NCBI GenBank assembly: GCA_009698815.1
Contig: WLPJ01000002.1
Coordinates: 1-64,000 of the forward strand
Direction: 5' to 3'
Source of the DNA: Actinomycetota bacterium
Lineage (GTDB): Bacteria; Actinomycetota; Actinomycetes; Nanopelagicales; Nanopelagicaceae
Length of the DNA: 64,000 bases
A model generated the notes under the pieces. The model made no database searches, had not been told where the DNA came from, and saw only the letters and a program-made list of their open reading frames with translations. Both the position numbers and the translations under genes were made by a program. This document shows, in pieces, positions 1 through 64,000 of this stretch (position 1 is its first letter; each line of letters begins with the position of its first letter).

Positions 1-1
1 A

Positions 2-478
2 TCTGAATACCTATTACAGATGCGTGAAAAGCAGAAGTGCGCACGTATCTACGGTGTTCTCGAAAAGCAGTTCCGTGGTTACTACGAAGAGGCAAACCGC
101 AAGCAGGGCAAGACTGGTGAAAACCTTCTTGTACTTCTTGAGACACGTCTCGACAACGTTGTATTCCGTGCTGGCTTTGCAAAGAGCCGTGACATGTCGC
201 GCCAGTTGGTTCGTCACAGTCACTTCCTCGTAAATGGCAAGAAGGTAAACATTCCTTCATATCGCGTGTCACCGATGGACATCATTGATGTTCTTCCAAA
301 GTCACTCGATCTCACACCATTTATCGTGGCCAGCGCTGAACTTGGAGAAAAAGCAGTTCCTGCATGGATGGAAGTTGTTGGTTCGCAGATGCGCATCATC
401 ATCCACGGAGTTCCTGCTCGTGCAGTAATCGATACCCAAGTTCAAGAACAGCTCATCGTCGAGCTCTACAGCAAGTAA
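2..478 (+). CDS. rpsD: 30S ribosomal protein S4 (5' end cut off by window edge)
   Basis: S4 is a primary 16S rRNA-binding protein that nucleates 30S assembly. The frame is open from base 2 and reads SEYLLQMREKQKCARIYGVL, the conserved S4 core. The S4 RNA-binding domain follows (LETRLDNVVFRAGFAKSRD, then RQLVRHSHFLVNGKKVNIPS). About 45-50 N-terminal residues lie left of the window, so the first internal ATG at base 20 is not the true start. It ends 62 bp before rpoA and fits the usual actinobacterial order rpsD-rpoA-rplQ-truA. Identity is certain; only the start is missing. Confidence 0.97.
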   Translation, partial: SEYLLQMREKQKCARIYGVLEKQFRGYYEEANRKQGKTGENLLVLLETRLDNVVFRAGFAKSRDMSRQLVRHSHFLVNGKKVNIPSYRVSPMDIIDVLPKSLDLTPFIVASAELGEKAVPAWMEVVGSQMRIIIHGVPARAVIDTQVQEQLIVELYSK

Positions 479-540
479 TTTTTTAATCCATTTAGAGGAA
501 ATCAAATAGTGGGTTTCCGCGAAAAGAAAGAGGTTCAGCA

Positions 541-1551
541 GTGCTAATTGCACAACGTCCAACCCTCAGTGAAGAAGTAATCTCCGAAAACCGTTCCCGG
601 TTCATCATTGAACCTTTGGAACCAGGTTTCGGTTACACACTCGGCAACTCAATGCGCCGTACTCTGCTTTCATCTATTCCAGGTGCAGCAGTAACCAGCA
701 TTCGCGTTGCAGGAGCACTCCACGAGTTCACAACTCTTGAAGGCGTTAAGGAAGATCTCACCGATATCGTTTTGAACATCAAAAACTTGGTGCTCTCATC
801 CGATAACGATGAGCCAAGCGTCATCTACATCCGCAAGTCAGGTGCCGGCGCCGTAACAGGTGCTGATATCGCTGTTCCAAGTGGCGTCGAAGTTCACAAC
901 CCTGAGCTTCACCTCGCAACACTTAACGGTAAGGCAAACCTTGAAATCGAACTCACTGTAGAACGCGGTCGTGGTTATGTAACTGCTGTACAGAACAAGC
1001 AAGCGGGCGCAGAAATTGGTCGCATTCCTGTTGACTCAATCTATTCACCAGTTTTGAAGGTTACCTACAAGGTAGAAGCAACTCGCGTTGAACAGCGCAC
1101 TGACTTCGATCGTCTTGTTGTTGATGTTGAAACAAAGCCATCAATGAAGCCACGCGATGCAGTTGCATCAGCTGGTAAGACACTTGTTGAACTCTTCGGT
1201 CTAGCACGCGAACTAAACGTTGATGCAGAAGGTATTGAGATGGGGCCATCTGTTATGGATGCTGCCCTAGCTGCTGATCTTGCTCTTCCAATCGAAGATC
1301 TTGATCTCACAGTTCGTTCATACAACTGCCTCAAGCGCGAAGGCATTCATACAGTTGGTGAGTTAGTTAATCGTTCAGAGGCTGACTTGCTCGACATCCG
1401 TAACTTTGGTTCAAAGTCCATCGATGAGATCAAGGCAAAACTTGTCTCAATGGGAATGTCTCTAAAGGACAGCCCAGCAGGATTTGATCCAACAAAGCAC
1501 CAGAACTTCAACGCATCAGACGATGATTTCGCTGAAGCAGATCAGGCCTAG
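541..1551 (+). CDS. rpoA: DNA-directed RNA polymerase subunit alpha
   Basis: This is the alpha subunit of core RNA polymerase, 336 aa. The N-terminal dimerisation domain (about residues 1-230) contains [20 protein letters not shown], and the C-terminal HhH domain (about 255-320) contains [16 protein letters not shown] and [15 protein letters not shown], the surface for UP elements and activators. A GTG start is chosen because [12 protein letters not shown] is the conserved N-terminus and AAGAGG lies about 7 nt upstream. A 12-codon GTG frame at 509-547 overlaps the start. The gene sits 11 bp upstream of rplQ and is presumably cotranscribed with rpsD. Confidence 0.98.
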
Positions 1552-1562
1552 GAGATACGACA

Positions 1563-1928
1563 ATGCCAAAACCAACTAAAGGTCCTCGTTTGGGTTCAGG
1601 CCCATCACACGAGCGTCTAATCCTTCGCACACTTGCTGAGCAGTTGTTCGAGCACGGAAAGATCACAACAACAGAGGCAAAGGCTAAGCGCCTACGTCCG
1701 TTGGCTGAAAAGTTGATCACCTTCGCAAAGAAGGGTGATCTGCCAGCACGTCGTGAAGTAATGGCACGTATTGCAAATAAGAGCGTTGTTCACACACTCT
1801 TTACTGAAATCGGACCACGCTTTGCAACTCGCAACGGTGGATACACACGTATCACCAAGATCGGACCACGCAAGGGCGATAACGCGCCAATGGCAGTTAT
1901 CGAAGTTCTAACTGAGAAAGATAACTAA
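1563..1928 (+). CDS. rplQ: 50S ribosomal protein L17
   Basis: L17 is a 121-aa large-subunit protein near the peptide exit tunnel. The signature N-terminus [18 protein letters not shown] and the segment [20 protein letters not shown] are typical, and the ending EVLTEKDN is normal for short L17 forms. It follows rpoA by 11 bp with the SD-like GGAGATACGACA, so the two are translated from one message. The next gene, truA, begins 41 bp downstream with a terminator-like hairpin over its first codons. L17 is therefore probably the last gene of the ribosomal transcript. Confidence 0.98.
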
Positions 1929-1969
1929 TTTCTAGTTAACTTACTTAGTTAATAAGCAACCGAATTTAA

Positions 1970-2806
1970 ATGACTGAACCCACTCTCTATCCCGAGAGTG
2001 GGTTTTGTCGTTTACGCATCGATCTTTCTTATGACGGTACTAATTTCTCAGGCTGGGCGATACAACCAGATCGTCGCACAGTTCAGCAATGCATCGAAGA
2101 AGCTATCCGCACAGTGGCGCAAGCAAAGGCTGAAACTATCGTTGCCGGGCGCACCGATGCCGGAGTACATGCGACAGGTCAGGTAATTCACGTTGATGTT
2201 CCCGAAAGCTTAGAACTCGACGATTTGGCTTATAAGTTAAATCGAATTTTGGATGAAGATATCCGCATCAATCAGACACAGGTCGCCCCCACTGCCTTTC
2301 ACGCTCGCTTTTCAGCGCTACGCCGCTATTACGAATACCGCATCCTTGATGAAAATAGAGTGATTCCACCGCTGGCACGATTTAACACTGCCCCTTGGTA
2401 TCGCGGACTCGAGGTGGATCAAATGAATGATGCCAGCGCTTTGTTACTTGGCACCCACGACTTTGCCGCTTTCTGTAAATTCCGCGAAGGTGCAACGACT
2501 ATCCGCACACTTGAAACCTACAAATGGCGCCGTGACCGCGATGGGTATTTAGTCGGAGATGTGGTTGCCGACGCTTTCTGTTATTCAATGGTTCGAAATC
2601 TTGTCGGCGCGATTGTCTGCGTTGCAGATGGCCGAAAAGAATCAGATTGGATCTCAACTCTTCTTGAGAATAAAGAACGCGTCAGTGACTCATTGGTCTT
2701 TCCGGCGCGCGGTTTATCGCTCTATAAAGTGGATTATCCAGATGACGCAGAGCTGCTGGAACGTGCCGCTAAAACTGTTGCTCGTCGCGAAGAAGAGTCC
2801 AACTAA
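1970..2806 (+). CDS. truA: tRNA pseudouridine(38-40) synthase TruA
   Basis: TruA isomerises uridines 38-40 of the tRNA anticodon arm to pseudouridine; the product is 278 aa. The catalytic motif GRTDAGVHATGQV gives Asp63 as nucleophile; YDGTNFSGWAIQP (residues 21-33) and RYYEYRI are also typical. ATG 1970 is the only usable in-frame start before the conserved region and has no SD sequence. A terminator-like hairpin (1977-2004) covers codons 3-12, so reading into this gene may be reduced, or an unrecognised promoter lies just upstream. The stop overlaps the next start (TAATG), coupling it to the ABC-F gene. Confidence 0.95.
   Translation: MTEPTLYPESGFCRLRIDLSYDGTNFSGWAIQPDRRTVQQCIEEAIRTVAQAKAETIVAGRTDAGVHATGQVIHVDVPESLELDDLAYKLNRILDEDIRINQTQVAPTAFHARFSALRRYYEYRILDENRVIPPLARFNTAPWYRGLEVDQMNDASALLLGTHDFAAFCKFREGATTIRTLETYKWRRDRDGYLVGDVVADAFCYSMVRNLVGAIVCVADGRKESDWISTLLENKERVSDSLVFPARGLSLYKVDYPDDAELLERAAKTVARREEESN
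1977..2006 (+). terminator. Terminator-like hairpin over the truA start
   Basis: Perfect 11-bp stem (AACCCACTCTC at 1977-1987, GAGAGTGGGTT at 1994-2004) with loop TATCCC, ending in TTTT. It is well placed to end the rplQ transcript, but it lies inside truA codons 3-12. The T-run is short, so termination may be partial. Confidence 0.6.
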
Positions 2807-4407
2807 TGGGCCATATTGATGTCAGCGCAGTTGAATACTCGCTATCTGATGGCCGCGTGCTTCTAAACGATGTTTCCTTCCGTGTTGGTGAAGGCGCCAA
2901 AGTTGCTCTGATCGGGCCAAATGGTTCAGGCAAGACAACGCTGATCCGCATGATTTGTGGAGATCTAAAACCGGATGAAGGGGCAATAGCAATTACAGGT
3001 GGTCTTGGCGTGATGCGCCAATTCATTGGTTCTGTTCGCGATGAATCAACTGTGCGCGATCTCTTGCTTTCGATTGCACCAAAACGTATCCGTGATGCCG
3101 CCGAAAAAATAATTAATACCGAAAAGGTAATGAACGAAAGTGGATCTGAAAAAGATCAGATGGCCTATGCCCAATCAGTAATTGATTGGGGCGATGCCGG
3201 GGGATACGACTTCGAATTAATCTGGGATGTCTGTTGCACAGAGATGTTGCATAAGACTTTTGAACAAGTTGCGGCACGTAAAGTAAATACTTTATCTGGG
3301 GGAGAACAGAAGAAACTCGTTCTTCGCGCCCTACTAGAAGGTCCTGAAGAAGTTTTACTTCTTGATGAGCCAGATAACTATTTGGATGTGCCCTCCAAGC
3401 GTTGGCTGGAAGAAGTAATTGGGGCCACCAAGAAGACAGTTCTCTTTGTCAGCCACGATCGCGAACTCTTAGAAAATACGGCAAATCGCATCGTTACTTT
3501 AGAACAAGGAATAAACGGAAATACCACTTGGGTACACGGCGGAAAGTTCTCGACTTGGCATGATGCCCGCAAGGCACGCAATGAACGCTTTGCTGAAATG
3601 TTATTGCGTTGGGAACAAGAGCATCAACGGTTAATTGATCTAGTAAAAACTTTGCAAGTGCAGGCCGCTATTTCTCCAGATATGGCAAGTAAATATCGCG
3701 CGATGCAGACTCGGCTACGTAAGTTTGAAGAAGTTGGTCCGCCTGAAGCGCCACCGATTGAACAAGATGTAAAAGTTGGTCTGCGCGGTGGGCGCACTGG
3801 CTTGCGCGCACTCACCTTCGAGAATTTATCGTTGGCCAATTTAACTGAGCCATTTAACTTTGAAGTTTTCTTCGGTGATCGCGTTGCAGTTCTTGGAAAG
3901 AATGGAACCGGCAAGTCGCACTTCTTGCGAATGATTTCGGGGGATGAAACTGTCAAATACTCGGGCACCTTCAAAGTTGGGGCGCGTGTAGAAATTGGAT
4001 ACTTTGCTCAGACCCACGCCCACCCTGAATTTGAAACGAAGACTCTGCTGGAAATTCTTTGGGAGATGTATTCGCTACAACTCGGCCCAGCTAAGGGCGT
4101 GCTGCGTAAGTATGAAATTGATAAATGCGCAGAACAGAAATTCTCTTCACTTTCAGGCGGACAACAAGCGCGCTTTCAAGTTTTATTGCTAGAACTATCC
4201 GGTTCAACACTTTTGTTACTTGATGAGCCAACAGATAATTTAGATTTAGCGAGCGCCGAAAGCTTAGAGAAAGCACTCGATCGCTATGAAGGCACTGTTT
4301 TATCGGTAACCCACGATCGCTGGTTTACTCGCGGATTCACTCGATTCTTGATTTTTGGTGCAAATGGCCAGGTTTATGAAAGCCCAGAACCAGTCTTTGA
4401 CCATTGA
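2806..4407 (+). CDS. ABC-F family ATPase
   Basis: This 533-aa soluble protein has two ABC ATPase domains and no membrane segments. Domain 1 shows Walker A GPNGSGKTT (residues 38-46), signature LSGGEQKK and Walker B LLLDEPDNYLD. Domain 2 shows GKNGTGKSH, LSGGQQARF and LLLLDEPTDNLD. The charged inter-domain linker (about residues 255-320) fits ABC-F translation factors such as EttA/Uup, which act on the ribosomal E site; some members give ribosome-protection antibiotic resistance. The second Walker A has His where Thr/Ser is usual. It overlaps truA by one base, and the translational context suggests a ribosome-related role. The exact subfamily cannot be set by eye. Confidence 0.9.
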   Translation: MGHIDVSAVEYSLSDGRVLLNDVSFRVGEGAKVALIGPNGSGKTTLIRMICGDLKPDEGAIAITGGLGVMRQFIGSVRDESTVRDLLLSIAPKRIRDAAEKIINTEKVMNESGSEKDQMAYAQSVIDWGDAGGYDFELIWDVCCTEMLHKTFEQVAARKVNTLSGGEQKKLVLRALLEGPEEVLLLDEPDNYLDVPSKRWLEEVIGATKKTVLFVSHDRELLENTANRIVTLEQGINGNTTWVHGGKFSTWHDARKARNERFAEMLLRWEQEHQRLIDLVKTLQVQAAISPDMASKYRAMQTRLRKFEEVGPPEAPPIEQDVKVGLRGGRTGLRALTFENLSLANLTEPFNFEVFFGDRVAVLGKNGTGKSHFLRMISGDETVKYSGTFKVGARVEIGYFAQTHAHPEFETKTLLEILWEMYSLQLGPAKGVLRKYEIDKCAEQKFSSLSGGQQARFQVLLLELSGSTLLLLDEPTDNLDLASAESLEKALDRYEGTVLSVTHDRWFTRGFTRFLIFGANGQVYESPEPVFDH

Positions 4408-4438
4408 GGCGATGGCGCCCGCGTGGAAATAGGCCATT

Positions 4439-4467
4439 TTGACCCGTTAGCGCATGAAAGGTAAAGT
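4439..4467 (+). promoter_or_regulatory. Promoter of rplM-rpsI with about 70-nt leader
   Basis: TTGACC (4439-4444), 17-bp spacer, TAAAGT (4462-4467): a good housekeeping-sigma promoter. Predicted start near 4474 leaves a leader of about 70 nt before rplM. The spacer itself can pair (ATGAA 4454-4458 with TTCAT), and AGTT/AACT can pair in the leader. Whether L13 feeds back on this leader is unknown. Confidence 0.65.
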
Positions 4468-4546
4468 TCATCCCCTGCGCCTAAGGTGCCGAAAGCAAGT
4501 CCCTCAAGTTCTAACCAACTAGATCTAACGAAGAAGGTAATAAAGC

Positions 4547-4999
4547 ATGCGTACATATAGTCCTAAGGCCGGAGATGCCGTCCGTAATTGGCACGTCATC
4601 GATGCACAAGATGTAGTTCTTGGCCGCCTTGCAACACATGCTGCAGTTCTTCTTCGCGGTAAGCACAAGGCAACTTTTGCTCCACACATGGACATGGGTG
4701 ATTTCGTCGTAATCATCAACGCCGAAAAGATTTCTCTCTCCGGAAACAAAGCACTTTCAAAGTTTGAACACCGCCACTCTGGTTTCCCAGGTGGTCTTCG
4801 CTCAACTGTTTACGGTGAGCTAATTGAAAAGCACCCAACACGCGCTGTTGAAAAGGCGATCAAGGGAATGCTTCCAAAGAATCGTTTGGGACAGCAAGTT
4901 GCCTCAAAGCTAAAGGTTTACGCAGGTCCAGAGCATCCTCACGGCGCTCAATCACCAACACCATATGTATTCACCCAAGTTTCACAGATCGCAAAGTAA
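4547..4999 (+). CDS. rplM: 50S ribosomal protein L13
   Basis: L13 is an early-assembly 50S protein, here 150 aa. Diagnostic segments are [40 protein letters not shown] and the C-terminal [15 protein letters not shown] 4547 is preceded by GAAGAAGG at an acceptable distance. It has its own promoter (TTGACC-17-TAAAGT) and pairs with rpsI 14 bp downstream, the usual L13-S9 operon. The order rplM-rpsI-glmM-glmS matches other actinobacteria, including Mycobacterium. Confidence 0.98.
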
Positions 5000-5013
5000 G
5001 GGACCTATAACAA

Positions 5014-5508
5014 ATGTCAGATACAACTTATAACGAAGTTACAGAATTAGATGAGAACGAAGCTCCTACTTCTTACTCTTCATCTTCACCAGCACCTGCA
5101 ACTAACCGCCCAGCAATCAAGGCACCTGGCGCAGGCACCGGTCGTCGTAAAGAAGCAGTTGCTCGCGTTCGCCTAGTACCTGGTACAGGTCGTTGGGTTG
5201 TTAACGGTAAGACACTTGAGAATTACTTCCCAAATAAAGTTCACCAACAATTAGTTTCAGAACCCTTCCGCACAGTTGCTGCTGAAAACCAATACGATGT
5301 TTTCGCACGTATCAACGGTGGCGGAGTATCTGGTCAAGCAGGCGCACTTCGTCTAGGTGTGGCACGTTCTCTTAACGAGATTGATGTTGAAGCACACCGT
5401 CCAGCGCTTAAGAAGGCTGGTTTCCTAAAGCGTGATGCACGTGTTATCGAGCGCAAGAAGTACGGCCTAAAGAAGGCCCGCAAGCGTTCGCAATACAGCA
5501 AGCGTTAA
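5014..5508 (+). CDS. rpsI: 30S ribosomal protein S9
   Basis: S9 has a C-terminal tail that reaches the P-site tRNA. It is 164 aa, longer than the roughly 130 aa of E. coli S9, because of an acidic/Ser-Pro-Ala-rich N-terminal extension (about residues 1-40). Such extensions are usual in actinobacterial S9. The conserved core starts at [19 protein letters not shown], and the tail ends [12 protein letters not shown], with the terminal KR that contacts tRNA. It is cotranscribed with rplM and followed 19 bp later by glmM. Confidence 0.98.
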
Positions 5509-5527
5509 TTTCGAAGGCCGCCCCAAC

Positions 5528-6868
5528 GTGGCACTTTTTGGAACAGATGGAATACGTGGCTTAGCCAATCGTGATTTAACTGCTGAATTAGCACTTGATG
5601 TTGCCGTTGCTGCCGCACATATTCTTGTTGAAACCAATCCTGATAAATCACACCGTCCCAAGGCTGTTGTCGGCCAAGATTCACGCGCTTCCGGAGAATT
5701 TCTAGAAGCTGCCGTTGTTGCTGGTTTAACTAGTGCGGGCGTTGATGTTTATCGCGTTGGCGTTCTGCCAACTCCAGCAATTGCACATCTTGTTGCCGAA
5801 TCTGGCGCTGATCTTGGCGTAATGATTTCAGCATCACACAACCCAGCTCCAGATAATGGAATTAAATTATTCTCACGCGGTGGCGGAAAGTTAGATGATG
5901 CAATCGAAGCGGCAATCGAAGCGCGTATCGGTGAACCATGGGAGCGCCCTACTGGCGGCGATGTGGGACGAGCCATCAATGATGACACCGCCGCAGAACG
6001 ATATTTAAAGCATCTACTTTCATCGGTTACGACACCACTTAAAGGTTTAAAGATTGTTGTTGATTGTGCAAACGGAGCATCTTCAGTTGTCGCACCAGAG
6101 GCCTACCGCCGGGCTGGCGCCGAAGTTATTGCGATCTTTGATGCGCCAAATGGTTGGAATATTAATGACGACTGCGGCTCAACTCATTTACACCAGGTGC
6201 GCACAGCAGTTCTTCGTGAGGGTGCTGATTTCGGAATCGCACACGATGGAGACGCCGATCGCGTATTAGCCGTTGATGCCCAAGGCAATGAGGTTGATGG
6301 CGATGTAATCATGACAATTTTGGCGCGCGGGTTCAAGGCAAGCGGCGCGCTTAAATCAAACACAATCGTTGCAACCGTAATGAGCAACTTAGGATTCTTC
6401 CATGCCATGAAAGATGCTGGCATCACCGTAGAAACCACAGCAGTTGGCGATCGTTATGTATTAGAAAAGTTAATCGAAAAGGGCTTCTCATTGGGTGGGG
6501 AACAATCTGGCCATTTGATTATGCGCGAATTTGCGACAACTGGTGATGGAACTTTGACTGCGTTGGTGCTGGCACAAGAAGTTGTTAAATCAGGAAAGAC
6601 TTTGCAAGAGTTGGCATCTGCAATGGTTCGCTTTCCCCAAGTACTTATAAATGTTAAGAACGTGGCAAAAGAAAAACTTGATAGTTCACAAGCAATTAAA
6701 GCGGCGGTTAAAGCAGCCGAGGCGAAACTTGGTGATCAAGGCCGCGTTTTATTGAGAGCATCTGGGACCGAACCGCTTGTCCGCGTGATGGTTGAGGCGC
6801 AGAGTGATAACCTAGCGAACGAAATCGCAAATGACCTGGTAAAGGTCGTCGAAGCAGAGCTGAGGTAA
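5528..6868 (+). CDS. glmM: Phosphoglucosamine mutase
   Basis: GlmM converts glucosamine-6-phosphate to glucosamine-1-phosphate on the way to UDP-GlcNAc and peptidoglycan. The product is 446 aa. The phospho-acceptor serine is Ser103 in ISASHNPAPDNGIK, the Mg-binding loop is HDGDADRVLAVD, and the phosphate-binding loop near the C-terminus is RASGTEPLVRVMVE. The GTG start gives the family N-terminus MALFGTDGIRG. It lies between rpsI and glmS, so two consecutive steps of amino-sugar synthesis are adjacent and probably cotranscribed. Confidence 0.97.
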   Translation: MALFGTDGIRGLANRDLTAELALDVAVAAAHILVETNPDKSHRPKAVVGQDSRASGEFLEAAVVAGLTSAGVDVYRVGVLPTPAIAHLVAESGADLGVMISASHNPAPDNGIKLFSRGGGKLDDAIEAAIEARIGEPWERPTGGDVGRAINDDTAAERYLKHLLSSVTTPLKGLKIVVDCANGASSVVAPEAYRRAGAEVIAIFDAPNGWNINDDCGSTHLHQVRTAVLREGADFGIAHDGDADRVLAVDAQGNEVDGDVIMTILARGFKASGALKSNTIVATVMSNLGFFHAMKDAGITVETTAVGDRYVLEKLIEKGFSLGGEQSGHLIMREFATTGDGTLTALVLAQEVVKSGKTLQELASAMVRFPQVLINVKNVAKEKLDSSQAIKAAVKAAEAKLGDQGRVLLRASGTEPLVRVMVEAQSDNLANEIANDLVKVVEAELR

Positions 6869-6874
6869 ATAAAA

Positions 6875-8719
6875 GTGTGCGGAATTGTGGGTTACACCGG
6901 GCCACAGTCTGCAATTACTCCGCTCATCGAAGGTTTAAGACGTCTGGAATATCGCGGATACGATTCAGCCGGCATCGCACTTGGAACATCTGGCGCTTTA
7001 TTTATTGAAAAGCGCGCCGGCAAGTTAGCTAATTTAGAAGGTGCACTACCTGCAAATATGCCGGTGGTTCATTCAGGAATTGGCCACACACGTTGGGCAA
7101 CACATGGCGGACCAACTGATCGCAACGCACATCCGCACGTTGATAACGAAGGCAAGTTGGCCGTTATCCATAATGGAATTATTGAAAATTATGCAGAGTT
7201 AAAAGCCGAACTGCAATCACGTGGCCATTCTTTTGCATCCGATACCGATACTGAATCAGTTGCGCATTTACTTTCAGATTTACGCAAGGCGCACAACGGT
7301 GATCTAACCCAAGCCATGCGTGAAGCAGTTTCGCGTTTGCGCGGTTCATTTACGCTAGTTGCAGTCCATGCCGATGCACCTGAAACAATTGTTGGCGTTC
7401 GACGTAATTCACCACTTGTTGTGGGCTTAGGCGATGGCGAAAACTTTATGGCCTCCGATGTTGCCGCCTTTATCGATTACACCAAGCGCGCGGTTGAACT
7501 TGGCCAAGATGAAATTATTACGATGAACCCACAGGGGATCAGCATTATCGATTTAGCTGGTAAATCTGTAGCGCCGAAGGAATACACAATTACTTGGGAT
7601 TCAGCTTCTGCGCAAAAAGGTGGCTACTCACACTTCATGCTTAAAGAAATTTTCGAGCAACCTAAGGCTGTTGCCGATACTTTGATTGGTCGACTATCCG
7701 ATAACGGACAGATCGAGCTAGATGAATTACATATGTCTGAGGCCGAAATTAAAGCGCTCAAGAAGATTGTCGTTATTGCATGCGGCACCGCTTATCACGC
7801 AGGCATGATCGCTAAATATGTCATTGAAAAATGGGCGAAGATCTCGGTAGAAGTAGAAATTGCTAGCGAATATCGCTACCGCGATCCAATTATTGATTCG
7901 CAGACTTTGGTTATCGCAATATCTCAATCTGGTGAAACGATGGATACCTTGATGGCTATTCGCCACGCAAAGGCTGCCGGCGCACGAGTGCTTGCGATTT
8001 GTAACACCAACAGTTCAACAATTCCACGCGAATCCGATGCCGTTCTATATACACATGCTGGACCAGAAATTGCTGTTGCATCCACCAAGGCGCTGCTTAC
8101 TCAGATCGTTGCCGTTGATTTAATTGGCCTGCACTTGGCCCAAGTACGTGGCGAGTTAAGCGATGCTCAAGTGCGCGATCTCTATAACGAAATGCTTGAA
8201 CTTCCTGGCAAGATCGAACAAATTTTGGAAACTGTAGAACCGCTACGCGCGCTAACTCGTAGCTTTGCCAAGTCCGAGACTGTTTTGTTTATCGGTCGCA
8301 ATATCGGTTATCCAGTTGTATTAGAAGGTGCGCTGAAGCTAAAAGAGTTGGCCTATATCCACGCTGAAGGATTTGCTGGGGGCGAGCTCAAGCACGGATC
8401 AATTGCCTTAATCGATGAAGCAAAGGGCACACCAGTTATTGCAATATTGCCATCTGGCAGCGATCACTCACTTGATGAAAAAATGTTGAGCAATATCCAA
8501 GAGGTTAAAGCACGTGGTGCGCGCGTAATTGTTATTGCCCACGAAGGAGCCGATGTCGTCGGCGCCGATCACATCATTCGTATTCCAGCATGTGCACCAC
8601 TTTTTCAACCAATTTTGGCAACAGTTCCGCTGCAAGTCTTTGCATATGAAATGGCGATTGCTCGTGGCAATGATGTTGATCAGCCGCGCAATTTAGCTAA
8701 ATCAGTTACGGTCGAATAA
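6875..8719 (+). CDS. glmS: Glutamine-fructose-6-phosphate aminotransferase (isomerising)
   Basis: GlmS makes glucosamine-6-phosphate from fructose-6-phosphate and glutamine, the first committed step of amino-sugar synthesis; 614 aa. The GTG start puts the nucleophile Cys2 directly after the initiator (MCGIVGYTG). The glutaminase domain includes HTRWATHGGPTDRNAHPH. Two SIS isomerase domains follow (ACGTAYHAG and SQSGETMDT, then EGALKLKELAYIHAEGF), and the usual ending PRNLAKSVTVE is present. It begins 6 bp after glmM. I see no glmS ribozyme between them, and none is expected outside Firmicutes-like groups. Confidence 0.97.
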   Translation: MCGIVGYTGPQSAITPLIEGLRRLEYRGYDSAGIALGTSGALFIEKRAGKLANLEGALPANMPVVHSGIGHTRWATHGGPTDRNAHPHVDNEGKLAVIHNGIIENYAELKAELQSRGHSFASDTDTESVAHLLSDLRKAHNGDLTQAMREAVSRLRGSFTLVAVHADAPETIVGVRRNSPLVVGLGDGENFMASDVAAFIDYTKRAVELGQDEIITMNPQGISIIDLAGKSVAPKEYTITWDSASAQKGGYSHFMLKEIFEQPKAVADTLIGRLSDNGQIELDELHMSEAEIKALKKIVVIACGTAYHAGMIAKYVIEKWAKISVEVEIASEYRYRDPIIDSQTLVIAISQSGETMDTLMAIRHAKAAGARVLAICNTNSSTIPRESDAVLYTHAGPEIAVASTKALLTQIVAVDLIGLHLAQVRGELSDAQVRDLYNEMLELPGKIEQILETVEPLRALTRSFAKSETVLFIGRNIGYPVVLEGALKLKELAYIHAEGFAGGELKHGSIALIDEAKGTPVIAILPSGSDHSLDEKMLSNIQEVKARGARVIVIAHEGADVVGADHIIRIPACAPLFQPILATVPLQVFAYEMAIARGNDVDQPRNLAKSVTVE

Positions 8720-8721
8720 AG

Positions 8722-9390
8722 ATGATCGCAGTACTCGACACCCGCCGCGCGCAGATGGTCAGAGCTTTTCGTTGGTCAGCCGCTTTATTTACTGGCTTTC
8801 TTCTCATAACACACCAAGTTCTTATTAACGGTCCACTAATCGAAATCGATAAGTGGATCCATAACTTACAGCGCCCTGAATTTCGTGGCGTCAGCGGATT
8901 TATTATTCGTCGCTTAGATGATTTGGGGCTACGCGGTGTTACGGCAACTGCGTTATTACTTGCCGCATTTTATATTGCGCGTAGATTTAAAACTTGGCGC
9001 CCGCTAAATTTGGCGATCCTCTCGGTTATCTCACTAAATATAGTCGTTGGTTTCTTTAAATTTTGGCTTGGTCGCACTAAACCAAAAGTAGGAATTGATC
9101 TGCTGCACTTCGGTGGAATGTCCTACCCAAGTGGCCACGCATCTAACGCCCTTTTAACTTGGGGAGTCCTTGCTTATTTGATTTATCGATATGCACACGT
9201 TGATCGATATCGTGGTCGATTAGCTAGCGCAGGTGTTGCCGCAATTAGTTTGACGGTCTGCACAGTTTCGCTGATACGCGATACGCATTGGTTCTCAGAT
9301 TTATTGGGCGGTCTATTTATTGGCGCCGCCTTATTGGTCTTGATTATCGCTATTGATCGCTATTGGCCATCTAATAGCCAACTCTCTTAA
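8722..9390 (+). CDS. PAP2-family membrane phosphatase
   Basis: This 222-aa multi-pass membrane protein belongs to the PAP2/BacA-like lipid phosphatase superfamily, which dephosphorylates lipid phosphates such as undecaprenyl-PP or phosphatidic acid. Visible motifs are KFWLGRTKP (residues 113-121), PSGH (136-139) and a third motif with His189 and Asp193 (RDTHWFSD). In the third motif the usual Arg six residues before His is Ser, while an Arg sits three residues before, so it is a variant. It starts 3 bp after glmS, and the envelope-synthesis context suggests recycling of a lipid carrier. Substrate unknown. Confidence 0.8.
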
Positions 9391-9397
9391 CCTCAAT

Positions 9398-9403
9398 TAC
9401 ACT
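9398..9403 (+). promoter_or_regulatory. -10 element for leaderless acpS
   Basis: TACACT (TANNNT class) lies exactly 7 nt before the acpS ATG at 9411. No SD sequence is visible, so transcription probably starts at or beside the ATG. Confidence 0.5.
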
Positions 9404-9410
9404 AAAGCCC

Positions 9411-9752
9411 ATGATTGATGGAATCGGTATTGATGTCGTTGATATCGCGCGCTTTGCCGAATCCCTCGAACGAACCCCAGCTTTGCGTGAGAAATTATTT
9501 ACTCCGGCTGAATCTTTAAAACCAATTGCTTCACTTGCGGCGCGCTTTGCTGCAAAAGAGGCTTTGGCTAAAGCACTTAACGCGGGCCGCGGGCTTAATT
9601 GGCATGAGGCTGAAGTAATTAACCATGAAAGTGGCAAGCCAGATTTTCTCTTTCGCGGTGAAATCGCCGAGTTAATAGATGGTGCAACTGTGCATTTATC
9701 ACTTTCACACGATGCCGGAATCGCATCTGCCATGGTTGTGATTGAGAGATGA
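9411..9752 (+). CDS. acpS: Holo-[acyl-carrier-protein] synthase
   Basis: AcpS transfers 4'-phosphopantetheine from CoA to acyl carrier protein, activating fatty acid synthesis; 113 aa, normal for the family. The Mg-binding Asp8 is in [12 protein letters not shown] and the second acidic residue, Glu50, is in [12 protein letters not shown]. The C-terminal strand reads [23 protein letters not shown] element 7 nt upstream suggests a leaderless start. It overlaps alr by 4 bp (ATGA), so translation is probably coupled. Confidence 0.95.
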
Positions 9753-10849
9753 CAAATCGCGCAGAAGTAGTTATTAATTTATCTGCAATCAAGTCAAATG
9801 TGGCAACTCTTAAGGCAAAGGCCGGCGTTGATCTAATGGCAGTTGTTAAAGCCGATGCTTACGGTCATGGCCTTGTTCCAGTTGCAAAGGCGGCACTCGA
9901 TGGTGGCGCAACTTGGTTAGGTGTTGCACTGCTTGAGGAGGCAATTGCACTTCGCGCTGCCGGAATTACTGCGCCAATTCTGGCTTGGTTAGTTCCATCT
10001 GGTTCTGATTTTCAGAGCGCCGTCGATAAAGACATCGATCTTGCTGTTTCATCAATTAAAGCACTAGATGAGATCAGAGCACTTAAAGGTGCCAAGCGCC
10101 CGCGTATTCATCTAGAAGTAGATACCGGAATGACTCGCGGTGGTTTTCTATCTGAATGCTGCGAGATAGATATCAATCACTTGCAGGGCGTTGAGATAGT
10201 TGGAATCTTTTCTCACTTTGCGCGCGCCGATGAACCAGGGCAAGCTCAGAATTTAGAACAATTAAATCGCTTTAAGAAGATGGTGGCTAACTTAGATTCT
10301 TTAGGATTTACCAACTTAATCCGCCACCTTTCTAATTCGGCGGCCACCCTTGTGGATCACACATCAGCTTTTGACATGGTGCGCACCGGAATTGCCATGT
10401 ATGGCTTAACTCCAGATTTAAACCATTTAGGAACTTCGCAATCATTGGGGCTAAAACCCGCAATGACTTTGCGGGCCAAATTACATTTGGTAAAAGCTGT
10501 GCCAGCGGGTTCACCTGTTGGTTATGGTGCAACTGAAAAAACAAAATCTGAGACAAAACTTGGCATAGTTGCTATGGGATATGCCGACGGAATTCCTCGC
10601 ATCGCTAAAGGTGCGGGCATATTCTTTAACGGCAAACGCGCACCAATTATTGGCCGCGTATCAATGGATCAATTTGTCGTGAATTTAGGTGCGCAATCTT
10701 CTGCGCAAACAGGGGATTGGGTAACTATTTTTGGTCCAGGAGATGCGGGTGAATACACAGCAGATGATTGGGGTGGCGCATCTGGTTCAATTAACTACGA
10801 GATTGTCACGCGAATTGGGCCGCGTGTGCCTAGAATCTACGAATTATGA
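9749..10849 (+). CDS. alr: Alanine racemase
   Basis: This PLP enzyme interconverts L- and D-alanine for peptidoglycan; 366 aa. The PLP lysine is Lys34 in [11 protein letters not shown]. The C-terminal domain carries the catalytic tyrosine region PVGYGATEK and the conserved [13 protein letters not shown]. It overlaps acpS upstream and livG downstream (both ATGA), so it is the first step into the Liv transporter genes. In Mycobacterium alr is followed by the tsaE group; here about 6.4 kb of transporter and hydrolase genes lies between. Confidence 0.97.
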
Positions 10850-11607
10850 GCGAGGCGATGTTGCACGCAAAAGGGGTAAGCATCTCCTTCGGCGGTCTCA
10901 AGGCACTTCATGATGTTCATTTAGAACTGCGCCCCAATGAAGTAGTTGGCGTTATCGGTCCAAATGGCGCTGGCAAGACAACTCTCTTTAACGCTATTTG
11001 CGGATTAGTAACTCCAGATTCTGGAACTTTTGAATTTGGCGGCAAGAAACGCAATTGGCCGCGTACAGATGAATTAGTAGATCTCGGAATCTCTCGCACC
11101 CTGCAAGGCGTTGGGCTATTTCCCGAGTTAACTGTTTTGGAAAATGTAATGGTTGGCGCGCAGAAGTTAGCTAAGACCGGTTTGATTTCAGCAGCCCTTG
11201 GAACCAATAAACACGAAGAGGAAGTATTGCGCGATAAAGCGATGCGCGCACTAGATCGTGTTTACGCCGGAACACTTGCCAATCGCCGAGCAGATACTTT
11301 GGCCTACCCAGATACCAAGCGAGTTGCGATTGCTCGCGCACTCGTCTCTGAACCCAAGATCTTGATGTTAGATGAACCTGCAGGTGGCCTTGGTCCGCAA
11401 GATATTGAATGGATGAATAATCTAATCCGTAACCTAACCGCAAACATGTCGATCTTAATTGTTGAGCACCATATGGATGTCGTTATGAGCGTTTGCGATC
11501 GACTTTATGTTTTGAACTTTGGTGAAGTAATCTCTAGCGGAGATGCCGAAAAAGTTCGTCGTGATCCAGCAGTAATCGCCGCATACCTCGGAACCGGGGT
11601 CGCGTAA
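10846..11607 (+). CDS. livG: Branched-chain amino acid ABC transporter ATP-binding protein LivG
   Basis: This is one of two ATPases that power a high-affinity amino acid importer; 253 aa. Walker A GPNGAGKTT is at residues 38-46, followed by the LivG-typical TLQGVGLFPELTVLENVMVG, Walker B ILMLDEPAGGLGPQD and switch His in LIVEHHMDVVM. The signature segment reads DTLAYPDTKRVAIARAL rather than LSYGxQR, the looser form often seen in LivG. ATGA overlap with alr and a one-base overlap with livF indicate a single operon. Confidence 0.92.
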   Translation: MSEAMLHAKGVSISFGGLKALHDVHLELRPNEVVGVIGPNGAGKTTLFNAICGLVTPDSGTFEFGGKKRNWPRTDELVDLGISRTLQGVGLFPELTVLENVMVGAQKLAKTGLISAALGTNKHEEEVLRDKAMRALDRVYAGTLANRRADTLAYPDTKRVAIARALVSEPKILMLDEPAGGLGPQDIEWMNNLIRNLTANMSILIVEHHMDVVMSVCDRLYVLNFGEVISSGDAEKVRRDPAVIAAYLGTGVA

Positions 11608-12314
11608 TGTTAAGAATTGATAATTTAACTGTTGATCATGGCGCGATCCGCGCACTGCATGGCGTCAGCTTTAACGTTGAAAAAGGCCAACTCGCTGCCG
11701 TTATTGGAGCCAATGGTGCTGGAAAAACTACTTTATTGCGCACTTTATCTGGGCTAAATAAAGCCAGCGAAGGACAGGCGCATTGGAATGATCACAACAT
11801 TTTGCACTCAAAGCCAGAAAAGCTAGTTCGCCATGGCATTACACATGTCTGTGAAGGTAAGTCAGTTATCCCTGAATTAACTGTTTCGGAGAATTTAGAA
11901 CTTGGTTCTCTTTGGCGCCGCAATCGCAGCGAATCTGCGCAGTCAAAGAGAGAAGTCCTTGAACTTTTCCCTCGACTGGGTGAGCGATTATCACAACGCG
12001 CTGATTCTTTATCGGGTGGTGAACGACAGATGTTGGCGCTCGGGCGATCAATTATGTCTAAACCAGAACTACTTTTATTGGATGAGCCATCACTTGGATT
12101 AGCACCACTTGTTATCGAACAAATTTTTCAAGCGATCCGTGACTTAACAACTGCCAAAGGGTTAACCGTGATCTTGGTTGAGCAGAATGCTATGGGCGCG
12201 CTAAAGATTGCAGATGTCGGAATAGTTTTAAATCTTGGATCAATTGCAGCCTCCGGAAGTGCAGCTGCACTCAAAGACGACCCAGCAGTGCGCGCTGCTT
12301 ACTTGGGATTCTGA
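11607..12314 (+). CDS. livF: Branched-chain amino acid ABC transporter ATP-binding protein LivF
   Basis: This is the second ATPase of the Liv-type importer, 235 aa. Walker A GANGAGKTT (34-42), the LivF-type HVCEGKSVIPELTVSENL, signature LSGGERQMLALGR and Walker B LLLLDEPSLGLAPLV are all intact. It is paired tail-to-head with livG and followed 2 bp later by livH. LivG and LivF are expected to form a heterodimer under the LivH/LivM pore. Substrates of this family include Leu/Ile/Val but also other amino acids, amides and urea, so specificity is not fixed by sequence here. Confidence 0.92.
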   Translation: MLRIDNLTVDHGAIRALHGVSFNVEKGQLAAVIGANGAGKTTLLRTLSGLNKASEGQAHWNDHNILHSKPEKLVRHGITHVCEGKSVIPELTVSENLELGSLWRRNRSESAQSKREVLELFPRLGERLSQRADSLSGGERQMLALGRSIMSKPELLLLDEPSLGLAPLVIEQIFQAIRDLTTAKGLTVILVEQNAMGALKIADVGIVLNLGSIAASGSAAALKDDPAVRAAYLGF

Positions 12315-12316
12315 TC

Positions 12317-13225
12317 ATGTTTGAATTAATAAATACGCTACTAATCGGCATCACCGCCGGCTCTATTTATTCATTAATGGCGATCTCAATTGTCTTGGTC
12401 TGGCGCAGTACGCGTGTGGTCAACTTTGCCGCCGGCGGATTGGCACTGGCATCTTCTTTTGTTGGCGCTGCGATTTTAGAGAAGACAGGTTCATTCTGGA
12501 TCGCTCTGCCACTTGCAATGGTGGCAGGCGCGATATTTTCCGCGTTTATCGAATACTTCTTCCTGCGTCCGCTACTTAAGCGATCAGGTGATCAAGGCGC
12601 AGAAATATTCTTACCGATAATTGCAACCCTAGGTCTGCTTGGCATAATTAAAACAATCCTTAACTACATCTACGGTGATCGAATCGGAGCGCTGCCACCT
12701 CCGCTGCCAGATAAAGGATTTGTTGTCTCTGGCGAAAGTATCGCCTTATCTCCGATGCGGTTGCTGATCCTAGGAATAGTCCTTTTATTGATGATTTCGC
12801 TAACTTTAATTTTCCAACGCACCAACCTTGGTTTGTCACTTCGCGCGTCATCCTTCGCGCCTGAGATTTCTCGGCTGGCAGGTATTCGGGTTGATTTCAT
12901 TCGTACGGTGGGTTGGGCAATCTCGGGAGCCGCAGGTGCAACAGCTGGAATCCTGCAGACCACAAATGGTTCCGGCTCGGTATCACCTGAATCATTTGAA
13001 TTTAGTTTGTTACTTGTATTTGGTTTCGTCGCGGCAGTAATAGGTGGCATTGAAAGTTTGGTTGGTGCAGTCCTTGGTGGCCTAACACTTGGAATTATTC
13101 TCGCGATAATCCTTATGTATGTCGGCGGATCACTTGTCTTCATCGCGGCTTTCTTAATTTTGATTTTAGTTTTGTTATTGAGACCGCAGGGAATTATCGG
13201 AGCGAAAGGTGGGCGTCGTGCATAA
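12317..13225 (+). CDS. livH: Branched-chain amino acid ABC transporter permease LivH
   Basis: LivH is an inner-membrane permease of the Liv family; 302 aa with about eight hydrophobic segments. The family N-terminus is clear (LLIGITAGSIYSLMAISIVL and WRSTRVVNFAAGGLAL), as is the LivH/M coupling region (LGLSLRASSFAPEISRLAGI). It starts 2 bp after the livF stop and its 3' end overlaps livM by 17 bp. This supports one translationally coupled livGFHM unit. Confidence 0.92.
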   Translation: MFELINTLLIGITAGSIYSLMAISIVLVWRSTRVVNFAAGGLALASSFVGAAILEKTGSFWIALPLAMVAGAIFSAFIEYFFLRPLLKRSGDQGAEIFLPIIATLGLLGIIKTILNYIYGDRIGALPPPLPDKGFVVSGESIALSPMRLLILGIVLLLMISLTLIFQRTNLGLSLRASSFAPEISRLAGIRVDFIRTVGWAISGAAGATAGILQTTNGSGSVSPESFEFSLLLVFGFVAAVIGGIESLVGAVLGGLTLGIILAIILMYVGGSLVFIAAFLILILVLLLRPQGIIGAKGGRRA

Positions 13226-14198
13226 ACGCCACGTCACCAATAAGCACCGCTTTATCGGTTTTGTCCTGATCGGATTATTGGTTTATATCCTAAGCAACAC
13301 AGTTGACGAATGGAAATCTTTCCAAGGCGCAACGATCGCTGTCTATGTTGTTGCAATTGCATCTATAATTTTATTAACAGGTTATTCAGGTCAAATTTCA
13401 CTTGGTCATGGCGCGCTATTAGCAATTGGCGCATACACCGCAGCGCTCACGCAAATTTATCTGCACCTGCCAGTTTGGATTTGTTTTGTAGCCGCCGTTT
13501 TGGTTACCTCGTTATTTGGAGCACTACTTGGATCGGCCGCCGCAAGGCTTTCTGGACCATATCTAGCTGGAACAACTCTGGCACTTGCCGTTGGATTGCC
13601 TTCGATTGCAAATCAATTTTCATTCTTAGGCGGCGAACAAGGAATTTCATTTGATGCGGGTTGGCCGCCACTTTCATTTGGGGAAGCGTTCACTCAATAC
13701 AAATGGTTCTTCTGGATTACCTCACTCGCTGCGCTAATAATGATGTGGTGGATCCAAAATCTATTGCGCTCTCGTTATGGCCGAACCTGGCGCGCAGTTA
13801 AGACCAATGAAGTTGCCGCAGAATTGGCTGGTATCCATCTGGCCCGATCTAAGGTCCTGGCCTTCACCGTCAGCGCCGGGATCGCTGGAATGGCCGGGGC
13901 CCTGCTGGCTGCGACCATAAATAACGTCTCTCCGAGCGCTTTCCCGCTTGCGCTCTCATTTTCATTGGCTACTGGAGCCGTCCTATCTGGCGTAAACACC
14001 CTCGGAGGCGTCATGATTGGGGCAGTAGCACTGGTTGCGATCCCCGAAATCGCCTCATTGGTCGCAGACCGATGGAGCGGCTCCGAATCCGTGGCCTCGT
14101 TATTGCCTGACTTCATTGTCAGCGCACTCTTAATTTTGACGGTCTTCTTGGCGCCGAAAGGTCCGATCGAAAAGTTTTGGTCGCGTCATGTTAAGTAA
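13209..14198 (+). CDS. livM: Branched-chain amino acid ABC transporter permease LivM
   Basis: LivM is the second permease of the Liv-type importer; 329 aa, highly hydrophobic. Diagnostic stretches are LTGYSGQISLGHGALLAIGA and RSRYGRTWRAVKTNEVAAEL, the LivM coupling helix. GTG 13209 overlaps livH by 17 bp; a second in-frame GTG at 13218 would shorten it by three residues and is equally possible. The binding-protein gene follows 78 bp later, after a weak hairpin at 14199-14224. Confidence 0.92.
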   Translation: MGVVHKRHVTNKHRFIGFVLIGLLVYILSNTVDEWKSFQGATIAVYVVAIASIILLTGYSGQISLGHGALLAIGAYTAALTQIYLHLPVWICFVAAVLVTSLFGALLGSAAARLSGPYLAGTTLALAVGLPSIANQFSFLGGEQGISFDAGWPPLSFGEAFTQYKWFFWITSLAALIMMWWIQNLLRSRYGRTWRAVKTNEVAAELAGIHLARSKVLAFTVSAGIAGMAGALLAATINNVSPSAFPLALSFSLATGAVLSGVNTLGGVMIGAVALVAIPEIASLVADRWSGSESVASLLPDFIVSALLILTVFLAPKGPIEKFWSRHVK

Positions 14199-14224
14199 GC
14201 GTTAACCTGCTCGTAAGATAACGC
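14199..14224 (+). other. Intercistronic hairpin between livM and livJ
   Basis: GCGTTA (14199-14204) can pair with TAACGC (14219-14224) across a 14-nt loop, directly after the livM stop. There is no T-run, so it looks more like an mRNA processing or stabilising element than a terminator. It could let the abundant binding protein be expressed differently from the permeases. Confidence 0.35.
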
Positions 14225-14276
14225 TCACTAAGCAGTACAGATCTACCCCGCTATACCCCTCGATGGAAGGAAAAAT

Positions 14277-15584
14277 ATGATCAGAACGACTCGTCGGAAG
14301 TTTCTCGTAGCTTCCGCGGTGATGGCTGCAACTGCGCTCTCACTCTCTGTTATGCCGGCACAAGCATTCTCGCCGCGTTCAGAAGTAGGCGTGACTTCAA
14401 CCGCAATCAAACTCGGCATTACCTTGCCAATGAAAGGCTCAGCCAGTTACGGATACAACCAACTCCCTGGAGCGATGAAGGCATATTTTGATTATGTCAA
14501 CGCAAACGGTGGAGTAAATGGCCGCAAGATTAGCCTCGTTGTAAAAGATGACGGTTACCTTCCAAAGCAGGCAATTCAAAATACTCAAGATTTAATTGGT
14601 AAAGATAAGGTCATGGCAGTTATCGGAGCACTTGGAACAGCGAATAATAAGGCTGTTGCATCTGCGGTAAACCTTGGCCGTCGCGGAATCCCAAGCCTCT
14701 TCATTAACACTGGCTTCAGCGGATTCAATGATCGCAAAGCATTCCCAACTTCATCAACACTCTTGCCTTCATACATCATGGAAGCAAAGATGATGAGTAA
14801 GTATGTAAAAGAAACTTACCCAGGCAAGAAAACTTGCATGTTGTATCAGGATGATGACTTTGGCGATGACGCACTAGTCGGCTTCGACAAGACACACGGT
14901 GACCTCGACTTCGCAGTCAAGGTTGCATACCCATCACTTTCACAAGGTGTAGCTGGCGTTCCAGATTCATGGATCACTAAGTTCAAAGCTGGCGGCTGCG
15001 AAGTGCAGATCGTCTTCGGTGTTGCAAGTGCAACCTTGTACACAGTCTTGGCTGCGGTTAAAGCACAGTATGCACCTAAGTGGATCCTTGGTTCAGTTGG
15101 TGCCGATATCGGTTCAATTAATCCAGCCACCGTTCCTTACATCATTGGCTCAACTTCGATGTCATTTATGCCATCCGTCGTAGATCCAAAGGATGCGTAC
15201 GTTACTCAATTCAAGGAAATTAATACCAAGTACAACGTTGGCGCAAAGTTCAATAGCTGGGCGCTCATCGGTATGAACACAGCATTCATCGCAGTGCAAG
15301 CGCTAAAGGCAGCTGGTAAGAACCCAACTCGCAAATCGCTCCTTGCCGCAATCGATGCCAGTGGTTCTACTTTCCCTAACGCAGCACTTGTTCCTTTGAA
15401 TTATTCAAAGACAAGCAACGTTGGTCTAAACGGATACTGGTTCGGTACTTTCAATAAGACTGGCGACCTAGTTCCAAATGACACCTTCACCTACACCGTG
15501 TACACAACTGATTCAGGTACCGGCCCGGTTGAAAAATCAAGCTATTCACGTCCTGCAATGCCAGCGAAGGGATTGCCAAACTAA
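14277..15584 (+). CDS. livJ: Liv-type ABC transporter substrate-binding protein, exported
   Basis: This 435-aa extracellular binding protein of the Leu/Ile/Val-binding (periplasmic-binding type I) family follows its transporter genes. The N-terminus has a signal peptide with a twin-arginine-like start (TTRRKFLVAS), a hydrophobic core and a likely cleavage after MPAQA. There is no lipobox cysteine, unusual for a Gram-positive binding protein. The mature part starts with a typical LivJ strand (TAIKLGITLPMKGSASYG) and includes the hinge-region motif VNGRKISLVVKDDGY. SD GGAAGGA precedes ATG 14277. The stop overlaps the next start (TAATG), tying it to a secreted hydrolase. Confidence 0.9.
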   Translation: MIRTTRRKFLVASAVMAATALSLSVMPAQAFSPRSEVGVTSTAIKLGITLPMKGSASYGYNQLPGAMKAYFDYVNANGGVNGRKISLVVKDDGYLPKQAIQNTQDLIGKDKVMAVIGALGTANNKAVASAVNLGRRGIPSLFINTGFSGFNDRKAFPTSSTLLPSYIMEAKMMSKYVKETYPGKKTCMLYQDDDFGDDALVGFDKTHGDLDFAVKVAYPSLSQGVAGVPDSWITKFKAGGCEVQIVFGVASATLYTVLAAVKAQYAPKWILGSVGADIGSINPATVPYIIGSTSMSFMPSVVDPKDAYVTQFKEINTKYNVGAKFNSWALIGMNTAFIAVQALKAAGKNPTRKSLLAAIDASGSTFPNAALVPLNYSKTSNVGLNGYWFGTFNKTGDLVPNDTFTYTVYTTDSGTGPVEKSSYSRPAMPAKGLPN

Positions 15585-17215
15585 TGAGAACTACATCGTT
15601 TAAATCACGCGCATTTGCGCTAGTTTCAACAACTGCGTTGCTTGCAACGCTCGTAGTCGCTGCTCCAGCAAACGCTGCAGCAACCGGCCCAACTTGTGAT
15701 GGAAAAACTCCAGTACAAACCTGTACCGGAACCACATCAGATGGTGCCGCGTACAAGATGGCTGTACCTGCCACATTCAATGGCACTGTCACAGTTTGGT
15801 CACACGGCTTCGGTGGAAACACAACGATTCCGGGTTACTTTGCAGTCGATTCATCTGCACAAATCGCACCAAACATTGGTGGATCTAACGGCGGAAATGC
15901 TGAAATCGTTAAATACCTAACCGATAAAGGCGTTGCCGTAATCGGTTCAGGATTTAGCACTCAGGGCTGGAACCTCGATGAGGCTGTAAAGGCAAATGCT
16001 GAACTAATTGGCATCTTTAAGGCTAAGTTCACAACTACCACAAAGGTTGTGGCATGGGGTTACTCAATGGGCGGCGGAATTACACAAGCCTTCGCCGAGC
16101 AAAAGCCAGAGCTAATTTCATCTGCTGCGGTAATCAATCCAGTTGATGCTTGGGGCTCACAAAGTAAGTATTTCATCGATCTACTTTGGTTGATGAAGAC
16201 TTGGTTTGATCCAACAATTAAGTTATCTGGTTATGCCCCGGGTGCTGGCGGAGATATGCAGATGTTGCAAGATCTCGGCAAGTACACAGCAATATTGACA
16301 GCGCTTAAGGCTGGCGTTGCAACAGGTGCTTGGCCAACAACATCTAGTGCATCTGCTAAAGAGCTACAAGCCAATGGAATTCCATCACGCAGCGCACTTT
16401 TGATGATCGGTCGCTTAGCCGGCATCAGCGCACAGAGCTCATCATTTGACGGGCTCGTCGGTCCTCCAGGAGCAGCCGCTACTGCATGGCCACTTGCTTA
16501 TGCACCAGCTCTCGCAACTCTTGAAAATATCGCAGGCGTTTTGGGTTACTCCCTACTTGGCGCTCGCGATATGCAAGCCAAGATGGGCGGAACCTCCTTT
16601 GATAATCAGACAACTGATTACTCAAAGCAGCTCAGCGATGAAGATCGTTCGGTCCATAACGCAGGTCTAAGTGGAAATAGTGCAATCGCTGGAATGCTTA
16701 AAACGCTTAATCCGCTAAATCCAGATGCACCACGCATCAAAGGCGACGCTGCAGCAATTGCAAAGTCTGCTTCAACTATGTATGAGAACACTGGCAAGAT
16801 AAAGGTGCCAACAGTGATGATGATTGGTCAACACGATCCAGTAGAACCTGCCGGAATCGTTCAGCGAATTTCTGATCTGTATGAAGCAGATTTCGCTGCG
16901 GCCAAGAAGGCTGCACTCAAAGCCGGAAAATCTGCACCTGCACGCAATCTGCAAGTTCTTTGGAGCGTAACGCCTAAGACTTGGTCAAAGTTCGATGCCG
17001 CTGGTAGCCCAATATCAATTGCGGGTACTCCAGGTACTGGACATACCAACTTCACGATGGCTCAATACAAGTTGGTTATCGACACTGCGATATCTGCAGC
17101 CGATAACGGATACTTGCCTTGGACAGGTGCGCAGTTATCGAAGGTTTACAAGGCCAAAGGTCTTGTAATCGATCGAGATACTGCTTACCCATGGATGAAG
17201 TACTACAACAAGTAA
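15584..17215 (+). CDS. Secreted alpha/beta-hydrolase-like protein
   Basis: This 543-aa exported protein has a signal peptide (about residues 1-31, ending APANA) and an alpha/beta-hydrolase core. The likely nucleophile is Ser161 in the elbow WGYSMGGG; WSHGFGGN (72-79) looks like the oxyanion region; late D and H candidates are in MIGQHDPVEPAG and GTPGTGHTNF. The substrate is unknown: esterase, lipase or peptidase are all possible. Its start overlaps the livJ stop, and a strong terminator follows, making it the last gene of the alr-liv unit. I infer that it may release a substrate for the Liv importer outside the cell. Confidence 0.75.
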   Translation: MRTTSFKSRAFALVSTTALLATLVVAAPANAAATGPTCDGKTPVQTCTGTTSDGAAYKMAVPATFNGTVTVWSHGFGGNTTIPGYFAVDSSAQIAPNIGGSNGGNAEIVKYLTDKGVAVIGSGFSTQGWNLDEAVKANAELIGIFKAKFTTTTKVVAWGYSMGGGITQAFAEQKPELISSAAVINPVDAWGSQSKYFIDLLWLMKTWFDPTIKLSGYAPGAGGDMQMLQDLGKYTAILTALKAGVATGAWPTTSSASAKELQANGIPSRSALLMIGRLAGISAQSSSFDGLVGPPGAAATAWPLAYAPALATLENIAGVLGYSLLGARDMQAKMGGTSFDNQTTDYSKQLSDEDRSVHNAGLSGNSAIAGMLKTLNPLNPDAPRIKGDAAAIAKSASTMYENTGKIKVPTVMMIGQHDPVEPAGIVQRISDLYEADFAAAKKAALKAGKSAPARNLQVLWSVTPKTWSKFDAAGSPISIAGTPGTGHTNFTMAQYKLVIDTAISAADNGYLPWTGAQLSKVYKAKGLVIDRDTAYPWMKYYNK

Positions 17216-17241
17216 TCTTTAAGTTGTAGAAAAGATCCTAC

Positions 17242-17282
17242 GAGACAGGGGTCGCGCGAGCGCGCGACCCCTGTCTCTTTTT
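17242..17282 (+). terminator. Strong rho-independent terminator
   Basis: Perfect 15-bp stem (GAGACAGGGGTCGCG 17242-17256; complement 17263-17277), 6-nt loop and TTTTT (17278-17282). It closes the alr-liv-hydrolase unit just before tsaE. Confidence 0.9.
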
Positions 17283-17288
17283 CGCTAG

Positions 17289-17294
17289 TACCCT
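17289..17294 (+). promoter_or_regulatory. -10 element for leaderless tsaE
   Basis: TACCCT (TANNNT) lies 8 nt before ATG 17303, directly after the upstream terminator. This supports ATG 17303 over the in-frame TTG at 17294, which lies inside the element. Confidence 0.4.
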
Positions 17295-17302
17295 TGACCA
17301 TT

Positions 17303-17740
17303 ATGAAGATCGCATCAGCGCAGGAGATGTTTGATCTCGGCAAGAAAATTGGTGCCCAACTTCGTGCCGGTGACCTGATTCTTCTTAACGGCCCACTTGG
17401 TGCCGGCAAAACAGTTTTGGTACAAGGAATTGGCGCCGCTCTTGGTTTTAGCGATATCACTTCACCCACCTTTGTTATCTCTCGCACCCACAATGGCGCA
17501 CTCCCGTTGATTCACGTTGATGTCTATCGATTACTTGAAAGTGGCAACCAGGCGGCTTACTTAGATGATTTAGATCTTGATTCTGCTCGCGAAAGCGCTG
17601 TCACGGTTATCGAATGGGGTGGCGCTGAATCTGCTCGGCTATCGGATGAGCGTTTAGAAATAGAGATTGATCGCACTGATGATGAAAGAGTTGTAACCGT
17701 TGCCACCATCGGACCACGTTGGTCGGGCTTTAAGTTATGA
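17303..17740 (+). CDS. tsaE: tRNA threonylcarbamoyladenosine biosynthesis ATPase TsaE
   Basis: TsaE is the small P-loop ATPase of the TsaB-TsaD-TsaE complex that makes t6A37 in ANN-decoding tRNAs; 145 aa. Walker A is GPLGAGKT (residues 30-37), followed by the family segments DITSPTFVISRTH and HVDVYRL, and VIEWGG near the C-terminus. I chose ATG 17303 over TTG 17294 because a -10-like TACCCT overlaps the TTG. It starts just after a strong terminator and overlaps tsaB by 4 bp, opening the tsaE-tsaB-rimI-tsaD operon. Confidence 0.93.
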   Translation: MKIASAQEMFDLGKKIGAQLRAGDLILLNGPLGAGKTVLVQGIGAALGFSDITSPTFVISRTHNGALPLIHVDVYRLLESGNQAAYLDDLDLDSARESAVTVIEWGGAESARLSDERLEIEIDRTDDERVVTVATIGPRWSGFKL

Positions 17741-18270
17741 CTATTTCTCTAGCAATTGATACCTCAACTTCTCGCACGATTGTTGCGATTATTGATGAAG
17801 GCAAAGTTCTGTTTGAAAGTTTTCATGAAGGCGCCACCGAACATGGCTTTGCAATCACTGAACTAGTTACCAAAGCTTTAGCCGTTTGTCCTCAACCAGA
17901 GCAGGTTGTTGTTGGTATGGGGCCAGGACCATTTACCGGACTTCGCGTCGGAATAACTTTTGCGCGAAGCTTTGCAATGGCTCGCGATATCCCAGTGATC
18001 GGAATCTGTTCCCTGGATGCAATTGCTGTCGAAAAAAGTGAATACACAGTTGCCGTAGATGCCCGTCGTAAAGAGATTTATTGGGCTAGCTATAAAGATG
18101 GCGTTCGTGTGGCTGGCCCATCAGTAAATAAACCAGCCGAAGTTGTTGCTTTTATCTTTGATGTTTATCCAGATATGCAAAAGTTGGTCGCACTAAGTCA
18201 TTCACAGAATGAAACTGAACCTATGTACTTGCGTCGCCCTGATGCGGTGCCAACTGCGGAGCGCGCATGA
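17737..18270 (+). CDS. tsaB: tRNA threonylcarbamoyladenosine biosynthesis protein TsaB
   Basis: TsaB is the ASKHA-fold partner that stabilises TsaD in the t6A complex; 177 aa, on the short side for the family (about 200-230). The N-terminus SLAIDTSTSRTIVAIID and the loop VVGMGPGPFTGLRVGITFA are diagnostic, and VDARRKEIYWASY is the family middle motif. The shorter C-terminus may be ordinary streamlining. It overlaps tsaE and rimI by 4 bp each (ATGA). Confidence 0.93.
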   Translation: MTISLAIDTSTSRTIVAIIDEGKVLFESFHEGATEHGFAITELVTKALAVCPQPEQVVVGMGPGPFTGLRVGITFARSFAMARDIPVIGICSLDAIAVEKSEYTVAVDARRKEIYWASYKDGVRVAGPSVNKPAEVVAFIFDVYPDMQKLVALSHSQNETEPMYLRRPDAVPTAERA

Positions 18271-18725
18271 TTAATTACCGTGAAGCAATTTCACTTGACT
18301 TGCCAGTTCTGGTTTCGATGGAGCGCGTACTTTTTGCGGATGCGCCTTGGTCGATGGGGCAATTCAAAGAAGAATTTAAAGGAGTGCCTAAGACTCGCTA
18401 CTTTATGGTGGCAACAGATGAGCAAGATCAGATCGTTGGATATGCCGCGGTATTAGTTGTTGCACCGGGAGTTGAAGCCGATGTCTTGACTGTGGCAGTT
18501 CTGCCAGATTTCACCCGCCAAGGTATTGCTAGCCAATTTATGGGCGAATTAGAAGCTTGGTCATCTGAAAAAGGCGCTCCGGCCATGATGCTAGAAGTAG
18601 GCGTTAATAATGCAAGTGCTATCGCTTTATATGAGAAGTTGGGTTATCAAAACATTTCAACCCGCAAGGGTTATTACGGCCCCGGCCTTGATGCGCTCGT
18701 TATGCGTAAGGAGCTAGGTGTATGA
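18267..18725 (+). CDS. rimI: Ribosomal protein S18 alanine N-acetyltransferase RimI
   Basis: RimI is a GNAT acetyltransferase; in E. coli it acetylates the N-terminus of S18, and actinobacterial homologues may act more widely. It is 152 aa. The acetyl-CoA loop ([17 protein letters not shown], giving the Q/RxxGxA motif) and the C-terminal [19 protein letters not shown] are typical. It lies between tsaB and tsaD with 4-bp overlaps on both sides, the standard actinobacterial arrangement. Confidence 0.92.
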
Positions 18726-19753
18726 ACCAACCAATTGTTTTAGGAATCGAAACCTCTTGTGATGAAACCGCAATTGGAATTGTTCGTGGCCGCACCTTAT
18801 TGGCAAATGTCATCGCATCTAGCGTTGAAGAACATGCGCGCTTTGGGGGAGTTGTTCCTGAAATTGCCAGCCGCGCACATTTAGAAGCGATGCTGCCGAG
18901 TATTGAAAAAGCAGTCCGCAATGCCCAGATTTCACTGAGTGATATCGATGCCGTTGCAGTTACTGCAGGCCCTGGTTTAGTAGGCGCACTTCTTGTTGGT
19001 GTTGCATCAGCCAGTGGTTTGGCAATTGGTTTAGGCAAACCTTTATACGGTGTTAATCATTTGGCCGCACATATCTCTGTCGACTATTTAACTCACGATC
19101 AACCAACTGATCCAACCATTGCGCTGCTAGTTAGCGGTGGACACTCATCGCTGTTACAAGTAGATGACATCACCTCAAAAATTACCAAACTTGGTGCAAC
19201 GATGGATGATGCCGCCGGTGAGGCTTTCGATAAAATTTCCCGCGTGATGGGACTTGGGTTTCCCGGCGGTCCGGCAATTGATCGCACCGCACAAAGTGGA
19301 TCCGCGAGCGCAATTGATTTTCCACGCGGCTTAACAACTAGCAATGATTGGGCAACGCGTCCCTATGATTTTTCATTCTCAGGTCTCAAGACAGCCGTCG
19401 CGCGATATTTAGAAAGTACACCTGATTACAAAAAGGGGGACGTCGCAGCATCCTTCCAAGAATCAATCGTTGACGTTTTGCTTTTGAAATCATTGGCGGC
19501 ATGTAAAGCAACAGGCATTGATTCACTTGTTATTGCAGGTGGCGTTGCCGCTAATTCTCGCCTGCGCGCGGTGGCCGAAGAACGCTGCGCCAAGGCTGGC
19601 ATTCGCCTGCGCATTCCAAGTCCAGCTCTTTGCACCGATAACGGGGCGATGGTGGCCGCCCTTGGCTCACTGATGGTTGCCGCTGGTCGTGGACCCGGCC
19701 CGCAAGCCTTTGACGCTGAATCAGCCCTCCAAGTTGAGCGAGTTGCCCTCTAG
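18722..19753 (+). CDS. tsaD: tRNA N6-adenosine threonylcarbamoyltransferase TsaD
   Basis: TsaD is the catalytic subunit that transfers the threonylcarbamoyl group to A37 of tRNA; 343 aa. The N-terminus [14 protein letters not shown] and the metal-binding histidines His113 and His117 in NHLAAH are intact, as are [11 protein letters not shown] and [13 protein letters not shown]. It ends 51 bp before groES, and the -35 box of the groES promoter lies inside its last codons. The order tsaE-tsaB-rimI-tsaD-groES-groEL matches Mycobacterium and Streptomyces. Confidence 0.96.
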
Positions 19754-19762
19754 AACTAGAGT
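19734..19762 (+). promoter_or_regulatory. groES-groEL promoter
   Basis: TTGAGC (19734-19739), 17-bp spacer, TAGAGT (19757-19762). The -35 box is within the 3' end of tsaD. The CIRCE-like operator starts at the last base of the -10 box and covers the predicted start site. Confidence 0.7.
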
Positions 19763-19788
19763 TAGCACTCTAAGCCCCACACTGCTAA
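19762..19788 (+). promoter_or_regulatory. CIRCE-like HrcA operator
   Basis: Left arm TTAGCACTC is a perfect CIRCE half; a 9-bp spacer is followed by CACTGCTAA, which matches 7 of 9 bases of the consensus right arm GAGTGCTAA. CIRCE elements bind the repressor HrcA and control groE and dnaK operons. Confidence 0.8.
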
Positions 19789-19804
19789 TTAAAGGAGCAT
19801 CACC

Positions 19805-21735
<1,931 letters not shown>

Positions 21736-21743
21736 GTAGAAGT

Positions 21744-21787
21744 AAAAAATCCCCCGCAGACCAATTGGTTTGCGGGGGATTTTCTTT
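21744..21787. terminator. Bidirectional terminator between groEL and whiD-like gene
   Basis: AAAATCCCCCGCAGACC pairs with GGTTTGCGGGGGATTTT (one G-U pair) around loop AATT, flanked by an A-run on the left and T-runs on the right. It can end both convergent transcripts. Confidence 0.9.
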
Positions 21788-21794
21788 TTTAAAG

Positions 21795-22094
21795 TTATGA
21801 AGCTTCGTAAATCTCTGGAACGTCCTTATTAAGAATTAGTGCGCGGTCATCTTCTGATAGACCGCCCCAGATTCCGTATGGCTCGGCAAGAGCGAGAGCT
21901 TGTGCGCGACAAGCAGCAATAACTGGACATGATGCACAGACAGCCTTCGCGGCATTCTCGCGATTGCGGCGACGTGGTCCACGCTCCCCATCTGGATGAA
22001 AGAACATTTCCGCAGGCAAGTCGCGACAAGCACCCTCGTACTGCCATTCCCAATGATCTGCTATTGGAAGCGGAAGTCGTGACTGGTCGGCCAT
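21795..22094 (-). CDS. whiD: WhiB-family [4Fe-4S] regulator, WhiD/WhiB3 type
   Basis: WhiB-like proteins bind a [4Fe-4S] cluster and attach to the primary sigma factor to redirect transcription. This one is 99 aa with cluster ligands Cys23, Cys53, Cys56 and Cys62 and the turn motif GIWGG (74-78). The segments WEWQYEGACRDL and FFHPDGERG match the WhiD/WhiB3 branch, which is also beside groEL1 in Mycobacterium. The start MADQSR is chosen because AAGGAG lies just upstream; longer in-frame starts are not conserved. It has its own promoter (TTGAAC-17-TATGGT). WhiB3 senses redox state in Mycobacterium; the role here is an inference. Confidence 0.9.
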   Translation of the reverse strand: MADQSRLPLPIADHWEWQYEGACRDLPAEMFFHPDGERGPRRRNRENAAKAVCASCPVIAACRAQALALAEPYGIWGGLSEDDRALILNKDVPEIYEAS

Positions 22095-22122
22095 TTTGTT
22101 CTCCTTGCCTGAGTAGGCCTTA

Positions 22123-22151
22123 ACCATACAACCGCGCCACAGGTTGTTCAA
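22123..22151 (-). promoter_or_regulatory. Promoter of the whiD-like gene
   Basis: On the minus strand: TTGAAC (22146-22151), 17-bp spacer, TATGGT (22123-22128), about 30 nt before the ATG at 22094. The 146-bp divergent gap to the MerR/B12 gene also holds a small CACGC/GCGTG hairpin at 22184-22198; no clear + strand promoter was seen. Confidence 0.65.
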
Positions 22152-22240
22152 GTATCTATCGCGCCAAAGCCTGTTCGTTTGATCACGCCTCGAGCGTGTT
22201 TCAAGTGGTGGGAAGTGCCAATAAGCGCGAACATTAGGCC

Positions 22241-23116
22241 ATGGAAGAGCTCCTCACGGTTTCGGCAACCGCACGCCGCATAGGGGTGGCACCCGCCACC
22301 CTGCGGACCTGGGACCGGCGATATGGGCTTGGACCTTCTAGCCACGAATCTGGCGAACATCGCAGGTACTGCGCAAGTGATTTAGCAAAGTTGATGTTGA
22401 TGCGACGCCTGATCACCGCCGGTATGACTACTGCAGATGCTGCGGTCGAAGCGCTCGCGCATAAAGGCGAAGTAGAAGTAGAAAAAATTCTTAAGCACTT
22501 TGAGATCCGCAGTGATGTCGTCGATGCCGTGGTAAAGGCGGCGCAATCACTTGATCGAAATTTTGTAGTAGCAATACTGCGTAAAGATATTGATAAATAT
22601 GGCGTTATTGATAGTTGGCACGAAGTAATTGTTCCGGTGCTAATTATCATCGGTGACATATGGGCAAAAACTGGAGAAGGAATTGAAGTAGAACACTTAC
22701 TTTCTGAAACCATTGCTGGACTAATGCGCGATCTCTCACTTAGCATTAAGAAACCAATCAATGGCCGCCCAGTCCTGTTGGCATCCGTTGGCGAAGAACT
22801 TCATTGCTTGGCCCTTCACGCACTTCATGCCGCTTTGGCTGAAGAAAATATTGAGTGCTATTTCTTGGGCGCCCGCACACCAATCGAGGCGCTAACCTCG
22901 ATGGTTTCGCGGAGCGCGCCGCCTGCGGTATTTCTCTGGGCACAGCTCTCCAAGAATGGGGATCCAAAATACTTCCGTGATATTCCTTCCATAAGACCTG
23001 CACCTCGTTTTATCTTGGGTGGCCCGGGCTGGGACCGTGAAGAATGTGTTGAAGTGGCCTATGTTGATGATTTGACGCTGGCTTGTCAGGAAATTAAGCA
23101 GGCAATCGGGGCTTAA
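22241..23116 (+). CDS. MerR-type regulator with cobalamin-binding domain (CarH-like)
   Basis: The 291-aa protein has an N-terminal MerR winged helix (about residues 4-70: VSATARRIGVAPATLRTWDR, then HRRY), a four-helix B12 cap domain (about 80-165) and a Rossmann B12-binding domain (about 176-290). The cap carries the W-x9-EH motif of CarH photoreceptors (Trp141, Glu151, His152). The lower-ligand motif appears as Glu186-x-His188-x-x-Ala191, with Ala in place of the usual Gly. CarH proteins bind adenosylcobalamin and repress DNA in the dark; light breaks the Co-C bond and releases it. Light sensing here is an inference. It is divergent from the whiD-like gene and 44 bp before guaB. Confidence 0.82.
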   Translation: MEELLTVSATARRIGVAPATLRTWDRRYGLGPSSHESGEHRRYCASDLAKLMLMRRLITAGMTTADAAVEALAHKGEVEVEKILKHFEIRSDVVDAVVKAAQSLDRNFVVAILRKDIDKYGVIDSWHEVIVPVLIIIGDIWAKTGEGIEVEHLLSETIAGLMRDLSLSIKKPINGRPVLLASVGEELHCLALHALHAALAEENIECYFLGARTPIEALTSMVSRSAPPAVFLWAQLSKNGDPKYFRDIPSIRPAPRFILGGPGWDREECVEVAYVDDLTLACQEIKQAIGA

Positions 23117-23133
23117 TTCTCAAGTTAGACTAG

Positions 23134-24276
<1,143 letters not shown>

Positions 24277-24287
24277 GGAGGACGCGC

Positions 24288-25397
24288 ATGGATATCGAGA
24301 TCGCACCAGGAAAGCGCGCCCGTCAGGCATATTCATTTGACGATATTGCAATCGTTCCTAGCCGTCGTACTCGCAACCCGGAAGATGTTTCAACTGCCTG
24401 GCAGATCGATGCTTATAAATTTGATATTCCAATGATGGCAGCGCCGATGGATTCAGTTGTCTCACCTGAAACAGCAATTGCAATCGGCAAACTTGGCGGA
24501 CTAGGTGTTCTAAACCTGGAAGGTTTGTGGACACGCTATGAGGATCCACGAATTCCCCTTGGTGAAATTGCATCCATGCCAGATAAGCACGCTACCCGCC
24601 GTATGCAAGAAATCTACAGCGCGCCGATTCGCCCAGAATTGATCAAAGAACGCATCAAGACAATCCGTGATTCAGGTGTGACTGTTGCCGCTTCCCTTTC
24701 CCCACAACGTACTGCCGAACTTCACAAAGCCGTTATCGATGCCGGAGTAGATATCTTTGTTATTCGCGGCACTACCGTTTCAGCAGAACATGTCGGCAAC
24801 GATGATTCTGCACTTAACTTAAAGAAATTTATCTACGAATTAGATGTTCCTGTAATTGTTGGCGGCGTTGCTACTTCAACTGGCGCACTTCACTTAATGC
24901 GCGCAGGTGCTGCCGGAGTTCTTGTTGGTTTTGGTGGAGGAGCTGCGCACACAACTCGCAAAGTTTTAGGAATCGAAGTTCCAATGGCATCAGCTGTTGC
25001 TGAAGTTGCCGCGGCTCGTCGCGAATATTTAGACGAATCAGGTGGCCGTTATGTTCACGTTATTGCAGATGGTTCAGTCGGTCGCTCTGGTGATATCGCC
25101 AAAGCAATTGCAGTCGGTGCAGATGCTGTGATGATGGGATCTCCACTTGCTAAGGCAACCGAAGCTCCAGGACTTGGTTGGCACTGGGGATCAGAGGCCC
25201 ACCATCAAGAGTTGCCACGCGGTGAACGCGTAAATGTTGGCACCATTGGATCCATTGAAGAAATTCTGATGGGCCCATCACACACCTCTGATGGATCTAT
25301 GAACTTATTTGGCGCACTGCGTCGCGCGATGGCAACTTCTGGGTATTCAGATGTTAAATCTTTCCAGCGCGTAGAAGTCATTATTCACGGGGCTTAA
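24288..25397 (+). CDS. guaB3: GuaB3-family IMP dehydrogenase-related protein
   Basis: This is a 369-aa (beta/alpha)8 paralog of IMP dehydrogenase, the GuaB3 family common beside guaB in actinobacteria. It shows AYSFDDIAIVPSRRTRNPED and the barrel segments VIADGSVGRSGDIAKAIAVG, naturally without CBS domains. The position of the catalytic cysteine reads GGGAAHTTR, with His instead of Cys, so IMP dehydrogenase chemistry by the usual thioimidate route is unlikely. A strong SD (AAGGAGG) lies before the ATG. It sits between guaB and guaA with short gaps, so a role in guanine nucleotide metabolism is expected but not proven. Confidence 0.9.
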   Translation: MDIEIAPGKRARQAYSFDDIAIVPSRRTRNPEDVSTAWQIDAYKFDIPMMAAPMDSVVSPETAIAIGKLGGLGVLNLEGLWTRYEDPRIPLGEIASMPDKHATRRMQEIYSAPIRPELIKERIKTIRDSGVTVAASLSPQRTAELHKAVIDAGVDIFVIRGTTVSAEHVGNDDSALNLKKFIYELDVPVIVGGVATSTGALHLMRAGAAGVLVGFGGGAAHTTRKVLGIEVPMASAVAEVAAARREYLDESGGRYVHVIADGSVGRSGDIAKAIAVGADAVMMGSPLAKATEAPGLGWHWGSEAHHQELPRGERVNVGTIGSIEEILMGPSHTSDGSMNLFGALRRAMATSGYSDVKSFQRVEVIIHGA

Positions 25398-25400
25398 CCA

Positions 25401-26951
25401 TTGAATTCTAAAAGCGGAGTCTTAGTCGTCGATTTTGGCGCGCAGTATGCACAGCTAATCGCACGTCGCGTGCGCGAGGCAAACGTTTACTCCGAAATTG
25501 TTCCATCCCACATCACAGCAGCGGAAGTAACTGCTAAGAACCCAGCAGCGATTGTTCTATCTGGTGGGCCAGCAAGTGTTTATTCTGAAGGCGCACCAAA
25601 ATTTGATAGCGCGATTTTGCAACTGGGTATTCCAGTCTTTGGAATTTGTTACGGTTTTCAAGTCATGGCTGCAGCCCTTGGCGGAGTTGTAAGCCAAACA
25701 GGTAAATCTGAATTTGGTCGCACTGAAATAAAAGTCGAGACAGCATCGAAAATCTTTTCGACTCTGCCGGCCTTGCAAAGTGTTTGGATGTCACACGGTG
25801 ATGCGGTGACGCAAGCACCTGCCGGTTTCAAAATCTGCGCCGTTACATCCGATACTCCAATTGCCGCCTTTGAAGATGCCACCGGACAAATTGCTGGAGT
25901 CCAGTTCCATCCCGAAGTCCTGCATTCGCAACACGGACAGGCGATTCTCAAAAGTTGGCTAATCAATATTGCTGGCTGCAAACCAGATTGGACAACTGGC
26001 AATATTGCCGAAAACGAGATCGCTAAAGCGAAAGAGTTAATTGGTAACAAGCGAGTTATCTGCGGCCTTTCAGGTGGGGTGGATTCAGCAGTTGCCGCAG
26101 CCATTATTCAACGCGCAGTCGGTGCACAACTAACTTGTGTCTTTGTTGATCACGGTTTATTGCGCAGCGGTGAATCCGAACAAGTACAACGTGACTTCGT
26201 TGCCGCAACTGGTATTGATTTAGTTGTAGTGGATGCAGTTGATCAATTTTTATCTGCCCTCAAAGGAGTGACTGATCCAGAGACCAAGCGCAAGATTATT
26301 GGCCGCGAATTTATTCGTTCCTTTGAAAAGGCAGCGCGCGATATCGCAGCCGGCGGTGATGTTGAATTCCTAGTACAGGGAACCCTTTATCCCGATGTTG
26401 TTGAATCAGGTGGCGGAACCGGTACGGCCAACATCAAATCCCATCACAACGTGGGCGGATTGCCGGATGACCTTAAATTTACTTTAGTTGAACCGCTGCG
26501 CACTTTATTTAAAGATGAAGTCCGCCAAGTTGGCCTTGAACTTGGGTTGCCTGAAGAAATCATCTGGCGCCAACCTTTCCCGGGTCCAGGACTTGGAATT
26601 CGAATCATCGGCGAAGTTACGAAGGAGCGTTTAGATCTTTTGCGTCATGCAGATTTAATCGCGCGCGAAGAACTTAAGGCGGCTGGTCTTGATCGTGAAA
26701 TCTGGCAATGCCCAGTAGTTTTATTAGCTGATGTACGAAGCGTTGGCGTGCAAGGCGATGGCCGTACATATGGCCACCCAATTGTCTTGCGTCCAGTTTC
26801 TAGCGAGGATGCGATGACTGCGGATTGGTCACGCGTTCCTTATGAAACTTTAGAGAAAATTTCAACACGAATTACCAATGAGGTACGCGAAGTAAATCGT
26901 GTGGTGTTAGATGTGACATCGAAGCCACCAGGAACTATCGAATGGGAGTAA
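25401..26951 (+). CDS. guaA: GMP synthase (glutamine-hydrolysing)
   Basis: GuaA aminates XMP to GMP using glutamine and ATP; 516 aa. The class I glutaminase domain has Cys83 in [10 protein letters not shown] and the His in FHPEVLHS. The ATP-pyrophosphatase domain starts with the P-loop [14 protein letters not shown], and the C-terminal dimerisation domain ends in [11 protein letters not shown]. The start is TTG, 3 bp after the guaB3 stop, giving the usual short N-terminus before [20 protein letters not shown]; no SD is visible, suggesting coupling. Its last codons overlap the upstream region of the cyclophilin gene. Confidence 0.96.
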
Positions 26952-26953
26952 AG

Positions 26954-27619
26954 ATGAAAAAAGTTTTTTATTTTGCACTTGCATTAGCTTTGCTGCCTGT
27001 TTCAGCCTCCGCTGCCGAGCGCCCAACTTCGGTTCCGGGCTGCACTAAGCCAACCTCAAAGGCGCATGCTCCTGCAACGCTAAAGCAACCAACGGCCGTT
27101 GATAAGAAACTTGCTAAAACAATGACTATCAATACAAATTGTGGAGTGATCACAATTGCTTTGAACTCCGCTGCACCTCAAACTGTTACAAATCTTGCAA
27201 CGTTGGCCCGTGCCAAATACTTTGATGGCTCTTTCTGCCATCGTCTTACAACTGAAGGAATTTATGTTTTGCAATGCGGGGATCCATCAGCGCAAGGCAA
27301 CGGTTCACCAGGATCATGGAAGGGATATAAAGATGAAAACCTTCCAATAAAAACAATTCTTACCTATCCAGCAGGTACGGTTGCTATGGCTAATTCAGGG
27401 CCTAATACCAATGGCAGCCAGTTCTTCTTGGTTTATAAAGACACAGCGCTGCCGGCGAGCTACACAATCTGGGGAAAGATCAAAACAGGCTTGCCGCTAT
27501 TGCTGCGCATAGAAAAAGTTGGTGCTTACAAGGTTGACCAAACAACAGGTAATGCTTATTACGCGGGCGATGGAAACCCTGTACAACCGATTGAAATTAA
27601 ATCAGTGACAGTTCGTTAA
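26954..27619 (+). CDS. Exported cyclophilin-type peptidyl-prolyl isomerase
   Basis: This 221-aa protein has a clear Sec signal peptide (MKKVFYFALALALLPVSASA) and a cyclophilin domain that isomerises Xaa-Pro bonds in secreted proteins. Cyclophilin hallmarks are YFDGSFCHRL, MANSGPNTNGSQFFLVY and YTIWGKI. I prefer ATG 26954 over the in-frame ATG 26942 because GGGAG precedes the former and it starts directly with a signal peptide. It overlaps the context of guaA (start 3 bp after its stop). There is no lipobox, so a soluble or wall-associated location is likely. Confidence 0.88.
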   Translation: MKKVFYFALALALLPVSASAAERPTSVPGCTKPTSKAHAPATLKQPTAVDKKLAKTMTINTNCGVITIALNSAAPQTVTNLATLARAKYFDGSFCHRLTTEGIYVLQCGDPSAQGNGSPGSWKGYKDENLPIKTILTYPAGTVAMANSGPNTNGSQFFLVYKDTALPASYTIWGKIKTGLPLLLRIEKVGAYKVDQTTGNAYYAGDGNPVQPIEIKSVTVR

Positions 27620-27627
27620 CTCTTTTC

Positions 27628-28353
27628 TTAGTTGGTATTAACGATTTTAAAGGCTTCTGCGATACGACCTTCTGGCAAGCCAGCCATTGTGGCGTTGCGC
27701 TGACCCCATTCGCGAACCATATTTTCTAACTCTTTATTATGAGAAGTTTGTGATGCGTGTGCATGCAGCGCTGCCATCTTTAAATCAAAAGTATCGGTTA
27801 CATCAACCCAGTGATCTGGTTGAGCAAAGCCCATCACCCAAACTTCCTTGACGCGATGCGGTTGCAAACCTTCGCTATCTAATAAATCGGTGAATGCAAA
27901 GGGATTACGTGCATCGGGGTAGACAGCTTGAATCGACGCTTCACCTGCCGCTAAGTGATCAGGGTGGCTGGCACCGATTCGATCCCAGTTACGTTCGGGG
28001 GATTGGCAGAGCATGCGATCAGGTTTGCTGATGCGAATGCGACGAACAATATCTTTACGAAGTGCCAGAGTTGCTTCGAGATGGCCGTCGACATAATTTA
28101 AAAATGTAATATCAGTAACGCCGATAGCAGCCCCTGCAGCGCGTTGTTCGCGTTGGCGGATCGCAGGCATTTCCTCTTTAGTAAATCCAGATTCTTCGCC
28201 GCCTTGGTCGCCATTTGTGCAGAAGACATAAGCAACTTCGATTCCCGCTTTGACCCACTGCGCGATGGTTCCGGATGCGCCGAAGTCGGAATCATCGGGG
28301 TGGGCGTTAATTACTAAAACGCGTTTGATCTCGGTATCTGCAAGCGGCTCCAT
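27628..28353 (-). CDS. PIG-L/LmbE-family deacetylase
   Basis: This 241-aa zinc-dependent N-deacetylase-fold protein carries the metal motif NAHPDDSDFGASG and the second histidine motif SHPDHLAAGEA. Actinobacterial relatives include MshB and Mca of mycothiol metabolism and many sugar deacetylases; the substrate here is not clear. It is convergent with the cyclophilin gene (8-bp gap) and divergent from pcrA across a 29-bp gap. A minus-strand TAGGCT lies 9 nt before the ATG, so the mRNA may be leaderless. Confidence 0.85.
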   Translation of the reverse strand: MEPLADTEIKRVLVINAHPDDSDFGASGTIAQWVKAGIEVAYVFCTNGDQGGEESGFTKEEMPAIRQREQRAAGAAIGVTDITFLNYVDGHLEATLALRKDIVRRIRISKPDRMLCQSPERNWDRIGASHPDHLAAGEASIQAVYPDARNPFAFTDLLDSEGLQPHRVKEVWVMGFAQPDHWVDVTDTFDLKMAALHAHASQTSHNKELENMVREWGQRNATMAGLPEGRIAEAFKIVNTN

Positions 28354-28362
28354 GATGCGTTA

Positions 28363-28375
28363 AGCCTAATAGACT
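28363..28375. promoter_or_regulatory. Overlapping divergent -10 elements (PIG-L gene / pcrA)
   Basis: Plus strand: TAGACT (28370-28375), 7 nt before the pcrA ATG. Minus strand: TAGGCT (28363-28368), 9 nt before the PIG-L-gene ATG. The whole divergent gap is 29 bp, so both transcripts would start almost at their start codons. Confidence 0.5.
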
Positions 28376-28382
28376 CCGCGCC

Positions 28383-30626
28383 ATGGTCGATACAGATGCG
28401 CTGCTCGCGGGGCTTAATCCGCAGCAACAAAAAGCTGTAATCCATCAAGGCGCACCGCTTCTGGTTGTAGCAGGTGCTGGTTCAGGCAAAACACGCGTTC
28501 TCACACGTCGAATTTCTTATCTGATGGCAGCCCGTGAAGTTCGCCCCTACGAAATTCTGGCAATCACCTTTACCAATAAGGCTGCCGGTGAAATGAAAGA
28601 GCGCGTTACTGAACTGGTTGGTCCTGTTGCAAAGTCAATGTGGGTCTCAACATTTCACTCAGCTTGCGTGCGATTGTTACGTCAAGAAATCGAGCGCTTG
28701 GGTTACAGCACAACTTTTAGTATTTATGATTCTGCAGATTCGCAAAAATTGATTTCGCGTGTCATGGAGACCTTAAACCTTGATGCCAAGCGATACCCGC
28801 CTCGCCAATTTCAAGCGCTGATTTCTAACGCCAAGAACGAACTGCAGACGCCGTATCAATACTTATCGGCGGCGCAGAATCAATTTGAAACCATAGTTGC
28901 CGATGTTTACACCATGTATGAAAAGCGTTTACAGCAAGCCAACGCACTTGATTTCGATGATTTGATCATGAAAACGGTACAAGTTCTGCAACAGTTCCCT
29001 GAAGCAAAGGCACGCTTTCGTTCGCGCTTTCGCCACATCTTGGTAGATGAGTATCAGGACACCAACCATGCGCAGTACATGTTGGTTAAAGAGCTGACCG
29101 GTACTGAAGGTGATGGCTTTCCAATCGCCGAACTTTGTGTTGTGGGCGATGCCGATCAATCAATCTACGGATTTCGTGGGGCAACAATTCGTAATATCCT
29201 GCAATTTGAGGTTGATTATCCCAACGCTGCCACAGTATTACTCGAACAAAATTATCGCTCAACGCAAAATATTCTTAACGCCGCTAACGCAGTTATAACC
29301 CAGAATGAATCACGTAAAGAAAAGAATCTTTGGTCTGATGCTGGCGCAGGTGCGCCCTTAATCGGATATGTTGCCGAATCCGAATACGATGAAGCCGAAT
29401 TTATTAGATCCGAGATTCGCTCACTGCAAGATATGGGCCACTCGAACCCGGGTGACACCGCAGTCTTTTATCGCACAAATGCACAATCTCGTATCTTTGA
29501 AGAGATATTTATGCGCGCTGCAATCCCCTACAAAGTAGTTGGTGGGCTTCGCTTCTATGAACGCAAGGAAGTAAAGGATCTATTGGCTTATCTACGCGTG
29601 CTCGCCAATCCCAATGATGAAGTATCACTTCGTCGCATCATTAACTTTCCAAAACGGGGCATCGGCGATCGCGCACTTGAAGAAGTTGAACTTTTTGCAG
29701 TCGCGCAAGGGATTTCTTTCTGGCACGCCCTCTTGCGAGTCACTGAAGCTGCTGCTGTTCCGAATAAGGCCGCACACTCGATCGCTGAATTCACCGCGAT
29801 GCTCACCGCGCTGGCCGTCTTGGTTGAAGCCAAAACTAAGCCCTCAGTGATAATCGAAGCTGCACTTGAGCAATCTGGCTTACTAACTGAACTCGAAGCC
29901 AGCACCGATCCGCAAGATGAGGTGCGAGTTGAGAACTTAAAGGAACTTGTCTCTGCATCAATGGAATATGAAGAAAGATCTTTCGATGAACTAGGCGAAG
30001 ATGAAGAGATTTCATTGTCAGGTTTCCTTGAAAAAGTTTCACTGGTTGCCGATGCGGACGAGATTCCTGACGGTGAAGATCATGGGGGAGTCGTAACTTT
30101 GATGACCCTGCACACCGCAAAGGGTCTGGAATTTCCAACAGTATTTCTAACCGGCATGGAAGATGGAATCTTTCCGCATGCTCGCACGCTGGATGATCCG
30201 AAAGAAATTGAAGAAGAACGTCGCTTGGCCTACGTTGGTTTAACTCGCGCCGAAAAACGCTTATATATTTCGCGCGCTGAATATCGATTAACTTTTGGAA
30301 CTCCAAAATATAATCCTGGTTCACGTTTTCTAGATGAGATTCCATCCGAACTTATTGAGTGGAAGAATGAAACAAAATCTAAATCTTCTTCAGGTAGTTC
30401 AGGGCTACGTCGCAGAACTGCAACTACTCCACCTCCTCGTGCTACTGGCAAAAAATCATCCGCAATGGTTCTTCAAGTTGGACAGCGTGTGTCACATGAC
30501 ACATTTGGTCTCGGAACAGTGACGGCAGTTGGTGGTGAGGGCGACAAGTCAGAAGCAACCATCAATTTCGGCCAATACGGCGAGAAACGACTGCTGCTGC
30601 GCTATGCCCCAGTTGTGGTTTTGTAG
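28383..30626 (+). CDS. pcrA: ATP-dependent DNA helicase, UvrD/PcrA family
   Basis: This superfamily 1A 3'-5' helicase is 747 aa and is used in nucleotide excision repair and removal of RecA or stalled RNA polymerase. Walker A is VAGAGSGKTRVL (residues 29-40); other motifs are AITFTNKAAGEMKERV (Ia), DEYQDTNHAQY (II), VVGDADQSIYGFRGA (III), LEQNYRST (IV) and LMTLHTAKGLEFPTVFLTGM (V). The C-terminal tail after a Ser-rich linker contains a Tudor-like RNA polymerase interaction segment (VSHDTFGLGTVTAVGGEGD). It is likely leaderless (TAGACT 7 nt upstream). Confidence 0.95.
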   Translation: MVDTDALLAGLNPQQQKAVIHQGAPLLVVAGAGSGKTRVLTRRISYLMAAREVRPYEILAITFTNKAAGEMKERVTELVGPVAKSMWVSTFHSACVRLLRQEIERLGYSTTFSIYDSADSQKLISRVMETLNLDAKRYPPRQFQALISNAKNELQTPYQYLSAAQNQFETIVADVYTMYEKRLQQANALDFDDLIMKTVQVLQQFPEAKARFRSRFRHILVDEYQDTNHAQYMLVKELTGTEGDGFPIAELCVVGDADQSIYGFRGATIRNILQFEVDYPNAATVLLEQNYRSTQNILNAANAVITQNESRKEKNLWSDAGAGAPLIGYVAESEYDEAEFIRSEIRSLQDMGHSNPGDTAVFYRTNAQSRIFEEIFMRAAIPYKVVGGLRFYERKEVKDLLAYLRVLANPNDEVSLRRIINFPKRGIGDRALEEVELFAVAQGISFWHALLRVTEAAAVPNKAAHSIAEFTAMLTALAVLVEAKTKPSVIIEAALEQSGLLTELEASTDPQDEVRVENLKELVSASMEYEERSFDELGEDEEISLSGFLEKVSLVADADEIPDGEDHGGVVTLMTLHTAKGLEFPTVFLTGMEDGIFPHARTLDDPKEIEEERRLAYVGLTRAEKRLYISRAEYRLTFGTPKYNPGSRFLDEIPSELIEWKNETKSKSSSGSSGLRRRTATTPPPRATGKKSSAMVLQVGQRVSHDTFGLGTVTAVGGEGDKSEATINFGQYGEKRLLLRYAPVVVL

Positions 30627-30702
30627 CCTGCTCCAAGGATTAGGATTACACCTATCCGCTAGCACGAAGAAGAGCTAGTAAATTTGGAAATGGTAGTTAT
30701 CT

Positions 30703-31869
30703 GTGGATCTCTTTGAATATCAAGCACGTGACCTCTTTGAAAAACATGGTGTACCTGTTCTTGCCGGCGCTGTAGCCACAACGGATGCTGAAGCATTTAC
30801 AGCGGCATCTGCCATGGGCGGAAAAGTTGTCGTTAAGGCGCAGGTAAAAGTTGGCGGACGTGGCAAAGCAGGCGGCGTAAAACTTGCCGTCGATGCTAAC
30901 GATGCTAAAGAGAAAGCCGGCGCAATTCTAGGCATGGATATTAAAGGCCATACAGTTTATAAAGTAATGATTGCGCAAGCTGCGCCAATTGTTGATGAGT
31001 ATTACATGTCAATTTTGTTAGACCGTTCCAATCGCACATTCCTTGTTATGGCATCTGTTGCAGGTGGCATGGACATTGAAGAAGTTGCACGTACTGCTCC
31101 AGAAAAACTAGCCAAGGTGCCCGTGACTGCAGTTGATGGAATATCACTAGCTAAGGCGAAAGAAATTGTTGAACAAGCAAAATTCCCAGCAGATATCGCT
31201 GATCAAGTTGCCGATGTGCTTGTAAAACTTTGGGAGACATTTAAATCTGAAGATGCAACACTTGTTGAAATAAATCCACTAGTTAAGACTGAAGATGGTC
31301 GCATCATCGCACTCGATGGAAAAGTCACTCTCGATGACAACGCAGATTTTCGCCAACCTACCCACGAAGCACTTGTCGATCATGATTCAGCAAATGTACT
31401 AGAGGCTGCCGCTAAAGAAAAAGGCTTGAACTATGTAAAGCTCGATAACGGTCAAGTTGGAATCATCGGCAACGGTGCAGGGCTTGTGATGTCAACGCTA
31501 GATGTGGTTGCTTACGCTGGTGAAAAATTTGGTGGAATGCGCCCGGCAAACTTCCTTGATATTGGTGGCGGAGCATCTGCTCAAGTAATGGCCGACGGAC
31601 TTTCAATTATTCTGGGCGACCCAGATGTGAAGAGCGTTTTTGTAAATGTTTTCGGTGGAATCACCGCATGTGATGCGGTAGCAAGTGGCATAGTGCAAGC
31701 GTTGGAATTTCTAGGGCCAAAAGCCACTAAGCCAATCGTGGTTCGACTAGATGGAAATAACGTCGTTGAAGGTCGTGCAATTCTTAGTGCTGCAAACCAC
31801 CCGTTGGTTGAACAAGCCGAAACTATGGATGGAGCAGCATCGCGCGCTGCAGAACTGGCGGCGAAGTAA
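30703..31869 (+). CDS. sucC: Succinyl-CoA synthetase (ADP-forming) subunit beta
   Basis: This is the ATP-grasp subunit of the TCA enzyme that converts succinyl-CoA to succinate with ATP formation; 388 aa. The GTG start gives [20 protein letters not shown], the family N-terminus. [18 protein letters not shown] is the nucleotide-binding part, and the C-terminal [20 protein letters not shown] is conserved. It overlaps sucD by one base. The 76-bp upstream gap has a direct repeat GGATTAGGATTA and small CTAGC/GCTAG pairing but no clear promoter. Confidence 0.97.
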
Positions 31870-32750
31870 TGGCGATCTTTATTAATTCAAGCAGCAAGGT
31901 AATTGTTCAGGGAATGACTGGTTCTGAAGGAACCAAGCACACCCGCCGCATGTTGGCATCTGGTACAAAAGTTGTCGGTGGCGTAACACCTGGCAAAGGT
32001 GGCCAGAGCGTTGATATAGATGGAAAGCAGCTTCCGGTTTTCAATACTGTTGCCGAAGCAATCGCAGCAACTGGTGCAAATGTTTCAGTTGTGTTTGTTC
32101 CGCCTAAGTTTGCAAAGGCTGCAGTTATTGATGCAATCGATGCCCAGATGCCTTTGGTTGTTGTAATTACCGAAGGAATTCCGGTACATGATTCTGCGTA
32201 CTTCTATGCGTACTCACTTGAAAAGGGAACAACCCAAATCATCGGCCCTAACTGTCCAGGGCTAATCAGTCCTGAACAATCCAATGTAGGAATTATCCCT
32301 GCAGATATTACAAAGCGCGGGCCAATTGGTCTGGTTTCAAAGTCTGGCACCCTTACTTATCAGATGATGTACGAACTTCGCGATATCGGTTTCTCAACTG
32401 CAGTTGGAATTGGTGGCGATCCAGTTATCGGAACAACGCATATCGATTGCCTAAAAGCTTTTCAAGATGATCCTGACACAACTGCAATAGTTATGATCGG
32501 TGAAATCGGTGGAGATGCCGAAGAACGTGCCGCAGCATTTATCGCCGAATATGTAACCAAGCCAGTTGTTGGTTACGTTGCCGGATTTACCGCTCCTGAA
32601 GGTAAGACGATGGGCCATGCTGGTGCGATAGTTTCTGGTTCATCTGGAACTGCGCAAGGAAAGAAAGATGCGTTAGAGGCTGCAGGTGTAAAAGTGGGAC
32701 AAACTCCAAGTGAAACAGCGCGCTTAATGCGCGCCATTCTCGGTCGCTAA
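31869..32750 (+). CDS. sucD: Succinyl-CoA synthetase (ADP-forming) subunit alpha
   Basis: This is the CoA-binding and phosphohistidine subunit; 293 aa. The CoA-binding region has [18 protein letters not shown], the mid-domain has [13 protein letters not shown], and the phosphorylated His250 lies in [20 protein letters not shown]. It starts on the last base of sucC and is followed by a membrane gene 9 bp later. The order sucC-sucD-perM-purN-purH is kept in Mycobacterium as well. Confidence 0.97.
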
Positions 32751-32759
32751 GGCCCATCC

Positions 32760-33833
32760 ATGTTGCAACGTGTCCTAGCGGTCTCGTTTGCACAAGTCTT
32801 GCGTAGCGTTGCACTTCTTCTTCTGCCGCTGGCATTTGTATCGCTCATTGCTTGGGCGACCGCCGGCAGCGCAACTGGAAATACCTCAGATCCGATGCGC
32901 GCAGCCATCTGGCTCTGGTTGGGCGCCCATCACATTCCATTTTTCTTAAACGGTGCCGCAACTGGATATTTGTCTTTTCTGCCAATCGGCGCAATTTTCT
33001 TGCCCTTCTTTGCCATACGCACCGGATTTAATCGCTCGCTGGCAAAATTGCACGGTGACTTTCATAACCTAAATAGTGTGCGGTCAATATTCTCAATTCA
33101 ATACGCAGTCATTGCAACGCTACTAGCTCTCTTTAGTAGTTCATCGACAGTTAGTTCGCAGTGGTATTTGGCCCCCATATTTGCGTTTTTGATTTCGTAT
33201 TTAGCATCCCTTACTGCAGGAACACGTTTTCATCTTTCGCAGGCGGTTAGTTATGCCAGTCGAGTCCTGGCCATTTTAATCGGTGCATCATTTATTGCCT
33301 TAACGCTATTGATCTTTACACATGTTTCACTCTTTAAAGATATTTCAATAGTCCTGCAACCAGGGATATTCGGTTCGCTCTTGCTCTTTGCGCTAAATCT
33401 TTTCTACCTACCTAACGCCGCTATTGCAGTGCTTTCATATTTCACAGGTACAGGTTTCGCAGTTGGCGCCGACACTTTAGTTTCGCCATTTACTAACAAT
33501 TTGGGTGGCATACCTGCCTTGCCGTTGTTGGCAATTCTTCCAACAACATCATCTAAATGGGCCTTGCTCGCAATTATTGTAGTGATCGCAGTCGGTGCAC
33601 TCTTAGCAATGTGGGCGTTGGCATCTGGTACACGCTCGCTAATTCAGGCTTTGATCTTGATCGCAGTTTCGATCTCGGTATTGGGTTATCTAGCAAGTGG
33701 TTCGCTAATGACTGATGCAATGAGCGCAGTTGGTGTTTCTGTTTGGAAGTTATCCGCCTCATTAGCCTTAGAAATTGGCTTAGGCGTTGCCTTGATGGTC
33801 TTGCTCCCGCAGATTAGATTGCGCAGGCGATGA
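32760..33833 (+). CDS. perM: PerM-like integral membrane protein (DUF6350)
   Basis: This 357-aa polytopic membrane protein has about nine or ten hydrophobic segments and no catalytic motif that I recognise. The location between sucD and purN matches Mycobacterium perM (Rv0955), a cell-division membrane protein that stabilises FtsB, and the DUF6350 family is found at this place across actinobacteria. The assignment rests mainly on position and topology. No SD is visible before ATG 32760; it overlaps purN by 4 bp (ATGA). Confidence 0.7.
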   Translation: MLQRVLAVSFAQVLRSVALLLLPLAFVSLIAWATAGSATGNTSDPMRAAIWLWLGAHHIPFFLNGAATGYLSFLPIGAIFLPFFAIRTGFNRSLAKLHGDFHNLNSVRSIFSIQYAVIATLLALFSSSSTVSSQWYLAPIFAFLISYLASLTAGTRFHLSQAVSYASRVLAILIGASFIALTLLIFTHVSLFKDISIVLQPGIFGSLLLFALNLFYLPNAAIAVLSYFTGTGFAVGADTLVSPFTNNLGGIPALPLLAILPTTSSKWALLAIIVVIAVGALLAMWALASGTRSLIQALILIAVSISVLGYLASGSLMTDAMSAVGVSVWKLSASLALEIGLGVALMVLLPQIRLRRR

Positions 33834-34405
33834 TGACAAAAGCACGCTTGGTAATTATGGCATCTGGCAATGGATCAATTGCACAATCAATAATTGATGC
33901 AGCCGCCAGCAAAGTATTGGATGCGCAAGTAGTTGGATTGATCTGCGATAAAGAAGGCGCTCAAGTCTTGCAACGTGCAAAGGACGCCGGAATTCAGACT
34001 TATTTGGCTCCGATGAAGTCAGACCGAAAGTTATGGGATAGCGAAATGATAAATACACTTGAAGAACTAAGCCCTGATCTGGTGGTTAGCGCTGGATTTA
34101 TGAGGATTTTATCTGCTGAGTGCGTGGCACGTTTTCGGATCGTAAATAGCCATCCCGCGCTGCTGCCACTTTTCCCAGGGGCCCATGCGGTGCGCGATGC
34201 GCTGGCAGCTGGCGCCAAGGAGACAGGTACAACTATTCATTGGGTTGATAGCGGAGTTGATACTGGTGAAATAATCGCGCAAGAAATTGTGGCAATAAAT
34301 GGCAGTGATACAGAAGCGAGCCTGCACGAGCGCATTAAGATTGCTGAACGCAAGTTATTCGTTGCAACTTTGCAATCACTTTTAGCCGATCACGTGAGGT
34401 CCTGA
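33830..34405 (+). CDS. purN: Phosphoribosylglycinamide formyltransferase
   Basis: PurN formylates GAR with 10-formyl-THF in purine synthesis; 191 aa. Catalytic Asn and His are in [18 protein letters not shown], and the catalytic Asp is in [15 protein letters not shown]. The N-terminal phosphate-binding loop reads [11 protein letters not shown], where most members have GSN, so this loop is slightly altered. It overlaps the PerM-like gene and purH; the pair purN-purH covers two formyl-transfer steps, and folD downstream supplies the folate. Confidence 0.93.
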
Positions 34406-35946
34406 TGCCAGATCGCAAAAAAATTAGACGCGCACTTGTTAGCGTCTATGACAAAGATCGACTCCTTGAACTTGGAGCGGCTTTAACGGGTGCCGGTATT
34501 GAAATTATTTCAACTGGTTCGACTGCAAAAACGTTGCAAGGTGGCGGCTTTGCTGTGACTGAAGTAAGTACCTATACAGGTTTTCCTGAAATTATGGGTG
34601 GACGCGTAAAGACGCTGCACCCAAAGATTCACTCTGGAATCTTGGCTGATCAAAGCAATCCCGAGCACTTACAAGCAATTGCAGAATTAGATATCGAACC
34701 CTTTGATTTAGTTGTAATCAACTTGTATCCGTTCTTAGAAACAATTTCATCAGGCGCCGCTTATGCCGAATGTATTGAGCAAATTGATATTGGCGGGCCT
34801 TCTATGTTGCGTGGGGCTGCAAAAAATCACGGATCTGTTGCGGTAATCGCTAAACCTGCACAATACGATGCGCTCTTTGCCGCCCTTAAGGCGGGCGGGA
34901 CCACTCTTGATGAGCGTCGCAATTTCGCGCTCGAAGTCTTTCGTACAACTGCAGAATACGATTTAACAATCGCTAGTTGGTTGGGCACGCAGATCAGCAC
35001 CGAAATTCCTGATTGGTTTGGTCTTATTTTCAAGCGCGAGAGCTCACTTCGCTACGGCGAGAACCCACACCAAAGTGCAGCTATTTATCGTGGTGGCCCT
35101 GCCGGAATCGTTAACGCGATTCAAAGCCATGGCAAAGAGATGTCATTTAATAATTACACCGATGCTGATGCGGCCTGGCGCGCAGCTTTAGATCATTCCG
35201 AACCATGTGTTGCGATCATTAAACATGCCAACCCTTGTGGCGTTGCGATTGGCAAAGATATCGCGTCCGCCTATCTAGCAGCGCACGCCTGTGATCCTGT
35301 TTCAGCATTCGGAGGAGTTGTTGCGGCTAATCGAAAAGTGAGCGTTGCAATGGCACAACCGCTTTCGGAAGTTTTTACCGAAGTGATTATTGCTCCGGAG
35401 TACGAACCAGAAGCGCTAGAGATTTTGATGCGCAAACCATCAATTCGGATTTTGACTTGTTCAGACACTTCGCTTTCACCGCTAGAAATACGCCCAGTAT
35501 CTGGCGGCGTTCTTCTTCAAAATACTGACAAGATTGCTGCGCCCGGAGATGATTGCGCAAATTGGAAACAAGTTACTGGTGCAAAACTTTCTAAGGAAGT
35601 AATGGCAGATCTGCAATTTGCCTGGCATGCAGTACGCGCAGTCAAGAGCAATGCAATTTTGTTGGCAAAAGATGGTGCTGCAGTCGGTATCGGAATGGGC
35701 CAAGTAAACCGAGTTGATTCTGCCAAGTTAGCAATCGATCGCGCAGGCAATCGCGCAACTGGCAGTGTTGCGGCAAGTGATGCCTTCTTCCCATTTGCAG
35801 ATGGTCTACAAATTCTGATTGATGGTGGCATCACCGCTGTCGTGCAACCAGGTGGAAGCGTGCGCGATGAAGAAGTTATTGCTGCCGCAAACTCTGCTGG
35901 AATCGCCATGTTTTTCACGGGAACCCGCCATTTCTCGCACGCGTAA
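34405..35946 (+). CDS. purH: Bifunctional AICAR transformylase / IMP cyclohydrolase
   Basis: PurH carries out the last two steps to IMP; 513 aa. The N-terminal cyclohydrolase (MGS-like) domain shows [20 protein letters not shown] and [13 protein letters not shown]. The AICAR transformylase domain shows [27 protein letters not shown] and the C-terminal [11 protein letters not shown]. It shares one base with purN. The next gene, folD, begins 39 bp later with a separate -10 element. Confidence 0.97.
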
Positions 35947-35971
35947 CTTCGCTACTGACCAGACCTTCTAA

Positions 35972-35977
35972 TAGGAT
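35972..35977 (+). promoter_or_regulatory. -10 element for leaderless folD
   Basis: TAGGAT (TANNNT) lies 7 nt before the folD ATG at 35985, with no SD sequence. Spacing is identical to acpS and pcrA in this window. Confidence 0.5.
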
Positions 35978-35984
35978 CACCAAT

Positions 35985-36827
35985 ATGAGCGCGAAAATTC
36001 TTGATGGCAAAGCCTTAGCGGCCAGCGCCAAAGCGGAACTCGCTGTTCGCATTACAAAGCTAAAGGCTGCCGGCATAACTCCCGGACTTGGCACAGTTCT
36101 AGTTGGTGATGACCCAGGATCCCTTTCCTACGTTGCCGGCAAGCACCGCGACTGCCAAGAAGTCGGCGCTAAATCTATTCGCATAGATTTAAAGGCAGAT
36201 GCCAGCGAGGCAGATGTACTGGCGGCAATAAAAGATTTGAATCAAGCAAGTGATTGCACTGGATACATTGTCCAACTGCCTTTGCCGCGCGGAGTTAACA
36301 CTCAGAAAATATTAGAGGCGATCGATCCCGCAAAAGACGCGGATGGATTGCACCCAATTAACTTAGGTCGCTTAGTTGCTGGTTATGATGCACCGCTGCC
36401 GTGTACTCCACGTGCAATAGTTGAATTAATTAACCACTACAAAATTCCACTGGCAGGTGCCGAAGTTGTTGTGATTGGCCGCGGCTTAACTGTGGGACGA
36501 CCACTTGGTTTATTACTTTCCCGTAAGCAAGAAAATGCCACCGTAACTTTGACCCACACTGGCACTAAGGATTTACTTTCACATACAAAACGTGCCGACA
36601 TAATTGTGGCCGCAATTGGCAGCGCACATTTTTTAAAGGCAGATTCCATCAAATCTGGTGCAACGGTTATAGATGTCGGGATATCCCGAACTGATTCAGG
36701 TTTAGTTGGCGATGTAGATCCAGCAGTGATGGCCGTTGCATCCTTTGTCGCACCAATGCCCGGTGGTGTTGGTCCGATGACTCGTGTCATGCTGTTAACA
36801 AATGTGGTTGAAGCATGCGAGAGATAA
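35985..36827 (+). CDS. folD: Methylene-THF dehydrogenase / methenyl-THF cyclohydrolase
   Basis: FolD interconverts 5,10-methylene-THF and 10-formyl-THF, the formyl donor used by PurN and PurH; 280 aa. The catalytic lysine region is [13 protein letters not shown], the substrate motif is [12 protein letters not shown], the PCTP-like segment is [12 protein letters not shown], and the cofactor-binding stretch is [17 protein letters not shown]. The C-terminal [14 protein letters not shown] is conserved. It overlaps a DUF3017 gene by 13 bp. Probably transcribed from its own leaderless promoter. Confidence 0.96.
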
Positions 36828-37051
36828 ATACCTTCGGTGTGCGCCTGGCCTATCTGCTAGTTATCGCTGGGTTCTTGGGCGGCGCATTTTCATTTGTCCG
36901 CCTGGGTTCAATAGCGATCGCAATCGGGATGGCAATTATCACTCTGGCTAATTGGCAAGCAGGGAAAAGTGGAAAAGTTGAGCGTTATTTAGCGCTGGCG
37001 ATAGCGCTTTCCCTCTTGGCCGTGGCAATCTCGCTTCCTCGCGGGTTGTAG
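36815..37051 (+). CDS. DUF3017 small membrane protein
   Basis: A 78-aa protein with two or three hydrophobic helices ([47 protein letters not shown]). A small membrane protein of this family (DUF3017) commonly sits right after folD in actinobacteria. The function is unknown. It starts 13 bp inside folD in another frame, so it must be cotranslated, and it is followed by mdh after a short promoter-like gap. Confidence 0.75.
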
Positions 37052-37071
37052 AGTTTATCTTGACGTCAAGA
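37049..37071 (+). promoter_or_regulatory. Putative mdh promoter element with 14-bp palindrome
   Basis: TAGAGT (37049-37054) is a TANNNT hexamer without a clear -35. A perfect 14-bp palindrome TCTTGACGTCAAGA (37058-37071) covers the expected start site and lies 13 nt before the mdh ATG. It looks like an operator for a dimeric regulator; the regulator is not known. Confidence 0.45.
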
Positions 37072-37084
37072 GAAAGAGTTTTCC

Positions 37085-38035
37085 ATGTCTAAGAAAGTTA
37101 CTGTGGTCGGTGCCGGCTTTTATGGATCAACGACAGCGTTACGTTTGGCTGAATACAACATTTTCGACACTGTAGTTCTAACAGATATTCTCGAAGGCAA
37201 GCCAGAAGGTTTGGCGCTAGATATGAACCAATCACGTTCTATCGAAGGATTTGAAACAAAGATAATTGGCGCGACAACAACTGCCGATGGCGCAGGATAT
37301 GAAGCTACTGCAAACTCAGATGTCGTTGTGATTACTGCCGGTCTGCCACGCAAGCCAGGTATGAGCCGCATGGATCTAATTGGAGTAAATGCCGGAATCG
37401 TTCGCGGGGTTGCTGAAAATATTGCAAAACATTCACCGAACGCTGTCATCATCGTGGTTTCAAATCCGCTTGATGAAATGACCGCGCTTACACAGATCGC
37501 AACTAACTTTCCAAAGCATCGCGTAATCGGCCAAGCCGGAATGCTTGATACGGCTCGCTTTACCAATTTCGTTGCTGAAAAGTTAGCCGTTAAAGTTTCA
37601 GCAGTCAAGACGCTCACCCTTGGCTCACATGGTGACACCATGGTTCCAGTCCCAAGCCGTTGCACAGTCAACGGCCAGCCACTTGCTGATCTACTTTCGC
37701 AAAGTGAAATTGATGATCTAGTTGATCGCACTCGCAATGGTGGCGCCGAAGTTGTTGCCTTACTTAAAACTGGTTCTGCTTATTACGCACCATCTGCTGC
37801 TGCCGCCAGAATGGCAAAAGCGGTTATCGAAGATTCAGGTGCGGTAATGCCAGTTTGTGCATGGGTTGATGGCGAATACGGAATTTCAGGCGTTTACCTC
37901 GGCGTCGAGGCTGAAATCGGTCGCTCAGGTGTGAAGAAAGTTGTAGAAACAAAACTTACAGATTCTGAACTAGCTGGCTTAAAAGAGGCAGCCGAGGCAG
38001 TTCGCGCCAAGCAAGCAGATGTACTAACTCTCTAA
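37085..38035 (+). CDS. mdh: Malate dehydrogenase (LDH-like, NAD-dependent)
   Basis: Mdh oxidises malate to oxaloacetate in the TCA cycle; 316 aa, of the LDH-like type. The Rossmann loop is VVGAGFYGS, and Asp34 suggests NAD. The substrate loop has Arg89 and Arg95 (GLPRKPGMSRMDL); the catalytic His182 is in LGSHGDTMVP. Arg at the specificity loop marks it as malate rather than lactate dehydrogenase. It begins 33 bp after the DUF3017 gene and is followed 35 bp later by icd, so two TCA steps are adjacent. Confidence 0.93.
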   Translation: MSKKVTVVGAGFYGSTTALRLAEYNIFDTVVLTDILEGKPEGLALDMNQSRSIEGFETKIIGATTTADGAGYEATANSDVVVITAGLPRKPGMSRMDLIGVNAGIVRGVAENIAKHSPNAVIIVVSNPLDEMTALTQIATNFPKHRVIGQAGMLDTARFTNFVAEKLAVKVSAVKTLTLGSHGDTMVPVPSRCTVNGQPLADLLSQSEIDDLVDRTRNGGAEVVALLKTGSAYYAPSAAAARMAKAVIEDSGAVMPVCAWVDGEYGISGVYLGVEAEIGRSGVKKVVETKLTDSELAGLKEAAEAVRAKQADVLTL

Positions 38036-38070
38036 TAAGTATTAAGACGATAAATTAAAAAGGAAGCAAA

Positions 38071-39285
38071 ATGAGCAAAATCAAAGTAACCGGCACCGTT
38101 GTTGAGCTAGACGGCGATGAGATGACCCGCATTATTTGGCAGTTCATCAAGGATTCCTTGATCCTTCCTTACTTAGATGTAAATCTCGAGTACTACGACC
38201 TGGGCATGGAACATCGCGATGCAACTGATGATCAAGTAACAATTGACTCTGCCCGCGCAATCCAGAAACATGGCGTTGGTATTAAGTGCGCAACGATTAC
38301 TCCTGATGAAGCTCGCGTTGAAGAGTTCGGCCTTAAGAAGATGTGGAAATCACCAAATGGCACAATCCGCAATATCTTGGGCGGCGTTATCTTCCGCGAA
38401 CCGATCATTATCTCTAACGTGCCACGTTTGGTTCCACACTGGACAAAACCAATCGTTATCGGTCGCCACGCTTTCGGAGATCAATACCGCGCTACAGATT
38501 TCAAAGTTCCAGGGCCAGGAAAGGTAACTCTTTCATATGTCCCGGCCGATGGTACTGCGCCAGTTATTCACGAAGTTTATGATTTCAAATCTTCGGGTGT
38601 AGCGCTAGCGATGTATAACGTTGATGATTCAATTCGCGACTTTGCCCGCGCATCTCTTAACTACGGTTTGCTGCGCAAATTCCCGGTTTATCTATCAACA
38701 AAGAACACAATTCTTAAGGCATACGATGGTCGCTTCAAAGATATCTTTGAAGAGATTTTTCTAGCAGAATTTAAGACACAATTCGATGCTGCAGGTATTT
38801 GGTATGAGCATCGCCTAATCGATGACATGGTGGCTATGTCACTACGTATGGATGGTGGCTACGTCTGGGCCTGTAAGAACTACGACGGCGATGTGCAATC
38901 AGATACCGTCGCCCAAGGTTATGGTTCACTCGGTTTGATGACCTCAGTACTTAAGACTCCAGATGGAATGATCTGCGAATCAGAGGCTGCTCACGGAACT
39001 GTTACTCGCCACTATCGCGATCACCAAGCGGGTAAGGCGACATCAACAAACCCAATCGCATCAATCTTTGCTTGGACACAAGGTTTGGCACATCGCGCAA
39101 AGTTAGATAACAACGCTGAACTGGCTAAGTTCTGCGCAACTCTTGAGCGCGTATGTATCGAAACGGTGGAAACTGGCAAGATGACTAAAGATCTTGCGAT
39201 GCTAATTTCTAAGACAGCCCCATGGCAAACTACTCAGGAATTCCTTAATTCAATTGATGAAAACTTGAAAGTTGCAATGGCTTAA
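38071..39285 (+). CDS. icd: NADP-dependent isocitrate dehydrogenase (type II, eukaryote-like)
   Basis: Icd decarboxylates isocitrate to 2-oxoglutarate; 404 aa, the homodimeric subtype that resembles eukaryotic IDH1/2 rather than E. coli Icd. Characteristic segments are [49 protein letters not shown] and [28 protein letters not shown] precedes ATG 38071. Its stop codon lies in the first copy of a 15-bp tandem duplication (39273-39302) that ends right at the next start. Confidence 0.96.
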
Positions 39286-39302
39286 AGTGCAATGGCTTAA
39301 AG
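39273..39302 (+). repeat. Perfect 15-bp tandem duplication at the icd stop
   Basis: TGCAATGGCTTAAAG occurs twice head-to-tail (39273-39287 and 39288-39302). The first copy contains the last icd codons and stop; the second fills the gap and abuts the next ATG at 39303. Confidence 0.95.
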
Positions 39303-40010
39303 ATGAAAAATGATCAATCAGGTGCCCTTGCACTAGTTGGTTCAGGTGAATACTTGCCAAAATTGCAGGCCCTAGAACAAGAGCTCCTGCGCTTAGGTAT
39401 TTCTCGCGGTAAATCCAAGACCTATATTCAGATTCCAACAGCTGCTGGAAAAGAAGGCGATGATCGCTTAGATTTCTGGCGACAACGTGGCGCCGAACAA
39501 GGTGCGCGCATTGGCTGCGAAGTTAAATACTTGCCAGTGCTCACGCGCGATGATGCCCACAACCCACAATGGATTGAAGAGATAAAAAACGCTGGACTTA
39601 TCTATTTTTCCGGGGGAGATCCTGTTCACCTATGTGAGATTTTCTCACAAACTCCGATGTGGCAGGCAATTGTTTCAGCGTGGCAGGAAGGTGCATCCCT
39701 TGCAGGTTGTTCTGCTGGAGCGATGGCCTTTGGCGGAAAGATAATTGGTATTCGCCGCTCTCAAATGAGTGACGGGCTAAGCCTTCTGCCCGAAATCGAA
39801 GTTATCCCACACTATGACAAATTCTTAGGATGGTTGCCAGATCGAGTTGCGGCAGCCATTGTGCGAAAAGATGCTAACACCGCCCTCTTGGGTATCGATG
39901 AAAATACTGCCTTAGTTTTAACTGATAAATGGCACAAGTATGGCTCAGGGAACGTGCATGTATTACGCGGTGAATTTGAAATAAGTGATGAGCCATTTCC
40001 CATTAACTAG
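39303..40010 (+). CDS. Peptidase S51 / type 1 glutamine amidotransferase-like protein
   Basis: The 235-aa protein belongs to the S51 superfamily (peptidase E, cyanophycinase). The nucleophile elbow is [12 protein letters not shown], giving Ser137; FSGGDPVHL (102-110) is the preceding conserved loop; IPHYDKF supplies His170. Cyanophycinases degrade the storage polymer cyanophycin, and acI genomes have been reported to carry such genes, but this protein is shorter than typical cyanophycinases, so peptidase E-like or unknown hydrolase activity is equally possible. It starts after the duplicated icd tail and ends 20 bp before araA. Confidence 0.72.
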
Positions 40011-40018
40011 CGCTCATG

Positions 40019-40024
40019 TACTAT
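40019..40024 (+). promoter_or_regulatory. -10 element for leaderless araA
   Basis: TACTAT (TANNNT) lies 6 nt before ATG 40031 and just after an earlier in-frame ATG at 40016. The position favours 40031 as the start codon. Confidence 0.45.
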
Positions 40025-40030
40025 TCGCAA

Positions 40031-41542
40031 ATGAAGTCACTTAGCGAAAAAGGTTTAGAGGTTTGGTTTCTAACAGGCAGCCAACCCCTTTATGGCGCAG
40101 ACATATTGGCCCAAGTTGCAGATCAATCTAAGCAAGTAGTTGCAACGCTAAATGCGGCTAGTGAACTTCCAATCAAGGCCACCTGGAAACCGGTATTAAC
40201 AACACCTGAAGATATTAAGGCGCTCTGCCTTGAAGCATCTGCTAATCCAAATTGCATCGGTGTCATAACCTGGATGCACACATTTTCTCCAGCCAAGATG
40301 TGGATCGGTGGGCTAAATGCGCTACAGGTACCGATCTTGCATTTAAATACCCAAGCGAATTCCGAGCTTCCATGGGAAAGCATCGATATGGATTTTATGA
40401 ATCTAAACCAAGCAGCACATGGTGATCGCGAACATGGACATGTTCAAGCGCGCTTGCACCTGCCCCGCAAAGTTGTTGCTGGCCATGTATCAGATAAAAA
40501 AGTTTCAGCGCGTATTGGGCACTGGATGCGCGCCGCAATTGGTTGGAACACAGCCCAGAATTTAAAAGTGGCTCGCTTCGGTGACAATATGCGTTTTGTC
40601 GCAGTTACTGACGGCGATAAGACAAGTGCGCAGATCACTCTAGGAATGTCTATCGAGGCATACGGAGTTAACGCATTGGTTGATGCTGTTGCAGCTGTAA
40701 ATCCTGCTGCAATTGATGCCCTCGTTGCCGAATACGAACGGATCTTTGAAGTCTCTGCCGAACTTAAAAAAGGTGGAGCCCGCCACGATTCACTGCGTTA
40801 TCAAGCATCCCTTGAAATCGCACTTGAAACCTTCTTAACCGCTGGAAATTTCACTGCATTCACAACTAACTTCGAAGATTTGGGTGCGCTAAAGCAACTG
40901 CCAGGTTTGGCAGTGCAACGCATGATGTCTAAAGGTTATGGCTTTGGTGGAGAAGGCGACTGGAAAACTTCAGCGCTGCTGCGCATTATCAAAAGCATGA
41001 CTGAAGGCTTGCCAGGGGGAACTTCCTTTATGGAGGATTACACCTATCACTTTGGTCCAGGTGAACCTAAAGTTCTGGGCGCGCATATGCTGGAAGTTTG
41101 TCCCACAATCACCGACCAGAAACCAAAGTGCGAAATTCATCCACTTGGTATTGGCGGCAAAGATGATCCAGTCCGTTTGGTATTTAACGCAACACCTGCC
41201 CAGGGTCGCGTTGTTGGCTTGATGGATATTGGTGATCGCTTCCGAATTGTTTCTAACGACATCGAAGTTGTTAAGCCAGATAAAGAACTTAAAAAATTAC
41301 CTGTTGCGTGTGCAGTTTGGAAACCGGCGCCATCACTTGCCACATCGGCCGAATCCTGGATCTATGCCGGCGGGTCTCACCATACGGTCCTAAGCACATC
41401 CCTAGATATCGAGACCTTAAATGACTTTGCCAATATCGCCCAGGTCGAACATTTGCGGATTTCTGCCTCGACCACCAGCGAGGAATTCCATAAGGAAATC
41501 AAGTGGAATGGCGCCTTTTACAAACTCTCATCCCTGACCTGA
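40031..41542 (+). CDS. araA: L-arabinose isomerase
   Basis: AraA converts L-arabinose to L-ribulose; 503 aa, the usual length. It shows the family N-terminus [12 protein letters not shown], the acidic catalytic segments [15 protein letters not shown] and [12 protein letters not shown], and the C-terminal GGSHHTVLS with metal-binding His. ATG 40031 is chosen over ATG 40016 because of the TACTAT hexamer between them. No araB or araD is present here, so the remaining steps must be elsewhere or the enzyme uses another sugar. The sugar ABC transporter genes follow after 177 bp. Confidence 0.9.
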
Positions 41543-41719
41543 GGTAGCCCGTTAGCCCGGTTCTTTTGTAACCGAATCGTTATGGGCAAAGGGCTCTTAT
41601 AAGTTGACTCTCCACATGCCCCAAAGAAGGATGACCTTATGTAAATCCCTGGTCCCCAAAAATCCAGGGCAGTGCATACCTCGAAGTCCAAAATCACTCG
41701 ATGTTAAGAAAGGTACTAC
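41543..41719 (+). promoter_or_regulatory. Leader/promoter region of the sugar-binding protein gene
   Basis: This 177-bp gap is the longest in the window. TTGACT at 41604-41609 could be a -35 box, but no TANNNT follows at 17-18 bp. AAAGAAGG (41623-41630) precedes a start-stop pair ATG-TAA (41639-41644). A CCCTGG/CCAGGG hairpin follows (41647-41669). GTAACCGAATCGTTA near 41567-41581 has TAAC/GTTA arms and could be a weak LacI-type operator. An SD-like AAAGG lies before the true ATG 41720. Confidence 0.35.
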
Positions 41720-42982
41720 ATGTTTAAAAAGACTAAAGTAGCAGCAGTATTTGCTGCACTAGCACTTGTTGTCACGACAGCTCCAGCGTCATCGGCAGCA
41801 AATACTGATATGGAAATCTTCACATGGTGGGCATCAGGCGGCGAAGCTGCAGGCCTTGCAGGAATGACTACTGAATTCACTCGTGCAAACCCAACACTCA
41901 AGTTCGTAAACGCAACAGTTGCAGGTGCAGCTGGCGTTAACGCAAAGGGTGTTCTTGTTTCACGCATGAAGGCTGGCAATCCACCTGATACTTTCCAGGC
42001 ACATGCTGGCGCAGAACTTTCATCATATGTAAAGGCAAAGCAGATCGAAGATCTAACTTCACTTTACAAGTCTGAAGGTTGGGACAAGAGCTTCCCTAAG
42101 GATCTCATCAAGACACTTACAACTGGTGGAAAGATTTACTCAGTTCCTGTAAACATTCACCGTGCCAACGTTTTATGGTGGAACCCAGCAGCTGCAAAGA
42201 AGGCTGGAATCACTAAGGCTCCAGAATCACTTGATGCGATGCTAGTTGACTTGGAAAAGTTCAAGAAGTCTGGAATTGATGGAATGGCTCTTGCCGGTAA
42301 CGGTGACTGGGCGATTGCTCACCTATTCGACTATGTACTTCTTGCTTCAATGGGACCAGATAAGTTCAATGGTCTCTGGACCGGTAAGACTCTTTGGAAC
42401 TCAAAGGATGTTACAACTGCAATCAAGTACTTCTCAAAGATCCTTGCTTACGGAAACTCAAGCAAGTCACTTGACTGGCCAGATGCAGGCAAGCTTGTTA
42501 CAACAGGTAAAGCCGGATTCTTCATCATGGGCGACTGGGCATCATCACAGTGGCAGTCAGAAGGCCTAAAGCTTGGCACTGACTACACATGGGCTCCAGG
42601 TCCAGGAACTGATGGCGTTTACCAATGGCTATCAGATTCATTCACATTGCCTGTTGGCGCTCCAAACCGCTCTGCTGGTATCGCTTGGTTGAAGGTCTGT
42701 GGATCTTTGGCTGGACAAGATGCGTTTAACCCTAAGAAGGGTTCAATCGCAGCTCGTACAGATTCAAATCCTGCCCTCTACGACGATTACCTCAAGGCTG
42801 CAATGAAGTCATGGAAGGTTGACCGCCTAGTCGGTTCAACAGTTCACGGCGTCAACTACGGCAACGCGGGAATGGCTGCTTATGACTCAGCAGTTGGCCG
42901 CTTCTACACAGGTGGAGCAAAGGATTCTAAGGGATTCGTAACTGCTCTAACTGCTGCTGCAAAGGCAAACCGCAACGGTTAA
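41720..42982 (+). CDS. CUT1-type sugar ABC transporter substrate-binding protein
   Basis: This 420-aa extracellular sugar-binding protein belongs to the MalE-like family. The signal peptide spans about residues 1-27 with predicted cleavage in ASSA-ANT; there is no lipobox Cys. The start of the mature part (MEIFTWWASGGEAAGL), VPVNIHRANVLWW and FNPKKGSIAARTDSNP resemble glucose/mannose-binding proteins known from Thermus, so glucose or a related hexose is the best guess. Codons look highly biased, as in strongly expressed genes. A 20-bp-stem hairpin separates it from its two permease genes. Confidence 0.88.
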   Translation: MFKKTKVAAVFAALALVVTTAPASSAANTDMEIFTWWASGGEAAGLAGMTTEFTRANPTLKFVNATVAGAAGVNAKGVLVSRMKAGNPPDTFQAHAGAELSSYVKAKQIEDLTSLYKSEGWDKSFPKDLIKTLTTGGKIYSVPVNIHRANVLWWNPAAAKKAGITKAPESLDAMLVDLEKFKKSGIDGMALAGNGDWAIAHLFDYVLLASMGPDKFNGLWTGKTLWNSKDVTTAIKYFSKILAYGNSSKSLDWPDAGKLVTTGKAGFFIMGDWASSQWQSEGLKLGTDYTWAPGPGTDGVYQWLSDSFTLPVGAPNRSAGIAWLKVCGSLAGQDAFNPKKGSIAARTDSNPALYDDYLKAAMKSWKVDRLVGSTVHGVNYGNAGMAAYDSAVGRFYTGGAKDSKGFVTALTAAAKANRNG

Positions 42983-43010
42983 TTTATTAACTGTTTGAAA
43001 GTGTAAGTTG

Positions 43011-43058
43011 GTCTAAGTTCTGGTGGAACGGTATCGTTCCGCCAGAACTTAGACTTTT
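43011..43058 (+). terminator. Long hairpin between sugar-binding protein and permease genes
   Basis: A 20-bp stem (43011-43030 with 43035-43054, one G-U pair) with loop GTAT, followed by TTTT. A second AT-rich stem TTTAATTT/AAATTAAA (43069-43087) lies just before the permease SD. This probably terminates part of the transcripts, or protects the binding-protein mRNA, so that less permease is made. Confidence 0.75.
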
Positions 43059-43106
43059 ACAAAGAGTTTTTAATTTTTGAAATTAAATTTTGAGAGGCGT
43101 TAATAC

Positions 43107-44012
43107 GTGAGCGTAAAGAAAAATCGAGTCCATAGCCCCTGGGGTGGATTCTTTTTCGTACTCCCATCCATTCTTGCAATGGCGGTATTTGTATACGGAA
43201 TGATTGGCTACACCCTTCGAGAATCTCTAACTAACCGGACCAATGCCTGGGAAACCGAGATTAAATTAGTTGGTCTCACTAATTACCGCGAATTGCTGGT
43301 GGATCCTGAATTCACCCATGCACTCTCAAACCTATTAAAATTCACAGTAGTCTTCATGATTGGATGTTTACTCTCCGGCTTGATTATGTCTTTATTGCTC
43401 GAAAAGGGAATAAAGGGCGAAGGTTTCTTCCGTTCCACCTATCTCTATCCAATGGCTATCTCATTTATCGCAATGGGCACTTCTTGGCGTTGGTTGATGG
43501 ACTCGGCTCGAGATGCTGATGCAACTGGCCTTAACTATCTATTACAGAAAATTGGACTCGGCTTCCTGCAAAGTGATTGGTACACATCAGAGGCAGGGTC
43601 GATGTATGCCATGGCGCTACCTGCAATCTGGCAGATGGCTGGATATGTAATGGCGCTCTTCTTGGCTGGCTTCCGCGGCATTCCCGATGATCTTCGCGAA
43701 GCAGCCCGTGTAGATGGCGCCACTGAATTTAAGATCTATCGCCATATCTTGTTCCCACAGCTATCTCCAACATTTTTAACTATTTTAATTATTTTGGGCC
43801 ATATCTCGATGAAGGTATTTGACTTAATCTTCGGTATCGCAAGCAAGAGCTATGTAACCAAGGTTCTAGCTATCTATATGTGGCAAGTTATCTTCGATTT
43901 CCAGAATTTCGCTGCTGGTGCAGCAATTGCAATTGTCATTTTGGTGATGATTGCGGTCGCTGTAATCCCATATCTAATTTATGTCAACAAGACTGAGGAG
44001 GCGAACAAATGA
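43107..44012 (+). CDS. Sugar ABC transporter permease (MalF/UgpA type)
   Basis: This 301-aa membrane permease has about six hydrophobic helices. The EAA loop that contacts the ATPase reads EAARVDGATEFKIYRHILFP. GTG 43107 is chosen with GAGAGG upstream; the following WGGFFFVLPSILAMAVFVYG is the usual first helix. It overlaps the next permease by 4 bp. With the preceding binding protein it makes a CUT1 importer whose ATPase is most likely the MsmX/UgpC-type protein at 47237-48319. Confidence 0.9.
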   Translation: MSVKKNRVHSPWGGFFFVLPSILAMAVFVYGMIGYTLRESLTNRTNAWETEIKLVGLTNYRELLVDPEFTHALSNLLKFTVVFMIGCLLSGLIMSLLLEKGIKGEGFFRSTYLYPMAISFIAMGTSWRWLMDSARDADATGLNYLLQKIGLGFLQSDWYTSEAGSMYAMALPAIWQMAGYVMALFLAGFRGIPDDLREAARVDGATEFKIYRHILFPQLSPTFLTILIILGHISMKVFDLIFGIASKSYVTKVLAIYMWQVIFDFQNFAAGAAIAIVILVMIAVAVIPYLIYVNKTEEANK

Positions 44013-44902
44013 GTTCAGATCTCGCATCCCGCGTAGAACGCAAGCTAGATGTACGCAACAAAAAGAAGTTGGATGGCGCAGGTCAATTCTGGTTGGTGTT
44101 TCGCTACTTCGCTCTAACAATTCTTTTTGTGATCGCCGCACTTCCTATCTACATCATGGTGATTAACTCCGTAAAGGGAATCACTGGAGTCAGCCAGTCC
44201 TCAGCATTTATTCCACCTACGAAACTCGATTTCGAAGCATGGGGTCCCACTTGGGATCAATTAAAAGTCCCAATGGGCCGTACCCTTTTCTTCGTTCTTC
44301 AATCATCAATAATCTCAGCAATAATCGGTGCGATCAATGGATTTGTATTTGCTAAGTGGCGCTTCAAGGGATCAACTGCAATCTTCACCACATTCTTATT
44401 CGGAATGTTTATTCCATACCAAGCGATCATGATCCCGCTAACTATGTTTAATCAGTGGGCTGGTATTGGCGGATCAATTTATGTTCTGGTTTTTGCCCAC
44501 GTTATCTACGGTATTCCGATCTGTACCTTGATTTTCCGTAACTATTACGCAGCAATTCCAAACGAATTAATTGAAGCCGCACGAGTTGATGGCGCCGGAA
44601 TGGTGCGCATTTTCATCACCATCTTCTTGCCGCTCTCAATCCCTGGTTTCGTGGTTGTACTTATCTGGCAGTTCACATCTGCTTGGAACGACTTCCTCTT
44701 TGCGATCTTCTTAACTGGCGGTTCTCCTAATTTAGCTGTGGCGACTACTGCACTTAACTTCATCACTGGTTCTGGCAACCAGGTTTACTATGGAAATAAC
44801 ATGACCGCATCGTTGATCGTCTCGATCCCAACGCTGCTCGTCTACCTCTTCCTAGGTCGTTACTTCCTGCGTGGCCTCTTGTCAGGCTCACTCAAAGGTT
44901 AG
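44009..44902 (+). CDS. Sugar ABC transporter permease (MalG/UgpE type)
   Basis: This is the second CUT1 permease, 297 aa with about six helices. The EAA loop reads EAARVDGAGMVRIFITIFLP, and the C-terminus YLFLGRYFLRGLLSGSLKG is typical of MalG-type subunits. The start overlaps the upstream permease (ATGA). Its stop codon lies in the first copy of a 13-bp near-perfect tandem repeat. No ATPase gene follows in the same operon. Confidence 0.9.
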   Translation: MSSDLASRVERKLDVRNKKKLDGAGQFWLVFRYFALTILFVIAALPIYIMVINSVKGITGVSQSSAFIPPTKLDFEAWGPTWDQLKVPMGRTLFFVLQSSIISAIIGAINGFVFAKWRFKGSTAIFTTFLFGMFIPYQAIMIPLTMFNQWAGIGGSIYVLVFAHVIYGIPICTLIFRNYYAAIPNELIEAARVDGAGMVRIFITIFLPLSIPGFVVVLIWQFTSAWNDFLFAIFLTGGSPNLAVATTALNFITGSGNQVYYGNNMTASLIVSIPTLLVYLFLGRYFLRGLLSGSLKG

Positions 44903-44922
44903 ACTCAAGGGTTAGATTCAAG
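44897..44922 (+). repeat. 13-bp near-perfect tandem repeat at the permease stop
   Basis: GGTTAGACTCAAG (44897-44909) and GGTTAGATTCAAG (44910-44922) differ by one base and are followed by a partial third AGTTAAG. The permease stop TAG is in the first copy. Confidence 0.85.
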
Positions 44923-44929
44923 AGTTAAG

Positions 44930-44935
44930 TACCAT
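44930..44935 (+). promoter_or_regulatory. -10 element for the leaderless kinase gene
   Basis: TACCAT (TANNNT) lies 6 nt before ATG 44942; no SD is present. It would start the two-gene kinase-enolase-like unit. Confidence 0.45.
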
Positions 44936-44941
44936 TACCTC

Positions 44942-45916
44942 ATGCTTGATCAAGGTTCGGTACTTTATTACCTAAGACAGCGCGGACTATTAACAGGCGA
45001 TGCCACCGTGGAAACACTCACTGGTGGCATCTCTTGCATTGTCTTGGCAGTTTCAACTGCGCAAGTTGATCTAGTCGTTAAACAAGCCCTGCCTGAGTTA
45101 AAAACTAAAGCAAAATGGGTAGCAGATCAAAGGCGCGCAATTGTGGAAGCTAGCGCGATGCAGATTTTTCACTCGATTACTGCCGATAGCGTCCCAGAGT
45201 TAATTGATTGCGACCCTGCAGAATTCACTTTAACTATGTCTCGCCTTCCGCGAAGTTGCACAAATTGGAAGATAGATATGTTGGAAGGTCGCATCCACCC
45301 TGAGTTGGGAAGAGAACTCGGTTTAATTCTGGCTAAATGGCATAACGCCGCCGCCATTTCTTCAGAAATAAAAGAAGAATTCATGGAAGGTGCACTCTTT
45401 GAGCAGTTACGTGTTGCGCCTTTCTATCGCGCAGTCGCCGCGGTTAACCCACAACTTACTTCGGTTATAAGCGCATTAATTGCAGAGATCACTGAAGTAA
45501 AAACCACATTGGTACATGGGGATTTCTCTCCGAAGAACATTATGGCTACAACCGAGAATCGCCCAATCGTTCTAGATTTCGAGGTCGCCCATACCGGCAA
45601 TCCAGTCTTTGATTTGGCGTTTTTGCTGGCACATTTGTTATGCAAAGTTATTCGCACTGAAGATGAGGCAGAGAAAGAGCTGTTATTGGCAACGGCTACC
45701 CAATTTCTGAATAGTTATAAAGTAAACACTCACTTACCGGTTGCCGAAAGCCTGCCTGGACATATTGCGCTGATTGCACTTGCTCGAGTCGAAGGGGTAT
45801 CACCCGTGAATTATCTAGATCAGCCGGCGCAACAACACTTAATAGCAATTACAAAGGCTGCACTGTTAGATTCAGATATGAGCTTTGAGATGCTATTTGA
45901 AAGTGCCAGCCGATGA
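44942..45916 (+). CDS. APH-family small-molecule kinase, methylthioribose-kinase-like
   Basis: This 324-aa protein has the aminoglycoside-phosphotransferase/choline-kinase fold. VVKQALPELKT (ATP Lys47) closely resembles the N-lobe of 5-methylthioribose kinase. The catalytic loop VHGDFSPKNIM gives Asp194 and Asn199, and the metal Asp212 is in VLDFEVAHTGNPVFDLAF. The substrate is uncertain: MTR, another sugar or an amino alcohol. It overlaps the enolase-like gene by 4 bp, so the two are made together, and it lies between a sugar importer and its likely ATPase. The other methionine-salvage genes are not here. Confidence 0.7.
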   Translation: MLDQGSVLYYLRQRGLLTGDATVETLTGGISCIVLAVSTAQVDLVVKQALPELKTKAKWVADQRRAIVEASAMQIFHSITADSVPELIDCDPAEFTLTMSRLPRSCTNWKIDMLEGRIHPELGRELGLILAKWHNAAAISSEIKEEFMEGALFEQLRVAPFYRAVAAVNPQLTSVISALIAEITEVKTTLVHGDFSPKNIMATTENRPIVLDFEVAHTGNPVFDLAFLLAHLLCKVIRTEDEAEKELLLATATQFLNSYKVNTHLPVAESLPGHIALIALARVEGVSPVNYLDQPAQQHLIAITKAALLDSDMSFEMLFESASR

Positions 45917-47175
45917 ACATTAAGAAAGTCCTGGCCTATCAAGTACTAGATTCACGTGGCCGGCCAACAGTTGCCGTCACTTTGACGTTAAGTGATGGCT
46001 CAATGCACACCGCGCGCGTGCCATCAGGTGCTTCAACTGGCGCTCATGAAGCGCACGAACTTCGCGATGCCGGTGGCGTGAAAGCTGAGAATTTCTACCG
46101 CGGCAAATCTGTTTTTGCAGCAGTTGCCAATGTAAACGAGATAATTGCGCCAAAGTTAATCGGACATAGTTTAAATCCAGCAGCAATCGATGGCATTTTG
46201 GTCGAAGTCGATCCAACACCTGGCCATCAGAGGATTGGTGCCAATGCCACCTTGGCAACGTCACTAGCGGTGGCAAAAGCATCAGCTCATGCATCTGGAA
46301 AATCTTTAGCGCGCTTCTATCAACCAACCGGACCTCTGCTCATCCCAATGCCGATGGTAAATATATTAAGTGGGGGAGCCCATGCTAATCGCAGTTTAGA
46401 TATTCAAGATGTTTTAGTAATTCCACATGCCGCGCAAAGCTTTGCAGAAGCACTTTCTTGGATAGTCGCGATTCGCGAACGTGCCGCAAGTGATGGCAAA
46501 TCACACGGAGTAACTCACTTAGTTGCAGATGAAGGTGGGTTAGGTCTCTCCTTTGCCTCGACCGATGACGCATGCGAGTTTGTTTTATCTCAAATCGAAC
46601 ACCTAGGTTTATCTGGAAAAGTTTCACTTGCCCTCGATATTGCGTCCACTCAATTCTTTGCCGATAACAAATATTCTCTGACCACTATGGGAAAAACTTT
46701 CTCTTCTGAAGAATTCGTGGATGAGATGCTTAACTTGGTAAACACCTACCCAATTTCATCTATTGAAGATCCCTTTGCAGAAGATGATTGGGCGGCCTGG
46801 TCTGCATTTACCGCGCAAGCACCCGATAACTTACAGATCTTGGGCGATGATTTATTCACCACGAATCTTCATCGCTTAGAACGCGGTATCGCTGAAAAGA
46901 GTGCCACGGCCATACTTATCAAAGCCAACCAAAATGGTTTAGTCACATCCACTCATCGAGTTTTAGATCACGCACTTGCTAATAACTTTGCAACCGTTGT
47001 CTCAGCCCGCAGCGGCGAAACAGAGGATTCTTGGCTTGCTGACCTGGCAATTGGTTGGCGCGCGGGCCAAATTAAAGTTGGTTCAACCCATGGTTCAGAG
47101 CGCACCGCAAAGTGGAATCGCTTACTGGAAGTTGAAGCGCTAGATGAGACTGAATTTTCGAAGCCCTTTGCATGA
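45913..47175 (+). CDS. Divergent enolase paralog
   Basis: The 420-aa protein aligns end to end with enolase: VLDSRGRPTVAVTLTL, VPSGASTGAHEAHELRD, SSIEDPFAEDDW and SGETEDSWLADLA. Metal ligands Asp242, Glu285 and Asp312, general base Lys337 and Lys388 are present. Two active-site positions differ: the SHRSGE motif reads SARSGE (Ala365 for the substrate-phosphate His), and the Glu of QEFM is Asp166 (QDVL). KVNQIG is KANQNG. It is therefore likely a paralog with a changed substrate, not the housekeeping enolase, though weak enolase activity cannot be excluded. Coupled to the kinase upstream; a strong terminator follows. Confidence 0.75.
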   Translation: MNIKKVLAYQVLDSRGRPTVAVTLTLSDGSMHTARVPSGASTGAHEAHELRDAGGVKAENFYRGKSVFAAVANVNEIIAPKLIGHSLNPAAIDGILVEVDPTPGHQRIGANATLATSLAVAKASAHASGKSLARFYQPTGPLLIPMPMVNILSGGAHANRSLDIQDVLVIPHAAQSFAEALSWIVAIRERAASDGKSHGVTHLVADEGGLGLSFASTDDACEFVLSQIEHLGLSGKVSLALDIASTQFFADNKYSLTTMGKTFSSEEFVDEMLNLVNTYPISSIEDPFAEDDWAAWSAFTAQAPDNLQILGDDLFTTNLHRLERGIAEKSATAILIKANQNGLVTSTHRVLDHALANNFATVVSARSGETEDSWLADLAIGWRAGQIKVGSTHGSERTAKWNRLLEVEALDETEFSKPFA

Positions 47176-47185
47176 ATTGATAGAA

Positions 47186-47227
47186 AATAAATAAGCCCCA
47201 CCGCTTTCGCGACGGGGCTTATTTATT
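47186..47227. terminator. Bidirectional terminator between enolase-like gene and ABC ATPase gene
   Basis: A perfect 14-bp stem AATAAATAAGCCCC / GGGGCTTATTTATT (47186-47199 and 47214-47227) flanks a 14-nt loop. The AT-rich outer part supplies U-runs in both directions for these convergent genes. Confidence 0.9.
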
Positions 47228-47236
47228 AATGGGAAA

Positions 47237-48319
47237 TTACTTAATGCGCTCTCCAGTTGAAGAGTTAAATAAGTGAACTGAAGCAGCTGTTGCAGAGACT
47301 GTAACTGTATCTCCTGGCTTAGGTGGGTTCTTTGGATCCCAGCGAACAATTACCTGTGCGCCTTCATCACCGGCGTTAACAAACTTCAGTGATGAATCCG
47401 CAGGCTTGCCGTATACGAATGCATCTGCACCGAGCTCTTCAACGACTTCAACGATTACGTCAAAGCCCTTAGAAGCAGGCTCAAAACTCTCTGGGCGGAT
47501 ACCAACTGTTACTGATGATCCAGCTGAAGCAGGTACATCGATGCTCAGACCTCCGAGCGCCGCCTTTCCACCGCTTACCGGGGAAGAAAGTAAGTTCATG
47601 GCAGGAGAACCGATAAAGCCGGCAACGAAGGCATTTGCTGGTGTGTCATAAAGGTTGCGAGGTGTGTCTACTTGCTGCAAGAGACCATCCTTCAGAACTG
47701 CAACGCGATCGCCCATTGTCATCGCTTCAACTTGATCATGAGTTACATAAACAGTTGTGATTCCAAGGCGGCGTTGTAGCGCTGCGATTTGGGTACGAGT
47801 TGCAACACGCAACTTCGCATCAAGGTTAGAAAGTGGTTCATCCATAAGGAATACCTGCGGTTCGCGAACAATTGCGCGACCCATCGCAACGCGCTGACGT
47901 TGACCACCTGAAAGAGCTTTTGGCTTACGTTCTAGGTATGGCTCAAGATCGAGCAACTTTGCAGCTTCGTTAACGCGCTTTTCGCGCTCTTCCTTGGAAA
48001 CTCCAGCGATCTTAAGTGCGAATCCCATGTTCTCTGCGACAGTCATATGTGGGTAAAGCGCATATGACTGGAAAACCATTGCGATATCGCGATCTTTTGG
48101 AGCAACATTTGTTACATCACGATCACCAATAAGAATTCGACCTTCGTCGATTTCTTCAAGGCCAGCCAACATACGAAGTGAAGTTGACTTACCGCAACCT
48201 GATGGTCCGACGAGTACAAGAAATTCGCCGTCGTTAACGGTCAGACTTAACTTGTCGACGGCAGGTTTGGTTGTGCCTGGATAGATGCGTGTAGCGTTTT
48301 CGAATACAACAGATGCCAT
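47237..48319 (-). CDS. ugpC: Sugar ABC transporter ATPase (MsmX/UgpC/MalK type)
   Basis: This 360-aa ATPase energises CUT1 sugar importers. Walker A GPSGCGKST (38-46), Q-loop FQSYALYPHMTVAENM, signature LSGGQRQRVAMGRA, Walker B FLMDEPLSNLDAKL and switch YVTHDQVEAMTMGDR are intact, followed by a C-terminal TOBE/regulatory domain (about 235-360). In Gram-positive bacteria one such ATPase often serves several importers. It is transcribed opposite to the transporter genes, fitting a shared-ATPase role. SD AAGGAG precedes the ATG; the leader has several hairpins. Confidence 0.9.
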   Translation of the reverse strand: MASVVFENATRIYPGTTKPAVDKLSLTVNDGEFLVLVGPSGCGKSTSLRMLAGLEEIDEGRILIGDRDVTNVAPKDRDIAMVFQSYALYPHMTVAENMGFALKIAGVSKEEREKRVNEAAKLLDLEPYLERKPKALSGGQRQRVAMGRAIVREPQVFLMDEPLSNLDAKLRVATRTQIAALQRRLGITTVYVTHDQVEAMTMGDRVAVLKDGLLQQVDTPRNLYDTPANAFVAGFIGSPAMNLLSSPVSGGKAALGGLSIDVPASAGSSVTVGIRPESFEPASKGFDVIVEVVEELGADAFVYGKPADSSLKFVNAGDEGAQVIVRWDPKNPPKPGDTVTVSATAASVHLFNSSTGERIK

Positions 48320-48337
48320 TTAAGGTATCTCCTTCTC

Positions 48338-48449
48338 CGGGCAGGTACGTGCCCGACGGTCCGAGGATGAAGGTGCTAGCCGGTTGGCTAGGCTGGGAAA
48401 GGATAGCCGCTAAGCGCAGAAATAGGGAAGGTGGCAATCGGTAGCCACC
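48338..48449. other. Three short hairpins in the divergent ugpC/corC-like gap
   Basis: CGGGCA/TGCCCG (48338-48355), CTAGCC-GGTT-GGCTAG (48376-48391) and GGTGGC/GCCACC (48430-48449), each with a 6-bp stem. The first two would lie in the 5' leader of the minus-strand ATPase gene if it starts at a TATCCT element near 48400-48405. Function unknown. Confidence 0.4.
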
Positions 48450-48482
48450 AGGCGCCCCTGTCAGCGTAGAATTAGGCCAATC

Positions 48483-49775
48483 ATGGACCCTTACCCGATT
48501 GGTTCTCTGCTGGGCGATCTGGCAACTGTTGCCGGCCTGATCTTGCTCGGCTCGCTCTTTGTGGCTGCCGAAATCGCACTTATCTCACTGCGCGAGAGTC
48601 AGATCCGCCAACTCTCTGCTAAAGGCAAACGCGGCGCCAAGGTCGCACAGCTTGCAACAAACCCGAATCGCTTCTTAGCTGCGGCTCAAGTCGGCGTGAC
48701 TGTTTGTGGTTTCTTATCTGCAGCCTTAGGTGCTGAAAAACTTGGCGTGTATGTAATTCCACAGTTAACCGATCTTGGCCTAACAGATGGCGCTGCAAAT
48801 GTGACATCACTTGTCGGAGTTACGCTCGTCATCGCTTATTTTTCATTGGTATTTGGCGAATTAGTTCCAAAGCGTTTAGCGCTATATCGCACTGAAGAGA
48901 TTTCGCTATGGAGCGCTGGCGCAATCGATTTAATTGCCAAGTTATTTAGACCTGTTATTTGGTTGCTCTCTAGATCAACTGACTTCGTGGTTCGCCTCTT
49001 TGGCGTTGACCCGAAAGAGCAGCGCAGCCAAATGTCCGAAGAAGAGTTGCTAGATCTTGTTTCAGGACATGCCGCTTTGACGGCTGAAGAACGCGATATC
49101 GTGGAAGAAGTATTTAACGCATCCGAACGTCAGGTTCACGAAGTTATGGTGCCACGTACCGAAGTTGATTTTATGGATGCATCACTCACTGTCGGCAAAG
49201 CGATTGCGCTCGCAGTTGATCGCGCCCATTCGCGCTATCCGGTTGTGCGCGGTTCAACTGATGAAGTAATTGGTTTTATCCACGTGCGCGATTTATTGGA
49301 TACATCGCTAGTAACCGCTGGCGGAAAAATTCAAGAGTTGGTGCGCAACATTATGTTCTTGCCCGGCACCAAGGGAGTATTGCCAGCACTGACTGAGATG
49401 CGCAATCAACGTCAGCATCTAGCCATCGTTCTAGATGAATACGGCGGAACTGATGGAATTGTTACGCTTGAGGACTTAGTTGAATGCCTAATCGGTGACA
49501 TTAAAGATGAATATGACACCGATGAAGATGATGTCTCAATAGAAGCGCGTACCGGTGACTTTGAGATAGATGGCTTGATTTCCCTAGATGATCTGCGCGA
49601 TCAAACTGGGATAGATATTCCAGATGGCCCATATGAAACCGCCAGCGGATTTGTTATGCATTTCTTAGGGCGAATTCCAGTTGCCCATGATGTGGTTAGC
49701 GTTAACGGTATTCGAATCACCGTATTGTCGATGGAAGGCAAGCGCGCAGGGCAGTTGGCGATATCGCGTAATTAG
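48483..49775 (+). CDS. CNNM/CorC (hemolysin C) family transporter protein
   Basis: This 430-aa membrane protein has an N-terminal CNNM/DUF21 domain (about 1-190, [19 protein letters not shown]), a CBS pair (about 210-335, with [33 protein letters not shown] and [20 protein letters not shown]) and a C-terminal CorC_HlyC domain (about 350-425). Family members are linked to Mg2+ or Co2+ efflux or tolerance. TAGAAT lies 10 nt before the ATG, possibly a -10 for a nearly leaderless mRNA. trpS begins 22 bp after its stop. Confidence 0.9.
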
Positions 49776-49797
49776 CGATCCGTGCGAGAATAACAAC

Positions 49798-50796
49798 ATG
49801 AGCACGAAGCGCGTTCTGTCGGGTATCCAGCCCACCAGCGACTCTTTCCACCTTGGAAATTACCTGGGCGCCCTCAAGCAATGGGTCGAGCTACAAGATG
49901 GCAACGATGCTTTTTACTGCATCGTAGATTTACACGCACTCACCGGTGATCTCGATCCCGCGCTGCTTCGTAAGCGAATTTTGGCATCGGCAGCGCAATT
50001 AATCGCACTTGGAATATCTCCTGAAAAATCCACGCTCTTCGTACAATCACATGTTGCAGAACACAATCAACTTGGTTGGATTATGGAATGCATCGCAGGC
50101 TTTGGTGAAGCCAACCGCATGACGCAATTTAAAGATAAATCAGCAAAAGGTGGAGCTGACTCAGCGCGCGTGGGGCTATTTACATATCCCATGTTGCAAG
50201 CTGCCGACATACTTTTATATCAGGCACATTATGTTCCAGTTGGCGAAGATCAACGCCAGCACATCGAACTTACACGCGACTTAGCCACTCGTTTTAATAC
50301 ACGATTTGGCGATACTTTCCGAATTCCCGAAGGTTACATTCTTAAATCTGGCGCAAAGATTTATGACTTACAAGAGCCAACAAATAAGATGAGCAAATCT
50401 GCAGGTTCTGTAGCTGGTGTTCTTGAAATAATGGATACGGCCGAGGCTAATACCAAGAAGATTAAAAGCGCCACCACTGATGCCGGACGCGAAGTTACCT
50501 TTGATGAGAAAGAAAAACCTGGAATCAGTAACTTGCTGACAATTCATGCTGCTCTTTCTGGCAAGAGCGTTGCCGATCTAGAAAATGAATTTGCGGGCAA
50601 GGGTTATGGTGATTTCAAAGCGGCAGTAGCCGAAGTCGTAGTCGAATATCTGCGTCCTATTCGCAGCCGCGCCTTGGAACTCCTGGATGATGAAGCGCAC
50701 TTAATTAAGGTTCTGCACTCTGGAGCAGATAAAGCTCGCACTGTAGCCAGTGCAACGGTGGCCGAAACTTACAAAAATCTAGGCTTGGTTCTCTAA
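49798..50796 (+). CDS. trpS: Tryptophanyl-tRNA synthetase
   Basis: This class I synthetase charges tRNA-Trp; 332 aa. The HIGH-type motif is HLGN (18-21, in [15 protein letters not shown]), KMSKS is at 197-201, and [16 protein letters not shown] is conserved. ATG 49798 is used because it begins right at the family N-terminus ([13 protein letters not shown]); an upstream in-frame ATG would overlap the preceding gene and add non-conserved residues. The stop overlaps the start of a BMP-family gene (TAATG), an unexpected link between a synthetase and nucleoside genes. Confidence 0.96.
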
Positions 50797-51785
50797 TGAA
50801 GGCGCGCGCTGGCTTAGCAGCCTCACTTATTGCACTTTCAATTCTGACAATTCCATCCTCACGTGCTGCTACAAATATCTGTATTGCATACGACACTGGA
50901 GGCCCTGGGGATCGCTCATTTAACGATGCGACGCTGGCCGGAGTGAAAAAAGCCCAGAGCCAATACACCTTTACCTTTGAAGGCGTCGTAACTGATGGAA
51001 CTGCCGCTGATCGACAGAAACGTCTGCGTTCGTTAACTTCTAAGAGTTGCGCAACCATCATCGCGGTCGGCGCTGAATACGCAAAGATTATTGAGCCACT
51101 TGCTCTGGAATTTCCAAATACCCAATTTGCAATAATTGGCGATGCCTCGATAGCGGCGCTAAATGTAACTTCTGTAATATTTGCAGACATTGAAGGCGCA
51201 TTCTTAGCCGGTTACAGCGCGGCGATTTCAAGTAAGAGTGGCAAAGTCGCAATGATCACAACGCCATCAAGTGCTGATATTTATCAGAATGGTTTCTTGG
51301 CAGGAGTAGTCGCAAGCAAGAAGAACGTGCGCTCATTTGTAAAATACACAGCAACTGATTTAGCCATAACCACCAAAGCGATGGTCTCCATGGGAATAGA
51401 TGTTATTTATCTGGCAACCTCTGGTTCAGGAGATGGTGCCTTCGATGCGATTGTAAAAGCCAATACCGCCAAGAACCGTAAGAAAAACGCTTTTGATGCC
51501 AACTTGATTCTTACCGAGCCAGATCTCTATCTCAGCGTTACTTCAGTAACTTCTAAATATCTTTTGGCATCTGTTGTGAAGCGGGTTGATATCGCAGTTG
51601 CTGATGTCATTGGCAAAGCGGTAAATAACAGTCAGCTCTCTGATGTCTTAGATCCTAAAGCCGGAATCTATGGACACCGCTACACAATTGCCGATAAAGG
51701 TATTGAGATCGTAATTAAATCTAAGGTTCTGGCTGCGCAAGCCGCCGCCATCAATGCAGCAGCGAGTGCGGCATATGCACGTTGA
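50796..51785 (+). CDS. BMP-family (nucleoside-type) substrate-binding protein
   Basis: This 329-aa protein belongs to the Bmp/PnrA binding-protein family; characterised members bind purine nucleosides for ABC import. Signal peptide about residues 1-24 (IALSILTIPSSRA), no lipobox Cys. Family segments are YDTGGPGDRSFNDATLAGV, AIIGDASIAALNVTSVIFAD and EGAFLAGYSAAISSKSGKVA. Genes for an ATPase and permeases often follow in actinobacteria; here cdd follows directly with an 11-bp overlap. Nucleoside binding is inferred from cdd-deoA-add downstream. Confidence 0.85.
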   Translation: MKARAGLAASLIALSILTIPSSRAATNICIAYDTGGPGDRSFNDATLAGVKKAQSQYTFTFEGVVTDGTAADRQKRLRSLTSKSCATIIAVGAEYAKIIEPLALEFPNTQFAIIGDASIAALNVTSVIFADIEGAFLAGYSAAISSKSGKVAMITTPSSADIYQNGFLAGVVASKKNVRSFVKYTATDLAITTKAMVSMGIDVIYLATSGSGDGAFDAIVKANTAKNRKKNAFDANLILTEPDLYLSVTSVTSKYLLASVVKRVDIAVADVIGKAVNNSQLSDVLDPKAGIYGHRYTIADKGIEIVIKSKVLAAQAAAINAAASAAYAR

Positions 51786-52173
51786 TTGGGAACTTCTTAA
51801 AAGTCATGCCGTAACTGCTATGCAGCAGGCATATGCGCCGTATTCAAAATTCCCGGTTGGCGTTGCGGCCTTAGTTGATGATGGCCGAATAATCACAGGC
51901 TGCAACGTAGAAAATGCCAGTTATGGCCTGACTTTATGCGCAGAATGCGGGCTTGTCTCATCCCTTATCAACTCAGGTGGTGGGCGCTTAATCGCATTTA
52001 CATGTGTAGATATTTCATCAAATTACTTGATGCCATGTGGTCGTTGTCGCCAGTTGCTACAAGAACATGGTGGTTCACAGCTTCAATTGATGACAGATAC
52101 CGGGGTGAAACCATTATCGGAACTCTTGCCTTGGGCATTTGGACCGGATGAACTGGATAAGCGCCTTGACTAA
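51775..52173 (+). CDS. cdd: Cytidine deaminase
   Basis: Cdd deaminates (deoxy)cytidine to (deoxy)uridine; 132 aa, the homotetrameric size. Zinc ligands are Cys55 (with catalytic Glu57) in TLCAECGLVSS and Cys88/Cys91 in MPCGRCRQLL. Substrate residues lie in YSKFPVGVAALVDDG and GCNVENASYG. ATG 51775 (MHVDWELL) gives the family length; an in-frame ATG seven codons upstream is less likely. It overlaps the BMP gene and deoA, so all are translated from one message. Confidence 0.94.
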   Translation: MHVDWELLKSHAVTAMQQAYAPYSKFPVGVAALVDDGRIITGCNVENASYGLTLCAECGLVSSLINSGGGRLIAFTCVDISSNYLMPCGRCRQLLQEHGGSQLQLMTDTGVKPLSELLPWAFGPDELDKRLD

Positions 52174-53467
52174 TTCAGGTGTTGAACCATTTGCCGCTGT
52201 TGAAATCATCTCGGCAAAGCGTGATCGCAATGAGTTAAGTGATAAACAAATTGACTGGACTGTCGATGCCTATACCCGTGGCGTGATTGCAGATGAGCAA
52301 ATGTCTGCTCTGCTAATGGCAATTTTATTAAATGGCATGAACTCCCGAGAAATTTCTCGTTGGACGAATGCGATGATTAACTCAGGTGAACGTATGAATT
52401 GGTCAGCACTTGATCGACGAACTGCAGATAAGCATTCAACTGGCGGGGTCGGCGACAAGATAACTTTGCCGCTTGCGCCTTTGGTGGCAGCATGCGGGGG
52501 AGCGGTTCCACAACTCTCTGGTCGCGGCTTGGGACATACAGGTGGCACCTTGGATAAACTCGAATCAATTCCGGGTTGGCGGGCATCACTTAGTAATGCA
52601 GAGATGCTAAAAGTTTTGCAAGATACTGGCGCAGTAATTTGCGCAGCAGGTGCGGGTTTAGCGCCAGCAGATAAGAAACTTTATGCACTGCGCGATGTGA
52701 CAGCAACAGTTGAAGCAATCCCACTAATTGCTTCATCAATTATGTCTAAGAAAATTGCTGAAGGAACGTCGGCTTTAATTCTGGATGTAAAAACTGGCAG
52801 TGGTGCCTTTATGAGCGACCCTGCAAAGGCCGCTGAACTTGCTCGCACAATGGTGCAATTAGGTTTGGATGCTGGAGTTAAGACTCGTGCACTGGTAACC
52901 GCGATGGATGTTCCGCTTGGTCTGACTGCTGGAAATGCCCTTGAAGTACGCGAATCTATTGAAGTATTGGCCGGTGGTGGACCATCTGACGTTGTTGAAC
53001 TTACAATTTTATTGGCTCGCGAAATGATTGATGCCGCCGGAATCGTTGGAAAAGATCCGGCAGTTGCCCTGCAAGATGGCTCTGCGATGGATCATTGGAA
53101 GCGCATGATTCGCGCACAAGGTGGAGATCCAGATGCAAACCTTCCGACTGCGCGCGAAAAACACGTGATCACAGCAACTGAATCTGGAATTATGACCAAG
53201 CTGGATGCGATGAAAGTCGGCGTATCTGCCTGGCGGCTAGGTGCTGGGCGTTCCAAGCAAGGTGAGAAAGTTCAAGCGGGTGCAGGTATTGAAATGCATG
53301 CTAAGCCAGGAGATTACATTACAAAAGGTGCACCACTTCTTACGCTGCACACAGATGAACCCGCACGGTTTGAAAGAGCGCTCGAAATATTAGATGGTGC
53401 CATAGCCATAGTAGAAAATGGAAAGGTAGAACGTCTGCCGCTAGTTCTAGAACGGATTACTGGATGA
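52148..53467 (+). CDS. deoA: Thymidine phosphorylase
   Basis: DeoA splits thymidine or deoxyuridine to base and 2-deoxyribose-1-phosphate; 439 aa. It shows [34 protein letters not shown] (phosphate site), the signature [20 protein letters not shown] and [12 protein letters not shown] 52148 is chosen over the TTG at 52139; it overlaps cdd by 26 bp. The C-terminal domain (about 340-439) has the usual [16 protein letters not shown]. The product feeds the mutase and aldolase encoded on the opposite strand downstream. Confidence 0.94.
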
Positions 53468-54558
53468 GTATGCTAAATAAAATTCCAACTCCTGCACAGA
53501 TTGCCCGTTTACCGAAAGCGCTGCTTCACGATCACTTAGATGGTGGCCTACGCCCGCAAACCATTATTGATATTGCTAAAGAAATCGGACATGAGTTACC
53601 AACCTATGACGCCACCGAACTCGCAGAATGGTTTCGCACATCTTGTGATTCAGGATCATTGGTTCGCTATCTAGAAACATTTGCACACACCGTCGCCGTA
53701 ATGCAGCGTCATCAAGATGTTGTACGAGTTGCTCGTGAGTGCGCGGTCGATCTGGCACGCGATGGTGTTGTCTATGCCGAAGTGCGCATGGCGCCAGAGT
53801 TGCTTACTGAAAATGGGTTAACTATCTCGGCGGCTATCGAAGCAATTCTGGAAGGCTTTCGTGCAGGCGAAAAAGAAGCACAGGCAGAAGGTAACTCGAT
53901 TCGTGTTACATCGCTGCTCTGTGGAATGCGCCAAAATACTTTGTCGCAAGAAGTTGCCGAATTAGCAGTTAAATATCGCGATAAAGGCGTAGTTGGCTTT
54001 GATATCGCTGGTCCTGAAGATGGATTCCCGCCTAGCGATCAACTAGATACTTTCGAATATTTACGTCGCGAAAATGCCCACTTTACGATTCATGCAGGTG
54101 AGGCATACGGTCTGCCATCTATTTGGGAGGCGATTCAACTTTGCGGTGCCGAACGTCTCGGACACGGAGTCCGCATCATCGATGATGTCGATCTAAACCA
54201 CACGCCGCCACGTCTTGGAAAGTTAGCGGCATATGTTCGCGATCGCCGAATTCCACTTGAGATGTGTCCATCTTCAAATATTCAAACAGGTGCGGCGGCA
54301 AACTTTGCCGATCATCCAATCGGCAATCTCGCTAAGTTGCGTTTTCGAATCACCGTAAATACAGATAACCGATTGATGTCTGCAACATCAATGAGCAACG
54401 AAATGACCGAGCTAGTAAAGGCATTTGATTGGACTTTCCTAGATCTGCAGCGTGTAACAATTAATGCGCTTAAGAGTTCATTTATTCCATTTGAAGAACG
54501 CTTAGCAATTATTGAAAAAGTTGTTAAGCCAGGTTACTTAGCAATTTCTGCTGAATAA
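53464..54558 (+). CDS. add: Adenosine deaminase
   Basis: Add converts (deoxy)adenosine to (deoxy)inosine; 364 aa. Zinc ligands His22 and His24 are in [10 protein letters not shown]; the catalytic motif is [18 protein letters not shown] and PSSNIQTG follow. The late motif reads VNTDNRLMS, the form common in actinobacteria instead of TDDP. It overlaps deoA by 4 bp (ATGA) and closes the trpS-BMP-cdd-deoA-add unit. It is convergent with the ALDH genes with only 3 bp between the stops. Confidence 0.94.
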
Positions 54559-54561
54559 ACT

Positions 54562-55422
54562 TTAAACCCCGATTGGGTGCCAGACAGTCTTTGCTTCCAT
54601 AAAAGCATAAATTCGCGTTGGCGAGGGCGTACCCTCAAAATGGTGGATTCGTTTCAAGTTTTCAGCCCCAGCCACTTTCAAATCTGCGCGCTTCTTCTTA
54701 GTGATACCTGAAATATCGAAGCCATCGATATCCATATGAGATGCCGCCCAAGGGGCTAACTCATCATGTGAGCCCGTAAGAATATTTATAACCCCGGCAG
54801 GTAAATCACTTGTAGCTAATACTTCAGCGAAGGTCATTGCAGCGATTGCTGCAGATCCAGGAACAAGTGCAACAACTGTGTTTCCAGAGACGATTGCAGG
54901 AGCGATAGCGTCAATGAAGGCTAAGAAACTCTCTGCTGGCGCAACAGCAATTACGCCTTGTGGTTCAGGAATTGTGAAATTGTAATAAGGCCCAGATACT
55001 GGGTTAGTTGCGCCAAAGGCTGCCGATAATTTATCGCTCCAGCCCGCATACCAAACCCAACGATCGATCGCGGTTAGAACTTCATCATGTGCTTTCTTTG
55101 ATGTCACACCGGTGGCTAGTGAAATTTCATTTGCGATCTGATCTGCGCGGCCTTCCAACATTTCGGCGATGCGATAGAGAATCTGTCCACGGTTATAGGC
55201 CGTTGCCTTTGCCCAACCACTTTGGGCAGCACGCGCGGCAACAACGGCATCTCGCAAATCTTTTCTTGATGCCAGTGATGGGTTTGCAACAGAAACACCT
55301 TTAGAAGTTAGGACTTCATAAACGCGTCCAGATTCGCTGCGCGGGAATGCACCGTTTATATAGAGTTTGTAAGTTTTCTTAACCTCTAAACGTGCAACTG
55401 GCTTCTTAGGAGTGGTTGCCAT
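54562..55422 (-). CDS. Truncated aldehyde dehydrogenase-like protein (no catalytic domain)
   Basis: This 286-aa protein covers the N-terminal and NAD-domain part of an aldehyde dehydrogenase (LYINGAFPRSESGRVYEV; WVWYAGWSDKLSAAFG; IPEPQGVIAVAPAESF). The GSTxxG loop is replaced by SGITKKK, and the ELGGK glutamate and catalytic cysteine region are absent. It does not break off: it ends in its own tail MEAKTVWHPIGV. I infer a deliberate pseudoenzyme, perhaps a partner of the full-length ALDH whose stop is immediately before its ATG. Short companions of this kind next to an ALDH and deoC are, as I recall, common in Streptomyces. Confidence 0.8.
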   Translation of the reverse strand: MATTPKKPVARLEVKKTYKLYINGAFPRSESGRVYEVLTSKGVSVANPSLASRKDLRDAVVAARAAQSGWAKATAYNRGQILYRIAEMLEGRADQIANEISLATGVTSKKAHDEVLTAIDRWVWYAGWSDKLSAAFGATNPVSGPYYNFTIPEPQGVIAVAPAESFLAFIDAIAPAIVSGNTVVALVPGSAAIAAMTFAEVLATSDLPAGVINILTGSHDELAPWAASHMDIDGFDISGITKKKRADLKVAGAENLKRIHHFEGTPSPTRIYAFMEAKTVWHPIGV

Positions 55423-56856
55423 TTACTTGCCCTCCTTTAAATATGCCGATAAGCCATGTTTTCCACCTTCACGGCCCCAGCCGGATTCTTTATATCCACC
55501 AAATGGTGAAGCAGAATCAAATTTATTAAAGGTATTTGCCCAAACAACTCCTGCGCGAAGTTGCTGCGTAGCCCACAAAATACGTGAGCCTTTCTCACTC
55601 CAGACACCAGCCGAAAGACCGAACGGGGTGTTATTCGCTTTTTCAATCGCTTCTTGCGGTGTGCGGAAAGTTAGGATGGAAAGTACCGGTCCAAATATCT
55701 CTTCACGCGCAATTCGGTGAGCCTGCGTTACTCCGGTAAAGATTGTCGGAGCAAACCAAAATCCCTTATCCGACAAGGTGCAAGCCGGGCTCCAGCGCTG
55801 GGCGCCTTCTAAATCTCCTACACCTGCAAGTTCTTGAATCTTCAACAGTTGCTCGCGAGAGTTAATTGCGCCCAAATCTGTGTTCTTATCTAGGGGATCA
55901 CCAATTCTGATTTTAGCCATACGGACTTTTAGTTTTTCAATGAACTCATCCGCGATACCTTCTTGCAAAATTAATCGAGAACCCGCACAGCAAACGTGAC
56001 CTTGATTAAAGAAGATTCCATTAACTATTCCTTCGACGGCCTCATCAATTGGGGCATCATCAAAGACAACATTTGCACCTTTACCACCTAGTTCCAAAGT
56101 GGCTTTCTTTTCTGTACCAGCGATTGCGCGGGCTATTCTCTTACCAACTTCGGTTGATCCAGTGAAAGCAATTTTATGGATTCCAGGGTGGTTAACAATT
56201 GCGGAACCGGTGGTTCCATCTCCTGTAACTATATTTACAACACCATCCGGTAGTTCTGCTTCTTGGCAAACTTGTGCAAATAGCAGCGCTGTCAGGGAAG
56301 TAGTCTCGGCCGGCTTTAGTACAACCGTGTTACCAGTAGCCAACGCTGGGGCAATCTTCCAAGCCAACATCAAAAGTGGAAAATTCCAAGGAATTATCTG
56401 GCCGGCAACTCCATGTGGCTGCGGTGATTTACCAAGTCCGGCGTAATCTAATTTATCTGCCCAGCCTGCATGATAGAAAAAGTGGGCAGCAACTAGCGGA
56501 ATATCTATGTCGCGGGTTTCGCGAATTGGCTTTCCATTATCGAGCGTTTCAAGAACTGCAAATTCACGAGCACGTTCTTGCAAGATGCGCGCGATGCGAT
56601 AAAGGTATTTTCCACGTTCTTTTCCAGAAAGCTTTGACCAAGTTTTTGTATATGCCTTCTGCGCTGCTGCAACGGCCTTATCTACATCGCTAGCGCCACC
56701 CAGTGCTATTTGACTGAGAACCTCTTCAGTTGCAGGGTTAATAGTCGGAAAATGGTTCTTGCCTGTGACAAATTTGCCATCAATAAAGTGTCCGTACTTT
56801 GCCTTGATATCGACGATAGAACGTGACTCAGGGGCAGGTGCGTACTCGAATGTCAT
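55423..56856 (-). CDS. NAD(P)-dependent aldehyde dehydrogenase
   Basis: This full-length ALDH, 477 aa, oxidises aldehydes to acids. The NAD loop is FTGSTEVGK (231-239), the general base is Glu255 in TLELGGKGANVV, and the catalytic cysteine is Cys289 in NQGHVCCAGSR (His287 where Gln is more common). IPWNFPLLM and the C-terminal PFGGYKESGWGREGG are typical. Placed after deoC, its likely substrate is acetaldehyde from deoxyribose-5-phosphate cleavage. It is directly followed (no gap) by the truncated ALDH. Confidence 0.92.
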   Translation of the reverse strand: MTFEYAPAPESRSIVDIKAKYGHFIDGKFVTGKNHFPTINPATEEVLSQIALGGASDVDKAVAAAQKAYTKTWSKLSGKERGKYLYRIARILQERAREFAVLETLDNGKPIRETRDIDIPLVAAHFFYHAGWADKLDYAGLGKSPQPHGVAGQIIPWNFPLLMLAWKIAPALATGNTVVLKPAETTSLTALLFAQVCQEAELPDGVVNIVTGDGTTGSAIVNHPGIHKIAFTGSTEVGKRIARAIAGTEKKATLELGGKGANVVFDDAPIDEAVEGIVNGIFFNQGHVCCAGSRLILQEGIADEFIEKLKVRMAKIRIGDPLDKNTDLGAINSREQLLKIQELAGVGDLEGAQRWSPACTLSDKGFWFAPTIFTGVTQAHRIAREEIFGPVLSILTFRTPQEAIEKANNTPFGLSAGVWSEKGSRILWATQQLRAGVVWANTFNKFDSASPFGGYKESGWGREGGKHGLSAYLKEGK

Positions 56857-56882
56857 AGGGATTTTCCGGGTTTCTCTCTGTC

Positions 56883-57830
56883 TTAATCGATCGTTACGTA
56901 GTTAGGGCTAGCGTAGTAGCCATCATCGATTTTCATGCGTTGCATCAGTAAATCATTTAGCAATGCGCTGGCGCCAATCCGGAATAATTCTGGAGTAAGC
57001 CATTCGGGACCAGCCGTTTCATTGACTAGAACCAACTGCTTTATGGCATCTTTGGTATTTCGAATTCCACCCGCTGGTTTTACGCCAATTCTGCGATTTG
57101 TCATCGAATAAAAGTCACGTACCGCCTCCAGCATTACTAGGACAACTGGGGGAGTGGCGGCGGGTGCAACTTTGCCGGTGGAAGTCTTGATGAAATCGGC
57201 GCCAGCTAGCATCGCCAGATAAGAAGCCTTGCGAACATTGTCATATGTGACTAATTCACCAGTCTCAAAGATCACCTTTAGATGTGCGCGATCGCCACAA
57301 ACTTCGCGAATCTTTACAATTTCATCAAAGACAAGACCGAACTGCCCAGATAAAAATGCACCGCGATCAATAACCATATCAATTTCGGCGGCGCCAGCAT
57401 CTATAGCGTCTTGCGTATCTTGAATTTTAACTTCCATAGAAGCGCGACCTGATGGAAAAGCAGTTGAAACAGCGGCAACTGGAACATGTTGCCCACCAAT
57501 TGAATCTAAATGTGTACGTGCGATGGCGACCATATCGTTATAAACGCAGATCGCACCCACGCTGGGAACAGTTGGATCTGTTGGATCAGGTCTGACCGCT
57601 TTAGAGCAGAGTGCCCGAACTTTTCCGGCAGTGTCGGCGCCTTCAAGTGTTGTTAAATCCACCATAGAGATTGCAGTGTCAATGGCCCAGCGCTTACTAG
57701 TTGTCTTAATGCTGCGAGTTGCCAACATCGCAGCGCGCGCTTCTGCTCCTACCTGGTCAACGCCAGGCAGTTGCGCCAGAAAGTGCTTTAGTGAACTCTC
57801 TGATCCATCGACAATTCCGTAAAAGCTCAT
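56883..57830 (-). CDS. deoC: Deoxyribose-phosphate aldolase
   Basis: DeoC cleaves 2-deoxyribose-5-phosphate to acetaldehyde and glyceraldehyde-3-phosphate; 315 aa, the longer actinobacterial form. The Schiff-base Lys215 is in ADFIKTSTGKVA and the second lysine, Lys251, is in GVKPAGGIRNTKDA; AAEIDMVIDRGAF is the conserved acidic strand. It overlaps the mutase gene upstream by 4 bp and is followed 26 bp later by ALDH, giving the order mutase-deoC-ALDH in one operon. Confidence 0.95.
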   Translation of the reverse strand: MSFYGIVDGSESSLKHFLAQLPGVDQVGAEARAAMLATRSIKTTSKRWAIDTAISMVDLTTLEGADTAGKVRALCSKAVRPDPTDPTVPSVGAICVYNDMVAIARTHLDSIGGQHVPVAAVSTAFPSGRASMEVKIQDTQDAIDAGAAEIDMVIDRGAFLSGQFGLVFDEIVKIREVCGDRAHLKVIFETGELVTYDNVRKASYLAMLAGADFIKTSTGKVAPAATPPVVLVMLEAVRDFYSMTNRRIGVKPAGGIRNTKDAIKQLVLVNETAGPEWLTPELFRIGASALLNDLLMQRMKIDDGYYASPNYVTID

Positions 57831-59443
57831 GATAGAAATTCCTTTAGTGGGTTACGCAACTTATCCAACAGGATTTGCGCCGATTTTGCATCTTTGGTTA
57901 TAACTTCGATATAACACTTTAACTTAGCTTCCGTCCCGCTCGGGCGAATGATTATGCGGATATCGCCATCGAGCCAGATGCGCAGGCCATCAGTTGGAGG
58001 GAGTCCATCCTTTGGCGCAGCCAAATCATCAATGGCGTGAACTTTGTAACCCGCAATTTCACTTGGTGGATTTTGGCGAAGTCGCGTTAAGAGTTGCGAA
58101 ATCTTTGCCATATCTGTAACTCGAATTGAAATCTGCTCAGTTGCATGGAATCCGTGCCGCGCCCAAACTTCATCCAATAGATCAAGCAGAGTCTGACCTT
58201 GTGCTTTTAAATCACTGGCAATCTGGGCCAGATAGATGGCAGCAGAAATTCCATCTTTATCATTTACAGTTTTAGGATCAACTGCGTAACCGATCGCTTC
58301 TTCATATCCGTAGGCCAAATTATCTATCTTGGCCAGCCATTTAAATCCAGTTAAAACCTCTTGAAAATCAATTTTGTAATGCGCGGCAATCTTACGCAGT
58401 GCAGATGATGAAACAATGGAATTACCGAAAGCTCCTTGGGGCCTGGATCGCGCGATCCATTCGCCAAAAATTACACCAAGTTCGTCACCGCCCAACATGC
58501 GCCAACCAGTCTTTGGATCATTTACCGCCACAGCGCAACGATCCGCATCAGGATCATTGGCAATAACTAAATCTGCACCGAAGTCACGCGCTTTTTCTAA
58601 AGCTAAATCGATTGCACCAGGCTCTTCTGGATTTGGAAAAGTGACTGTCGGAAAATCTGGATCTGGTTGAGATTGCTCATCAACTAGAATAAGAGTTGCA
58701 AAACCTGCGTGGTTGAAAACGCGTTGCAAAGTCTCTGTTCCGACTCCGTGCATCGCGGTGTAAACAACCTTTAGATCTCCAGGGTTATTTGCCAGAAGGG
58801 CCGTGCGACGTACATATTCAGTAACAATTTCTTCACCAAGTACAGTCCAACTATTTCCACGAGGCAGTTTTGCCAAAGACGTTATTGCGGCGATCTCTTT
58901 GGCGATAAATCCATCGGTAGGAGTGATGATTTGAGAAGATGCGTAATTGATACCGTCGGCAGTTGGCCCAACATAAACCTTGTAACCATTATCTTGTGGG
59001 GGATTATGACTGGCCGTGATCATCACACCCACATCACATTTAAGTTCTGCTGTTGCAAAAGCCAATACCGGAGTTGGTAGCGGCCGCGGTAGAACAAATA
59101 CTTCAAAACCAGCCCCTGCGAAAATTTGAGCACTTTCTTCCGTGAAATCTTCTGATCCGTAACGAGCATCTCGACCGATGACAACGCGAGTCATGGCACG
59201 TGCTTTCATATATGAGGCAATACCTGCTGCCGTACGTCCAACAACTGCACGATTCATGCAAGATGGACCTGGTCCGACCGGACCACGTAGCCCCGCTGTG
59301 CCAAATTGCAGAAAACCAGAAAAGTATTTTCTTAAAGTTATTTCATCATCAGCAGCGAGCAGCGCCGTTAATTGGGCTGCAGTTTTCGGATCAGGATCAT
59401 CTGCAATCCATGCCCTTACCTCGGCCAGCAGTTCGGCGTTCAT
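57827..59443 (-). CDS. PGM2-like phosphohexo-/phosphopentomutase
   Basis: This 538-aa alpha-D-phosphohexomutase-superfamily enzyme has FQFGTAGLRG (46-55), the phosphoserine Ser145 in TASHNPPQDNGYKV, the metal loop NDPDADRCAVAV and the phosphate-binding PSGTEAKLK. The length and DPDADR form match the PGM2/phosphopentomutase group more than bacterial ManB. Directly upstream of deoC, it likely moves the phosphate of (deoxy)ribose-1-phosphate to C5, taking the place of DeoB, which is not seen here. A phosphomannomutase role is the alternative. TAGGCT 6 nt upstream suggests a leaderless mRNA. Confidence 0.88.
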   Translation of the reverse strand: MNAELLAEVRAWIADDPDPKTAAQLTALLAADDEITLRKYFSGFLQFGTAGLRGPVGPGPSCMNRAVVGRTAAGIASYMKARAMTRVVIGRDARYGSEDFTEESAQIFAGAGFEVFVLPRPLPTPVLAFATAELKCDVGVMITASHNPPQDNGYKVYVGPTADGINYASSQIITPTDGFIAKEIAAITSLAKLPRGNSWTVLGEEIVTEYVRRTALLANNPGDLKVVYTAMHGVGTETLQRVFNHAGFATLILVDEQSQPDPDFPTVTFPNPEEPGAIDLALEKARDFGADLVIANDPDADRCAVAVNDPKTGWRMLGGDELGVIFGEWIARSRPQGAFGNSIVSSSALRKIAAHYKIDFQEVLTGFKWLAKIDNLAYGYEEAIGYAVDPKTVNDKDGISAAIYLAQIASDLKAQGQTLLDLLDEVWARHGFHATEQISIRVTDMAKISQLLTRLRQNPPSEIAGYKVHAIDDLAAPKDGLPPTDGLRIWLDGDIRIIIRPSGTEAKLKCYIEVITKDAKSAQILLDKLRNPLKEFLS

Positions 59444-59449
59444 CAGGAC

Positions 59450-59455
59450 AGCCTA
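59450..59455 (-). promoter_or_regulatory. -10 element for the leaderless mutase-deoC-ALDH operon
   Basis: Minus-strand TAGGCT lies 6 nt before the ATG at 59443, with no SD. It is in the 47-bp gap after the carboxylase operon. Confidence 0.45.
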
Positions 59456-59490
59456 ACGAGATTAAATCGAGTTGGGAATTACAGATAAAA

Positions 59491-61209
59491 CTATGCGTCA
59501 ATAATGTCACAGAGCACAGTGCCGCTAGATACGGTTTCACCGATTACTGCTTTGAGATTTGTAATCTTGCCCGCCTTATGTGCGTTAAGTGGTTGTTCCA
59601 TCTTCATCGCCTCAAGGACGATTACTAAATCACCAACTTCAACGCTCTGGCCATCTACAACTGCAATCTTTACGACCGTGCCTTGCATGGGGCTAGTTAG
59701 ACCAGTCCCGCTTGCGCCACCAACAATTGCAGCTTTAGCACGGTGGCGTTTTACAACTGGTTCAGGAGTGTGAAGTTTTACTTCAAAGCGCTTGCCATTT
59801 ACTTCAGCAACTAAGTGTTCTGCCGCTACTCGAGTTGTAACTGGGGCAGCAGTTGCTACAAATGCTGGAATTTCATTTTTAAATTCATTTTCAATATAAC
59901 TTGTATAGATCTTGAAATCTTCGGTAAATGCGGGATCTTCTAAAATAGCGCGATGGAATGGAATTGCTGTTGCTAAACCATCAACTTCAAATTCGGCGAG
60001 TGCGCGACGTGCACGTTCAATAGCCTGCTCGCGAGTTGCACCAGTAACGATTAACTTGGCTAATAGCGAATCAAAGTTGCCACCGATAGTGTCACCGTTC
60101 TTAAAGCCAGCATCGATTCGCACGCCTGGCCCAGTCGGTAAATTCCATTGCGAAATTCGACCTGGTGCAGGCAAGAACGAACGTCCTGGATCTTCACCGT
60201 TGATGCGGAACTCAAGTGAGTGGCCTCTAATTTCGGGATCATCAAATCCCAGACTCTCGCCCATGGCAATTCGGAATTGTTCGCGCACTAAATCAATCCC
60301 GGTTACTTCTTCACTTACTGGGTGCTCAACTTGCAAACGAGTATTAACTTCCAAAAAGGAGATTGTGCCGTCTAATCCGATTAAGAATTCGCAAGTTCCA
60401 GCGCCGACATACCCAGCCTCTTTCATAATCGCTTTACTGGAGCGGTAGAGCTCTTCATTCTGCGCATCTGTGAGAAATGGTGCGGGGGCTTCTTCGACCA
60501 ATTTTTGATGACGGCGCTGTAATGAGCAATCACGAGTACTGATGACAACTGCGTGCCCATCTTGATCAACTAATACTTGAGTTTCCACGTGACGTGGCTT
60601 ATCTAAATAGCGCTCGACAAAACATTCACCGCGACCAAAACCAGCAATGGCTTCGCGTACGGCGGAGGCAAATAGTTCAGGGATTTCATCCATTGTGCGG
60701 GCTACTTTTAAACCGCGGCCTCCACCACCGAAGGCGGCCTTAATGGCAACTGGCAGACCATATTCCTTAGCAAATGCGGTGACTTCTTCGTGTCCCGCAA
60801 CCGGATCTTTTGTTCCAGCAACGAGTGGTGCGCCGGCTTTTGCCGCAATGCGACGGGCAGAAACTTTGTCACCCAGTGCGCTAATTGCCGCCGGTGGTGG
60901 ACCAATCCAAATTAGACCGGCATCGAGGACTGCTTGGGCAAAGTCAGCGCGCTCTGAAAGGAAACCATAACCAGGGTGGACTGCATCAGCACCTGAATCT
61001 TTAGCAGCCGCAATTATCTTTTTAATATCTAAATATGTTTGAGTTGCAGTAGTTCCATTTAATGAAAATGCAAAGTCTGCACTCTTTGTATGTATTGCAT
61101 CGCGATCTTCTTCAGAATAAACGGCAACGCTCTCCAGCCCATGATCGCGGCAAGCGCGAATCACGCGTACTGCTATCTCACCGCGGTTGGCAATCAGAAC
61201 GCGTTTCAT
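59491..61209 (-). CDS. accA: Acyl-CoA carboxylase alpha subunit (biotin carboxylase + BCCP)
   Basis: This 572-aa subunit carboxylates its own biotin for acetyl-/propionyl-CoA carboxylase. Biotin carboxylase domain (about 1-445): [58 protein letters not shown]. The C-terminal biotinyl domain ends the protein, with the biotinylated Lys536 in [10 protein letters not shown]. It overlaps maf by 4 bp and is the last gene of the carboxylase operon. The gene for its biotin ligase is divergent at the operon's other end. Whether acetyl- or propionyl-CoA is preferred is not clear. Confidence 0.94.
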
Positions 61210-61808
61210 CGCATCTCCTTAACTTGTGGCCAAGAATAGCCAAGTTGCGACATGGCAGATCTTAAAAAGGGCATTGATAATCCGACTACATTTGTGTAAT
61301 CGCCTTCGATCACTGGAATAAATGGTGATCCAAATCCATCTAAGGTGAAACCACCCGCTACCTGAAGTGGTTCACCAGATGCGATGTAGTCATCAATTTC
61401 AAGATCACTCATTTCGGAGAAAGTAACTTTAGTTGTCACCCGATCTGCAATCTCACGACCTTGAACTGTGTCAATTATGCAGTGTCCGGTATGCAATAGA
61501 CCGCTGCGGCCACTGATTGCTTGCGCACGCCCCTTGGCAATCTCAGGCGTTCCAGGCTTTCCAAAAGATATTCCGTCAACGTCAAATGTGGAATCGCAAC
61601 CAATAATGATCGCTGGAAAATCTACTTGTTCGCGCACTGTGTGCGCCTTAGTCACCGCTAGCGCGATCACCATATCTGCAGGTTTCATCGCGTTAAAAAA
61701 TTCTGTCTCTTCATCGACGCGACTAACCATGACTATTGGCGTGATTCCGGCGCCTTCTAGTAAACGGCGACGAGAAGTCGATTGTGAAGCAAGGACAACT
61801 TTAGGCAT
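61206..61808 (-). CDS. maf: Maf-family nucleotide pyrophosphatase
   Basis: Maf proteins hydrolyse non-canonical or excess nucleoside triphosphates (dTTP/UTP or m7GTP types); 200 aa. It shows the N-terminal [16 protein letters not shown], the metal/catalytic Asp in [13 protein letters not shown], and [13 protein letters not shown]. It sits between accE and accA with 4-bp and 1-bp overlaps, the usual place in actinobacterial carboxylase operons. Confidence 0.92.
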
Positions 61809-61993
61809 TATTTAGATTTTCTCCGAGCGCCATAAGTTATCTGATTTGGCAGTGGTTGGCGAAGTTGTGGAAGTCCAAAGAGACTCCGCTTTATTACTGG
61901 CTTAAATTCTTTAACTTTATGCTGATCCAAAGCTGCCTTTAAAGCCAGTAGCTCAACAGGTGTTGGATTGCCAGCGGTAACTGTAAATTTCAT
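61808..61993 (-). CDS. accE: Acyl-CoA carboxylase epsilon subunit
   Basis: This is a small 61-aa subunit specific to actinobacterial acyl-CoA carboxylases, which stabilises the alpha-beta complex. The N-terminal strand-helix FTVTAGNPTPVELLALKAAL is the family signature; the C-terminal half is basic. It shares one base with the carboxyltransferase gene upstream and one with maf downstream, the same order as in Streptomyces. Confidence 0.88.
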   Translation of the reverse strand: MKFTVTAGNPTPVELLALKAALDQHKVKEFKPVIKRSLFGLPQLRQPLPNQITYGARRKSK

Positions 61994-63564
61994 TAGAGTG
62001 GAATATTTCCGTGCTTGCGAGCCGGCAAAGTATCACGCTTAGTTTTAAGTGTGCGGAAAGCCTTGGTGATGTAAGCACGAGATTGATGCGGTTCGATAAC
62101 GCTATCGATGGTGCCGCGTTCTGCCGCAGCATATGGATTAGAAAGAGTATCGGTGTAGTCAGAGACTAATTCGGCGCGTGCTTTTTCTGGATCTTTGGCA
62201 TCTGCTAACTCTTTACGATACAAAATATTTACCGCACCTTGTGCTCCCATTACTGCGATTTCTGCACTTGGCCAAGCGAAGTTGATATCGCTACCTAAGT
62301 ATTTGGATCCCATAACAATAAAAGCGCCACCATAGGCTTTACGGGTAATTAAGGTTACGAGTGGAACAGATGCTTCTGCATAGGCGTAAAGCAATTTAGC
62401 GCCACGACGAATAATTCCATTCCATTCTTGTTCTATGCCGGGCATGAATCCCGGAACATCTACCAAGGTAAGAATTGGGATATTAAAGGCATCGCAGAAA
62501 CGAAGGAAACGAGCGGCTTTTTCGCTGGAATTAATATCTAGGGTGCCCGCCAACTGTGAAGGTTGGTTGGCAATAATGCCAATCGATTCGCCTTCAATAC
62601 GGGCAAATCCAACAATGATATTAGGAGCATATAAAGCATGAACTTCTAGGAATTCGCCTTCGTCAACCAGTGTTGTAATCAAAACCTTCATGTCATATGG
62701 CTGATTTGGGCTATCTGGAATTAGATGGTTAAGCGCAGCATCTTGCGCACTCTCTTCCAAAGTTTGGGTTGGTGGCAGATGGGGAGATGCATCCATATTG
62801 TTGGAAGGTAGATAAGAAAGCAGCGCTTTTACATAATCAATTGCATCGGCTTCACTATCTGCCAGATAGTGCGCATTACCTGAGCGAGTGTTATGGGTTA
62901 AAGCACCGCCAAGTTCTTCCATTCCGACATCTTCACCAGTAACTGTTTTGATGACATCGGGACCAGTAATAAACATATGTGAAGTTTCGTTGACCATAAC
63001 GGTGAAGTCAGTTAGGGCAGGTGAGTAGGCAGATCCACCCGCACATGGACCAAGGATTAGCGAGATCTGTGGAATAACACCTGATGATCGAGTGTTAAGT
63101 CGGAAGATTTTGCCATAACCGTTAAGGGAAGCAACTCCTTCTTGGATGCGAGCTCCACCAGAATCGTTAATACCAATTAATGGAATACCACTTTTGAGCG
63201 CAAACGCAGCGATCTTTACAATCTTTTCGGCGTGAACTTCACCGAGACTGCCGCCCATAACCGTGAAATCTTGTGAATACAGCGCAATCGGACGTCCATC
63301 AACGGTTGCGGTTCCGATAACAACGCCATCGCCATAAGGACGGTTATTTTCCATCCCGAATTGTGTGGAACGGTGACGCGCAAATGCATCTATCTCGGTA
63401 AAGGAATCGGCATCGACTAGCAAAGCAATTCTCTCGCGTGCAGTTAATTTACCTTTAGCATGTTGCTTCTCAACGGCCCGAGCAGAACCGGCGTGAACCG
63501 CTTCCTCAACACGTAGCCGAAGATCTTCAATTTTTCCTGAAGTTGTATGCAGATCTGGGTTCAT
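61993..63564 (-). CDS. accB: Acyl-CoA carboxylase beta subunit (carboxyltransferase)
   Basis: This 523-aa crotonase-fold carboxyltransferase passes CO2 from biotin to acetyl- or propionyl-CoA. The oxyanion-hole segments are [20 protein letters not shown] in the N-half and [20 protein letters not shown] with [19 protein letters not shown] in the C-half. The name follows actinobacterial usage (AccB/PccB beta; accD-type in other schemes). A minus-strand TACCGT 6 nt before its ATG suggests a leaderless mRNA starting in an 18-bp gap shared with birA. Confidence 0.93.
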
Positions 63565-63582
63565 ACCCTTACGGTACTAGGC
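63565..63582. promoter_or_regulatory. 18-bp bidirectional leaderless promoter (carboxylase operon / birA)
   Basis: Plus strand TACGGT (63570-63575) is 7 nt before the birA GTG; minus strand TACCGT (63571-63576) is 6 nt before the carboxyltransferase ATG. The two hexamers overlap almost completely. Confidence 0.5.
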
Positions 63583-64000
63583 GTGGGCATATCAGCGCCA
63601 AGAGCGCCACTAGATAGGACGATCATCGCTTCGCAACTTTCGCCATACTGGCGGGTAAGCGTGGTTGATCTCACTACCTCTACACAAATTGATCTGGCGG
63701 ATTTAGCGAATGCAGGTCTTGCAACAAAGGGCGATGTTATCGCCGCCGAATTTCAAAGCGGTGGCCGCGGCAGATTAGATCGAAAATTCGATGCACCTGC
63801 AGGTAGCGCCCTTCTCTTTTCTTTTTACATTACGCCAAAGCGCAGCCGCAATGATTGGGGATTTCTCTCACACCTTGCCGCACTTTGTATGTCAGAAATA
63901 ATTTCCAACGATCTAAATATCGCAGTTTCACTAAAATGGCCAAATGATATTTTAATTGCAGGTAAAAAAGTTTGCGGTCTAATTGCACAAGCAACAGCAG
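63583..64000 (+). CDS. birA: Biotin-[acetyl-CoA-carboxylase] ligase (3' end cut off)
   Basis: BirA attaches biotin to the BCCP lysine of acyl-CoA carboxylase. About 139 codons are inside the window. Family motifs are TTSTQIDLADLANAG, the biotin-AMP loop QSGGRGRLDRKF, LKWPNDIL and KKVCGLIAQ. Starting at GTG 63583 gives a short N-terminal segment (PRAPLD...PYWRVSVVD) and no DNA-binding domain, so it is a monofunctional ligase. A GTG at 63661 is possible but would cut conserved sequence. It is divergent from the operon encoding its protein substrate. Confidence 0.9.
   Translation, partial: MGISAPRAPLDRTIIASQLSPYWRVSVVDLTTSTQIDLADLANAGLATKGDVIAAEFQSGGRGRLDRKFDAPAGSALLFSFYITPKRSRNDWGFLSHLAALCMSEIISNDLNIAVSLKWPNDILIAGKKVCGLIAQATA

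Follow-up and report, generated by a model that had tools for sequence, protein, structure and literature searches.

A LitR-lineage cobalamin-domain regulator and its predicted operator in the promoter of a divergent whiB3/whiD-type gene of Actinomycetota

We analyze a MerR/cobalamin-domain gene within a 64,000-nucleotide stretch of actinobacterial DNA (the window) and propose, with somewhat more confidence than doubt, that it encodes a LitR-lineage cobalamin regulator whose dedicated target is the divergent whiB3/whiD-type gene beside it, and which is a probable dark repressor relieved by light. WhiB3/WhiD proteins are Fe–S regulators central to redox responses and development in actinobacteria, and it is natural to ask what controls their own expression. 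The near-unique, precisely placed operator predicted here would offer a concrete answer on whiB3/whiD expression in abundant lake bacteria and their cultivable relatives. Within the open-licence literature, we found no cobalamin-type regulator of whiB3/whiD, and nothing relevant on a whiD/MerR/cobalamin link or on a Planktophila CarH.

RESULTS

The regulator and its divergent neighbor

The regulator, a member of the LitR/CarH superfamily, is a 291-amino acid open reading frame at 22241–23116 on the forward strand, and a re-check of this frame found the coordinates and residues given for it in the initial annotation to be correct. Its domains and key residues are listed below, together with the neighboring gene.

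22250–22456, + strand: MerR DNA-binding domain, residues 4–72 (PF13411 MerR_1, 2.5e-12, over the cut-off)
22511–22738, + strand: four-helix cap, residues 91–166 (PF02607 B12-binding_2, 5e-5, over the cut-off)
22661–22663, + strand: cap residue W141
22691–22696, + strand: cap residues E151–H152
22766–23107, + strand: Rossmann B12-type domain, residues 176–289
22796–22813, + strand: E186-x-H188-x-x-A191, in the Rossmann domain
22937–22939, + strand: W233, replacing the motif Ser, in the Rossmann domain
23018–23023, + strand: G260–G261, in the Rossmann domain
21795–22094, − strand: WhiB3/WhiD-type regulator, divergent neighbor and presumed target (Pfam WhiB, 8.9e-23)

The Pfam B12-binding model (PF02310) matches the regulator with an E-value of 2.6e-7 and a score of 30.9 bits, just below its cut-off of 32.1. 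An AlphaFold model (mean pLDDT of 84) has a CarH-like cobalamin-domain fold; the best Foldseek matches, like the best solved relatives overall, are all Thermus CarH, with a TMt of up to ~0.83 over the cobalamin domain. By alignment, W141, E151, H152, E186 and H188 correspond to W131, E141, H142, E175 and H177 of Thermus thermophilus CarH, and A191 is aligned to its Gly180. The two proteins share a MerR domain, a four-helix cap with W-x9-EH and a Rossmann domain with the lower-ligand His and GG; the window regulator differs in having Ala for Gly, Trp for Ser and no His132. The comparison with Thermus CarH that the initial annotation had called for, together with the Pfam matches, fold and aligned motif residues, thus bears out its assignment of a CarH/LitR-type cobalamin-domain regulator with a MerR domain.

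The neighboring WhiB protein has M. tuberculosis WhiB3 as its best solved relative (1.8e-32) and, lying in a groEL-whiB-guaB setting, is an apparent orthologue of WhiB3 (WhiD in Streptomyces). The two genes are divergent and share a 146-bp gap at 22095–22240, as first described. Across the loci compared, the gene order groEL / whiB (divergent) / MerR-B12 / guaB, guaB3, guaA is found repeatedly, both in the order itself and in numerous further families of class Actinomycetes; certain families, such as those of L112, L117 and L132, retain the divergent whiB/MerR-B12 pair alone. The search for the same pair in relatives, suggested at the outset, therefore succeeded across the order and the class, including complete genomes of Candidatus Planktophila. 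As these close relatives include complete genomes, an assembly artefact can be dismissed; conservation of the gene and of its motif residues in same-genus complete genomes and class-wide shows that the locus is no chance product. MerR-B12 homologues are present across class Actinomycetes and the gene is found in most of 201 same-order genomes, where some of the matches listed are weak and cover the DNA-binding domain only, such as those of genus g3, which itself lacks the MerR-B12 gene. Several lineages have whiB without the regulator, and others have lost both.

Conservation of the cobalamin motif and its departures

We counted motif residues over 93 whiB-linked homologues and compared them with 31 CarH sequences. 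The initial annotation had held that loss of His188 or Trp141 from close homologues would count against its reading; His188 is invariant (93/93) and position 141 is Trp in 90 homologues and Phe in 3. Glu151 is present in all 93 and His152 in 92. The substitution of Ala for the motif Gly, also pointed out initially, is real but is no private oddity of this protein; it is a family trait, with Ala in 53, Pro in 39 and Thr in 1 of the homologues, against Gly in 27 of the 31 CarH sequences. On the same alignment, Trp in place of the motif Ser is a second family trait, overlooked at first reading: this position is Trp in 90, Tyr in 2 and a gap in 1, and holds small residues in nearly all CarH comparison sequences. 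A Trp here may block the pocket for the cobalamin tail.

CarH homologues have been defined jointly by W-x9-EH and ExHx2Gx41SxV/Tx22-27GG (PMC8156234). The Ado-capping motif W-x9-EH is intact in the window regulator; the second motif is incomplete, keeping E, H, GG and all spacings and carrying Ala191 for Gly and Trp233 for Ser. Against the NCBIfam CarH equivalog model (NF052513), the regulator scores 87.7 bits with a cut-off of 400 bits, which no genome in our 246-genome sample of the phylum passes. Because it falls short of both the strict motif and the curated cut-off, we class the protein as of the CarH/LitR kind and not as a CarH equivalog. A further signature of light-responsive domains has been proposed, consisting of GxxW, EH, GxxH and GxxxP (PMC11796333); by this SignatureFinder definition the window protein has GxxW, EH and GxxxP and lacks GxxH, with Glu185 at that place, and its family likewise lacks GxxH. 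In a single MerR-B12 homologue that adjoins GroEL but no WhiB (L109), Tyr replaces His188 and Arg replaces His152.

A predicted operator within the whiB promoter

Aligned intergenic regions contain a conserved block, TACAACCGCnnCATAGGTTGTTCAAG, which includes the dyad ACAACC-N8-GGTTGT. In the window, this dyad is perfect at 22128–22147, and the shared gap has the following predicted features.

22128–22152: predicted operator copy 1, ACAACCGCGCCACAGGTTGTTCAAG, the conserved 25-bp element
22123–22151, − strand: predicted whiB promoter (−35 TTGAAC at 22146–22151, spacer at 22129–22145, −10 TATGGT at 22123–22128)
22161–22180: weaker direct copy of the operator core, GCGCCAAAGCCTGTTCGTTT, 27 bp from copy 1 (p=0.01)
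22199–22240, + strand: second conserved block (TTTCAAGTGGTG...), just upstream of the regulator's ATG, identified by alignment

The 25-bp element covers the 17-bp spacer of the sigma70-type promoter predicted for whiB, TTGAAC-N17-TANNNT. Among the 64 distinct whiB loci listed, the −35 hexamer is TTGA[AC]C with one exception (GTGAAC), and the spacer is 17 bp long in 59 loci and 18 bp long in 5; across the 59 loci with N17, −10 positions 1, 2 and 6 are fixed and positions 3–5 are variable. A bound MerR-type protein would explain so conserved a spacer. A second operator copy (p<0.01) occurs in about half of the loci (34/67), nearly always at a distance of 26–27 bp, and the tandem copies together cover ~55 bp.

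The predicted operator overlaps a predicted primary-sigma-type promoter, as is found for CarH/LitR photoreceptors. In Myxococcus xanthus, two CarA dimers cover ~55 bp overlapping the −35 element of a primary sigma promoter (PMC8156234), an operator length similar to the span of the tandem copies in the window. CarA itself differs from the window regulator in that it lacks W-x9-EH, does not need B12 and targets the crt operon. The Thermus operator consists of 11-bp direct repeats, nAnnTnnACAn (PMC8156234), whereas the window operator is a tandem dyad; inspection by eye found no tandem repeats of the Thermus kind.

The block at 22199–22240 is probably the regulator's own promoter; many relatives carry within it a dyad, AAGTGG-N9-CCACTT, which is imperfect in the window. 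As for the whiB transcript, the ATG lies 7 nt past the predicted −10 in many Planktophila (L018–L032), a leaderless-like arrangement; the leader of the window's own whiB is longer and contains a Shine–Dalgarno-like AAGGAG.

The operator accompanies the gene across genomes

We scanned 24 genomes, 17 with the gene and 7 without it, for the operator pattern, permitting up to 3 mismatches and using the reversed pattern as a control. The operator was present at the whiB/MerR-B12 locus in 17/17 gene-bearing genomes and was the sole match in 14; the other three (G006, G015 and G021) each had one further match with 3 mismatches, comparable to the matches that the reversed-pattern control gave in several genomes. 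At the same mismatch limit, 7/7 genomes without the gene had no match at the locus, and two of these (G082 and G019) had a single match elsewhere, with 2 and 3 mismatches, respectively. A weight matrix separated the two groups widely, scoring at least 26.8 at 50/50 loci of the order with the gene and at most −5.9 at 8/8 whiB loci without it. On a GuaB tree, gene presence changes 7 times (at least 2 of these changes are forced by well-supported branches), with no exception to the match between operator and gene.

In other families, most whiB-linked loci hold degenerate operator copies that outscore every one of 200 shuffles. The same test shows no such site in L112, L113, L117 and L132, of which L112, L117 and L132 are early-branching. 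A wider regulon was considered and set aside, as the operator-pattern search of the genomes gave no consistent second site.

By comparison across genomes, control of whiB by the regulator through this operator is well supported as a prediction, and the shared gap at 22095–22240 is the most likely site of the regulator's action. The initial annotation had suggested that a light or B12 signal and a redox signal could meet in this gap. The gap keeps its standing as the likely site, but the near-unique operator inside the whiB promoter makes direct control of whiB look likelier than a meeting of two signals.

Family placement and the Streptomyces LitR proteins

In a quick tree that set the 60 family rows (48 linked to whiB, 12 not) against 31 CarH-like proteins from the phylum, the family falls on one side of a branch with an SH-aLRT of 99. 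The deepest rows of this family are whiB-linked, and Streptomyces LitR-like proteins group inside it, apart from other CarH. Several members unlinked to whiB occupy loci of carotenoid type: a sigma factor and a DNA photolyase adjoin L125 and L128, L131 neighbors a lycopene cyclase and L122 a polyprenyl synthase. Streptomyces plasmid records contain relatives 60–64% identical to L128, one of them with a divergent sigma factor. In gene context, which is the basis of this match in place of a comparison with the named S. coelicolor sequence, the sigma-factor/photolyase loci match the published LitR–LitS arrangement. The LitR of S. coelicolor, a photoreceptor dependent on B12, keeps both litS and its own gene repressed until it is exposed to light (PMC5401885), and in S. 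avermitilis, added AdoB12 lowers expression in the dark and raises it in the light (PMC12705666).

The LitR-like proteins L125 and L128 are ~40% identical to the window regulator, are nested in its family, share HxL[PA] and W-[AS]-Q with it and, like it, are encoded divergently from the adjoining gene. That gene encodes a sigma factor, in surroundings of the photolyase/carotenoid kind, whereas the window regulator adjoins whiB. The window's operator is absent at the Streptomyces LitR-like loci and the operator rule is therefore not transferable there. Residues 15–44 of the window regulator, its recognition helix and wing, have a mean identity of 75% to whiB-linked homologues from other orders. 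Many actinobacteria share the pairing with whiB, which seems to predate the Streptomyces carotenoid light switch. Within the family, the LitR-like members from carotenoid/sigma-factor loci of Streptomyces seem to be a derived branch whose target has changed.

DISCUSSION

A proposed mechanism and its alternatives

In the mechanism that we favor, the regulator would bind at the promoter of its divergent whiB3/whiD-type neighbor and would hold adenosylcobalamin (AdoCbl) in a base-off/His-on state. In the dark, AdoCbl-bound oligomers on the tandem sites would bar RNA polymerase from the whiB promoter. The complex would break in green or blue light, or when AdoCbl is lacking, and whiB would be transcribed, so that the WhiB3/WhiD Fe–S regulator would come under light/B12 control. 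Cobalamin binding by the regulator is likely, and AdoCbl is plausibly available in the cell because the same genome encodes a PduO adenosyltransferase and NrdJ, an AdoCbl-dependent ribonucleotide reductase. We infer light sensing by analogy; it is indirectly supported because the nested LitR-like proteins match a published in vivo B12-dependent photosensor. Two simple correlates were rejected: the gene does not track AdoCbl supply, as PduO is also encoded in genomes without it, and it shows no clear pattern with rhodopsin.

A sensor of B12 status would look the same in sequence as a light sensor. Under that explanation, AdoCbl would set binding to the same operator and the same target, with light irrelevant or incidental in vivo; we consider it unlikely, though deserving of attention. 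In Thermus CarH, His132 becomes the upper ligand after light and an H132A variant mostly remains tetrameric in the light (PMC10442372). The equivalent residue is absent in the window protein and is never His in the whiB-linked members examined, and the regulator is also kept by lineages in which no rhodopsin was detected (G007 and G029); both observations speak for a status sensor. However, W-x9-EH is retained, and this Ado-capping motif is linked to light sensing. Streptomyces LitR responds to light (PMC12705666), CtMerR and photocobilins do so while lacking His132 (PMC11796333), and any AdoCbl protein in surface water meets photolysis.

The sign of regulation is most readily read as repression because the spacer is 17–18 bp long. 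MerR activators usually work on 19–20 bp spacers. Activation of whiB by the regulator is accordingly a rather improbable reading, even though many MerR proteins activate from the spacer and LitR is credited with an activator function in the light (PMC12705666); the whiB spacer already has the optimal length.

It is also doubtful, to a greater degree, that the protein is a MerR repressor whose B12 domain binds no cobalamin, or a tail-less or altered corrinoid, with Trp233 in the tail pocket and Ala or Pro for Gly. A Trp or Tyr at the Ser position in 92/93 whiB-linked members, against small residues in the CarH set, would fit such a loss, and Myxococcus CarA works without B12 (PMC8156234); however, a lower-ligand His and E151 that are each kept in 93/93 members are hard to explain without a cobalt ligand. 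Nor does the pairing of Ala-for-Gly with Trp-for-Ser make a strong case for a dead cobalamin domain, since Streptomyces LitR-like members share both changes and Streptomyces LitR is B12-dependent in vivo (PMC12705666). If the LitR identification is right, the Trp and Ala/Pro changes alone do not abolish B12 function.

Just as doubtful is the proposal that another regulator, such as a WhiB-family or developmental one, binds the spacer element: because operator and gene adjoin, their co-loss could be a single deletion of both, and the whole whiB upstream region is changed in most loci that lost the gene, but the element fills the promoter spacer as MerR-family sites do, is near-unique per genome, stays with the regulator in many lineages and follows the gene through every change on the GuaB tree.

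A possible actinobacterial light/B12 circuit

Returning to the favored light-relieved repressor, the comparisons allow a broader reading, which we offer tentatively as somewhat short of probable. An ancient actinobacterial cobalamin/light circuit may exist in which a one-target photoreceptor of the LitR lineage guards WhiB3/WhiD, with AdoCbl held in a remodelled tail pocket (Trp for Ser); the Streptomyces carotenoid LitR would be a later, target-switched offshoot. If so, B12 photoreception extends past carotenoid control and gains a group outside the published CarH motifs, and the remodelled pocket is one that current motif-based searches for B12 photoreceptors overlook.

Other features of the locus

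In the complete genome IMCC26103 (L037), the whiB/MerR-B12/gua cluster has neither groEL nor tsaD upstream, unlike in its relatives. Three genomes of genus g3 (G008, G011 and G019) lack the MerR-B12 gene, a close WhiB3/WhiD-type copy and a short GuaB, and keep other WhiB genes, PduO and rhodopsin. Downstream of the window regulator, GuaB is encoded at 23161–24276 (371 amino acids). The GuaB of other families aligns to it as two pieces with ~0.4 kb between them, which suggests that GuaB in the window, as in most of the order, lacks a CBS-type regulatory insert. A separate 481-amino acid IMPDH-like gene is present in several relatives as well.
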